Shown: positions 1 through 35,765 of the stretch, piece by piece
How the letters are laid out: each line of letters opens with the position of its first letter
Position numbering within the stretch: position 1 is the first letter of the stretch
Virus record (IMG/VR): IMGVR_UViG_3300042988_000311
Coordinates: 1-35,765 of that record
DNA from: a virus
Length of the DNA: 35,765 nucleotides
Direction: 5' to 3' (one strand)
Translations under genes and position numbers: made by a program
The notes under the pieces: model-generated
What the model was told of the DNA's origin: nothing
Seen by the model: the letters and a program-made list of their open reading frames with translations, nothing else
The model's database searches: none

Positions 1-178
1 ATTCGTCAACTTCTGCTAAGTCGTCCATGATGATAAACTCTTTTTCAAAGATCATATCATGTTTGCTACGTGCCATCCATTCATCAGCTAGTTCTTTGGT
101 AGCAACATAGTACCTGTGATTGTGACGATCACCGCCATCCCAAACTTGAATGTCCCAGCATTTAATAACTTGCATCAT
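1..178 (-). CDS. Hypothetical protein, truncated by the window edge
   Basis: Starts with two consecutive Met codons at 178 and stays open to the left edge, giving about 59 residues rich in acidic and aromatic amino acids. The start overlaps the stop of the upstream gene (175-327) as ATGA, which indicates translational coupling. I do not recognise the family. The C-terminus lies outside the window. Confidence 0.7.
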   Translation of the reverse strand, partial: MMQVIKCWDIQVWDGGDRHNHRYYVATKELADEWMARSKHDMIFEKEFIIMDDLAEVDE

Positions 179-327
179 GCCACCTCTTTCAGAATCTTGT
201 TAATAGCATCTGGCAAATACAGTTTCAGTTCCACTGCATCAAGGAAGTCGCCGAATGTACCAGATGCTTTGCTGTATGTTTGTGCATCAATCCATTTGAG
301 CAATGCCGCCATTTGTGTTTCAGTCAT
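175..327 (-). CDS. Small hypothetical protein (50 aa)
   Basis: A 50-residue ORF, helical and mixed-charge, with GAGAGG as a good ribosome binding site before the ATG at 327. It lies about 28 nt downstream of an early promoter -10 box and is coupled to the next gene by an ATGA overlap. No family recognised. The operon position and binding site make it a convincing real gene despite its size. Confidence 0.7.
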   Translation of the reverse strand: MTETQMAALLKWIDAQTYSKASGTFGDFLDAVELKLYLPDAINKILKEVA

Positions 328-354
328 ATCAACCTCTCTTTACTCTATGGCTGT

Positions 355-383
355 AGTATAGCAGGAATTCCAATCAGTGTCAA
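355..383 (-). promoter_or_regulatory. Early sigma70-type promoter
   Basis: On the minus strand: -35 TTGACA, 17-bp spacer, -10 TATACT. It drives the 175-327 gene and the gene after it. Confidence 0.75.
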
Positions 384-384
384 A

Positions 385-651
385 TTAAGTACCGCGAATT
401 CCCCATTCAGGCATAGTAATTGATTTGTCTATAGCTCGTAGCGCCGCTTGCAATTCTTGCACCTGTTCGCCATAGCGCGGATCTTTTTCCCAAGAGCCAC
501 ATGTCCAGCTCCAGTACTCTTTAGCCAAATCACGTTCGCCTCGCGTATTCAGACGATCCATTACAAACGCACATTCACTATTCACAACTGCACGAGCTGG
601 TTTTGCCAACTGGGCAGTGAGTTCTTCGATTAAGATTTCAATTTTGTTCAT
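385..651 (-). CDS. Hypothetical protein (88 aa)
   Basis: Begins at the ATG at 651 and ends just before the -35 box of the next promoter. The N-terminal 20 residues form an amphipathic helix; the middle has a Trp-rich stretch (YWSWTCGSW). No family recognised. There is no ribosome binding site: the -10 box ends only 6 nt before the ATG, so transcription should begin at or next to the start codon and the mRNA would be leaderless. Confidence 0.75.
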   Translation of the reverse strand: MNKIEILIEELTAQLAKPARAVVNSECAFVMDRLNTRGERDLAKEYWSWTCGSWEKDPRYGEQVQELQAALRAIDKSITMPEWGIRGT

Positions 652-657
652 AACGGT

Positions 658-686
658 ATTGTATCACAGAATTTATTAAAGGTCAA
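658..686 (-). promoter_or_regulatory. Early promoter giving a leaderless transcript
   Basis: -35 TTGACC, 17-bp spacer, -10 TACAAT on the minus strand. The predicted +1 falls on the ATG at 651. Confidence 0.75.
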
Positions 687-687
687 A

Positions 688-718
688 ACAAATAAACCCG
701 CCTGAGCGGGTTTATTTG
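688..718 (-). terminator. Bidirectional rho-independent terminator
   Basis: A perfect 12-bp stem (AAATAAACCCGC / GCGGGTTTATTT) with a 4-nt loop and T-rich tails on both sides. It ends the rIIA-rIIB operon and insulates the promoter at 658-686. Confidence 0.88.
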
Positions 719-720
719 AC

Positions 721-930
721 TTAGCCAATTTCTAGTTGGCGACCATTGACATAGTCCCAGCCTCGACCACCAAGTCGCTCTATAGTTATCCACTTTTCAG
801 CTTCTTCACTACATTGCTTTGGCATACCGATGCTTCCAACGACAGCGCCACATTCGCATCTGTAACCAATGCCACTACCGTGATCGTAGTGTGCGATGCC
901 GCCACATGGTAGATGCAAATGTCTAGACAT
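721..930 (-). CDS. Small protein with possible zinc-binding Cys/His residues (69 aa)
   Basis: Start chosen at 930, where ATG overlaps the rIIB stop as TAATG; an upstream in-frame ATG would overlap rIIB further and has no binding site. Cys and His residues near the N-terminus (LPCGGIAHYDHG, then CECG) could bind zinc; this is an inference. Co-transcribed with rIIB and ended by the terminator at 688-718. Family not recognised. Confidence 0.72.
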   Translation of the reverse strand: MSRHLHLPCGGIAHYDHGSGIGYRCECGAVVGSIGMPKQCSEEAEKWITIERLGGRGWDYVNGRQLEIG

Positions 931-1733
931 TAGCCGCGCGGCGCTTGTGGCCAAGTGTAGTCTGCATTGAATGATGTTGCTGGTGCAAAATTGTTCACTG
1001 CATTTGACTGGACAGGCTGATTGAATTCGGCTTCATCATCTGGATTAACTCCTACTTCACCGATTACTTCGTAGCGACATGCGCGACCCTTAGCATCATT
1101 GTAATCACTTGGAATCGACACAACGTCCGCTGGATTAATCTTAACGATTACGGTGCGTTCACCACCAAAGTAGTTCAAATAAGAATGTGAACAGAAGTGT
1201 AGACCAGCTGAACAAGTATTGTCACGGTTGTCGTCAACTTCATTACGTTCCATCTCGACAATTTTACCAACAGAGTTGTCCATTGTGGCAGAGTGGCAGT
1301 CTAAGTAATCTTCGCGTACTTTTTTATATGCGAGGAAGTGACCATCTGGTGTAATAGGCAAGTTGTTCTTTTCCAAGAAGCCATACAACTCATTAACAGC
1401 TTGACGACTTGGATTGTTCATCAAGTTTTGCATAAAGAGTACCATTGGCTCAATAGGAAATCCTTCTTGGAGCATAGCGATCATGCGCACTGCTAGCGCT
1501 GAGTGTAATGGCTTGTCTTTCCAAAACAATTGTTCGCCTTGAATCGACACGTTGCCGTTGCCATAATTGAGTACTGCCTTTTTAGGATCGATGACATCTT
1601 TAACAGTGTCCCAATCACCGGCAATGATTGCAGTTTTGATCTTATCATAGGTGATATGAGTCTTTGAGATGGTGTGTGGTTTATTATCGATGACAACGGT
1701 AATATTATTACCTTGAATTAAGTATGGGTACAT
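930..1733 (-). CDS. rIIB: rIIB-like protein
   Basis: A 267-residue homologue of T4 rIIB, partner of rIIA, acting at the host membrane in lysis timing and in escape from prophage-encoded exclusion such as lambda Rex. The central region carries family-typical motifs: the MLQEG and NGxxAYKKVREDY-like segments near residues 88-150, then SAGLHFCSHSYL near 177 and a VKINPADVVSIP segment near 200. The tail after about residue 235 is low-complexity and Pro/Asn-rich. The gene lies directly downstream of rIIA, as in T4, but has its own promoter inside the rIIA stop region, so rIIB can be made apart from rIIA. Family assignment is confident; the function here is by analogy. Confidence 0.92.
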   Translation of the reverse strand: MYPYLIQGNNITVVIDNKPHTISKTHITYDKIKTAIIAGDWDTVKDVIDPKKAVLNYGNGNVSIQGEQLFWKDKPLHSALAVRMIAMLQEGFPIEPMVLFMQNLMNNPSRQAVNELYGFLEKNNLPITPDGHFLAYKKVREDYLDCHSATMDNSVGKIVEMERNEVDDNRDNTCSAGLHFCSHSYLNYFGGERTVIVKINPADVVSIPSDYNDAKGRACRYEVIGEVGVNPDDEAEFNQPVQSNAVNNFAPATSFNADYTWPQAPRG

Positions 1734-1759
1734 GGTATATCCTTTTGATTTAGATTTAA

Positions 1760-1788
1760 AGTTTAACAGAATTGTTGAGATTAGTCAA
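1760..1788 (-). promoter_or_regulatory. rIIB promoter
   Basis: -35 TTGACT, 17-bp spacer, -10 TAAACT on the minus strand. The -35 box overlaps the last codons of rIIA. It lacks the palindrome found at most other early promoters here. Confidence 0.65.
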
Positions 1789-3958
1789 CGGGATTGGACA
1801 AATCTTTTGTCATCGCATCACGCATCATATCGATGGCGCGAACGTATTCAGAGATCATAGCAGCGTCAGCGCCGCTGTATCGAACAGCATCGATCATTGG
1901 ATAGCGGGCTTTGACTGCTAGCATCTGTTCACGGAATTGCTTAATCAATTCAGTTGGTTCAACTTGTTCAGTTGTACTAACTGAGTAAACTCGGCAAAGA
2001 TATTCGAGTGCTCGACGATTATCAGGATTGATATCTTTTACAGCTGCGAATTCATTCTTCAGAATCATATATGGGCTAGTGGCATCAATGTCAGTAACGG
2101 CATAAGTGAAGTACTCAGAATAGCAGATTGATTGCTTAACAACTTCCATAACATTGGCGCTATCCAGCTTCTTCAATTCATTGATTACAAACTCGTCCAA
2201 GTTTTTCCAATTGCTTTGCTCTTTTACCCATTCCATATCACCTTTACGAACCCCATATACAGCGCCTGTCCAGATGCCACTGGCGTGTAAATTAGATTGC
2301 AGTCGCTTAATATCATCAACGATACCAAGAGATTGGAAGCCGCTTAATGGTAAGTAGTAGTGAGTAGTATTCTTGTCGAACGTATCAGCTGTACCAGCAT
2401 CTGCCCATACCATCTCAGTAGAGCGATTGTAGTAACCATAGCCGCGATTGCGCTCCTCAAGATGAAGAATGTTTACGTTCTTGCCGAGCTTAGTTTTAAC
2501 ACGCTCTTTGAGATCAAGGGAACTAGCTACCATCAGTTTGTCTACTGGTGGATTGTGAATGAACTTCAAGAACTGTTCACGTTTAATAGGCTTGTTCTTA
2601 TCAGCTGCTTCGATTACATAGACGCGCTCAGTGTATGCCGCCATGCTACGATTTCGCCAATGATACTTTGTTCGCTCAGTGGCACCAGTCTTTGTATCAT
2701 TAAACACAAAGAATGTATCACTATCAACTCGCAGTGGCATGAATCCAACTGTTTGTTTAGTCTTATCGTCTAACTCATAAGAAGTCTTGATATCAGTACA
2801 GCCGACAGCGTTGCGATTGCGAGTGAATGCGCGGACCGTCACGTTGTACTTTTTTAACATTTGATTGGTATACAATTTGAATGTATGCAAGGAATCCCAA
2901 CGACTAGTTTTACGACTGTGCAAGAGCGCGAAGCCTGAGTCATCAATATATTGCTCCACGGCAGCGCGCCATAGAGGCTGATCTCGCTTCTTGTGCAACA
3001 TAAGTGCACGTTCCCATTCGTTTTCAATAGCTTCAGCTTCTTTAGTGATAACTGCGCTCAAAGAAGAATTTACTGTTTCCAATTTATTCTTGATTGAATT
3101 GATCGTGAGTGGAATATACGACAAACCTTCACGACTAGCTTGGAAGTCTAATTCGCCAATATTGAATTCAAGAACTAGACCACAGTTCAATAGTGGTGCC
3201 ACATCACCAAGTTGTTCTGGATTTGGTAGTTCGATCGGATATGCAATGTTACCCATCACGGCGATACAATGATAGCCACCATTGCTGTGTACGCCTGGAA
3301 TGATATCGGTCACATCGTACTCTGGTTCAGCGAATTCAAAGTCAATTTGACCTGTAATAACTGGACGATTCTTGAAGTATTTGTAAACATGACGAGCTTC
3401 ATCACGGAACTTAGAGAAATCGTAACGATCAGTGACTGCAAATTTAATCTCAACGCCGTTACCATCCGTTGTATCTTCCGTGTACATCAGCGCAATAGAT
3501 GGTACACCAGCGTCACTGATGAACGCAGTATAGATACCACGAACGCCATTCTTGGTAGCAGTAACTGTAAAGTTGTCTGTGTACGAGAATGGTGATTTTG
3601 AACCGAGACCTAATGCGCCAATGAAGTCATTTGATGATGTCTTTGTAGATTCGAAAAAAGACGTAAAGATATTGACAACTTCTTCATGATTGAGACCGAT
3701 GCCAAAATCACGTACAGAGAAGTACGGTTCCATTTGGGTAGGTAGATGTACCTCATACGGAGTTTCAAGATTGTTGGCAGCAACATGCGCATCAATAGCA
3801 TTACATGATAGCTCTCGCACAATAGCACGTACTTTATTCGCATACAATCCCGATGACAGGATAGAAAACGATTTTGCTGTAGCTTTAATTGTGAATGAGC
3901 TGACTGCGCCAACACCAGACATGATGGCTTCGTTAGTCGGTGTACTGTCAAGAATCAT
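1781..3958 (-). CDS. rIIA: rIIA-like GHKL ATPase-fold protein
   Basis: A 725-residue protein, the same size class as T4 rIIA. The N-terminus has the GHKL (Hsp90/MutL-type) ATP-binding fold: an N-box around residues 48-57 (RELSCNAIDA), the G1 box DFGIG around 84-88, and a Gly-rich G2-like loop (GALGLGSKSPF) around 113-123. The long C-terminal part has no motif I can name. In T4, rIIA and rIIB are membrane-associated and prevent abortive infection. The ATG at 3958 has an AGAAGG binding site, and the early promoter at 3991-4019 leaves a leader of about 30 nt. rIIB follows after 47 nt. Confidence 0.95.
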   Translation of the reverse strand: MILDSTPTNEAIMSGVGAVSSFTIKATAKSFSILSSGLYANKVRAIVRELSCNAIDAHVAANNLETPYEVHLPTQMEPYFSVRDFGIGLNHEEVVNIFTSFFESTKTSSNDFIGALGLGSKSPFSYTDNFTVTATKNGVRGIYTAFISDAGVPSIALMYTEDTTDGNGVEIKFAVTDRYDFSKFRDEARHVYKYFKNRPVITGQIDFEFAEPEYDVTDIIPGVHSNGGYHCIAVMGNIAYPIELPNPEQLGDVAPLLNCGLVLEFNIGELDFQASREGLSYIPLTINSIKNKLETVNSSLSAVITKEAEAIENEWERALMLHKKRDQPLWRAAVEQYIDDSGFALLHSRKTSRWDSLHTFKLYTNQMLKKYNVTVRAFTRNRNAVGCTDIKTSYELDDKTKQTVGFMPLRVDSDTFFVFNDTKTGATERTKYHWRNRSMAAYTERVYVIEAADKNKPIKREQFLKFIHNPPVDKLMVASSLDLKERVKTKLGKNVNILHLEERNRGYGYYNRSTEMVWADAGTADTFDKNTTHYYLPLSGFQSLGIVDDIKRLQSNLHASGIWTGAVYGVRKGDMEWVKEQSNWKNLDEFVINELKKLDSANVMEVVKQSICYSEYFTYAVTDIDATSPYMILKNEFAAVKDINPDNRRALEYLCRVYSVSTTEQVEPTELIKQFREQMLAVKARYPMIDAVRYSGADAAMISEYVRAIDMMRDAMTKDLSNPVD

Positions 3959-3990
3959 GATATTACCTTCTGTTTTGTTACAATGGTGGT

Positions 3991-4019
3991 ATTGTATCAG
4001 GTTTTAATGAGGCTGTCAA
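3991..4019 (-). promoter_or_regulatory. rIIA early promoter with -10 palindrome
   Basis: -35 TTGACA, 17-bp spacer, -10 TACAAT. The -10 box runs into the dyad CAATACCACCATTG (3981-3994), which recurs at most early promoters in the window. Confidence 0.85.
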
Positions 4020-4020
4020 A

Positions 4021-4227
4021 TTACTTTGATGTGCTTTTAAACAACATACCAAAAAGAACCGAGATTCCCCATGATTGTAGCCAAGTAACCTCTTTGACAC
4101 CAGTAATAGCATCAACTAAACAACCGTTCCATAACATATAGACTGGCCATGATAGCAAGAATGACAACAATAATAGAGTACCAAATGATAGTACGATTGT
4201 GCCGATTAATTTTGAGATTGAGTCCAT
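4021..4227 (-). CDS. Small two-helix membrane protein (68 aa)
   Basis: Two hydrophobic segments, residues 8-33 and roughly 48-62, joined by a short polar loop, so a likely inner-membrane protein. AAAGGAAA is a good binding site before the ATG at 4227. It sits immediately upstream of the membrane-acting rII genes, which may or may not be meaningful. Family not recognised. Confidence 0.75.
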   Translation of the reverse strand: MDSISKLIGTIVLSFGTLLLLSFLLSWPVYMLWNGCLVDAITGVKEVTWLQSWGISVLFGMLFKSTSK

Positions 4228-4238
4228 TTTAATTTCCT

Positions 4239-4907
4239 TTAAGAGTTAATTTTTCTGTCTTCTGCCGCAGCCAACGCCAGACATTCTTCGATGAATGCAT
4301 CGTCCTTCGCCAAAGTTTCCGGATCTTCCCAGCTAAATCGGTGATTCATTGTGAAGATTTCGTTCTTCAATATCGCAAGAGTTTCAGCTTCGCTGATGAT
4401 GCGTTCAATCGCCGGGAAATCCGACAAGAAGAATCTGTAATCCCATGAGTGACATGCGATTGGTGGATACTGATTTTTTCGGTGTGAGTGACCATATCGT
4501 CTGAATCGCGCACCAGAAACAGTCTCCCATATGCCACCATAACTTCCGCCGCCACCAGTTCCAGTATGCGTTAGTGTTGCCCTAAACGGATCACTGCCAA
4601 AGCCAACACATTCTTCGCTATATCTGATCCACACTCTTCCTGTGAATCCAGGATAAGCAGTAGCTAAGTCTTCATTACGCATAAAGTTACTAACACCATT
4701 TAATGGACGCGAGTGCGAGTTAGACACACGTGCGCTGTAATTAATATCCCATACCAATCCAAGAACTTTGAATTTACCAGAAGAACGGCCGTAACATCCA
4801 TTGGTCTGACTGTTAATAACAGAGATTACCGATTCAGCTAATTCATCAAGTGTTTCTGGCATCTTACCAAATTGCTTGACGATATTCTTTTGTTCAGGAT
4901 ACAACAT
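4239..4907 (-). CDS. Hypothetical protein (about 222 aa)
   Basis: A globular ORF with a helical N-terminus, a Gly-rich turn near the middle (HTGTGGGGSYGG), many aromatic residues and an acidic helical C-terminus. The start is ambiguous: the ATG at 4907 overlaps the upstream HTH gene by 14 nt; the ATG at 4925 has GAAGG but too close to it. No enzyme motif recognised. Co-transcribed with the small HTH-like gene upstream. Confidence 0.75.
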   Translation of the reverse strand: MLYPEQKNIVKQFGKMPETLDELAESVISVINSQTNGCYGRSSGKFKVLGLVWDINYSARVSNSHSRPLNGVSNFMRNEDLATAYPGFTGRVWIRYSEECVGFGSDPFRATLTHTGTGGGGSYGGIWETVSGARFRRYGHSHRKNQYPPIACHSWDYRFFLSDFPAIERIISEAETLAILKNEIFTMNHRFSWEDPETLAKDDAFIEECLALAAAEDRKINS

Positions 4908-5046
4908 GTGATTCACTATGCACATTGCCTTCGAACCATCCCTCAACAACGCCTAGAGGCGTACCTAGCTCCTCTGCAATTTCTTCTTTGGATAGACCTA
5001 ACAAGAACAGTGCCTCGATACCTTCTGCTAATTTGCTTAACTTCAT
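4894..5046 (-). CDS. Small helix-turn-helix-like protein (50 aa)
   Basis: The start at 5046 follows a good AGGTGA binding site; a longer in-frame ATG upstream lacks one. Residues about 17-38 (LGLSKEEIAEELGTPLGVVEGW) have the spacing of a sigma70-region-4 or Xre-like helix-turn-helix, so this may be a tiny DNA-binding regulator. At 50 residues it holds only the HTH. Coupled to the following gene. Function is inference. Confidence 0.7.
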   Translation of the reverse strand: MKLSKLAEGIEALFLLGLSKEEIAEELGTPLGVVEGWFEGNVHSESHVVS

Positions 5047-5053
5047 AATCACC

Positions 5054-5326
5054 TCACGCGATTGATAACATATTGCCAGGGACACGCCATAGACCACTAG
5101 TAGATTCAACAGTGATGTATTTTAGCGCTACTTTTTTCACTGTGCCAGTAATATCGTTACCAGTTTTATTGTTGGTAAATTTCACTCGTGTGCCAATTAC
5201 CAATGAGCGACGATTAACTTGTGTTAATTGACTTCTTGCAAATTTAACAGCATCGATGATTTTATTCAATTCATCATTGGAGAGTGTCCCTCCAATGATT
5301 TCGCTTGTGATTGTATTTACTGACAT
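5054..5326 (-). CDS. Hypothetical protein with SH3-like C-terminus (90 aa)
   Basis: Residues 1-40 are helical. Residues about 45-88 (VIGTRVKFTNNKTGNDITG then VKKVALKYITVES) look like a small SH3/KOW-type beta barrel of a kind often seen in phage early proteins. Substrate and function unknown. Its promoter is at 5357-5385, and the leader has the standard length of about 30 nt. Confidence 0.72.
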   Translation of the reverse strand: MSVNTITSEIIGGTLSNDELNKIIDAVKFARSQLTQVNRRSLVIGTRVKFTNNKTGNDITGTVKKVALKYITVESTSGLWRVPGNMLSIA

Positions 5327-5356
5327 GGATGACTCCAGTTTTGTTTCAATGGTGGT

Positions 5357-5385
5357 ATTGTATCAGGATAATTGATGATTGTCAA
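5357..5385 (-). promoter_or_regulatory. Early promoter with palindrome
   Basis: -35 TTGACA, spacer 17, -10 TACAAT, running into CAATACCACCATTG, identical to the dyad at the rIIA promoter. Confidence 0.85.
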
Positions 5386-5386
5386 G

Positions 5387-5746
5387 TCATCGGCGCATAG
5401 ATGCCAAATCTTTTGCTTCTTGCTCTTTAAATACAGGAATAGCATTTGATTTATGGAGCTGACCAATGCCAATCATTTCGGTACCAGTATATTGTTGAAT
5501 CTCTTTAGCAGCAGCAATGCCATCACCGGTGTTCAAACTTTTGTGCTTTGTGCCAGTATCACGATTAGCGCCAGACAAACTGTATGTCCATTTGCCATCG
5601 TCTGTGATGCCAGATGGTGCCCATTTAGCCTGGAGCGCTGACCACGCAGCATCATTTTCACGAGCGCGTTTGGCCTCTTCAGCAGATTTAAACTTTTGTT
5701 TTTTGCGTAGGCGACCGTTGCCGCCACGATTGATGATCTGAGTCAT
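5387..5746 (-). CDS. Basic hypothetical protein (119 aa)
   Basis: The start at 5746 overlaps the stop of the upstream gene as ATGA. The N-terminus (about 1-40) is strongly basic with a GGNGRLRKKQKFK stretch and continues into a charged helix, consistent with nucleic-acid binding; the C-terminal half is mixed alpha/beta. Family not recognised. Confidence 0.7.
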   Translation of the reverse strand: MTQIINRGGNGRLRKKQKFKSAEEAKRARENDAAWSALQAKWAPSGITDDGKWTYSLSGANRDTGTKHKSLNTGDGIAAAKEIQQYTGTEMIGIGQLHKSNAIPVFKEQEAKDLASMRR

Positions 5747-6165
5747 TGAGCCACCACGTATGGTTTGTCCCACTTGCCGATATTGAGATCGACGTACCAA
5801 CCAACATTGAAATAGTCAGTTTGAATATCGCTTTTGTCCCAATTGCCGTCATTCATAGCTGTAAATACTTCAGCCAAAAACTTTTGAGCAGTACCAGTGA
5901 AGTGCTCTTTGAACCAGTAGGGGTTTACGTCCATAGATTGACGTTCGCGCACGTAATCAATCTGTTCTTGGGTCATGCGGCGACCGATAGATGTAGAATC
6001 TGTGGCGATGTAGTTTTCAATAAAGTCAATTGGACCAGATTTGATGTTTAGCACAAAAGTAGAGTGATGACGAACACCGAGTGAACCCTTCACTTTGTAC
6101 TTTTTCAAGATTGCCTTGACTTTTGGTCCGAGTTCTGCTTTTTTGTCTTGAGAGAAGTATGCCAT
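5743..6165 (-). CDS. LPD29-like domain protein (140 aa)
   Basis: The N-terminus (MAYFSQDKKAELGPKVKAIL, then KKYKVKGSLGVRHHSTFVLN) matches my memory of LPD29-type large polyvalent-protein-associated domains found in phages and plasmids. The second half has many Trp, Tyr and Asp residues. Biochemical role unknown. It heads a two-gene operon with 5387-5746, driven by the promoter at 6196-6224. Confidence 0.68.
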   Translation of the reverse strand: MAYFSQDKKAELGPKVKAILKKYKVKGSLGVRHHSTFVLNIKSGPIDFIENYIATDSTSIGRRMTQEQIDYVRERQSMDVNPYWFKEHFTGTAQKFLAEVFTAMNDGNWDKSDIQTDYFNVGWYVDLNIGKWDKPYVVAQ

Positions 6166-6195
6166 GTTAAACTCCAGTTTTGTTTCAATAGTGGT

Positions 6196-6224
6196 ATTGT
6201 ATCAGGGTTTTCGATGGATGTCAA
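6196..6224 (-). promoter_or_regulatory. Early promoter with palindrome
   Basis: -35 TTGACA, spacer 17, -10 TACAAT, followed by CAATACCACTATTG. Confidence 0.85.
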
Positions 6225-6241
6225 ATTCGGATCAAATATTT

Positions 6242-6400
6242 TCAATATTCTTCACGTTTTTTATGTTTTACTCGACGGGTGTATTCTGAAGAGTTTTGAA
6301 TCTTCTTTGCCTTATATGGTCCAGCGCGATCCAACATCGAAGTCGCTACAACATTGCGAGGCTTCAATACTGGTACAGTGAATGACATAGGTTTCTTCAT
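6242..6400 (-). CDS. Small basic late protein (52 aa)
   Basis: Runs from the ATG at 6400 to the TGA at 6242. Very rich in Lys and Arg, ending KHKKREEY, so possibly a DNA- or RNA-binding or capsid-internal protein. No ribosome binding site: an AATAAATA late box ends 4 nt before the ATG, implying a leaderless late mRNA. Unrecognised family. The promoter placement supports it being real. Confidence 0.6.
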   Translation of the reverse strand: MKKPMSFTVPVLKPRNVVATSMLDRAGPYKAKKIQNSSEYTRRVKHKKREEY

Positions 6401-6404
6401 GATT

Positions 6405-6412
6405 TATTTATT
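6405..6412 (-). promoter_or_regulatory. T4-type late promoter box
   Basis: AATAAATA on the minus strand, 4 nt upstream of the ATG at 6400. Confidence 0.55.
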
Positions 6413-6420
6413 TAATTGGG

Positions 6421-7149
6421 TCAAATAACAACATCGCGCCATTCTGAACTTTCACGCACTCGGAAGTGTTCTGGTACAAATAGCTCTTCATAGTTGATGT
6501 AATCACTGCACATTTGTTCAAGAGAGATACAACAAACATCGGCCTCTGCCTGAACACGCTTCAACATTTTTCTACCATGAGTAAATTTAACCAGTTCCGT
6601 GTACGAATTGAACCATCGAATCTTACGAGTAGTGAACCCGGAGTAGCCATGGCTTTGATAAGCAATAACGGCGCGATTGAACTTATAGGTATCGAGATCA
6701 GTCATTGACTCAGGCGCTATAACACTCCGCTGTAGTGCGGATTCAATTTGTTCAAGAGATATATTGAATGCCGTGTAGCCACGTACCAACATATCGTAAT
6801 AACCCTGTGATGGTTGACGTTCCTGATGACCTGGTGTCATATAGTACATGATAGCATCATACATCTGGCCACCGCACTCAACCTGAACAATCTTACGTTC
6901 ATAGTAGTACGGATAACCCTCGCGGCAGTCTAATGATTTAAGAGCAGCGTCATCGATTTCCCATAATACACCGTGAACGTTGGTACCTTCTTGTGGATAC
7001 ACGTCAGCATGTAGAGCGAATCTAAACGCATGGTCACGAACCAGACCACGACCGATGGCAACTGGTTGTCCAGTTCGCATGATCATTTGCTGGGGGTCCG
7101 AATTCATTCCGTATCCAAAATAGTAATGTTTAGTTTGTGTGTTGTCCAT
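6421..7149 (-). CDS. Gamma-glutamylcyclotransferase-like (AIG2 fold) protein
   Basis: Residues about 8-125 match the GGCT/AIG2 fold: an N-terminal FGYGMN in place of the usual YGSN substrate loop, a GVLWEID segment, and a conserved acidic residue in LDCREGYPYYYERK that would be the catalytic Glu. Family members release 5-oxoproline from gamma-glutamyl peptides or amines. The C-terminal 110 residues are extra and contain a segment (AYQSHGYSGFTTRKIRWFNSYTELVKF in essence) I cannot assign. Coupled to the small gene upstream. The cellular target of the phage enzyme is unknown. Confidence 0.78.
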   Translation of the reverse strand: MDNTQTKHYYFGYGMNSDPQQMIMRTGQPVAIGRGLVRDHAFRFALHADVYPQEGTNVHGVLWEIDDAALKSLDCREGYPYYYERKIVQVECGGQMYDAIMYYMTPGHQERQPSQGYYDMLVRGYTAFNISLEQIESALQRSVIAPESMTDLDTYKFNRAVIAYQSHGYSGFTTRKIRWFNSYTELVKFTHGRKMLKRVQAEADVCCISLEQMCSDYINYEELFVPEHFRVRESSEWRDVVI

Positions 7150-7158
7150 AGAATCTCC

Positions 7159-7356
7159 TTAAAGGTTAACACCCGGGAAACTCTGATACTCATCGTGTGA
7201 CAAATACATATCAGTCTTAGGGTTCAAGTACTTACCTTCCCGTGGGTCATAGTACAGAACAGATTCACCACCGTAGAAGAATGGACCTTCGAGTCCACTA
7301 CGAGGCTCATAGCTATTACGAAATTCTTGCGAAACGTTCAATATGCGATAGCTCAT
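7159..7356 (-). CDS. Hypothetical protein (65 aa)
   Basis: First gene behind the promoter at 7387-7415. Rich in Tyr, Gly and Pro with repeated YDPREGKYLNP-like turns. Unrecognised. GGAG precedes the ATG at 7356. Confidence 0.7.
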   Translation of the reverse strand: MSYRILNVSQEFRNSYEPRSGLEGPFFYGGESVLYYDPREGKYLNPKTDMYLSHDEYQSFPGVNL

Positions 7357-7386
7357 GGAATCTCCTGCTTCAGTGTCAATACTGGT

Positions 7387-7415
7387 ATTGTAGCAGGAAT
7401 TTTTATCGTTGTCAA
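7387..7415 (-). promoter_or_regulatory. Early promoter with perfect palindrome
   Basis: -35 TTGACA, spacer 17, -10 TACAAT. The -10 box overlaps CAATACCAGTATTG, a dyad with perfect 6-bp arms. Confidence 0.86.
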
Positions 7416-7633
7416 ATAATACGGACTACTGCGCCGTAGACATACACTGCCAGCATTGCCAGATTAACGACAACGATAGATGCTTCTTTAATTCTGATTG
7501 CCCACCAGACCCATAGGAGCGAACCCAAGTTGAACAGATATATGTTTAGTGGGTCGATTGCCAAGGCTGTAGCTATGGCGCCGCCGACTGTAATTACGGT
7601 TGCTACCCATTTGATTACACTATTGATGTTCAT
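7412..7633 (-). CDS. Small integral membrane protein (73 aa)
   Basis: Three hydrophobic segments (residues about 8-26, 30-46 and 52-71) separated by short loops. The arrangement resembles half-size membrane channels or transporters but I cannot place it in a family. Overlaps the stop of the upstream gene as ATGA. The promoter for the next operon overlaps its stop codon. Confidence 0.75.
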   Translation of the reverse strand: MNINSVIKWVATVITVGGAIATALAIDPLNIYLFNLGSLLWVWWAIRIKEASIVVVNLAMLAVYVYGAVVRII

Positions 7634-7998
7634 AGTCCCAGTAACTCACGTTCTTCTGTAGTAAGCATTTCATTTACTTTACGCTGAGCTTCACGCTTGA
7701 CTTCAGCGCGGCGATTAGCTTCACGCTCCTCTTCTTCCAAGGAATTCAGATCCCATTCAAGTTCCGCCAAGCTGTCCCAAGAATCAACGTCCCAAGTATA
7801 GTTCAACTCATAGACATTATTGCGATCACTGACAACAAACTGACCGTCACGAACCTTGAGTTCCATGTTCCATTGTTTGCCCACACGCTGAAGGGCCTCC
7901 ATCAAACGAGTGGGGTAGGATTCACGTTCAGCAGCAAGGCGAGCTTCACGTTCGGCTGCTTCGCGCTCAAGTCGTTGTGCTTTAGTTTCACGTGCCAT
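7630..7998 (-). CDS. Coiled-coil hypothetical protein (122 aa)
   Basis: The start at 7998 has GGAG at good spacing; an upstream ATG does not. Residues 1-30 and 85-118 are strongly charged helices rich in Glu, Arg and Ala with coiled-coil character; the centre is a small beta-rich domain. Unrecognised family. Confidence 0.75.
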   Translation of the reverse strand: MARETKAQRLEREAAEREARLAAERESYPTRLMEALQRVGKQWNMELKVRDGQFVVSDRNNVYELNYTWDVDSWDSLAELEWDLNSLEEEEREANRRAEVKREAQRKVNEMLTTEERELLGL

Positions 7999-8028
7999 GT
8001 CTATCTCCAATCAAATTTCAATACTGGT

Positions 8029-8057
8029 ATTGTATCATGGTTCCCTCCTGATGTCAA
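8029..8057 (-). promoter_or_regulatory. Early promoter with perfect palindrome
   Basis: -35 TTGACA, spacer 17, -10 TACAAT, overlapping CAATACCAGTATTG. Confidence 0.86.
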
Positions 8058-8058
8058 A

Positions 8059-8232
8059 TCAAGAGTCTAGGTCTGCTGAATCAATTTGATCATCTAGATA
8101 TGCTTGCGCATCGGCTCTAGTATCAAAAACATCATCACCTAGTTGTGTCCAACCAAAGCCTCCCATGAACTGCGCGATCCATTCGCCTTCACAAATCTCT
8201 ATCACACGTGTATCAACAAGTTCTTCAGACAT
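8059..8232 (-). CDS. Small acidic protein (57 aa)
   Basis: ATG at 8232 with a GGAG binding site, TGA at 8059. Strongly acidic C-terminus (YLDDQIDSADLDS). Lies alone between two promoter cassettes. Small acidic proteins of this kind are common among early T4-type proteins that target host complexes; no specific function can be claimed. Confidence 0.7.
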   Translation of the reverse strand: MSEELVDTRVIEICEGEWIAQFMGGFGWTQLGDDVFDTRADAQAYLDDQIDSADLDS

Positions 8233-8273
8233 AACAACTCCTTAATTAAACAAAAGTTGGTTTCAATACAGAT

Positions 8274-8302
8274 ATTGTAGTAGGAATTACATTAATTGTC
8301 AA
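8274..8302 (-). promoter_or_regulatory. Early promoter with palindrome
   Basis: -35 TTGACA, spacer 17, -10 TACAAT, overlapping CAATATCTGTATTG (5-bp arms). Confidence 0.84.
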
Positions 8303-8303
8303 A

Positions 8304-8663
8304 TTATTCCGAGAAACTCATATTGGAGAATCTTGTGGCAGCCGATTGTTGAGTTTTGATTTTTGGTGGGGTACCTGTGCCCAAGTCAGCATGGCTATAG
8401 ATACCGAACAGATAAGTAGTGTTGCCTTCTGTTCGGTATACCAAACTAAGGTCTTGAGTGACATGATAGTGAGCGATGCCGGGTACCGCCTTACCGATGG
8501 GCGCATTGCTAGCGAATCTATATTCTTGACCACCAGAACTACCATTCCTCCTAGAGTCAAGAAAACTTTTAAGATTCTTGAGTCCTGCGCCACGAATTCT
8601 ATTCGGATTACTAGGATCAACTTGCCACTTATAGTCCTCGCCTCGCATAAATGGTTTATTCAT
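8304..8663 (-). CDS. RelE/YafQ-like toxin-fold protein (119 aa)
   Basis: The C-terminal half contains an IAHYHVTQDLSLVYRTEG segment followed by TTYLFGIYSHADLG, which resembles the last beta strands of RelE/YafQ mRNA interferases (their YRIDG...GSHSDL pattern). The N-terminal half, with KNLKSFLDSRR, is less typical and longer than a usual 90-residue toxin. It overlaps the upstream small acidic gene by 8 nt, as toxin-antitoxin pairs often do. Assignment rests on motif resemblance only. Confidence 0.5.
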   Translation of the reverse strand: MNKPFMRGEDYKWQVDPSNPNRIRGAGLKNLKSFLDSRRNGSSGGQEYRFASNAPIGKAVPGIAHYHVTQDLSLVYRTEGNTTYLFGIYSHADLGTGTPPKIKTQQSAATRFSNMSFSE

Positions 8664-8853
8664 TTTCGTCGAGTTCCATTAGAGCATCAATCTCAGCCAC
8701 AAGGTCTTCATACGAAGCTGGCTCCCATTTATCGGAATTGTGCTGGCGATGAATTTTAACCAAATCTTCAGTAGCAAAACCAGTGTCATTGCCGCGGTTC
8801 AATGACTCGAACAATGATTTATCGGAGGGCTGGACGACTTCGTTGATTTTCAT
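8656..8853 (-). CDS. Small acidic protein, possible antitoxin or packaged peptide (65 aa)
   Basis: The start at 8853 has no ribosome binding site but lies 5 nt after a GATAAATA late box, suggesting a leaderless late mRNA; an early promoter at 8882-8910 could also read it. The C-terminus is very acidic (ALMELDENE). Its overlap with the RelE-like gene suggests an antitoxin. Alternatively the N-terminus (MKINEVVQPSDKSL) resembles capsid-targeting peptides of internal head proteins. I cannot decide between the two. Confidence 0.6.
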   Translation of the reverse strand: MKINEVVQPSDKSLFESLNRGNDTGFATEDLVKIHRQHNSDKWEPASYEDLVAEIDALMELDENE

Positions 8854-8858
8854 AACAA

Positions 8859-8866
8859 TATTTATC
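8859..8866 (-). promoter_or_regulatory. T4-type late promoter box
   Basis: GATAAATA on the minus strand, 5 nt before the ATG at 8853. Confidence 0.6.
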
Positions 8867-8881
8867 AGTTTCAATATGAGT

Positions 8882-8910
8882 ATTGTAGCAGGAATTCCAT
8901 TAATAGTCAA
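8882..8910 (-). promoter_or_regulatory. Early promoter with palindrome
   Basis: -35 TTGACT, spacer 17, -10 TACAAT, overlapping CAATACTCATATTG. Confidence 0.82.
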
Positions 8911-8913
8911 TTC

Positions 8914-9117
8914 TTAGATTGAACCGCAGTATCGGGCGACTACATACCAGTCAGGAACTTCGGATTTATTGTTATGCTCATTGTTGTAGTCGTCAGCGTA
9001 CTTACGGGCTTCCTCCTCATTGTCGAAATAAAGAGTATCCCAAGGCTTGGAGCCCCAGCCACGCTCATACTCCGTGAGTTCTACAACGAATGCTGTTGGC
9101 TTAGTGATTTGTGCCAT
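8914..9117 (-). CDS. Small hypothetical protein (67 aa)
   Basis: The start at 9117 (MAQITKPTAF) follows AGGGAGA; an earlier ATG at 9159 has no binding site. The sequence VELTEYERGWGSKPWDTLYF followed by a helical NEEEARKYADDYN stretch is a small alpha/beta protein. A weaker promoter (TTGATT, 18 bp, TATATT) lies just upstream. Unrecognised. Confidence 0.72.
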   Translation of the reverse strand: MAQITKPTAFVVELTEYERGWGSKPWDTLYFDNEEEARKYADDYNNEHNNKSEVPDWYVVARYCGSI

Positions 9118-9177
9118 TTGTGTCTCCCTTCTTAATATACTATCGCAGTTGTGATTCAATCAAGATGTTTGGATCTG

Positions 9178-9690
9178 TTAATTTATTTCGAATAGTCCGT
9201 TGCCGAAAACTTCAGGTTCACCGAAGCTGTAGTCGTATATTAAGCCATCACCACAAACAATATTACAAATCTTGCCGTTGACCTTGAAAATAGCTTTCAG
9301 GCCGTCACGCTTCCATTTCTTTGGCATATTAGATGGTGTAATCTTTTCAATAGTAGGCTCACTGTTAACACCATATAGACGTTTGATGCATTCGATACAG
9401 TTATCTTCCATGAGGTCGATTCCGTAGATTGTTTCCAATGCCTGCTCGTAACTAGAGCCATTTTCCATCTTACGAATGACCACTTCTGCCAAGAATTGGC
9501 CGTCACCGCATGAAGGTTCTAGAAACGTTTTGGTAGGGTCAGTGAACACTTCAGGTGGCAGCTGATTCAACATTTCTTGAACTAGCGGAGTAGGGGTGAA
9601 AACTTCACCAGTTGCCTTAACTCGTTGGCGATCACGCTCAACACCTGACATATAGTCACGGTTACGGAGATGATTGATTACTTTTAGCAT
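9178..9690 (-). CDS. N6-adenine DNA methyltransferase, motif X/I part (170 aa)
   Basis: Carries the SAM-binding half of a gamma-class N6-adenine methylase: motif X (ATGEVFTPTPLVQEML) at about 27-41, motif I (FLEPSCGDGQFL) at about 57-68, motif II (IYGIDL) near 90, and a possible motif III (IVCGDGLIYDY) near 145. It stops before the catalytic NPPY and has no target-recognition domain. A protein with NPPY but no clear motif I is encoded at 10220-11350, so the two may form one split enzyme. Transcribed from a consensus promoter inside a 12-bp inverted repeat (9708-9752). Stand-alone activity is unlikely by family standards. Confidence 0.85.
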   Translation of the reverse strand: MLKVINHLRNRDYMSGVERDRQRVKATGEVFTPTPLVQEMLNQLPPEVFTDPTKTFLEPSCGDGQFLAEVVIRKMENGSSYEQALETIYGIDLMEDNCIECIKRLYGVNSEPTIEKITPSNMPKKWKRDGLKAIFKVNGKICNIVCGDGLIYDYSFGEPEVFGNGLFEIN

Positions 9691-9707
9691 ATTGATTAGT
9701 CAAATTA

Positions 9708-9752
9708 TAAGAGCTTATGCTGTATTATAACATAAGCTCTTATTAGTGTCAA
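9708..9752 (-). promoter_or_regulatory. Consensus promoter embedded in an operator-like inverted repeat
   Basis: Exact TTGACA (9747-9752), 17-bp spacer and TATAAT (9724-9729) on the minus strand. The arms TAAGAGCTTATG and CATAAGCTCTTA (9708-9719 and 9731-9742) flank the -10 box symmetrically with an 11-bp gap, one arm lying in the spacer. This looks like a repressor site rather than a transcribed hairpin, since most of one arm is upstream of +1. Confidence 0.8.
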
Positions 9753-9758
9753 CTAAAA

Positions 9759-10199
9759 TTATTTTGTCTTTTTAAAGATTTTCAAAAGCTCATGTTGCTG
9801 GTCAAGTTCATAATCCTCTCCCTCCTTCATCCCTTTATCTGTAAATAGTTTTCTTATACCAGCTGCCTGTACTCTACCTAGAGTTTTAGCTGTGTTGTTT
9901 GGAAAATATACATAGGCATTTTCCTTGGAGCTCCAACCACCGATAAATTGAAAACGGTTATTGGTTGGATCCAAATATATTGGTTTCATATGATCTTTGT
10001 AGTTGTCGCCAAAAACAACACGCTTCATCCAATTACTATCACTACTTTCTGGCGCCCGATCAGCGAATGGAATAGGATCATTGGAAATATGTTGACCTGT
10101 AGCCCAACTACCTCGACTACCAGTAACTGCTCTACCGATTCTCGATTCAGTTAGATTCTCAAGTGTGTCTATTATCTTTCTAAATTCATTTGATGACAT
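9759..10199 (-). CDS. Late hypothetical protein, possible internal virion protein (146 aa)
   Basis: A late box GATAAATA at 10221-10228 and an AGGAGA binding site precede the ATG at 10199. The N-terminus (FRKIIDTLENLTESRIGRA) is an amphipathic helix similar to that of another late-promoter gene starting at 35617 (FRKLLDIVESRM), resembling capsid-targeting or scaffold-binding peptides of T4-type internal proteins. The rest is an alpha/beta domain I do not recognise. It interrupts the two methyltransferase genes and is expressed at a different time. Confidence 0.72.
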   Translation of the reverse strand: MSSNEFRKIIDTLENLTESRIGRAVTGSRGSWATGQHISNDPIPFADRAPESSDSNWMKRVVFGDNYKDHMKPIYLDPTNNRFQFIGGWSSKENAYVYFPNNTAKTLGRVQAAGIRKLFTDKGMKEGEDYELDQQHELLKIFKKTK

Positions 10200-10219
10200 A
10201 AAATATATTCTCCTATATT

Positions 10220-11350
10220 TTATTTATCAAAAAAACCCACCGAAATCAACTTGCCCAAGGCACTCATTGAGCCACTATCGGGAATAGTAGAAGCGAGGTC
10301 AGCAACATAATCACTATTCAAGAAATCAATAATTGCTATAGCCTCCTTCTCGGAGGATACCTTGATTGCTCTTGCGTGATGCCCTATGCCTAGGCAACCA
10401 TCATCATAAAATGGCTTAGAGTAACCACTATCACTAAAAATTACCTTTTTGGTCTTTTGAAATGGATGTTCCACTGACGATAACAGAAACTCATTCTTTG
10501 AATACTGAGCAGAGGTGTTCACAATCTTGAAACTTCCAGAGCCCATATTTTTTGCTCCAGCTCTGAATCCAGGTGTCTCTTTACCATTGTTTAACAAAAC
10601 TATTTTCGGTTTAATCACCGGTGCAACTTTATCTAATACAACTTTGAGCCAGTCAACACTAGAGTAATCAACCGAATAATCTCCGTTTGGAGTTTGTACC
10701 TTAGTTTGTTTATCTTGCTTTTTCTTATGCCACACGAAATAACTGAAGGTACTACCAACATTGAAATACTTATCTACATCAAAATTAACATAACTAAGAA
10801 AGCCAGTAGAAAAAACATCCTTACGGACGGTCGCGGCTGATTGTGCTCTAGCTGTTGGTTCTGCTCTATTGGCAGCCCAAGTTTGCGGCACTACCATACT
10901 CATAATGCCATTATCAGTCAACAAATCTTTTGTTTTTTTGATAAAAAGAGGCCAGATAGCAAAATTACCGGATTCGTTAGACCCGCTTTGATAAGGGGGA
11001 TTACCAACAACAACATCAAACTTCATATTTTGCTCCTGAATTTGCTCGAACGTTTTATATTCGCAGCCAATAAGTTTACTAGAATATACATCCATATACT
11101 TATCAAAGGTGTCAGTGATCAAAGTAATATCACAAAATCCAACACGCTCCAAATAAGCTGCCCATTCAACTGTGAACATAACACCAATCTTTGCGTCTTT
11201 AGGCATTTTGATGTTATTAGTGACTTCTTCCATCAGTTTAGGTGATGTGAACGGTTGATCATACACAAAACACTTTTGTGCTCGGTGCTTATTAATCAAT
11301 CCATACCATTTTTCAATGGTTGTAATTTCTTTTGCTTCTTGAATCATCAT
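10220..11350 (-). CDS. Eco57I-type N6-adenine methyltransferase, NPPY and target-recognition part (376 aa)
   Basis: Catalytic motif IV is clear at about residues 112-121 (DVVVGNPPYQSG), followed by the typical WPLFIKKTKDLL and MSMVVPQTWAAN segments of Eco57I/type IIG and ISP methylases. The region after about 220 (NGKETPGFRAG..., GIGHHARAIKV) corresponds to a target-recognition domain. The 100 residues before NPPY lack the DPxCGSG-type motif I; that motif is on the 9178-9690 protein. It is preceded by its own early promoter and by the nuclease gene. Methylation site cannot be read from sequence. Confidence 0.88.
   Translation of the reverse strand: MMIQEAKEITTIEKWYGLINKHRAQKCFVYDQPFTSPKLMEEVTNNIKMPKDAKIGVMFTVEWAAYLERVGFCDITLITDTFDKYMDVYSSKLIGCEYKTFEQIQEQNMKFDVVVGNPPYQSGSNESGNFAIWPLFIKKTKDLLTDNGIMSMVVPQTWAANRAEPTARAQSAATVRKDVFSTGFLSYVNFDVDKYFNVGSTFSYFVWHKKKQDKQTKVQTPNGDYSVDYSSVDWLKVVLDKVAPVIKPKIVLLNNGKETPGFRAGAKNMGSGSFKIVNTSAQYSKNEFLLSSVEHPFQKTKKVIFSDSGYSKPFYDDGCLGIGHHARAIKVSSEKEAIAIIDFLNSDYVADLASTIPDSGSMSALGKLISVGFFDK
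10221..10228 (-). promoter_or_regulatory. T4-type late promoter box
   Basis: GATAAATA on the minus strand, 21 nt upstream of the ATG at 10199, with a Shine-Dalgarno sequence between. Confidence 0.7.
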
Positions 11351-11379
11351 ATTTGATACTTTTGAATTTCAATACAAGT

Positions 11380-11408
11380 ATTGTAACAGGAATTCCATTT
11401 ACTGTCAA
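11380..11408 (-). promoter_or_regulatory. Early promoter with perfect palindrome
   Basis: -35 TTGACA, spacer 17, -10 TACAAT, overlapping CAATACTTGTATTG. Drives the NPPY methylase gene. Confidence 0.86.
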
Positions 11409-12136
11409 ATAATCGGTTCTTCGTCAAACACAGGAGCATCGGCATCAATCGGCGAATCCAATAATGGCAATGGCTCTAAACCAACATTAGCCCGCAAGAT
11501 GTTCAAAAATATTCCATTGTCTTTTGTGTGATGTTTAATGATCTTATAGTTAATTACTTCCATCAATCCACCTGACATATTATCCATTTTATAATCAATA
11601 CCGTGTCCAGTAGTAAACAGTATGTAACGAGCCTGATATGCCTTCTTTGCCTTCATCGCAAGCATCTGAGCATGAGTCATGAAGTTAGGCAAACGTGTAC
11701 CATCATTAGGCGAAAATTCCTTGAATCGATCTTTGGTCCCTTTGACCTGAATATAAATCGGTGAACCTTGTACAGGCAAACGACCAGTCGAAGTGAATTC
11801 TGTTTTGTTTACCTTCTTCACCGTTCGAGCAGACCCATCAACTCCACTATCTTGTTCAGTGTTGCCTTCAACATCGAGCATATTTACGCTTTCGATATTG
11901 AAGTTGTGACCAAAATAAGAAAGAAAATGGCCCGCGAACCATTCGACAAACATACCAAAATATGTTGGACAAAATTCATTTGCGCCATAATCTTTATAAT
12001 GAGCAATATCCACTCTCATCTTGGCTTCTGGTAATTTACTCTGCTTATACACGGCATCAATCATTTTGTCCAAATTAGCAGTAGTCAACAATGCTTCCCA
12101 GTCAACACAATGATTAACAAAAACGTGATTAGTCAT
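11405..12136 (-). CDS. Restriction endonuclease-like PD-(D/E)xK protein (243 aa)
   Basis: A central stretch has GVDG near residue 98 followed about 25 residues later by IYIQVKGTKD, the D...(Q/E)xK pattern of Mrr-like restriction nucleases. The N-terminal 75 residues are helical and aromatic. The acidic C-terminus could be a linker or docking tail. Flanked by an SF2 helicase gene and a methylase gene, each with its own early promoter, so it is the likely nuclease subunit of a multi-gene restriction system. The catalytic assignment is motif-based. Confidence 0.72.
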   Translation of the reverse strand: MTNHVFVNHCVDWEALLTTANLDKMIDAVYKQSKLPEAKMRVDIAHYKDYGANEFCPTYFGMFVEWFAGHFLSYFGHNFNIESVNMLDVEGNTEQDSGVDGSARTVKKVNKTEFTSTGRLPVQGSPIYIQVKGTKDRFKEFSPNDGTRLPNFMTHAQMLAMKAKKAYQARYILFTTGHGIDYKMDNMSGGLMEVINYKIIKHHTKDNGIFLNILRANVGLEPLPLLDSPIDADAPVFDEEPII

Positions 12137-12166
12137 CTAAGTTTCCTAATTAATTTTAATAATGGT

Positions 12167-12195
12167 ATTGTAACTGGAATTCCATTTTCCGTCAA
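12167..12195 (-). promoter_or_regulatory. Early promoter
   Basis: -35 TTGACG, spacer 17, -10 TACAAT. The downstream dyad is weak (CAATACCATTATTA). Confidence 0.8.
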
Positions 12196-12203
12196 ACTAT
12201 GGC

Positions 12204-13664
12204 TTATTCATCGTCAAAAATGAACAATTTATCCAACTCTTCCAAAGCACGTTCCAACTTATTACTAATAATATCTGACATCCAACTTGGTTCATCGATA
12301 TCTTCACCGATCTTTTCTTTACCAGTAGGCTTAAATTCAGTCTTTGGCATAAAGTCCATCAAGTCACCATAACCACCAGCAATAAACGCTTCGGCAACGG
12401 CTTTAGCTGTGACGCCAGCAACCCACTTACTGTCAACAATGGGGAATGTTACCAAACCACGGCGCTTCTTACGAGTGTCGATGTTTTTTTCCAAGTTGAA
12501 TAATTCTTTACGTGGCTCAAAATTATCATCCAAGTCACTTTTATCACAACGAGCAGTGCGACCGATAGTCTGAATCAGTTTTGCCTTAGACATTTCACGC
12601 ATGATGACGACACCATTCAGCGTAGAGATATCGATGCCTTCAGACAGGGTATCATAATGAGCGACAATAGCGTTAGTGCCACTAGCCTTAAGGGTAGCCA
12701 GAGCTTGAGCACGAGTACCAGCAAAAGGTGAACCATTCACGTATACAGCATCAGAAGTAACAGTATAAATGTCAATGGTATCACCATCAATTTCATTGTT
12801 AGAAATTGAAGTAATAGCATCCCGCAATTCACGCACACGTTGATTGATGTTTTCGCTAATATCAGTAGCAACATCACGACACGCCACCAACATCTGATGG
12901 CTAGTCATACCCCAAGTCTTAACTTCTTTGAATTGATGAACATAAGAAATTGAAATCACATCAACGATGTCAACTTTTTCTGCTTTCTTGTTAGTCGTAC
13001 AGTCGAGCATATGAACCAACGGAGCAACAATATAGCCTTGCTGAATCAATTCACTTGGCGTAACTTGACCAATAACTGGACCAAACAAGTCCAAATTCAG
13101 CATGCCAGAATCTTCCATATCATCACGAATTGGAGTAGCAGTGTAGAACAAAATTTTATCTGCATTCATGTCAGCAAGATATTCGGAAAACTGATCTTGA
13201 ACCAGATAATGCGCCTCGTCACAAATGATCAGATCAAACTTAACTTCAGCATTGACCAATTTCTTGTAGCTGTCATATGTAGTGAATGTCAGATGAGGTT
13301 TAGCAATAACAGTACTAGCTGTCTCAATGACTGAAATCAACTCTTGAACGTTAGTGGTAACAACTTCACGAACAGTCTCAGTTCCACGTACATGAGCGCC
13401 ACTGTGAAAACTAGAATACATGATATCCGTACCAATGTCACCCTTAAATCGAGTCAATTGATCTGTGCTAAGCGCCAAACGAGGGTGCAAAACAGCAATA
13501 TTACGAACACCACGGGCGATTGCGCCTTTAATCAGAGCAATGAAACATTCAGTCTTACCGGCGCCAGTTGGAGCATAAATTTGACCACGTTGACCGTCTT
13601 CTGAGATCAGGAATGTTTCTGTTGCTGTGTTCAAACGAGTTTGGTAGTCGCGAAGTGTTTTCAT
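12204..13664 (-). CDS. DEAD/DEAH-box SF2 helicase / translocase (486 aa)
   Basis: All main SF2 motifs are visible: Q-like RDYQ at about 5-8, Walker A APTGAGKTE at about 31-39, DEAH box (LIICDEAHYL) near 147, TATP near 175, and a C-terminal RecA domain with SEGIDIS near 345 and motif VI QTIGRTARCD near 371. The C-terminal 100 residues are a charged extension. This resembles type I/III and ISP restriction translocases more than UvsW. AGAGGT precedes the ATG at 13664. Its neighbours, a nuclease and methylase parts, suggest it powers a restriction complex; a phage recombination or repair helicase is the alternative. Confidence 0.88.
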   Translation of the reverse strand: MKTLRDYQTRLNTATETFLISEDGQRGQIYAPTGAGKTECFIALIKGAIARGVRNIAVLHPRLALSTDQLTRFKGDIGTDIMYSSFHSGAHVRGTETVREVVTTNVQELISVIETASTVIAKPHLTFTTYDSYKKLVNAEVKFDLIICDEAHYLVQDQFSEYLADMNADKILFYTATPIRDDMEDSGMLNLDLFGPVIGQVTPSELIQQGYIVAPLVHMLDCTTNKKAEKVDIVDVISISYVHQFKEVKTWGMTSHQMLVACRDVATDISENINQRVRELRDAITSISNNEIDGDTIDIYTVTSDAVYVNGSPFAGTRAQALATLKASGTNAIVAHYDTLSEGIDISTLNGVVIMREMSKAKLIQTIGRTARCDKSDLDDNFEPRKELFNLEKNIDTRKKRRGLVTFPIVDSKWVAGVTAKAVAEAFIAGGYGDLMDFMPKTEFKPTGKEKIGEDIDEPSWMSDIISNKLERALEELDKLFIFDDE

Positions 13665-13705
13665 GTGATACCTCTTTCAAAAGTGTTTAAATTTTCAATA
13701 TAGGT

Positions 13706-13734
13706 ATTGTATCAGGTTAACTACTTGTTGTCAA
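13706..13734 (-). promoter_or_regulatory. Early promoter with palindrome
   Basis: -35 TTGACA, spacer 17, -10 TACAAT, overlapping CAATACCTATATTG. Confidence 0.85.
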
Positions 13735-13825
13735 ACTATTTAAAGTGCCCAACCTTTAGTGGTCTTAAATGCGACAAATGAAATTCCCAGTCATCGCCAG
13801 AACCACAGTATCTTTTGTGTTTTAC

Positions 13826-14257
13826 TCAGGAATAACTATAGTTGATGGTATTTTCGTTGGTTCTGAATAACACGGCACCATTCTTTGTATGGAATCGTCG
13901 AGCCATTTCTGTTGGAGGACTAAGTGTAACGTATGTAGAAACTCTTGGATACTTCTCTTTTAGCTCAGACATTGCCTTTAGTAATAATTCTTTGCCTGCT
14001 CCTGGCTTATAGCTCCATACCGTGTAGAAGACCGCGGTAGTAGGCTCAATACTTGTTCGCGCCAAGTCTTCAACACTCTGAGGAACAAAGTCGTGAAGTG
14101 AGATACACACCATGGCCGTAGGCTGATCATCAACAATTAACGTAGCAATAAATCTATTGTCCCGTACTCTGAATTCTGGTGAAATCTCTGGCCGTACAGG
14201 GTCGTCTTTTACGAACGACAATAACTTGTCTTGTGGTGATGTGATGAGATGTAGCAT
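13826..14257 (-). CDS. GNAT-like acetyltransferase-fold protein (143 aa)
   Basis: Residues about 75-135 resemble the GNAT acetyl-CoA-binding core: a VFYTVWSYKPGAGKELL segment in the position of motif A, then LSPPTEMARRFHTKNGA as the motif B helix. No substrate can be proposed. The start at 14257 is 8 nt after a GATAAATA late box with no ribosome binding site; an ATG at 14275 overlaps the box and would conflict with it. Confidence 0.68.
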   Translation of the reverse strand: MLHLITSPQDKLLSFVKDDPVRPEISPEFRVRDNRFIATLIVDDQPTAMVCISLHDFVPQSVEDLARTSIEPTTAVFYTVWSYKPGAGKELLLKAMSELKEKYPRVSTYVTLSPPTEMARRFHTKNGAVLFRTNENTINYSYS

Positions 14258-14265
14258 AGTATGCG

Positions 14266-14273
14266 TATTTATC
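14266..14273 (-). promoter_or_regulatory. T4-type late promoter box
   Basis: GATAAATA on the minus strand, 8 nt before the ATG at 14257. Confidence 0.55.
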
Positions 14274-14305
14274 ATTAACGTAATAAAGTCGTAGATTATT
14301 CAGAC

Positions 14306-14340
14306 CAAAAAATAGCCCGTACCATTTCTGATACGGGCTA
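14306..14340 (-). terminator. Rho-independent terminator after the Ro60-like gene
   Basis: Minus-strand stem TAGCCCGTATC / GGTACGGGCTA followed by TTTTTT. Confidence 0.88.
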
Positions 14341-14358
14341 GTACTACAGGAGTAGTGA

Positions 14359-15786
14359 TTACGCTAAATCGTAACGTGGCTTACACACTGCCTTACGCAT
14401 TACTGCTTCGGGAGTGAAGTCTTCCAAGTCGTTACTAAGAACTGCTTCGGCGATTGCTGGCGAGAAGCCAGATACAAGTGCGGCACCTGTCTTGTGGGCA
14501 GATACTGGTACGTTATCGTAAGCATTGATGTTCCAGAAAACAATCTTCGGTACCGAGTAACCAGCAGCCGCATACTTACGTTCAATCATTGTCATCGCAC
14601 TTTCATCAGCGTTAGTACAACCTTGATTGAATTGCATGTCGCTGAGGATCAACAGGGTGTCAGGCATTTCTGCTTGAGGTACCTTGTTGAGTACTGCGAC
14701 TTCCAGAATCTTGTCGAATGCCACGTGTAGGTTAGTACTCGCGACTTCGCCAGTGTTCATCTGGTTCAACTTGTCAACGATGGTACCCTTGAGGGTGACC
14801 AACTTTGGCTGAGAAGAGAAAGTCAGGAATGTATCCTTGAACTTACCTGTATTCTTGTCCGCAAAGTACAAGCCTAAGCCTAGTGCTACTTCCAAGCAAG
14901 ACATGGTAGACTTACTTCCATGGCCGCCTGCCCGACATGTCATTGAACCACTCGAATCTACCATAGGTAGAACACGAGCGTCACCAACCCAGTTAGGTAG
15001 TGCTGACCATTGTGCGCTCATTGCGTCCAACTCAGTCTTTGACATACTAGCACGAGAGTACGAATTAATCGCACCCTTCAACACATCGTAAGGGTAAACT
15101 GCGCCAGCATTGATTTTTACACCAGCTTCGCCGTTAGCCAACTTCTCGACATACTCAGCATACTTAGAAGTGTTGCGGGTGAACGCCTTCTTGTAACGAG
15201 CGTGTGCTACCGATGGCACGTGCGAGAACTCGATTGAATCAAAGTCCTTAGCACACATCTGGGTTTCAACAACCTTGGTTAGATTGACCAGACTCTTACG
15301 GTACTGCTTTGGAGTCATACCAAAGAACTCACGGATTTCACGTGCGACTTCACCCTTACGTGGCACCCATTTTGCTGCCAAACCATTACCTGCTCTCAAT
15401 GCGTCACCAAGCAATGTGTATGCTGCCGACTTCATTGGTTGAGTTTTGAAGACCAACAGGTCATCGTAACGGCCAATCTCTGGGATTTTGCCCAACAGAC
15501 GCTTAGCATCCTGTGGGTTAACTTGTTCTAGGTGAACAAGAATTTGACGGAACAACTCACGTTCACCACTACCACCACGAGCATCACGTGCCCACTGAAC
15601 GATACGGAGAGCTAGATCGGAGTCCTCGACATATGCGGCGGTGAACTCAGGGATGATATTCTTACCACGTGAGGCACCGATTTTGAAAAACAGGTCGACA
15701 CACGCCGATGCTGTTGACTTACGTGCCCGCATACCATTTAGAGTACGGGATTCTTGATTTGCTACTGCTTCTACAAATGTTGACAT
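14359..15786 (-). CDS. Ro60-like TROVE/vWA protein (DUF2828-type, 475 aa)
   Basis: The N-terminal part (about 1-250) has the helical-repeat signature of DUF2828/TROVE proteins: WARDARGGSGERELFR near 65-80, IPEIGRYDDLL near 105-115, AKWVPRKG near 139-146. The C-terminal part is a von Willebrand A domain with the metal-site motif DSSGSM near 277. Ro60-family proteins bind the ends of misfolded RNAs and Y RNAs as a ring. AAAGGAG precedes the ATG. The gene stands alone between a 0.48-kb non-coding leader and a strong terminator. A role in RNA quality control fits the many RNA genes nearby but is an inference. Confidence 0.85.
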   Translation of the reverse strand: MSTFVEAVANQESRTLNGMRARKSTASACVDLFFKIGASRGKNIIPEFTAAYVEDSDLALRIVQWARDARGGSGERELFRQILVHLEQVNPQDAKRLLGKIPEIGRYDDLLVFKTQPMKSAAYTLLGDALRAGNGLAAKWVPRKGEVAREIREFFGMTPKQYRKSLVNLTKVVETQMCAKDFDSIEFSHVPSVAHARYKKAFTRNTSKYAEYVEKLANGEAGVKINAGAVYPYDVLKGAINSYSRASMSKTELDAMSAQWSALPNWVGDARVLPMVDSSGSMTCRAGGHGSKSTMSCLEVALGLGLYFADKNTGKFKDTFLTFSSQPKLVTLKGTIVDKLNQMNTGEVASTNLHVAFDKILEVAVLNKVPQAEMPDTLLILSDMQFNQGCTNADESAMTMIERKYAAAGYSVPKIVFWNINAYDNVPVSAHKTGAALVSGFSPAIAEAVLSNDLEDFTPEAVMRKAVCKPRYDLA

Positions 15787-16265
15787 ATGAACTCCTTTCT
15801 ATGTTTCTTATCAACAGGATGCGCTTTTTTACTATTATGAAAAGTATTAAAGTTGCTGAGGGCATCCTAAAATTAACTGGATGGTCGAGACAGTAATTTA
15901 TTTTCTGCTCCTCCCTATCCCCAGTATATCGGTTCAAGCCTCAAGAGCATATCCCATTTATTCTATGTGGACTACTATCTCACATTCTGCGAGAACTATT
16001 CAGTATTCTACTGACACTATCCTCTAGTTCCCTTTCGGGGAGGCCTTCGGAGTTATATTGTTGTGATTGCTGTATCCATCCAAATATAACAGGTTAGCTG
16101 TTGACTGCGTTTTTATACAGGACCATCACGCCTGTTTTGTTAGTCTTGTTTCAATAGTTGCCCTTCAACGATTCACAGATTTTACTCTGCTTCACTCCAG
16201 TCATCTACCACAGTGTCTAACTAGTCATAAAATAATTTATGTGCTGTATCTAACCTTTAATCTTT
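15787..16265 (-). ncRNA. Long non-coding leader, candidate Y-like RNA or structured 5' UTR
   Basis: About 480 nt lie between the promoter at 16276-16304 and the Ro60-like start codon, with no convincing ORF on either strand. Visible local stems: AGGATGC pairs with GCATCCT (15862-15869 with 15820-15826) just before the ribosome binding site; ATGTG pairs with CACAT around 15966-15986; GGCCTCCC-GAAAG-GGGA near 16030. I see no tRNA-like T-arm on the minus strand. Other early genes here have leaders of about 30 nt, so this length is exceptional. Confidence 0.5.
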
Positions 16266-16275
16266 CAATACTAGT

Positions 16276-16304
16276 ATTGTATCACTAGTATTTGTCGTTG
16301 TCAA
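16276..16304 (-). promoter_or_regulatory. Early promoter with perfect 14-bp palindrome
   Basis: -35 TTGACA, spacer 17, -10 TACAAT, overlapping CAATACTAGTATTG, the most symmetrical copy in the window; a second ACTAGTATT lies in the spacer. Confidence 0.86.
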
Positions 16305-16326
16305 TTGATTTTGGATCAATTGATTA

Positions 16327-16815
16327 TCATGCTGCTCTACGACGATGTTCCAATGTCTTAAATTGGTCAGCACAGTATGTTGCCGCAAATGCCCGAGGTT
16401 TAACCATAGGAATAGTATTACACATGCCTTTGATATAACCAACAGCCTCACTCACGGCAACGTTGCTACCGTACATTTCGTTTGGATTGATATCCAAGTG
16501 TATGGTTATGTCATGCGCTACCAGTTTACTCAATTCTAAGTATAAGTCAGCAACACGATATACTTCACCCATTAAACGCATCTTCGGTTTATTAGCTTTG
16601 CCTGTGCCGTATTCACGTTCACGTTCGACTGCTCCAAAGATTTTACATCCGTGTTTACCGTCTAAGTGAACGACAACCGCACTAATATAATCAGCGTACC
16701 AGACACCTCCAACACGTAGTCGTTCAGAGTCAACACCGATATAAATTTTAGTTTCGGCACTACAGCCGTTGATGAACTCTGCTACTTCGTTAATGTCTAT
16801 TTTACGCTTGATCAT
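16327..16815 (-). CDS. YkuK-type (DUF458) RNase H-fold protein (162 aa)
   Basis: IYIGVDSERL near residue 24 is the first strand and acidic residue of an RNase H-like fold. It is followed by SAVVVHLDG, and later by THIHLDINP-like second acidic strand (TIHLDINPNE near 104) and a C-terminal KPRAFAATYCADQ. This is the pattern of DUF458/YkuK predicted nucleases. Translation is coupled to the omega-like gene upstream, with GAGG before the ATG. Function in phages is unknown; RNA processing is plausible. Confidence 0.75.
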   Translation of the reverse strand: MIKRKIDINEVAEFINGCSAETKIYIGVDSERLRVGGVWYADYISAVVVHLDGKHGCKIFGAVEREREYGTGKANKPKMRLMGEVYRVADLYLELSKLVAHDITIHLDINPNEMYGSNVAVSEAVGYIKGMCNTIPMVKPRAFAATYCADQFKTLEHRRRAA

Positions 16816-16820
16816 TTTAT

Positions 16821-17087
16821 TTACCTCATTAATTCTCTTTCTTTGTTGCGGCCCGCGTTTGCTCGGTCACTAATTCGTTTTAGATATTCTCGACCAACTC
16901 GACCTTCTAGAATATCATTGCCTGCAATTTGATGCGGCTTATCTAATTTTGCAAATTCTTCAGTTGGTAAGCGGTTGAGTCCATTAGTTGCCCGTTCACG
17001 ATTGATTTCGCGAATTCGTTCGCTTACAATCAATACATAATCAAAGATGTTTCCTACCGTAGACTGAACTGTTGGGTTATCAATCAT
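16821..17087 (-). CDS. RNA polymerase omega-subunit-like protein (88 aa)
   Basis: Residues 13-29 (NIFDYVLIVSERIREIN) line up with the conserved N-terminal helix of bacterial omega (NRFDLVLVAARRARQ), and KPHQIAGNDILEGRVG near 50-65 with its KTTVIALREIEEG segment. Length matches omega (about 90). Omega binds the beta-prime C-terminus and assists RNA polymerase assembly and ppGpp response. A phage copy might replace host omega during the early-to-late switch. Preceded by AAGGAAAC and co-transcribed with tRNA-Gly. Homology is convincing to me by eye, not by computation. Confidence 0.7.
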   Translation of the reverse strand: MIDNPTVQSTVGNIFDYVLIVSERIREINRERATNGLNRLPTEEFAKLDKPHQIAGNDILEGRVGREYLKRISDRANAGRNKERELMR

Positions 17088-17119
17088 TTTGTTTCCTTTT
17101 AGAGTTAGTTAAATTGGAG

Positions 17120-17194
17120 TGGAGCGGGTAGTCGGTAACGATCCGACTCCTCAAGTTTGGAAGACTAGTGTGCGTCCATAAACACCTTACCCGC
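17120..17194 (-). tRNA. tRNA-Gly(UCC)
   Basis: Acceptor GCGGGTA/TACCCGC, discriminator T and encoded CCA. Anticodon loop CTTCCAA. D-arm GTG...CAC with loop TTTATGGACG. The T-loop reads ATCGTTA, so positions 54 and 58 are A and T instead of T and A. Confidence 0.88.
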
Positions 17195-17207
17195 TTATTA
17201 AGATATC

Positions 17208-17236
17208 ATTGTACCACAATCAACTGATTGTGTCAA
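17208..17236 (-). promoter_or_regulatory. Promoter of the tRNA-Gly / omega / YkuK operon
   Basis: -35 TTGACA, spacer 17, -10 TACAAT. The spacer holds the dyad CAATCAGTTGATTG. It overlaps the 3' end of the peptidase gene. Confidence 0.84.
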
Positions 17237-18002
17237 TGAGTTTGTTTACCATTTTGTGTCTTTGGTCGTTGTTTTGTGCGCCTAGTACTACCAAAATGTA
17301 TCTATGATTGTCTCGCCCCGTAAAGAACATAGTAAGACAGCGACCTGCCGCATTAGTGAATCCTGTCTTTGCCGCTAGGATATCTAACTTGCCAGCGAAT
17401 ACGTTTGTATTTCTAGCAGTGATGTTCTTTACTTTGTTCTTTACTATTGCGGTAACGCTGACTACAGGTGACATTGCTGCCTGTTTGTAGACTTGATATC
17501 GTTGGGTGACTTCAATCAGTGTTCGAATATCGTAGACCGTTGATACGTTGCCTGCTGATAAGCCAGTAGCATCTTCATATCTGGTATCAGTCATACCTAG
17601 CGATAGTGCTCTTACGTTCATTAACGCAATAAAGTCAGTATATCCGTGACGACTGTTCTCAGCAAGTGTTCGCGCCGCTAAGTTATCGCTAGACACAAGA
17701 GTGATATTGACGAGTTCGCCACGACTGATCTTCATACCGCGACGAATGTAGTAACTATGCTCATTACCAGTAACTGTAAGTAGTTCATCGTGTGGAAGAT
17801 TTTGTTCGAGTGTGACTAGTGCCGTCATCAGCTTAGTAATACTGGCAGCCGGTCTGATCAATGTGATATTTTTATCTGCTAGTATCTTCTTTGCGTCAAT
17901 GTCCCAGATAGCATAAGCCGCTGGGGTTTGTACTGTTGGTTGACGCTTAGCGTAACTCAACGGCGTAAAGAGTACTAGCACTAATATGATTAGTGTTCTC
18001 AT
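17220..18002 (-). CDS. Secreted D-Ala-D-Ala peptidase, S11 family (PBP7-like, 260 aa)
   Basis: The N-terminus is a Sec signal peptide (hydrophobic LIILVLVLFTPLSYA, cleavage likely after A18). The three active-site motifs of serine DD-peptidases are all present: SxxK as SITK near 54-57, SxN as SSDN near 108, KTG as AKTGFT near 212. This is the core of the PBP7/DacA catalytic domain without the C-terminal membrane anchor of PBP5. It would cut D-Ala-D-Ala or D-Ala-mDAP bonds in the periplasm. It starts 5 nt after a late box CTAAATA without ribosome binding site, so it is a late, probably leaderless, gene; a role in lysis or cell-wall remodelling is likely. Confidence 0.92.
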   Translation of the reverse strand: MRTLIILVLVLFTPLSYAKRQPTVQTPAAYAIWDIDAKKILADKNITLIRPAASITKLMTALVTLEQNLPHDELLTVTGNEHSYYIRRGMKISRGELVNITLVSSDNLAARTLAENSRHGYTDFIALMNVRALSLGMTDTRYEDATGLSAGNVSTVYDIRTLIEVTQRYQVYKQAAMSPVVSVTAIVKNKVKNITARNTNVFAGKLDILAAKTGFTNAAGRCLTMFFTGRDNHRYILVVLGAQNNDQRHKMVNKLIDTIS

Positions 18003-18007
18003 ACTAG

Positions 18008-18014
18008 TATTTAG
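18008..18014 (-). promoter_or_regulatory. T4-type late promoter box
   Basis: CTAAATA on the minus strand, 5 nt before the ATG at 18002. Confidence 0.55.
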
Positions 18015-18022
18015 TTGTTGAA

Positions 18023-18097
18023 TGGTGGGGCGTGTAGGGATCGAACCTACGACCTAAACCGTGTAAGGGTTCCGCGCTACCGCTACGCTAACGCCCC
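18023..18097 (-). tRNA. tRNA-Val(UAC)
   Basis: Acceptor GGGGCGT/ACGCCCC, loop CTTACAC, standard T-loop TTCGATC, discriminator A and CCA encoded. Confidence 0.93.
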
Positions 18098-18098
18098 A

Positions 18099-18177
18099 TT
18101 CTTTAGGGAGTACACGGTGATTTTCACTAACAGAGCCAGTCTTATCGGCTGGGTGCTCCATGGACTCTCTAAAGAAA
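18099..18177 (-). ncRNA. Structured RNA between tRNA-Val and the tmRNA
   Basis: Closed by TTCTTTAG-GAGT pairing with ACTC-CTAAAGAA. An inner AGCCG/TGGCT stem has a 7-nt loop ATAAGAC, and GTGA/TCAC forms a small hairpin. It has no T-loop and no CCA, so not a normal tRNA; comparable in size and position to the stable RNAs C and D of the T4 tRNA cluster. Confidence 0.5.
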
Positions 18178-18191
18178 TCTCATAATATCCA

Positions 18192-18218
18192 TAAAATAGG
18201 GACCGAAGTCCCTATTAC
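18192..18218 (-). terminator. Terminator of the tmRNA transcript
   Basis: Minus-strand 9-bp stem AATAGGGAC / GTCCCTATT with a TTCG tetraloop, followed by a T run. Confidence 0.88.
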
Positions 18219-18221
18219 TAT

Positions 18222-18533
18222 TTTGGGTAATAAGGCATAGATGCCCCAGAGTTATGCCGCTAGGGCAAATACCTCATCGTTAGATGCGTTAGCATTTACT
18301 TTAGTTCGTCGTCTTCGACCGGGTTCCCCCAATCCTACGGCTTCCACATTGCCGAGCGCCACATCTTATCTACTACCCTGTCAATCGATTTCCTATAGTC
18401 ATCCCCGTTCAAAGTATACTCAAAGAATATACTTCAAACGAGGTATGGTGGAGATGCCCGGATTCGAACCGGGGTCTTGCCAGTATTTCCCAAGTGGGTT
18501 TACGCTGTTATTTCTCTATTGCTAGAGGAATGT
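18222..18533 (-). ncRNA. ssrA: Circularly permuted (two-piece) tmRNA
   Basis: In transcription order: an acceptor piece (18533-18446) with a CTCTA-GCAA-TAGAG hairpin, T-arm CCCGG-TTCGAAT-CCGGG, acceptor strand CATCTCC, discriminator A and CCA; then an intervening segment (18445-18407) with the hairpin AAGTATA/TATACTT; then a coding piece whose 5' end GGGGATG (18406-18400) pairs with CATCTCC. The tag frame (18293-18252) reads ANASNDEVFALAA then TAA, ending in the LAA degron typical of tmRNA tags. UUGACAG can pair with CUGGCAA as the helix below the tRNA-like domain. The acceptor-first order is that of two-piece tmRNAs of alphaproteobacteria and some cyanobacteria and betaproteobacteria, where the precursor loop is cut out. 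Exact ends are approximate. Confidence 0.88.
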
Positions 18534-18609
18534 TGGAGCGGGCGATCGGGTTCGGACCGACGACATCTTCCTTGGCAAGGAAGTGCTCTACCAACTGAGC
18601 TACGCCCGC
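18534..18609 (-). tRNA. tRNA-Gly(GCC)
   Basis: Acceptor GCGGGCG/CGCCCGC, loop TTGCCAA, discriminator T, CCA encoded. The T-loop is TCCGAAC, with C where position 55 is normally T. Confidence 0.92.
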
Positions 18610-18637
18610 ATTAACTGTATTTATTCTCATAAACGTA

Positions 18638-18644
18638 CTAAATA
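18638..18644 (+). promoter_or_regulatory. T4-type late promoter box
   Basis: CTAAATA on the plus strand, 5 nt before the ATG at 18650. Confidence 0.5.
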
Positions 18645-18649
18645 AATTT

Positions 18650-18829
18650 ATGTACACCTACGATAACTACACAATCGATGGAATTCACATACATCTAAGT
18701 ATGTGTGAGTCCAAGGACAGTAACTATATCTTTGTTCATAATATCTATGAAGATAGCTTAACTATGAGATACTTCCTAAAGGTCGAAGATGCTATGAACT
18801 TCATTCATAGTTTCAGACCAGAAGAATAA
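18650..18829 (+). CDS. Small late protein on the opposite strand (59 aa)
   Basis: Complete frame from ATG at 18650 to TAA at 18829: MYTYDNYTIDGIHIHLSM..., ending SFRPEE, rich in Tyr, His and acidic residues. One of the few plus-strand genes, lying between tRNA-Gly and tRNA-Ser. The late box 5 nt upstream, without ribosome binding site, suggests a leaderless late mRNA. Unrecognised. Confidence 0.62.
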   Translation: MYTYDNYTIDGIHIHLSMCESKDSNYIFVHNIYEDSLTMRYFLKVEDAMNFIHSFRPEE

Positions 18830-18832
18830 TTT

Positions 18833-18920
18833 TGGCGGAGTGCCGGAGACTCGAACTCCGAAACCGATCACTCGGTCGACTGTTTAGTAGACAGTTCCAA
18901 TACCATTATGGGAGCACTCC
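18833..18920 (-). tRNA. tRNA-Ser with anticodon ACU
   Basis: Type II tRNA: acceptor GGAGTGC/GCACTCC, long variable arm CCGA-GTGA-TCGG, discriminator G with CCA, as expected for Ser. The anticodon loop reads CTACTAA, giving ACU rather than the usual GCU. Another tRNA-Ser(GCU) is at 20367-20456. Confidence 0.82.
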
Positions 18921-18937
18921 ATTTTCTAACTAAATTT

Positions 18938-19021
18938 TGGTGCGGATGGTGGGACTCGAACCCACACGCACAAGGCACGGGCTTCTAAGACCCGCTCGGC
19001 TACCAATTACGACACATCCGC
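18938..19021 (-). tRNA. tRNA-Leu(UAG)
   Basis: Acceptor GCGGATG/CATCCGC, loop CTTAGAA, long variable arm, discriminator A, CCA encoded. Confidence 0.92.
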
Positions 19022-19079
19022 TTAACTAACATCTATTATAGCTTACTCACTAATGCCAGTCAACTATAATGGATAAATC

Positions 19080-19155
19080 TGGTTGCGAACGGTCTGAATC
19101 GAACAGACGACCTCGAGCTTATGAGACTCGTGAGATACCACTTCTCCACGCCGCA
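19080..19155 (-). tRNA. tRNA-Met(CAU), initiator-like
   Basis: Loop CTCATAA on stem CGAGT/GCTCG. The TGGAGAAG-TGGTATCTC D-arm resembles bacterial tRNA-fMet, but the three GC pairs of the initiator anticodon stem are absent. The 3' acceptor strand seems to hold one extra T, giving a bulge, so it may be defective. CCA encoded. Confidence 0.75.
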
Positions 19156-19174
19156 ATAACTTTTACAATCTATT

Positions 19175-19182
19175 TATAAATA
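19175..19182 (+). promoter_or_regulatory. Exact T4-type late promoter box
   Basis: TATAAATA on the plus strand, 24 nt upstream of the ATG at 19207. Confidence 0.72.
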
Positions 19183-19206
19183 ATAGATAACAACAATAAT
19201 AAAAAT

Positions 19207-19401
19207 ATGAGTATATCCAAAAACATAGACACTATAAATGGCCTACTTGAACAAGTGTCAAGTCGCCATGTGTTCGATACTAATCACGAAAAGATGTCTT
19301 ATGAACTAGGATATCTCATGGGCTTACTAGCGAATCTTATGAAGAATGACAGCTATGTTCGTTCTACCATTCGCAATAAAGCAAAACCTAAATCTGAATG
19401 A
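19207..19401 (+). CDS. Small late helical protein (64 aa)
   Basis: Almost entirely helical and charged (MSISKNIDTINGLLEQVSSR..., ending NKAKPKSE). A TATAAATA late promoter precedes it and a plus-strand terminator lies at 19679-19706. The leader is A-rich without an obvious Shine-Dalgarno sequence. The stop abuts the 3' end of tRNA-Met/Ile on the other strand. Unrecognised. Confidence 0.68.
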   Translation: MSISKNIDTINGLLEQVSSRHVFDTNHEKMSYELGYLMGLLANLMKNDSYVRSTIRNKAKPKSE

Positions 19402-19478
19402 TGGTGCGCCCGGAGGGATTTGAACCCATCGATCCACGGCTTATGAGGCCGCTGCCTTAACCGCTTGGCCACAGGCGC
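19402..19478 (-). tRNA. tRNA with anticodon CAU (Met, or Ile if modified to lysidine)
   Basis: Acceptor GCGCCTG/CGGGCGC, loop CTCATAA on GCGGC/GCCGT, discriminator A, CCA encoded. The outer T-stem pairs are mismatched. Because another CAU tRNA is present, this one may be Ile2. Confidence 0.82.
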
Positions 19479-19480
19479 AT

Positions 19481-19570
19481 TGGTCCCCCACTGAGGAATC
19501 GAACCTCATCCTGGACCTTATCTAGATTAATCGGATATAAGCCGACCTGCTCTCCATGAGCTAGCGGGGG
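19481..19570 (-). tRNA. Type II tRNA with anticodon UAU (unusual)
   Basis: Acceptor CCCCCGC/GTGGGGG, T-arm TGAGG-TTCGATT-CCTCA, discriminator A and CCA. The anticodon loop is CTTATAT (UAU, Ile AUA codon) but a variable region of about 20 nt follows and the D-loop is very short. Long-variable-arm tRNAs are normally Leu, Ser or Tyr. Confidence 0.68.
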
Positions 19571-19577
19571 ATTATTT

Positions 19578-19660
19578 TGGTGGGGGCGGAGAGACTCGAA
19601 CTCTCAAGCCGAAGCGTCTGAGCTTAAATCAGATGTGGTTGCCAATTTCACCACGCCCCC
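19578..19660 (-). tRNA. tRNA-Leu(UAA)
   Basis: Acceptor GGGGGCG/CGCCCCC, loop TTTAAGC, variable arm CGCTTCGGCT, discriminator A, CCA encoded. Confidence 0.93.
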
Positions 19661-19678
19661 ATATTAAATTTGTAAGTA

Positions 19679-19706
19679 GTTGAGCCACTTTTATCTCAAC
19701 TTTTTT
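19679..19706 (+). terminator. Plus-strand rho-independent terminator
   Basis: GTTGAG / CTCAAC stem followed by TTTTTT on the plus strand; probably ends the late transcript of 19207-19401. Confidence 0.72.
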
Positions 19707-19739
19707 CCTGATTATACAAGTCCGGACAGGGGGCGGCAT

Positions 19740-19835
19740 GACACTTGGGATACTAAGTCCAGCGTAGCAACCATACTGCACCGATCCTATCGGATCAGCC
19801 GGGAGTCGAACCCGTTTGCCTTTTACTACACAACA
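19740..19835 (-). ncRNA. tRNA-like element with pieces in permuted order
   Basis: A T-arm (ACGGG-TTCGACT-CCCGG, 19815-19799) is followed without a gap by CTGATCC, a GATA loop and GGATCGG (19798-19781), which pair over 7 bp as acceptor strands would. Then comes a D-arm-like GCA-GTATGGT-TGC and a loop CTTAGTA on a weak stem. No CCA. It may be a rearranged tRNA or a decayed one. Confidence 0.4.
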
Positions 19836-19888
19836 CCTTCGAAGAATATTATATAGCGTGACCTTCTCTTGCTGACACTTACAAAACT

Positions 19889-20010
19889 TGGTGTGTGAAG
19901 AAGGATTCGAACCTCCAATAGTACCATACTAAAAGTCTTGCGGACTTCCAAGGGACTCGAACCCTTTACCCGAACTGCCGTCCAGCTGTCTACCGTTTCA
20001 GCATTCACAC
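19889..20010 (-). ncRNA. Oversized tRNA-like RNA with two T-arms (122 nt)
   Basis: Ends fit a tRNA: GTGTGAA pairs with TTCACAC, followed by A and CCA, with T-arm GGAGG-TTCGAAT-CCTTC. A D-arm CTG...CAG follows the 5' strand. Inside is a second T-arm (AAGGG-TTCGAGT-CCCTT) directly joined to GGAAGTC-CGCAA-GACTTTT. I cannot assign an anticodon. Confidence 0.5.
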
Positions 20011-20016
20011 ATGATT

Positions 20017-20090
20017 TGGTGGAGGATAACAGAATCGAACTGTTGCGAAAACCTTGCAAAGGTCCCAGGCTACCATTACATCAATCCCCC
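20017..20090 (-). tRNA. tRNA-Ala(UGC)
   Basis: Acceptor GGGGGAT/ATCCTCC, loop TTTGCAA on GGACC/GGTTT, discriminator A, CCA encoded. Confidence 0.9.
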
Positions 20091-20099
20091 GAAAACTAA

Positions 20100-20132
20100 T
20101 TAGTGTGTAAGCATGACCAAACCTGCTACTTA
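20100..20132 (-). ncRNA. Hairpin RNA between tRNA-Ala and tRNA-Cys
   Basis: GTGTAAG-AGCA pairs with TGCT-CTTACAC around a 10-nt loop (GGTTTGGTCA). The loop is complementary to a TGACCA upstream (near 20170), allowing a pseudoknot. No tRNA features; function unknown. Confidence 0.35.
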
Positions 20133-20193
20133 CACTTCGAATGTCTTACCTTGGCACGTGGCGTTGTGGTCAACCCATACATTCTACTAAACT

Positions 20194-20271
20194 TGGAGTC
20201 CCGGGTAGGATTCAAACCTACGAATCAAACGCTTTGCAGGCGCAGCCATTAAGTCTCTCTGGTACCGGGAC
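20194..20271 (-). tRNA. tRNA-Cys(GCA)
   Basis: Acceptor GTCCCGG/CCGGGAC, loop CTGCAAA, discriminator T (Cys identity), CCA encoded. Confidence 0.92.
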
Positions 20272-20278
20272 ATATTTT

Positions 20279-20355
20279 TGGTCCGTGTGACACGATTCGA
20301 ACATGCGACCACCTGGTCCCAAACCAGGAGCTCTACCAGGCTGAGCTACACACGG
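20279..20355 (-). tRNA. tRNA-Pro(UGG)
   Basis: Acceptor CCGTGTG/CACACGG, loop TTTGGGA on CCTGG/CCAGG, discriminator A, CCA encoded. Confidence 0.92.
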
Positions 20356-20366
20356 AAAATTCTTTG

Positions 20367-20456
20367 TGGCGGAGAGTGTGGGAGTCGAACCCACTCAACG
20401 GCTCATCACCATCGTCGGATTAGCAATCCGATGCCTTACCATCCGGCCCACTCTCC
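20367..20456 (-). tRNA. tRNA-Ser(GCU)
   Basis: Acceptor GGAGAGT/ACTCTCC, loop TTGCTAA, long variable arm, discriminator G, CCA encoded. Confidence 0.92.
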
Positions 20457-20463
20457 ACTAAAA

Positions 20464-20592
20464 TCTTATTGAACACTACTCTCGACGTAAGGGGTCTTTT
20501 CATCGCGCTGGTTAGGCTGCTTCATAGCGAGACTCAACTATTAACCAAGTTGCTCGAAGTCTGCTACCAATGATGAATGGTGTTCAATAAGA
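20464..20592 (-). ncRNA. Structured RNA A, closed by a 14-bp stem
   Basis: Terminal arms TCTTATTGAACACC and AGTGTTCAATAAGA (minus strand) pair almost fully; about 100 nt lie inside. No T-arm, no CCA, no ORF. A looser member of the closing-stem group in this cluster. Confidence 0.5.
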
Positions 20593-20594
20593 CC

Positions 20595-20720
20595 TTATTA
20601 AAACACTCTAGTGATGCGATCACTTCATACTCCGCCATGCCGTCTATGCTATTTCGTTCCGTGCGCCCTGCTAGACGAAGCAGACTGTCGCTTGAACCAG
20701 CGGTGAGAATGTTTTAATAA
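20595..20720 (-). ncRNA. Structured RNA B, closing-stem family
   Basis: Terminal arms TTATTAAAACATTCT and AGAGTGTTTTAATAA pair over 15 positions with one mismatch. Inner hairpins: CTGCT/AGCAG and AGTGAT/ATCACT, and a CGCT-GGTTCA-AGCG hairpin. Variable pair of the family: T-A. Confidence 0.55.
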
Positions 20721-20722
20721 AG

Positions 20723-20758
20723 TGTTTGTGCTACTCTCACCACAAGAGCCCACAAACA
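20723..20758 (-). ncRNA. Structured RNA C, short hairpin
   Basis: TGTTTGTG / CACAAACA closes an inner CTCT/AGAG hairpin. Between 20759 and 20930 further small stems (GATCAC/GTGATC, CACTTT/AAAGTG) but no gene. Confidence 0.4.
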
Positions 20759-20930
20759 GGATTGCCTACCCCGTCTACGTATTTTATTTTTCTGGTAGTT
20801 GTTAGCGTTCAACTTCCTTAGATTGTTTCCGTACTCGGATACTGAGTCGTGTAGTCAAGTTCTAATGTACTAGATCACTTATAAGCCAGGTGATCATTGG
20901 CCACTTTATTAACGAAAAAGTGTAAACGGG

Positions 20931-21527
20931 TTATTTTAACATAATCAAAACTCGATAACTACCATTCATATCACTTCCGCTAGTCCAAATATCATGTTCA
21001 TTGATATTAGTACCGTCATATACGATATCTATACCGTCTTCATCTTGAAATATTCCTCGATCAATATCAGCAACATAGATTTTATACACTGGATCTTGTG
21101 CTAATTTCTTCCATAGCGCTTTTGCTGGATCAAACTGAGTGACATCAGATACTAATGTGAATCCTGCGTCCACAATCATTTTGTAAACAGTTGAAGCTAT
21201 ACCTTGTGTACCGGAATTCCTCAATACAGCAACTTTATCAACTTGAATGACGTTGATAAAGTTGTGTCTAAACTTTAATAAGTTTGTTTGCTTGAATTGA
21301 ACTCTGAATACTTGCTCAAATCTATCATTTGATATTTCGGAATTCAAATCGATAACTATCACATGTGTGTGATGACTATCAATATAAACTACTAAATCAC
21401 GAATTTGTCCTAACTTAGAGTAATCCCGTCGTATAGCATTGGCGCTGATGCCATTATTTAACATAATTCTGGACATTTCACCAGGGTGTAAGTATGGAGT
21501 CTCACCTAGAAGTTCAGATGCTTTCAT
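20931..21527 (-). CDS. Hypothetical protein (198 aa), possible packaged protein
   Basis: An alpha/beta protein embedded in the tRNA cluster. The N-terminus MKASELLGE resembles the capsid-targeting peptide of T4 internal proteins, with an LxE-type prohead-protease site after residue 9. A segment around 45-60 (DLVVYIDSHHTHVIVIDLN) and DVTQFDPAKALWKKLAQ near 130 are conserved-looking but I cannot name a family. AGGAAG precedes the ATG. Confidence 0.72.
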   Translation of the reverse strand: MKASELLGETPYLHPGEMSRIMLNNGISANAIRRDYSKLGQIRDLVVYIDSHHTHVIVIDLNSEISNDRFEQVFRVQFKQTNLLKFRHNFINVIQVDKVAVLRNSGTQGIASTVYKMIVDAGFTLVSDVTQFDPAKALWKKLAQDPVYKIYVADIDRGIFQDEDGIDIVYDGTNINEHDIWTSGSDMNGSYRVLIMLK

Positions 21528-21545
21528 ATTATCTTCCTATATATT

Positions 21546-21632
21546 TGGTGGAGCAGGTAGGGATCGAACCTACTATGACCCTAAGGTCGCCGGATTTACA
21601 ATCCGATGCCATACCGTTACGGCGGCTACTCC
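21546..21632 (-). tRNA. tRNA-Tyr(GUA)
   Basis: Acceptor GGAGTAG/CTGCTCC, loop TTGTAAA on TCGGA/TCCGG, type II variable arm GACC-TTAG-GGTC, discriminator A, CCA encoded. Confidence 0.92.
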
Positions 21633-21639
21633 ATTGATT

Positions 21640-22170
21640 TTACGGTGCGAGAATTTTATCATACGTGTGTGTAATATTTTTGAATACTCTCTCGACTTTA
21701 TCTCTTTTTACCCATTCCCCATTTTCTAATGAAATATCGAAGGAGTTTAGAATTTTTTCTTCAGTGTGTTTTCTATTCAAAACGAATTCATACTTCAAAA
21801 CAGAAAAGTTTCTGTAAGGATCATAAGTTTGATAAGTTGTCAATCTTGCATCCAGATCAACAGTCATTCCAATTTTATAATGTTCTGGGAATGATGGATT
21901 CATTATCACGTAGACGAACCCAGATGGTTGAGAAATAATATTACCACCAATACTCGACAGGTACTTCATAACAGTTAACGCTGCTAATTTCCTCGTATAT
22001 CTATAATTTTTATTGGCAAGGTTAAACGATTTTTTGTTCAAAACATTCACGTATGCATGCATGTATGACAGTAAATGATCTTCGGAGATTTCGAATGGTC
22101 TTGATGGCAATTTACCTTCAAAAACCAACACATCTAAAATTCTCTGTTCTTGATCAGTGATAGATTTCAT
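21640..22170 (-). CDS. T5orf172 / GIY-YIG-like nuclease domain protein (176 aa)
   Basis: The C-terminal half carries the T5orf172 pattern, a GIY-YIG relative: GFVYVIMNPSFPEHYKIGMT near 91-110, then a DLDARLTTYQTYDPYRNF segment and a KHTEEKIL with the likely catalytic Glu near 147. The N-terminal 85 residues are helical. The start at 22170 has AAGGA. Such genes are often mobile endonucleases, which fits its place between tRNA-Tyr and a broken tRNA-Tyr copy. Confidence 0.78.
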   Translation of the reverse strand: MKSITDQEQRILDVLVFEGKLPSRPFEISEDHLLSYMHAYVNVLNKKSFNLANKNYRYTRKLAALTVMKYLSSIGGNIISQPSGFVYVIMNPSFPEHYKIGMTVDLDARLTTYQTYDPYRNFSVLKYEFVLNRKHTEEKILNSFDISLENGEWVKRDKVERVFKNITHTYDKILAP

Positions 22171-22221
22171 ATCATTCCTTACCTTTCTACATCTCAATAA
22201 CTCTTTTTATCGATAGGACTT

Positions 22222-22251
22222 CCTGCCATACCATTACGGCGGCACCTCCAA
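22222..22251 (-). pseudogene. 5' half of a tRNA-Tyr-like gene (remnant)
   Basis: GGAGGTG followed by CCGCCGTAATGGTATGGCA nearly repeats the acceptor strand and D-arm of tRNA-Tyr (21546-21632), then diverges with no anticodon or T-arm. A truncated duplicate. Confidence 0.7.
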
Positions 22252-22257
22252 AACTAT

Positions 22258-22343
22258 TATAGCAACATCATAAGTTGGATTCGAACCAACATTTCCAGGC
22301 AAAGACGCCGGGTTTCCTACCTTACTTAGAAGACTATGTTGTA
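22258..22343 (-). ncRNA. tRNA-like element with T-arm, anticodon unresolved
   Basis: CAACAT pairs with ATGTTG at the ends, and GTTGG-TTCGAAT-CCAAC is a normal T-arm. The acceptor strands are offset by about 5 nt, there is no CCA, and the putative anticodon stem (CCGGC/CCTGG, loop GTCTTTG) has a mismatch. Possibly a degenerate tRNA. Confidence 0.4.
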
Positions 22344-22471
22344 ACTATATCAAAACACACTACGGAATCGAACCGCAGTCGTCGACCTTTCCCTCCAGGG
22401 AATTGATACTCAGCTAACTACCTCGGTAGCGAACCGTTCATCAGCATTGTACTAGTGTGTTTTGATATAGT
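22344..22471 (-). ncRNA. Structured RNA E, closing-stem family with a T-arm
   Basis: A perfect 19-bp terminal stem (arms ACTATATCAAAACACACTA at both ends in inverted form). Its 3' arm follows directly on a T-arm (CTGCGG-TTCGATT-CCGTAG), so the long stem sits where an acceptor stem would. Inside, TTCCC-TGGA-GGGAA and CTACC/GGTAG hairpins. Variable family pair: C-G. No CCA. Confidence 0.6.
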
Positions 22472-22495
22472 GGCAGTTTAGTCCGATAACTGCCA
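22471..22495 (-). ncRNA. Short hairpin
   Basis: Perfect TGGCAGTT / AACTGCCA stem with a 9-nt loop. The following 80 nt to 22577 hold no gene that I can see. Confidence 0.35.
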
Positions 22496-22577
22496 AAGAG
22501 TTGTTGTATCTTTGCTCTAGAACAAACTTACATTTAGCTTTCGCTAGGCACTCCACGTTTGAGCCTTCTGGTTAGAT

Positions 22578-22683
22578 ACCATATGTAAACACACTAACGA
22601 ACCTGGCTGTGGGATTCGAACCCACTTGTTCCCGTAGCACCAGCAGTACTGCTACGATACTGGTCAATGTGTTTTCATATGGT
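22578..22683 (-). ncRNA. Structured RNA F, closing-stem family with a T-arm
   Basis: 16-position terminal stem (ACCATATGAAAACACA with TGTGTTTACATATGGT, one A-A mismatch). Inside, CGTAGCA/TGCTACG hairpin and a normal T-arm GTGGG-TTCGAAT-CCCAC. Variable family pair: G-C. Its 5' arm overlaps the CCA end of tRNA-Lys(UUU). Confidence 0.6.
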
Positions 22684-22754
22684 AGGGGCACAGGGAATCG
22701 AACCCTGATAGACCGGTTAAAAGCCGGATATTCTAGCCGTTGAATTATACCCCC
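22680..22754 (-). tRNA. tRNA-Lys(UUU)
   Basis: Acceptor GGGGGTA/TGCCCCT, loop CTTTTAA on TCCGG/CCGGT, discriminator A, CCA encoded. Confidence 0.92.
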
Positions 22755-22757
22755 ATA

Positions 22758-22832
22758 TGGTCCACAGCCAGAGAATCGAACTCTGTTAGTCCGGGTAAGA
22801 GCCGGATACTTCGCCAGCAAAGTTTGCTGTGG
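22758..22832 (-). tRNA. tRNA-Lys(CUU)
   Basis: Acceptor CCACAGC/GCTGTGG, loop CTCTTAC on TCCGG/CCGGA, discriminator A, CCA encoded. Confidence 0.88.
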
Positions 22833-22869
22833 ATGGATCGTAAAGTTTTGTCTTTTACGTGCCATCCGG
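22833..22869 (-). ncRNA. Hairpin upstream of tRNA-Lys(CUU)
   Basis: GGATGG and CGTAAA pair in turn with TTTACG and CCATCC, giving a 12-bp interrupted stem without a T tail. Confidence 0.35.
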
Positions 22870-22948
22870 ACCATACGGGGGTCACAGATGACACTATCGT
22901 TTCGCTGAACGTTTCATGACATTCTTCCTTTGTTAAAAATAAAAATAG

Positions 22949-22988
22949 TTGGCGCCTCGTAGGGGTTTCGATCCCCTTGCCAGGAAAT
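22949..22988 (-). pseudogene. 3' part of a tRNA (T-arm and CCA end only)
   Basis: T-arm AGGGG-ATCGAAA-CCCCT followed by ACGAGGC, G and CCA, with no matching 5' half. It resembles the T-arm of the adjacent tRNA-Asp, so likely a truncated duplicate. Confidence 0.6.
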
Positions 22989-23063
22989 TGGCGGTCTCAA
23001 GGGGTAACGATCCCCTTCTTTAGCAGTGACAGTGCTACGTGCGTCCATGAACACTTTGAGACC
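22989..23063 (-). tRNA. tRNA-Asp(GUC)
   Basis: Acceptor GGTCTCA/TGAGACC, loop CTGTCAC on TAGCA/TGCTA, discriminator G, CCA encoded. D-loop TTCATGGACG and T-loop ATCGTTA match those of tRNA-Gly(UCC), with bases 54 and 58 exchanged. The first base is shared with the stop codon of the HNH gene. Confidence 0.88.
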
Positions 23064-23491
23064 TATTCTAGCCTTGTCCCTCGGGGGACAAGGCCGTTTT
23101 GTATATCGATGCCTAATTTGGCTGCTTTTTTAATTCTATTTTTTCCTTCTTCGCTGGCATTTTTTACTCCCCAATTATGAGTTTGGGTGTGGCAGTTTGG
23201 ACAAATTACTCTTAAATTTTCCAATCTGTTGTCTCTATTATTGCCATTCATGTGATCGATTTGTAATGTTAGATGAATTCCATTGTGTATATTTGTTTGA
23301 CCACAAACCTCACAACATTCTCCTCTTATTGACAAGACGTATTTTCTTATCGAACGACTATAGCATGAATTTTCATTCAGATGTTGTTTGGTTGTATACT
23401 CACCCTGGCATTTGTTCGAACAATATTTGCCGGAACTTTGTGATGGATGATATTCGAATTCAACTTCACAATTTGTACATTTTGATTTCAT
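23063..23491 (-). CDS. HNH homing-type endonuclease (142 aa)
   Basis: N-terminal zinc finger (CTNCEVEF...YCSNKC) at 4-29, then a His-Asn-His nuclease core: CEVCGQTNIHNG near 60, LQIDHMNGNNRDNRLENLRVICPNCH near 76-100. The same layout as the HNH gene at 25028-25438. It has a late promoter (23511-23518) and GAGG before the ATG, like T4 freestanding homing genes. Its 3' end encodes a perfect 10-bp hairpin (GCCTTGTCCC, CCGA loop) that abuts tRNA-Asp. Mobility between tRNA clusters is the likely role. Confidence 0.9.
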   Translation of the reverse strand: MKSKCTNCEVEFEYHPSQSSGKYCSNKCQGEYTTKQHLNENSCYSRSIRKYVLSIRGECCEVCGQTNIHNGIHLTLQIDHMNGNNRDNRLENLRVICPNCHTQTHNWGVKNASEEGKNRIKKAAKLGIDIQNGLVPRGTRLE

Positions 23492-23510
23492 AGTTAGACC
23501 TCTTCACATC

Positions 23511-23518
23511 TATTTATC
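23511..23518 (-). promoter_or_regulatory. T4-type late promoter box
   Basis: GATAAATA on the minus strand, 19 nt upstream of the HNH start. Confidence 0.65.
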
Positions 23519-23649
23519 ATTCTAACTATGACTCGTGAAATTTAAGATTTGTCCAGACACAAAATATATAATGGTCATTGTCGTTGAAAGTCTAGCAGGA
23601 AAATAGTCTATAGTATATATTAAGGTTTCTGCTGACTTCTGAACAAAAT

Positions 23650-23729
23650 TGGTGCAGCCAAAGGACTCGAACCTTTGTGACAACTAGTATGGAGCGCTCT
23701 TTCGGGCGCCTGTCTTCTCCATCGCTGCA
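23650..23729 (-). tRNA. Divergent tRNA-like gene, anticodon unresolved
   Basis: T-arm AAAGG-TTCGAGT-CCTTT and a CCA end preceded by GGCTGCA, which pairs with the 5' TGCAGC. One nucleotide is missing between acceptor and CCA. The only stem in the anticodon position, GGCGC/GCGCT, has loop CCGAAAGA, lacking T33; if read it would give GAA (Phe). Confidence 0.5.
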
Positions 23730-23734
23730 TAAAT

Positions 23735-23825
23735 TGGTGGACAACAATGGGAATCTAACCCACTTCTTCCTCCTATGCTATTAGGAAGTTTCAGCACAGC
23801 ATCAGTGCGTCACAACAGTAAGTCC
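23735..23825 (-). tRNA. Divergent tRNA-like gene, anticodon unresolved
   Basis: T-arm GTGGG-TTAGATT-CCCAT and an encoded A-CCA end; the acceptor pairs only over GGAC/GTCC. Internal stems GCAC/GTGC and CTTCCTA/TAGG-AGGAAG are clear, but no standard anticodon loop. Confidence 0.42.
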
Positions 23826-23828
23826 ATA

Positions 23829-23888
23829 TCACATTGATAGTTTCGCCTTCAACCGACTTTAAAATCAGCCGCGGTTTAAACAATGTGA
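23829..23888 (-). ncRNA. Structured RNA G
   Basis: TCACATTG / CAATGTGA terminal stem with inner AACCG/CGGTT stem. No T-arm or CCA. Confidence 0.4.
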
Positions 23889-23893
23889 AAACT

Positions 23894-23967
23894 TGGTGTC
23901 CCTAGCGAATCCCGACATCGCATCGCCGACGTGAAAGGCCGGTGTTCTTCCTTTAAACTATAGGGAC
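23894..23967 (-). tRNA. tRNA-Glu(UUC)
   Basis: Acceptor GTCCCTA/TAGGGAC, loop CTTTCAC on CCGGC/GTCGG, discriminator A, CCA encoded. The T-loop is atypical (GTCGGGA). Confidence 0.83.
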
Positions 23968-24027
23968 TAAAACTTTATCATGTCTCGGTTGATTATTATA
24001 ATCAACCGATAGACGAATCGTGCATTA

Positions 24028-24104
24028 ATCATATAAAAACACAATAAACAGGCAATCAATTCCTAACTCGCACTCACCACGAGGTTATTGTGTTTTTATA
24101 TGAT
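24028..24104 (-). ncRNA. Structured RNA D, closing-stem family
   Basis: A perfect 20-bp terminal stem (arm ATCATATAAAAACACAATAA) encloses 37 nt. Variable family pair: A-T. Upstream, at 23986-24010, a further palindromic hairpin CGGTTGAT/ATCAACCG. Confidence 0.6.
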
Positions 24105-24185
24105 TCCTCGCTACACGGTCTTTCACAAGATTGCGGACTGTTACCACTCAGCATCATTATCGTGCGTTGTGTTGTCTTGCGAGGA
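24105..24185 (-). ncRNA. Structured RNA H
   Basis: A 7-bp terminal stem TCCTCGC/GCGAGGA with inner CAAGA/TCTTG, about tRNA size (81 nt) but without T-loop, anticodon arm or CCA. Directly adjacent to RNA D. Confidence 0.45.
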
Positions 24186-24248
24186 CATCATATTTTATGA
24201 ATTTTTAATGGACTTTGAACAACTACTCTATCGTTTGTTGTCATGTGT

Positions 24249-24277
24249 ATTGTAACACTGTTTTGATTTATTGTCAA
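24249..24277 (-). promoter_or_regulatory. tRNA-cluster promoter 1
   Basis: TTGACA, 17 bp, TACAAT. Reads towards RNA H, RNA D and tRNA-Glu. The 24186-24494 gap holds three such promoters and no gene. Confidence 0.83.
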
Positions 24278-24343
24278 CTCTTTTTGTGTCTACTAGCACT
24301 GAAGCTACCGTTTCCATAGAGTTATCAACTAATCTAAGTGCGT

Positions 24344-24372
24344 ATTGTAACACACCTTTGAATTACTGTCAA
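24344..24372 (-). promoter_or_regulatory. tRNA-cluster promoter 2
   Basis: TTGACA, 17 bp, TACAAT. Confidence 0.83.
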
Positions 24373-24445
24373 GTGATTTTGTTATCACTGGGATATTGCC
24401 TGTAGGCTATCAGGCTGCCTTGTTGATTTCTCAACTCATGCTATG

Positions 24446-24474
24446 ATTGTAACAGGAAGGTGATTTATTGTCAA
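24446..24474 (-). promoter_or_regulatory. tRNA-cluster promoter 3
   Basis: TTGACA, 17 bp, TACAAT. Confidence 0.83.
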
Positions 24475-24494
24475 CTCTCTTCTTAAAATATTTT

Positions 24495-24570
24495 TGGTGC
24501 GGCTGGAGGGATTCAAACCCCCGGCATACGGTGTAGAAGACCGCTATTCTATTCACTGAATTACAGCCGC
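24495..24570 (-). tRNA. tRNA-Arg(UCU)
   Basis: Acceptor GCGGCTG/CAGCCGC, loop CTTCTAC on GCGGT/ACCGT, discriminator A, CCA encoded. Confidence 0.92.
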
Positions 24571-24600
24571 ATCAAAAATACTCTGTTTGTCTAAGGCTAT

Positions 24601-24629
24601 ATTGTATCAGGTTGTTGATTTGTTGTCAA
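24601..24629 (-). promoter_or_regulatory. tRNA-cluster promoter 4
   Basis: TTGACA, 17 bp, TACAAT; just upstream of tRNA-Arg and just after a terminator. Confidence 0.84.
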
Positions 24630-24636
24630 CCACATT

Positions 24637-24669
24637 CGTAAAAAAGTCAGAATGATTAGTTCTGACTTT
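24637..24669 (-). terminator. Rho-independent terminator
   Basis: Minus-strand AAAGTCAGAA / TTCTGACTTT stem followed by TTTT; separates the tRNA-Val(GAC) transcript from promoter 4. Confidence 0.85.
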
Positions 24670-24758
24670 ATCCAATATATTCGGCAAACACCCACTGGTG
24701 AAGGTGCTGACTCTATTACCCATCTGTTCAATAAGTAAGACCTGCCTTATTCCTAGAA

Positions 24759-24831
24759 TGCCACTGAAGAGATTCGAACTCTTATTCTCCACATAGTCAG
24801 TATGTAGTCTTATCCATTAGATGACAGTGAC
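24759..24831 (-). tRNA. tRNA-Val(GAC), CCA not encoded
   Basis: Acceptor GTCACTG/CAGTGGC, T-arm AAGAG-TTCGAAT-CTCTT, loop CTGACTA on ACATA/TGTGG (one A-G mismatch). The discriminator A is followed by TTC, unlike the other tRNAs here. Confidence 0.75.
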
Positions 24832-24898
24832 ACCTGTTACCAATGATATTATCAGACGACTACTCTGATTCAGAAGTAACATAACTATTTATGGTGTA

Positions 24899-24927
24899 AT
24901 TATATCATCTATTCTATTTTTTGTCAA
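24899..24927 (-). promoter_or_regulatory. tRNA-cluster promoter 5, full consensus
   Basis: Exact TTGACA, 17 bp, exact TATAAT. Confidence 0.86.
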
Positions 24928-24957
24928 CAAAAAAGAGACCATTACAGTCTCTTTTTG
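24928..24957 (-). terminator. Rho-independent terminator
   Basis: AAAAAGAGAC / GTCTCTTTTT stem with T tail, ending the HNH transcript directly before promoter 5. Confidence 0.86.
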
Positions 24958-25027
24958 TTCCGATTGCTCACGTCGGAAGTTTAGTTTGCCAACTTGAGCG
25001 CCCCACGATTTTGTTTGGTGCCCCAGG

Positions 25028-25438
25028 TTAGAATGATTTACCCTCGTGATACCGTTTCATTCTACTATGTCTTCCATTGCCCTTGTTCTTTGCTTTGTAA
25101 GTTGGTGTCTTGCTATGGCAATTCGGACAGAGTAAAGTTAGATTGCTCTCGTCATTGTTTGAAGAGTTACCATCGATGTGTTCAACTTCGAGTGTGATAG
25201 GATCTCCCAGCCATTCACTCAGATTACAACTAGAACAAGTCTTGTTAAATTTTTCAAGTAAGTATCGCCTTATGTGACCACTTAATCCCTTGCCCTCTAT
25301 TTCTTCCCCGCGCTGCCACTTGTCTATGAACTGTTTATACTTCAATTCAGCCTGACATTTGTTATCACAGAACTTACCTCTAGTGTTTTTTCTTAGAAGG
25401 TTTAACTTGTTACAGTTTATACAATGATATGTTTTCAT
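25028..25438 (-). CDS. HNH homing-type endonuclease (136 aa)
   Basis: Same architecture as 23063-23491: N-terminal finger CINCNKLN...FCDNKC at 6-28, then CSSCNLSEW near 68 and an EVEHIDGNSSNNDESNLTLLCPNCHSKTPTY nuclease core near 84-112. The basic C-terminus (KGNGRHSRMKRYHEG) is likely DNA-binding. A freestanding endonuclease between tRNA genes, bounded by two terminators; no late box seen. Confidence 0.9.
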   Translation of the reverse strand: MKTYHCINCNKLNLLRKNTRGKFCDNKCQAELKYKQFIDKWQRGEEIEGKGLSGHIRRYLLEKFNKTCSSCNLSEWLGDPITLEVEHIDGNSSNNDESNLTLLCPNCHSKTPTYKAKNKGNGRHSRMKRYHEGKSF

Positions 25439-25442
25439 ATAG

Positions 25443-25472
25443 AAAAAGTCAGAGTGTTACCTCTGACTTTTA
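25443..25472 (-). terminator. Rho-independent terminator
   Basis: Minus-strand AAAAGTCAGAG / CTCTGACTTTT stem with T tail, just downstream of tRNA-Thr. Confidence 0.86.
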
Positions 25473-25474
25473 TT

Positions 25475-25551
25475 TGGTGCCCCCACACGGACTCGAACCG
25501 CGGACCTCTCGCTTACAAGGCGAACGCACTAGCCAACTGTGCTATAGGGGC
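25475..25551 (-). tRNA. tRNA-Thr(UGU)
   Basis: Acceptor GCCCCTA/TGGGGGC, loop CTTGTAA on TTCGC/GCGAG, discriminator A, CCA encoded. Confidence 0.92.
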
Positions 25552-25562
25552 TTATTCTTTAT

Positions 25563-25721
25563 TTACTTCTTGCCGCCTGGCACACGAAGTTCACTTGCGA
25601 GAACCTTAGCGTGACTGCGAATAAACGCTTTGCGTTGAGTCTTATCTACTACTTGACCGAACAGTGACTTAACACTCTTTGGTACTTTTACTGCTTTCGC
25701 GTCATATCCCCTACAAGTCAT
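25563..25721 (-). CDS. Small basic protein (52 aa)
   Basis: ATG at 25721 after AGAGA; ends at TAA 25563. Lys/Arg-rich, MTCRGYDAKAVKVPKSV... with TQRKAFIRSHAKVL near 28-41, ending PGGKK. Probably nucleic-acid binding. Sits between tRNA-Asn and tRNA-Thr on the same transcript. Unrecognised. Confidence 0.65.
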   Translation of the reverse strand: MTCRGYDAKAVKVPKSVKSLFGQVVDKTQRKAFIRSHAKVLASELRVPGGKK

Positions 25722-25748
25722 TTTAGTTTCTCTTTCGTTTTAAATTCT

Positions 25749-25827
25749 TGGCTCCGGATGTGGGGTTCGAACCCACCTAACCAGGGATTAACAGTCCCGC
25801 CCATGCACCTAGCTCGGGTTTTCCGGA
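25749..25827 (-). tRNA. tRNA-Asn(GUU)
   Basis: Acceptor TCCGGAA/ATCCGGA (last pair mismatched), loop CTGTTAA on CGGGA/TCCCT, discriminator G, CCA encoded. Confidence 0.9.
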
Positions 25828-25871
25828 ATATTGTCTCAGACTTTCGTCATCAACGTTTTATTTATGTCTCT

Positions 25872-25900
25872 ATTGTATCACTTAAATTTTTTCTTAGCAA
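25872..25900 (-). promoter_or_regulatory. Leading promoter of the tRNA cluster
   Basis: TTGCTA, 17 bp, TACAAT on the minus strand, inside the 3' end of the 25878-26219 gene; first gene downstream is tRNA-Asn. Confidence 0.68.
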
Positions 25901-26219
25901 ACGTTTTGGATAACTTGCCTGCTTGCTTGAATTGCGTATCAACGCCGCTGTTCCATACGCTGTCTCTGAACTCACCCGACTTCAATCTGTCGAAGTGTTT
26001 GCGTACTAGTGCGTCTTGTTGTTCTTCGGATAGTTCACCATTACCTTGGCGATGTGCGTAACTCCAGTCACATACAATACTCAACACATGAGCAATAGCT
26101 GCCTGATCTAGTGTCACTGCTGCATACATCTGTAGTGAGTGAAGCATATCTTCATACACTTCTACCTTCTCACGCAGGGTCTTTAGTTCACCCTCATATC
26201 GTTCTACTTCGTGTTTCAT
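25878..26219 (-). CDS. Coiled-coil hypothetical protein (113 aa)
   Basis: Residues 1-32 are a heptad-patterned coiled coil (YEGELKTLREKVEVYEDMLH). The rest is helical, ending in a basic KLSKTFAKKKFK tail. Coupled by an ATGA overlap to the gene before it. Unrecognised. Confidence 0.78.
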   Translation of the reverse strand: MKHEVERYEGELKTLREKVEVYEDMLHSLQMYAAVTLDQAAIAHVLSIVCDWSYAHRQGNGELSEEQQDALVRKHFDRLKSGEFRDSVWNSGVDTQFKQAGKLSKTFAKKKFK

Positions 26220-26419
26220 AACTCAACCTTCTCAACTTCTTCTATAATGCGAACTACAATCAACTTATCATTGTCTGCGTCAATGCCGATCAATCGTTCT
26301 CGATGCTGTATTGCTTCTGACGCTGTTCCGTATGGGCCACTAATCATGTCTACACCGGAGATACCGTAGTCATAACCGATGTAATAGATTCGCATCTTCA
26401 TTTTTGTGATACTCATCAT
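26216..26419 (-). CDS. Small hypothetical protein (67 aa)
   Basis: ATGA overlaps at both ends place it in a tight early operon. The MRIYYIGYDYGISGVDMISGPYGTASEAI stretch resembles small phage proteins with one beta-beta-alpha unit. Unrecognised. Confidence 0.72.
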   Translation of the reverse strand: MMSITKMKMRIYYIGYDYGISGVDMISGPYGTASEAIQHRERLIGIDADNDKLIVVRIIEEVEKVEL

Positions 26420-26637
26420 ACTTCCTTCAATATATCAAACAAGGTGCCGTACTCCCACTCCATATTGAGTCGCTGATCACCGTACTTCATTACTGTTCTA
26501 CGACTTATCTTCTTCAGCCATATCCGGTGACCGCTGATTGTAGTAACAGGATACCAAGCGAACCAGTCTTCCCAAGGGTGCTGTATTTGCTTGATGTAGT
26601 CTACGTAATCAATATCACCGCCGAACCATTCACTCAT
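26416..26637 (-). CDS. Small hypothetical protein (73 aa)
   Basis: Trp/Tyr-rich N-terminus (MSEWFGGDIDYVDYIKQI, HPWEDWFAWYP) and a basic centre (WLKKISRRTVMKYG). Resembles small T4-type proteins of unknown role. ATGA overlaps on both sides. Confidence 0.75.
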   Translation of the reverse strand: MSEWFGGDIDYVDYIKQIQHPWEDWFAWYPVTTISGHRIWLKKISRRTVMKYGDQRLNMEWEYGTLFDILKEV

Positions 26638-26837
26638 AATGAGCTACCGCAGTCAATTCGCCATGGACACGTTGATAGCATTTGCGTAGAGCAATCGTCG
26701 TGACCGTGACAGTGAGGAGCGACTTTGCCGCGTAGCTCAACAATCTTACGATGTATTGCCGCGCGATCAGGTGAGTTTGACTTACCCCGATTGCTTAATT
26801 TTGCTTCACTGTTCAGTAGTTGTTGTAGCTCGGTCAT
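26634..26837 (-). CDS. Small protein with Cys/His cluster (67 aa)
   Basis: A helical, basic N-terminus and a C-terminal PHCHGHDDCSTQMLSTCPWRIDCG with four Cys and two His residues that could bind a metal. Operon-coupled. Unrecognised. Confidence 0.72.
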   Translation of the reverse strand: MTELQQLLNSEAKLSNRGKSNSPDRAAIHRKIVELRGKVAPHCHGHDDCSTQMLSTCPWRIDCGSSL

Positions 26838-27145
26838 GGTTTATTTTCCAAATATCTAATTGTCTCTGATAATAACTTTACTACATGGGACTGTTCATTT
26901 AATCCATCATTCAGTAGCGCTTTCCTAAAAATGTTCGCAGTCATAATCAAATATCCTAAATCTTTACCATAGATTTGTCCCGGCGTTTTGATGTATGGTT
27001 CTCCATTAACACTACTAATTTTTCGTGTTTCCCTGTAGATTTCAATTGCCTTTTCCAATATCTGTCCATTAGACATCTTTAGCAGATCGACCAGTAACTG
27101 GTCATCTGACACGACTAATGGTTGTGTTATTTCTCTCAACCTCAT
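26834..27145 (-). CDS. Hypothetical protein (103 aa)
   Basis: All-helical. The N-terminus MRLREITQP is similar to the MKINEVVQP of the protein starting at 8853. The C-terminal 70 residues include IYGKDLGYLIMTANIFRKAL. Coupled at both ends by ATGA. Unrecognised. Confidence 0.75.
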   Translation of the reverse strand: MRLREITQPLVVSDDQLLVDLLKMSNGQILEKAIEIYRETRKISSVNGEPYIKTPGQIYGKDLGYLIMTANIFRKALLNDGLNEQSHVVKLLSETIRYLENKP

Positions 27146-27336
27146 TTTCTAGAGGCTCTCTCGATATCAACTAGTAGTTTGATTCCAATCGGTAGCAACT
27201 TAATATACTCCGGATTAATTTTATAATCAGGAGTAAGTCCTAGTTCATGTATACGATTCTGCCAGTTGGAGAACTCTACTTTAAGCTCAGCCAGTGGACG
27301 CAGTGGTATATTCTTTAGTTCATTTAGCTCGGCCAT
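27142..27336 (-). CDS. Small hypothetical protein (64 aa)
   Basis: Helical, with a PLRPLAELKVEFSNWQNRIHELGL stretch. Overlaps the upstream gene by 17 nt and the downstream gene by ATGA. Unrecognised. Confidence 0.7.
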   Translation of the reverse strand: MAELNELKNIPLRPLAELKVEFSNWQNRIHELGLTPDYKINPEYIKLLPIGIKLLVDIERASRK

Positions 27337-27532
27337 GCCATTCCTTTACTAGTCTAGATGCTATCTTAATACCACTGCCTACTTCGCCATCAAAACATGT
27401 GGCACTTAGTGCCAAGTCAGCAGAGATTGCCTCCACGATGGCAGCAACCAAGCTGTTAATATCACTAGCGTGAACCCATCGGCCACTGATGTCAGTGTAC
27501 AAACTAGATTTTAGTTCAGTAATTTTGTTCAT
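27320..27532 (-). CDS. Small hypothetical protein (70 aa)
   Basis: First gene of the 25878-27532 operon. The promoter -10 box ends 5 nt before the ATG, so this mRNA should be leaderless. Sequence is alpha/beta with DINSLVAAIVEAISADLALSATCFDG. Unrecognised. Confidence 0.7.
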   Translation of the reverse strand: MNKITELKSSLYTDISGRWVHASDINSLVAAIVEAISADLALSATCFDGEVGSGIKIASRLVKEWHGRAK

Positions 27533-27537
27533 AGATT

Positions 27538-27566
27538 ATTGTAATTGAACTACTGAACAAAGTCAA
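27538..27566 (-). promoter_or_regulatory. Early promoter giving a leaderless transcript
   Basis: TTGACT, 17 bp, TACAAT; predicted +1 falls on or next to the ATG at 27532. Confidence 0.76.
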
Positions 27567-27574
27567 TAGAGTTC

Positions 27575-28489
27575 TCAGTTGACTTTGTCCAAATAGGTAC
27601 GTACCCAAGCGAGTCGAGCTTGCTCGTCCATAGCGGTATACTCTAGGATATTCTCACGGATAGCGTCCACTAATCCGTAATATTCTTCGTCGAGATTTTG
27701 CTTGATATCACGCTTCAAGTCTACTAACTTGTCGGTTCTGGGATTACGGGCAACCCACTTAGATGTCAAGTAGTATGGTGACTTGATTTTAGTTGAGCGA
27801 CCATCTGCTGTATACACAACGAATCCTTCGTGCTTGACCTGCCTTGATTCTTCTATCAATTCGCCCATAGTAACTTTCATTACTTCTGGTACGTGACAGT
27901 TGAACAACTTACCTAGTGTTGCCAGGGTATCAGGGTTGTGACCCACCACGGAGTCCCATTGATTTTCACGATAGCCCAAGATGTACATACCTTCCACTTC
28001 TGGTACGATATGTGGGTCATTTGGGTGAACACATTCAAACATAAAAGTCATACCACGACAGTCATCGGAGCCAATTGCCATTTGCCAGTCGGCCCATGGC
28101 ATATGCTTCAACATCATTTCCTTAGCATAACCTACAAAGTCGGAGTCAGTAGTACCAGTAGTACTTACCAGTACATCGTTATTCCACCAAGTCACTGCTA
28201 CCATAAACCCGTTTACCTTACGATAGGCAGTTACTGGAGTATCATCAGATATTTGTGGTGCCTTTGATTCAACAGCAAAATTGTAAATTTTACGGAACGG
28301 CATTGTCACTACGTTGAAGGAGTCATCAACGATAGTACCACGGCAATACTCAAGATAATCATCCCAAAGATCGTCGTAAAATACCGAACGCTTATATTTC
28401 AGAATATATAAACCGTCACCAGCTGACTTCATAGATACCAGCTTTGGATTCTCAGTAACATATTTCTTCATTGATTCCGCGGTAATCAT
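27575..28489 (-). CDS. T4 Rnl1-like RNA ligase (304 aa)
   Basis: Nucleotidyltransferase-fold ligase. Motif I is YRKVNGFMVAV near residue 86-96, where Lys88 of KVNG would carry AMP. Upstream RGTIVDD matches the conserved arginine region; FMFECV near 151 is motif IIIa; EGFVVYT near 222 is motif IV and TKIKSPYYL near 232 motif V. Rnl1-type ligases seal tRNA anticodon-loop breaks, as T4 Rnl1 does after PrrC attack. The end-healing partner may be the kinase at 34323-34799. Coupled to a small gene upstream. Confidence 0.88.
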   Translation of the reverse strand: MITAESMKKYVTENPKLVSMKSAGDGLYILKYKRSVFYDDLWDDYLEYCRGTIVDDSFNVVTMPFRKIYNFAVESKAPQISDDTPVTAYRKVNGFMVAVTWWNNDVLVSTTGTTDSDFVGYAKEMMLKHMPWADWQMAIGSDDCRGMTFMFECVHPNDPHIVPEVEGMYILGYRENQWDSVVGHNPDTLATLGKLFNCHVPEVMKVTMGELIEESRQVKHEGFVVYTADGRSTKIKSPYYLTSKWVARNPRTDKLVDLKRDIKQNLDEEYYGLVDAIRENILEYTAMDEQARLAWVRTYLDKVN

Positions 28490-28659
28490 TTGTATCGCTC
28501 CAATAATTCAGCGTGATTTTTGTCCAATTGTTTCATATGATCGTCCAACTTCTTTTGATGTTGATTACGATCCGCTTTTGCTTTCTGCCAGTTCTGCCAC
28601 AGTTCTAGTGCAGTTGAACCTGACGCTAGGATTGAATCCCGGTATACTACCTGTTTCAT
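28486..28659 (-). CDS. Small coiled-coil protein (57 aa)
   Basis: Runs from ATG 28659 to TGA 28486, with ATGA overlaps to both neighbours. Residues 20-57 are a Lys/Gln/His-rich coiled coil (QNWQKAKADRNQHQKKLDDH). Role unknown. Confidence 0.75.
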   Translation of the reverse strand: MKQVVYRDSILASGSTALELWQNWQKAKADRNQHQKKLDDHMKQLDKNHAELLERYK

Positions 28660-29009
28660 TGGAACCCACTCTTTCCTTGGAACTTCTTTTGAAGTCGTTG
28701 ATATTCAGCAAACTCTTTTTCAAGATTAGTCTTTTTACGAGCCTTCTCTTTCTCTCGGAACTTAGCCTCTAGCTGTCTACGAGCGGCAAATTCTTTGTCG
28801 TTCTCTAAGCGAGTTTCCAATAAGTGGAGTTCGAGACCACCATCGTATCCGTATGGAACAATATCAAATTTGATATTGCGATTGCCGTAGGCTACTAACA
28901 TGTTCTGCATTTCTGCGATTACTTCTTGTGGCGTTTTACTATCAAGGATATCGTAAAACGATTCTGTGCCCAAACTAACAGTAACTTCTAATCGCTTTGC
29001 TTTAGTCAT
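28656..29009 (-). CDS. Hypothetical protein with charged C-terminal helix (117 aa)
   Basis: N-terminal alpha/beta half (RLEVTVSLGTESFYDIL, YGYDGGLELHLLETR) then a long Lys/Glu/Arg helix from about 70 to the end. Coupled by ATGA to the gene after it. Unrecognised. Confidence 0.76.
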   Translation of the reverse strand: MTKAKRLEVTVSLGTESFYDILDSKTPQEVIAEMQNMLVAYGNRNIKFDIVPYGYDGGLELHLLETRLENDKEFAARRQLEAKFREKEKARKKTNLEKEFAEYQRLQKKFQGKSGFQ

Positions 29010-29010
29010 A

Positions 29011-29292
29011 TCAAACCTTTACTGGCTTTACGCCATCAAAACCCCATTCATCAAGTGCTCGGTTGTAGGCCCAGTTCTCACCGTCCCATATACCTTCACC
29101 CTCATCGTTAGCGTAATACTCATGCTCATAGTTACCGGCACGGTCACGATCATCTTTGTCGTAACCGTAACTGTCGTAGCCTTCTGGATCGTACTGGTTG
29201 TAAGTGTACTCGTTTTCACCAGCGAACTTATGCCACCAGCTTTGATCCTTCATGTACGCCGCAGTTACGGTAGGTGAATATTTGCCTCGCAT
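29011..29292 (-). CDS. Tyr/Asp-rich hypothetical protein (93 aa)
   Basis: Acidic and Tyr-rich in the middle (YNQYDPEGYDSYGYDKDDRDR), probably disordered. First gene of the Rnl1-like ligase operon, with CAGGAA before the ATG and promoter 29323-29351. Unrecognised. Confidence 0.75.
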   Translation of the reverse strand: MRGKYSPTVTAAYMKDQSWWHKFAGENEYTYNQYDPEGYDSYGYDKDDRDRAGNYEHEYYANDEGEGIWDGENWAYNRALDEWGFDGVKPVKV

Positions 29293-29322
29293 ATCGGTTC
29301 CTGTTAATCATTCAATACAAGT

Positions 29323-29351
29323 ATTGTAACAGGATTCCGATTTATTGTCAA
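29323..29351 (-). promoter_or_regulatory. Early promoter with perfect palindrome
   Basis: TTGACA, 17 bp, TACAAT, overlapping CAATACTTGTATTG, the same dyad as at 11380. Confidence 0.87.
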
Positions 29352-29352
29352 A

Positions 29353-30381
29353 TTAGCCGCCTGATTTGAGCAAATATTCGTTTGATACAACTTTGAACGT
29401 CATACCGCCGTCTACTTGCTTGAATACAAGACCCTCACGAAGAGGACCAGTGACATCACCCATGACTGATTTACCATCAGCCATTGTTAATAGTTCATCT
29501 ACAGTATGCTTTAACTCAAGACTAGCGTGAATTACTGGAACATGCTTCAATCCCATGTCTTCGATTAATTTTCTACGAGCTTGAGGTTTAAGGTACTCGC
29601 CTGCCTGAATGTTGTACACATCAAACACACGGAACTCCAGCTTTGACAGGTTGTAAATGTTACCCTGTACTCCCGGGCCCACCAATTCACCTTGGATAGC
29701 AAAGTCCCAGAATTCATCAACTGTCTTCATCTTAGCTTCGATATCTTCTTTAATAGCAGTGCCCCAGAATGAATTGTTTTCATCGCGCTTTAAGTCGATG
29801 TTGCGGGAACATACACCGAACTCACCCTTGAGTTGATACACAGTCATTGAGGAACCCTCTAGCTTCTCCGTTACTTCTACCGACATGCCATTAGCAGCAG
29901 CAATCTCTCGCTTCAAGTTTTGCGCACGTTCGGCATCAGTCTTGGGAATAAGAGTAGGGAAGTTACCGCGTACTAGACCAGCAAGTTGTGCCGGTACAGC
30001 TTTTTCCCACTTCTTGATACCAAGATACTCGGTGACATTGTCACCTTCGCTCCAATTAATCTGATCTTCACCAAGAGGAACAGCTTCATCAAGTGGCATT
30101 AGCAAACCCTGTGACAAGGTTCCACGAAGACGGATTGTTTTTAGTCGTTCGCCTTCTACACCTTCAAATACTTTAGGGTATTGACCTGGTTTAGTAAGGA
30201 ACGGTGCTAGTGTGTTGGGCATCCATGAATCAACTTCAAAGTACACAGCGAGGTCTCCAACTTTGTACAGACCTTTCTGTGCTACTACTCGCCAACCACC
30301 AACGGTAGCAAGTTCAATCTTATCTGCGCCCTCAATAGGATCAAGGGCATCAATAGTACGAATAGTTGCGAGTTTACGCAT
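29353..30381 (-). CDS. DraRnl-type (Rnl5, DRB0094 family) RNA ligase (342 aa)
   Basis: The start at 30381 follows AAGGAAAC. The N-terminal domain (MRKLATIRTIDALDPIEGAD..., to about 110) is the OB-like module typical of the Deinococcus DRB0094 family. The ligase domain follows, with motif I TEKLEGSSM near 170, where Lys is the AMP site. Then CSRNID near 192, IQGELVGPGVQGNIY near 225 and EGLVFK near 317 (motif IV). DraRnl seals nicks with a 3'-OH RNA end. Having this besides an Rnl1-like enzyme suggests repair of more than one kind of RNA break. Confidence 0.9.
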   Translation of the reverse strand: MRKLATIRTIDALDPIEGADKIELATVGGWRVVAQKGLYKVGDLAVYFEVDSWMPNTLAPFLTKPGQYPKVFEGVEGERLKTIRLRGTLSQGLLMPLDEAVPLGEDQINWSEGDNVTEYLGIKKWEKAVPAQLAGLVRGNFPTLIPKTDAERAQNLKREIAAANGMSVEVTEKLEGSSMTVYQLKGEFGVCSRNIDLKRDENNSFWGTAIKEDIEAKMKTVDEFWDFAIQGELVGPGVQGNIYNLSKLEFRVFDVYNIQAGEYLKPQARRKLIEDMGLKHVPVIHASLELKHTVDELLTMADGKSVMGDVTGPLREGLVFKQVDGGMTFKVVSNEYLLKSGG

Positions 30382-30391
30382 TTTAGTTTCC

Positions 30392-30625
30392 TTAATAAGC
30401 CACGCCGTAAGCGTAGAATTTACCATTTGAGTATTGACCAGTTTCCCAGCTAACCCGACGATTACCACAATAGCAACGACGGCTCACTCCATCCCAACCA
30501 AGACATTCCATCCGGTCGTCATCGAGATAGTCATTGCAGTTCATTCCTTCAAACTCATCCACATCATCAGCGTCGATTCTGGCTTGGATTGCTTCTTCAG
30601 CAGTATTATAACCTTCATGATTCAT
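30392..30625 (-). CDS. Small acidic protein with Cys pairs (77 aa)
   Basis: The start at 30625 has AGGAG. An acidic helical N-terminus precedes a Cys-containing part (MECLGWDGVSRRCYCGNRRVSW) that may bind zinc. Sits upstream of the DraRnl-like ligase, 10 nt apart. Unrecognised. Confidence 0.73.
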   Translation of the reverse strand: MNHEGYNTAEEAIQARIDADDVDEFEGMNCNDYLDDDRMECLGWDGVSRRCYCGNRRVSWETGQYSNGKFYAYGVAY

Positions 30626-30635
30626 GATAAGACTC

Positions 30636-30971
30636 CTATGCAAAAAGTTGTTGTGGCACTGGGCCGAACATTTTGTAAAGATTTCTACTTGATGTGGACG
30701 CTACTGCTAGTTTCATACCGCGCTCTGTTGCGCGGCGTTTGTAATAGTCACGGGCAATTCTGTTTCGAATGGCGCCACGACTGTTGTTACACTTATAACA
30801 AGCGGCAACTAGATTTGAAGATTCTTCAATCTTGTTGTGTCCAGGACTTGACCACTTGTCAATTAGATGCTCGACTGTTGCTTGTTGTGGTGAGTGATTG
30901 ACCTTGTTCATTTCACAACTACAGTAATAACATCTGTTATTCTGTTGTGCTATTAAGTTGAACAACGTCAT
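30636..30971 (-). CDS. HNH endonuclease (111 aa)
   Basis: The start at 30971 overlaps the HD gene end region and has GGTGA. The HNH core is compact: NRCYYCSCEMN near 11-21, TVEHLIDKWSSPGHNKIEESSNLVAACYKCNNSRG near 32-66. It lacks the extra N-terminal finger of the two tRNA-cluster HNH genes, so it is a different subfamily and is operon-embedded rather than freestanding. It could be homing-type or a defence/takeover nuclease. Confidence 0.86.
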   Translation of the reverse strand: MTLFNLIAQQNNRCYYCSCEMNKVNHSPQQATVEHLIDKWSSPGHNKIEESSNLVAACYKCNNSRGAIRNRIARDYYKRRATERGMKLAVASTSSRNLYKMFGPVPQQLFA

Positions 30972-30972
30972 G

Positions 30973-31479
30973 TTATTCACCAATGTACTTACGAGCTTCT
31001 GCCATCAACTTGGCATCACCCTTAGTCATTACTTCCAACAACAACCGCTTTTCTTCTAAGTATGTCTTAGCGAACTTTTCATCATACGCCATAATTGAGC
31101 GAGTGTTACTAATCAAATCAGCCAATTTAACCGTTTGGGCTTCTGCAGGAGCCATAGCTGTGTGGGCGCGGTCGATTGCTTTGCGGGTGGCACGATTGCC
31201 TTGTTCGGGACGGGATACGTCGGTAAGCCATCCAACCAATTCCGCGACTTCTGGACCGAACTCTTCCTTGATAACTTCAATGGTAACTCCTGTATCTTCA
31301 ACTACATCATGCAACCAGGCAGCTGCCAACATAGCATCAGTGGCACCCTCGACAGTACTCACGATTGAGAATACTTCTGCTGGGTGAACGATGTAGGGTT
31401 CATTTGTATACTTGCGAAGTTGAGCGACAGCTGCGTGTGCTGCTGTGGCGAATATTCTTGCTTTATCTACAACAGTCAT
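30973..31479 (-). CDS. HD-domain (p)ppGpp hydrolase-like protein (MESH1/SpoT-type, 168 aa)
   Basis: The layout of small alarmone hydrolases is clear: YIVHPAEV near 30 with the first metal His, AAWLHDVVEDTG near 50-61 carrying the HD pair and the ED dyad, and a late VKLADLISNT near 120-129 with the conserved Asp. The length equals that of single-domain MESH1-type enzymes, which remove the 3'-pyrophosphate from ppGpp. This would blunt a stringent response to amino-acid or tRNA depletion during infection. AAAGG precedes the ATG. Confidence 0.85.
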   Translation of the reverse strand: MTVVDKARIFATAAHAAVAQLRKYTNEPYIVHPAEVFSIVSTVEGATDAMLAAAWLHDVVEDTGVTIEVIKEEFGPEVAELVGWLTDVSRPEQGNRATRKAIDRAHTAMAPAEAQTVKLADLISNTRSIMAYDEKFAKTYLEEKRLLLEVMTKGDAKLMAEARKYIGE

Positions 31480-31480
31480 G

Positions 31481-31603
31481 TTAAACCTTTAATTGTGATG
31501 CAATTTTATTTGCAGCCTTTTCGGTGAATGCAAAAGTGTAAATCTTATCATCGACATCAATTGCCCACATATCAAGACGACTATCAAAGTATACAGTAAT
31601 CAT
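31481..31603 (-). CDS. Very small protein (40 aa)
   Basis: The start at 31603 (MITVYFDSRLDMW...) has GGAGAG; longer in-frame starts overlap the promoter. A single beta-hairpin plus helix. First gene behind promoter 31634-31662, followed directly by the HD gene. Unrecognised. Confidence 0.65.
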   Translation of the reverse strand: MITVYFDSRLDMWAIDVDDKIYTFAFTEKAANKIASQLKV

Positions 31604-31633
31604 CACACTCTCCGCGTTTGTTTCAATATAGGT

Positions 31634-31662
31634 ATTGTAACAGATGCTGAATTTATTGTCAA
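31634..31662 (-). promoter_or_regulatory. Early promoter with palindrome
   Basis: TTGACA, 17 bp, TACAAT, overlapping CAATACCTATATTG. Confidence 0.85.
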
Positions 31663-31674
31663 GTCTCAGCGAAT

Positions 31675-31682
31675 GATAAATA
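31675..31682 (+). promoter_or_regulatory. T4-type late promoter box
   Basis: GATAAATA on the plus strand, 60 nt upstream of the GIY-YIG gene. Confidence 0.65.
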
Positions 31683-31742
31683 AAGTTGAGGGTCACGAGA
31701 TTGCAGTCTCTACCCTCTCTAACGCTACAAGGAGCAATCAGC

Positions 31743-32666
31743 ATGGGTATTTATACACCAATCACAATCACGGAAGATTACGAACGCAACTTTAAACCGA
31801 CTAGATTATACGTCAAGGAACTTAATGGATTAAAATATTTTGGTAAAACTATTAAGGAAGACGTAATTAAATACACTGGTAGTGGAGTTCGCTGGGGGAA
31901 CCAGATTAAAAAGTACGGCAAAGAGAATATCAAGACCTTATGGGTGAGTGATTGGTTCTATTGCCCTTATCATCTTCAAGAGTTCGCTCTAATGTTTAGC
32001 GAATACAATCAAATCGTTGAGAGTGCTGAATGGGCGAATCTGATTCCGGAAAATGGCGGCATTTGTACTGGTGGCTCTAAAAAAGGCCACATGGCCGGTG
32101 TTCCCAAACCTAAGAGTGACCGTCATCGCAAAGCGATCAGTGCAACACTAACTGGCATATCACTCGATGATAGACACGGTAAAGACAAAGCGGATGCTAT
32201 AAGAGCATCAATGTCTTCGAGCCACAGTGGTAAACAAAGATCAGCTGAATCAATAGAAAAGAGCGCAGTCGGTAACAGGGGCAAAAAGAGAACTCAATCT
32301 ACTATAGATAATCTCATCGAGAGCCGTAAGCACTACAAAAAATATACATGCGAACACTGCGGTAAAGTTACCATGCCGGCAGGCTATTATCGCTGGCATG
32401 GTAAGTATTGCTTGCAAAATCCAAATAGAGTATCAAGACCGAATAGTAATCATCCTGTAACACATGTAACCCGTAGATCCGTGTCCATAGAGATCAATGG
32501 CGTAATATATCAGACTATGGCAGCTGCGTATACCGAATTAAAACTACCAAGATACCTTATAAAGAAAATGCTAACCGCGGGCATATCGTCGAGTGCGGCT
32601 CACGGTATCATCACATTAAGGAAGATGGATGATGATGCATGTGCGGGATCTTCTCCATCTTCTTAA
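31743..32666 (+). CDS. GIY-YIG homing endonuclease (Seg-like, 307 aa)
   Basis: Residues about 19-90 form the GIY-YIG nuclease: RLYVKELNGLKYFGKTIKED and IKKYGKENIKT, with a Glu in LQEFALMFSEYN as the metal ligand. The middle has two NUMOD3-like repeats (SDRHRKAISATLTG, SAESIEKSAVGNRGKKRT), then a CxxC finger (CEHCG ... YCLQN) and a C-terminal DNA-binding part. GGAG precedes the ATG. Late promoter on the opposite strand to its neighbours is typical of T4 Seg genes. Its 3' end overlaps the phosphoesterase gene by 56 nt, convergently, a sign of insertion. Confidence 0.9.
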   Translation: MGIYTPITITEDYERNFKPTRLYVKELNGLKYFGKTIKEDVIKYTGSGVRWGNQIKKYGKENIKTLWVSDWFYCPYHLQEFALMFSEYNQIVESAEWANLIPENGGICTGGSKKGHMAGVPKPKSDRHRKAISATLTGISLDDRHGKDKADAIRASMSSSHSGKQRSAESIEKSAVGNRGKKRTQSTIDNLIESRKHYKKYTCEHCGKVTMPAGYYRWHGKYCLQNPNRVSRPNSNHPVTHVTRRSVSIEINGVIYQTMAAAYTELKLPRYLIKKMLTAGISSSAAHGIITLRKMDDDACAGSSPSS

Positions 32667-33165
32667 TAATATCATCCATCGGTGTCAAAATTACACCAGT
32701 TGAGTCCATTCCAACATCCATGATTTTACCAGGTATACCATGAGGATTACCATGACGGTGGCCGTGGAGCATGATTGAGCCTCTGCCCGCGCCATTATGG
32801 TCAAATATAGGATAATGACACATGCAAATCTTCACACCATCGTAAATAATTTCTAAATAATCGTGAACTTCTTCAAACGAATCACGGAAGGCCGGAACCT
32901 TTAATGTTTTAACATCATGATTACCAGCAACCAGAATTTTAATTCCATTCAACCTAGATAAAACTCTAGCTGCTTCATATCCAGACATGAACGCGACATC
33001 GCCCAAAAGATAAATGGTATCTTCAGGTTTAACCAATGAATTCCATTCCAGTATCATTGTTTCACTCATATGTTGAACATCCCGATAAGGAGCTCTTGTT
33101 ATTGGGCAGAATGATAAAATATTTTTATGCCCCCAGTGAAAATCTGATCCAATCCACACAGTCAT
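32611..33165 (-). CDS. Calcineurin-like metallophosphoesterase (184 aa)
   Basis: All metal motifs are in order: GSDFHWGHKN (DxH) near 6-15, LLGDVAF (GD) near 56, AGNHD near 84, and MLHGHRHG (GHxH) near 143. Size and form match YfcE/MJ0936-like phosphoesterases found in T4-type phages. Possible roles are removal of 2',3'-cyclic phosphate or RNA-end healing, inferred from the RNA-repair neighbours. Coupled by ATGA to the upstream gene. Confidence 0.9.
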   Translation of the reverse strand: MTVWIGSDFHWGHKNILSFCPITRAPYRDVQHMSETMILEWNSLVKPEDTIYLLGDVAFMSGYEAARVLSRLNGIKILVAGNHDVKTLKVPAFRDSFEEVHDYLEIIYDGVKICMCHYPIFDHNGAGRGSIMLHGHRHGNPHGIPGKIMDVGMDSTGVILTPMDDIIKKMEKIPHMHHHPSSLM

Positions 33166-33392
33166 CTTCGTTTTCTCCAACTGTATTCAACGCCATCTGG
33201 ACATAATCCATCTTCTATTGAATCGACACCCATAGTGCCTATAATTTCCATACCGTTACCACAAATTGTGGTTCCGGGCTTGTTAAGAGTCTTATTGTAC
33301 TCTATAGCAGAGGCTAAGTCAACACAAAGATGAGTTCGTTCAAACCCAAATTTGTCTCGCCATACCACTTTATATGTGTTTTCTTTTTTCAT
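33162..33392 (-). CDS. Small hypothetical protein (76 aa)
   Basis: Start at 33392, 2 nt after the release-factor stop. An alpha/beta protein with ICGNGMEIIG near 45. Between the release factor and the phosphoesterase in a continuous operon. Unrecognised. Confidence 0.72.
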   Translation of the reverse strand: MKKENTYKVVWRDKFGFERTHLCVDLASAIEYNKTLNKPGTTICGNGMEIIGTMGVDSIEDGLCPDGVEYSWRKRR

Positions 33393-33393
33393 T

Positions 33394-34065
33394 TTATTTC
33401 CATAATAGGTCAAAGTTGCCATTCATAATCTTCTTCACTGAGGCTTCGTTCATTGACCGGTGATCTTGAACTCTATCATCTTGGAATCGATAGGTTCTTA
33501 TTTTATCGCCTCTCATACCAGAGCCGACTTGTTGCTTTCTATCTTTACTAATCTCACTATTGTAGCAGTAAGTTAGGATATTGTCAACCTTTTTTGTGAT
33601 ATCTTCCATAGCCAATTTTAGACTATTAGTTCTATCACGAGTTTGTGCTGTTGCTATTGTACCTGTTGGTATGTGGGTTATGCGACAACTGTTCTGGCAT
33701 TTATTTCTTTTCTGGCCGCCAGCACCAGTTCCCGAGTACCATTCAATCTTCAAATCTTCGTTACGAATATTGAACTGTGGTATAGCTGGGTCCACGATTG
33801 CGACAGTGACCGTGCTTGTATGTACACGACCTCTACGCTCAGTGGGAGGGACACGTTGAATTCTGTGTCCGCCGGCTTCTTGTTCTAAGCCGGATAAATC
33901 AGTACCTTGAACTTCTAAGTGAACTTCGCCAAGATACTCATTTATCTGACGAACTGTTCAGCCCTTGCGCTCAGCAAACTTCTTGTATGCTTGTACTAAA
34001 TCTCTTGTAAATAACTTGCTATCTTCACCGCCTTCTGCGGCTCGGACTTCTATGATTCGCTTCAT
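33394..34065 (-). CDS. Class I release factor lacking domain 1, with an in-frame UGA at codon 36
   Basis: The ATG at 34065 has AAAAGG and lies within the preceding gene. Codons 1-35 give RIIEVRAAEGGEDSKLF and KKFAERKG, the start of RF1 domain 2. Codon 36 is TGA (33958-33960). Reading continues in the same frame for 187 codons: GGHRIQRVPPTERRGR, with a PxT codon-recognition motif of RF1 (UAA/UAG) type, then GAGGQKRNK, the peptidyl hydrolysis motif, and a standard C-terminus. The UGA aligns with the Trp of RF1 AEARRWRVE. Without readthrough only 35 residues are made; the +1 frame closes quickly, so this is not an RF2-type frameshift. Suppression, regulated readthrough or a mutation are the options. 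Confidence 0.88.
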
Positions 34066-34333
34066 TTTGTTTCATCCTTTTCATGTTGATGTAGTTCTCG
34101 ACTACATCTTTATTTAGTATTCTAAACTCAGTCTTCAACAAGAATAACAATTCATCATCAGTGCTGTCAAATTCAATACGATGCACGTCACCTTCACTAA
34201 TCTTGGCGGCTCTATTACAAATGAATGTGAAATTTACGCCGAAGTCTCTGGTTAGTACCTGCGGACCAGATTCGTACTTACCGAACTTGTACGGGTAATT
34301 ACTAGGAACATCGACGTAAATTTCACTGGGCAT
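34025..34333 (-). CDS. Hypothetical protein (102 aa)
   Basis: A small alpha/beta protein (IYVDVPSNYPYKFGKY, CNRAAKISEGDVHRIEF) ending in a basic SPSRRRR tail. The last 41 nt overlap the release-factor start in another frame, so translation of the two is likely coupled. Overlaps the kinase stop by 11 nt. Unrecognised. Confidence 0.77.
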   Translation of the reverse strand: MPSEIYVDVPSNYPYKFGKYESGPQVLTRDFGVNFTFICNRAAKISEGDVHRIEFDSTDDELLFLLKTEFRILNKDVVENYINMKRMKQNEANHRSPSRRRR

Positions 34334-34799
34334 ACCAGATTTCCTTGAAGCCTTCTGATTCTTCTACAGGATCAAAATCTTCAATCATACGCTTCATCAC
34401 ACCATTAGGAATGTGTTTGCCTGGACGTGATGCTAAACGCTCCTTCAATACCTCATCAGGTGGTGTCTTGAACACAACGGCAATAAATTCATATTGCTTC
34501 TTAGACAAGGTGTTGAACTTGCGCTTACGACTGCCGATTGTAGTTGAAGTTTGATCCCAGATAATATCCAAACGGTTTGCTTGACATACTAATGCTTGAT
34601 TTGCCATCAACTTTACGGCAATTGGCATATACTCGTCGAATACTTCCGAGTAAGTCTTGCCTACTTCTTTAGCATGTGCTTCTACAAAGTTATCAGTACT
34701 TACTACAGGGATATCTTTAGCCCAGTCTTGATTCTTGATCCAAGTTGACTTGCCACTACCAGGTACGCCTACTAACACATAACAAATATTCTTTTTCAT
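34323..34799 (-). CDS. Polynucleotide 5'-kinase-like P-loop protein (158 aa)
   Basis: The start at 34799 has GAGG at good spacing. P-loop VGVPGSGKST at about 8-17, then VVSTDNF near 32 (the D of the phosphoacceptor site), IIWDQTST near 76, and an R-rich lid (ERLASRPGKHIP) near 122. This is the kinase half of T4 PseT without its phosphatase. With RNA ligases nearby it would heal 5'-OH ends of cut tRNAs. Coupled to both neighbours. Confidence 0.88.
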   Translation of the reverse strand: MKKNICYVLVGVPGSGKSTWIKNQDWAKDIPVVSTDNFVEAHAKEVGKTYSEVFDEYMPIAVKLMANQALVCQANRLDIIWDQTSTTIGSRKRKFNTLSKKQYEFIAVVFKTPPDEVLKERLASRPGKHIPNGVMKRMIEDFDPVEESEGFKEIWYAQ

Positions 34800-35104
34800 C
34801 GCCATAACCTCAATGTTTTCATAATCTCTGGCCAGTCTTCCTTCAATCTTGGTGCAAATACTGCACCAACAACTGCGCCGTCTAATCTACTTTCACGGAG
34901 TATACTACAATTTTTGATGGTTGTCAATTGTTCGAATTCTTCTTCAGATACCACACAGGTTACTTTTTTAAAGCTAGACTCTAGCCATTCCTTAGTCTCT
35001 GGAAGATCCTTGTAATTTAAATATCCAATTAAACCAGCATGTGCCGCAGTATTGAGTGCGTGACCAGTAGGTACCCACTCAAGAATTGTGATATACATCT
35101 TCAT
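34796..35104 (-). CDS. Possible PTH2/PTRHD1-like peptidyl-tRNA hydrolase (102 aa)
   Basis: MYITILEWVPTGHALNTAAHAGLIGYL recalls the first strand, metal-free active loop and helix of PTH2-fold proteins (their ...GKxAAQxxHA...). VVSEEEFEQLTTI is in the place of the second helix. The length fits. The match is by eye and the active-site Lys is absent, so another role is possible. It lies beside a release factor and an RNA kinase, which fits a translation function. Confidence 0.5.
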   Translation of the reverse strand: MKMYITILEWVPTGHALNTAAHAGLIGYLNYKDLPETKEWLESSFKKVTCVVSEEEFEQLTTIKNCSILRESRLDGAVVGAVFAPRLKEDWPEIMKTLRLWR

Positions 35105-35592
35105 ATGTCGCCTTCGTAATTCTTAGGCACGATCAAACCTGAGTCCAATTCGATGCCGTTGATTGTATGTGGTTCGTCCTCGTCGTATGTCCAACCAAGA
35201 GACTTCATCATTAGATGTTTGACCATCAAGTTAGGACTACGGAACACTTCTGTATCATCGAATCCCATCATCACGCCAAGTTCGCAAACTGCACCACTGC
35301 GGCAGACTCCAGCAACACAATGAACGATCACATTCATTCGTTCTTCCTTGGCATGTTGTAGTAATCTCACTAACTCAGAGGCTTGAACGTCAGTGACTTT
35401 AAATTCTTCTCCCCATGGGTCATTCTGTTCCAAGTCTAGGAATTCAAATTGATGGGTCTCACGGAATTGATATTTAGGCACTGGGAATTCCATTGCCGGA
35501 TCAACAATTTGAATCAACATGGAATTAATACCAGCGTCGATGTGGTGACCTTTGACAATGTCACCTAATGATACGTTTTGAATCCATGGCAT
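35101..35592 (-). CDS. Dual-specificity / tyrosine phosphatase-like protein (163 aa)
   Basis: The start at 35592 follows AAAGGAG. The signature loop VIVHCVAGVCRSG near 88-100 is the Cys-x5-Arg P-loop of cysteine-based phosphatases. Upstream MLIQIVDP and LDLEQNDPW are the expected Asp-containing loop. Several T4-type phages carry such an enzyme; protein or RNA 5'-end phosphate are possible targets. First gene of the operon running down to 32611. Confidence 0.86.
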   Translation of the reverse strand: MPWIQNVSLGDIVKGHHIDAGINSMLIQIVDPAMEFPVPKYQFRETHQFEFLDLEQNDPWGEEFKVTDVQASELVRLLQHAKEERMNVIVHCVAGVCRSGAVCELGVMMGFDDTEVFRSPNLMVKHLMMKSLGWTYDEDEPHTINGIELDSGLIVPKNYEGDI

Positions 35593-35604
35593 ATCGTCTC
35601 CTTT

Positions 35605-35612
35605 GATAAATA
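35605..35612 (+). promoter_or_regulatory. T4-type late promoter box
   Basis: GATAAATA on the plus strand, 4 nt before the ATG at 35617. Confidence 0.6.
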
Positions 35613-35616
35613 TTGT

Positions 35617-35765
35617 ATGACTAATCAATTTCGCAAACTACTAGATATCGTTGAATCCAGAATGGATCATATTCAATACTCAGATGAAGACACTAGCAAG
35701 GTTGTTGCTAAATTATACTCCTATAACAGTCAAATTTATACCAAATTGGCACAAAAAGTTCAGCG
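35617..35765 (+). CDS. Late protein, truncated by the window edge
   Basis: Open to the window end (49 full codons). MTNQFRKLLDIVESRMDHIQ is an amphipathic helix like the N-terminus of the late protein at 9759-10199. Leaderless by promoter spacing and without ribosome binding site. Divergent from the phosphatase gene. Confidence 0.66.
   Translation, partial: MTNQFRKLLDIVESRMDHIQYSDEDTSKVVAKLYSYNSQIYTKLAQKVQ

Follow-up and report, generated by a model that had tools for sequence, protein, structure and literature searches.

A beta-type, circularly permuted tmRNA gene in the tRNA cluster of a large-phage contig

The tRNA genes of a 35,765-bp virus contig, IMGVR_UViG_3300042988_000311 (analysed over its whole length and called here the window), are accompanied on the minus strand, at about 18191-18533, by a sequence that raises the question of whether the phage carries a tmRNA of its own, of which type it is, and whether it would work. 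An earlier note had read it as a phage-encoded, circularly permuted (two-piece) tmRNA with the tag ANASNDEVFALAA, an idea to be given up if no two-piece model matched. ARAGORN called a permuted tmRNA (tmRNA*) at 18161-18538 with this same tag, and the Rfam model RF04321 (tmRNA_permuted) matched 18252-18506 end to end with 75.5 bits (E 6.2e-13, whole window), above its gathering score of 47 bits. The models that the note had proposed gave a more qualified answer. RF01850 (beta_tmRNA) matched 18192-18551, including the 3' terminator, with 61.8 bits (E 2e-18 at a lax threshold), which is the best match in its clan by cmscan but falls short of the gathering score of 84 bits, and RF01849 (alpha_tmRNA) reached 29.7 bits, under its gathering score of 50. 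Because of the difference between these two scores the window tmRNA is called beta-type, yet it is no formal member of RF01850.

On the minus strand the order of the pieces is tRNA-Gly(gcc), acceptor piece, intervening sequence (IVS), coding piece and terminator (Table 1), the acceptor end thus preceding the coding piece in the gene, and a 7-bp acceptor stem, GGGGATG/CATCTCC, joins both. All seven pairs are formed, including the G3-U70 wobble of alanine identity, the CCA end is encoded, and the tag carries a hydrophobic C-terminal degron. The resume codon GCT is preceded by AAGTAAAT, and the tag frame runs at its end into the first strand of the hairpin GGCAT...ATGCC of the 3' part. Every piece listed in the earlier note (T-arm, CATCTCC, A and CCA, followed on the same strand by GGGGATG, tag frame and terminator) is present, as are the 7-bp pairing and the 39-nt hairpin between the pieces; the span that it had given, 18222-18533, ends just short of the terminator.

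Table 1. Features of the tmRNA gene and of other loci in the window
Feature	Position	Strand	Evidence or remark
Promoter-like TTGACT-17-TATAAT	19035-19063	-	Ahead of tRNA-Leu(tag), tRNA-Ser(act), tRNA-Gly(gcc) and tmRNA
tRNA-Gly(gcc)	18534-18609	-	Directly upstream of tmRNA; ARAGORN, Rfam
Acceptor piece	18446-18533	-	5' end approximate; RF04321 and RF01850 alignments; 57/61 nt same in L095
P2 strand	within 18446-18533	-	In acceptor piece; RF04321 and RF01850 alignments
T-arm	18457-18473	-	Within acceptor piece
Acceptor 3' strand CATCTCC	18450-18456	-	
A73	18449	-	
CCA	18446-18448	-	Encoded
IVS	18407-18445	-	39-nt hairpin, fold z -6.0; expected to be lost on maturation
Coding piece to tag stop	18252-18406	-	Includes D-arm analogue and P2 partner; RF04321 and RF01850 alignments
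Acceptor 5' strand GGGGATG	18400-18406	-	
PK1 stem region	18338-18356	-	In coding piece
Extra 7-bp hairpin, GATTGGG-GGAA-CCCGGTC	18317-18334	-	After PK1
Tag frame ANASNDEVFALAA-stop (GCT...TAA)	18252-18293	-	ARAGORN; silent codon changes vs L088
3' part	18191-18251	-	Aligned to RF01850 3' end
Terminator hairpin AATAGGGAC-UUCG-GTCCCTATT and T-rich tail	18191-18216	-	
D-alanyl-D-alanine carboxypeptidase-like (DacA-like) gene	17220-18002	-	In phage; PF00768, 131 bits
T5orf172 domain gene and two HNH-like ORFs	21640-22197, 23063-23491, 25028-25438	-	Among tRNA genes; HNH by eye
RF-1 domain protein	33394-33795	-	GGQ intact; PF00472, 71.7 bits

Relatives were gathered via searches with the RNA-binding and RF-1 proteins, which found many. 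RF04321 scored above its cut-off in 11 of the 50 records of a first set (four of the 11 recruited by a T-arm pattern, not by shared proteins) and in 7 of the 42 of a second, and the passing records include contigs of 95 to 364 kb. Three records, L094, L096 and L097, were recruited by the T-arm pattern; the tmRNA of L094 is alpha-type, and the other two were left out of further analysis. RF04321 matches of 10-20 bits in other relatives, mostly tRNA T-arms, were taken as chance.

A comparison of 21 permuted genes (that of the window, 19 others from phages and one from a Cupriavidus plasmid) rendered a complete 7-bp acceptor stem in all of them through compensatory changes, with five stems (GGGGATG/CATCTCC, GGGGGTG/CACCTCC, GGGCCTG/CAGGTCC, GGGGCTG/CAGCTCC and GGGCTGG/CCAGTCC) and a further one with a second G-U pair (GGGCTTG/CAGGTCC); G3-U70 is invariant (21/21). 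As for the peptide, the last nine tag residues, NDEVFALAA, are the same in the window and in L088, while seven of the nine codons differ, all silently (by eye). These substitution patterns show that the acceptor stem and the tag peptide are both under selection in the group, which supports a function of the tmRNA. The nearest tmRNA is that of L095, which a tree pairs with that of the window (support 0.998); the two have 80% identity over the mature parts and an unrelated IVS, and the 11-kb contig of L095 has no other gene in common with the window. A close relative, L003, starts inside the IVS and is syntenic with the window, tRNA-Val and the DacA-like gene following its coding piece (tag ANDEQFALAA) downstream in the same arrangement. 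The extra hairpin after PK1 is also seen, with an A-U to G-C double change, in L003, L090-L092, L095, L210-L213 and L215, and not in the remaining relatives looked at.

It is likely, therefore, that the circularly permuted tmRNA gene of beta type that this phage carries is functional, its activity being predicted. We infer that the tmRNA would be transcribed along with the tRNA cluster and its 39-nt IVS excised by host tRNA-processing enzymes (RNase P, RNase III/E and 3' exonucleases), after which the acceptor stem and P2 would keep the acceptor and coding pieces joined. Following the known identity rules, host AlaRS would charge the RNA with alanine via G3-U70, and with host SmpB it would enter ribosomes stalled at mRNA ends, which would switch to the tag frame at GCT, add ANASNDEVFALAA and stop at UAA, the C-terminal ALAA serving as a putative ClpXP-type degron. 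SmpB was found neither in the window nor in 19 other records searched, several being fragments, and host SmpB is therefore presumed; pattern scans of the contigs rendered no host tmRNA. The likely benefit would be that ribosomes are kept usable during infection, presumably by rescue of those on cleaved mRNA, and it would be shared with the numerous phage tRNAs, the two RNA ligases and the RF-1 domain protein described below.

The IVS is the part in which the window departs from its relatives. Its hairpin is strong (-26.8 kcal/mol for a 67-nt stretch, z -6.0, none of 200 shuffles as good), and the IVS is not conserved, only 16 of 39 aligned positions agreeing with L095. Before the 5' acceptor strand the IVS ends in UGAU or UAAU in 20 of 20 compared genes and in GAAC in the window. 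In the ten relatives folded, the acceptor stem continues into the IVS helix. In the window precursor, on the other hand, CAUACCUC at the CCA/IVS boundary is predicted to be able to pair with GGGGAUG, and an extended alternative hairpin, CAUACCUCGUUUGAAG / CUUUGAACGGGGAUG, which would hide GGGGATG and is absent from those ten relatives, is the predicted minimum; it is favoured by 3.7 kcal/mol locally and by 6.0 kcal/mol over the whole precursor (-116.4 vs -110.4), both being predictions on one sequence that take no account of T-loop/D-loop tertiary contacts.

The deviant IVS and the alternative fold may reflect decay, regulation or nothing. It could be that the window holds a decaying copy of a formerly working permuted tmRNA, poorly processed since the replaced IVS pairs with the 5' acceptor strand, and the junction unlike all 20 compared genes, the fold predicted to be favoured and a D-arm region that departs from the usual UUCGAC would agree with such a history. 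The gene has nevertheless kept its mature parts, the G3-U70 pair, the resume context and the tag intact, the D-arm variant is retained in L095, and the tertiary contacts ignored by the fold prediction weaken the case from the alternative hairpin, so that we regard decay as unlikely. The same hairpin could instead be a regulatory device peculiar to the window phage, in which the start of the IVS mimics the acceptor 3' strand and the precursor thereby stays inactive until cleavage of the hairpin. If true, maturation would need an endonuclease cut, for instance by an activity arising at some stage of infection. This reading draws on the predicted minimum lacking in the ten relatives folded, but that is a thermodynamic prediction on a single sequence, and no relative shares the hairpin; we consider it quite improbable. 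A role as a decoy, occupying SmpB or stalled ribosomes and so blocking host trans-translation, has a precedent in phage RNA with a tRNA-like domain that inhibits tmRNA: mycobacteriophage DS6A has a type of tmRNA that lacks the tag and blocks host trans-translation (PMC11915505, PMC4131195). A decoy would need neither a tag frame nor its restriction to silent changes relative to L088, both of which are seen here, and it is very improbable that the window tmRNA acts in this way.

The functional tmRNA that we favour is a further example, with an odd IVS detail in its precursor, of a kind already known. The statement in the earlier note that known phage tmRNAs (those of mycobacteriophages) are one-piece proved mistaken, as a two-piece tmRNA in OM43 phage Melnitz and 53 two-piece calls among the phage genomes available in early 2021 had already been reported (PMC9004378, 2022); 79 unique bacteriophage tmRNA sequences have been listed (PMC11915505). 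Melnitz has a complete permuted ssrA gene in its genome, as the window does, but there the tmRNA is alphaproteobacterial in kind and has a link to a glutamine riboswitch (PMC9004378), whereas that of the window is of beta type and forms part of a tRNA cluster. The Mycobacterium phage Bxz1 group and Bacillus phage G likewise have a phage-borne ssrA, but one-piece and not permuted. With the betaproteobacterial RNAs of RF01850/RF04321 the window shares piece order, acceptor stem, T-arm, P2, ALAA tag end and terminator; it differs from them in its longer tag (13 aa), the extra 7-bp hairpin after PK1, the deviant IVS, the lack of a visible promoter directly upstream and a score under the RF01850 cut-off.

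Beta-type permuted tmRNAs, mostly unannotated, were also found in cultured phages of Stenotrophomonas (DLP_6 and Marzo), Pseudomonas (PaMx31 and PA_L9), Xanthomonas (Rb1) and Synechococcus (BUCT-ZZ01). In these the IVS is of other length and keeps the conserved junction that the window lacks, the extra hairpin was not seen, and the tags are unlike that of the window. Pseudomonas, Stenotrophomonas and Xanthomonas, gammaproteobacteria in the classical sense, have a one-piece tmRNA of their own. The suggestion that the tmRNA hints at the host lineage had to be abandoned, since three one-piece-tmRNA hosts have phages with a permuted beta-type tmRNA; caution is thus required, tmRNA type being no guide to host lineage. 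Phages with their own tmRNA bring their own ribosome-rescue RNA, and the occurrence of the beta type in cultured phages that infect one-piece-tmRNA hosts, as well as within a group of large phages, offers phage/host pairs that would be a clean test of a phage tmRNA with a foreign SmpB, and of the use of the tag to the phage.

The window covers only part of a large phage genome, its tmRNA-bearing relatives reaching up to 364 kb. It contains about 22 tRNAs (18 from ARAGORN and four more from Rfam) and encodes an rIIA homologue, two RNA ligases, a DUF2828 / phage RNA-binding family protein and the RF-1 domain protein. The latter matches RF1 residues 191-314 only, without the stop-codon-recognition part, and is a possible second ribosome-rescue component; homologues occur in two tmRNA-bearing records, G040 and G042, as well as in many further viral contigs. 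Searches found no relatives of the DacA-like protein, and neither the tmRNA nor the first 25 kb of the window had a BLASTN match in INPHARED. The IMG/VR contig L129 is identical to the window over 5,135 bp.

The tRNA-Gly(gcc) and the tmRNA are probably on one transcript, although the promoter-like site ahead of them (Table 1) is of a kind that in the scan was no commoner than chance. By eye, no promoter was seen directly upstream of the acceptor piece in the window; L090, L091 and L093 have TATAAT boxes there, as in the RF01850 consensus, accompanied by TTGACT in L091 and L093 (by eye). Unusual tags were observed in L209, with 26 residues, and in L212-L214, where a C-terminal LMVA replaces LAA. 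In L211 an ORF of about 66 codons takes up almost the whole 220-nt tmRNA IVS; it has an AGGAAG site, and its stop codon lies inside the conserved UGAU junction. A small ORF is also present in the IVS of L003 (L003 1-150), both as seen by eye.
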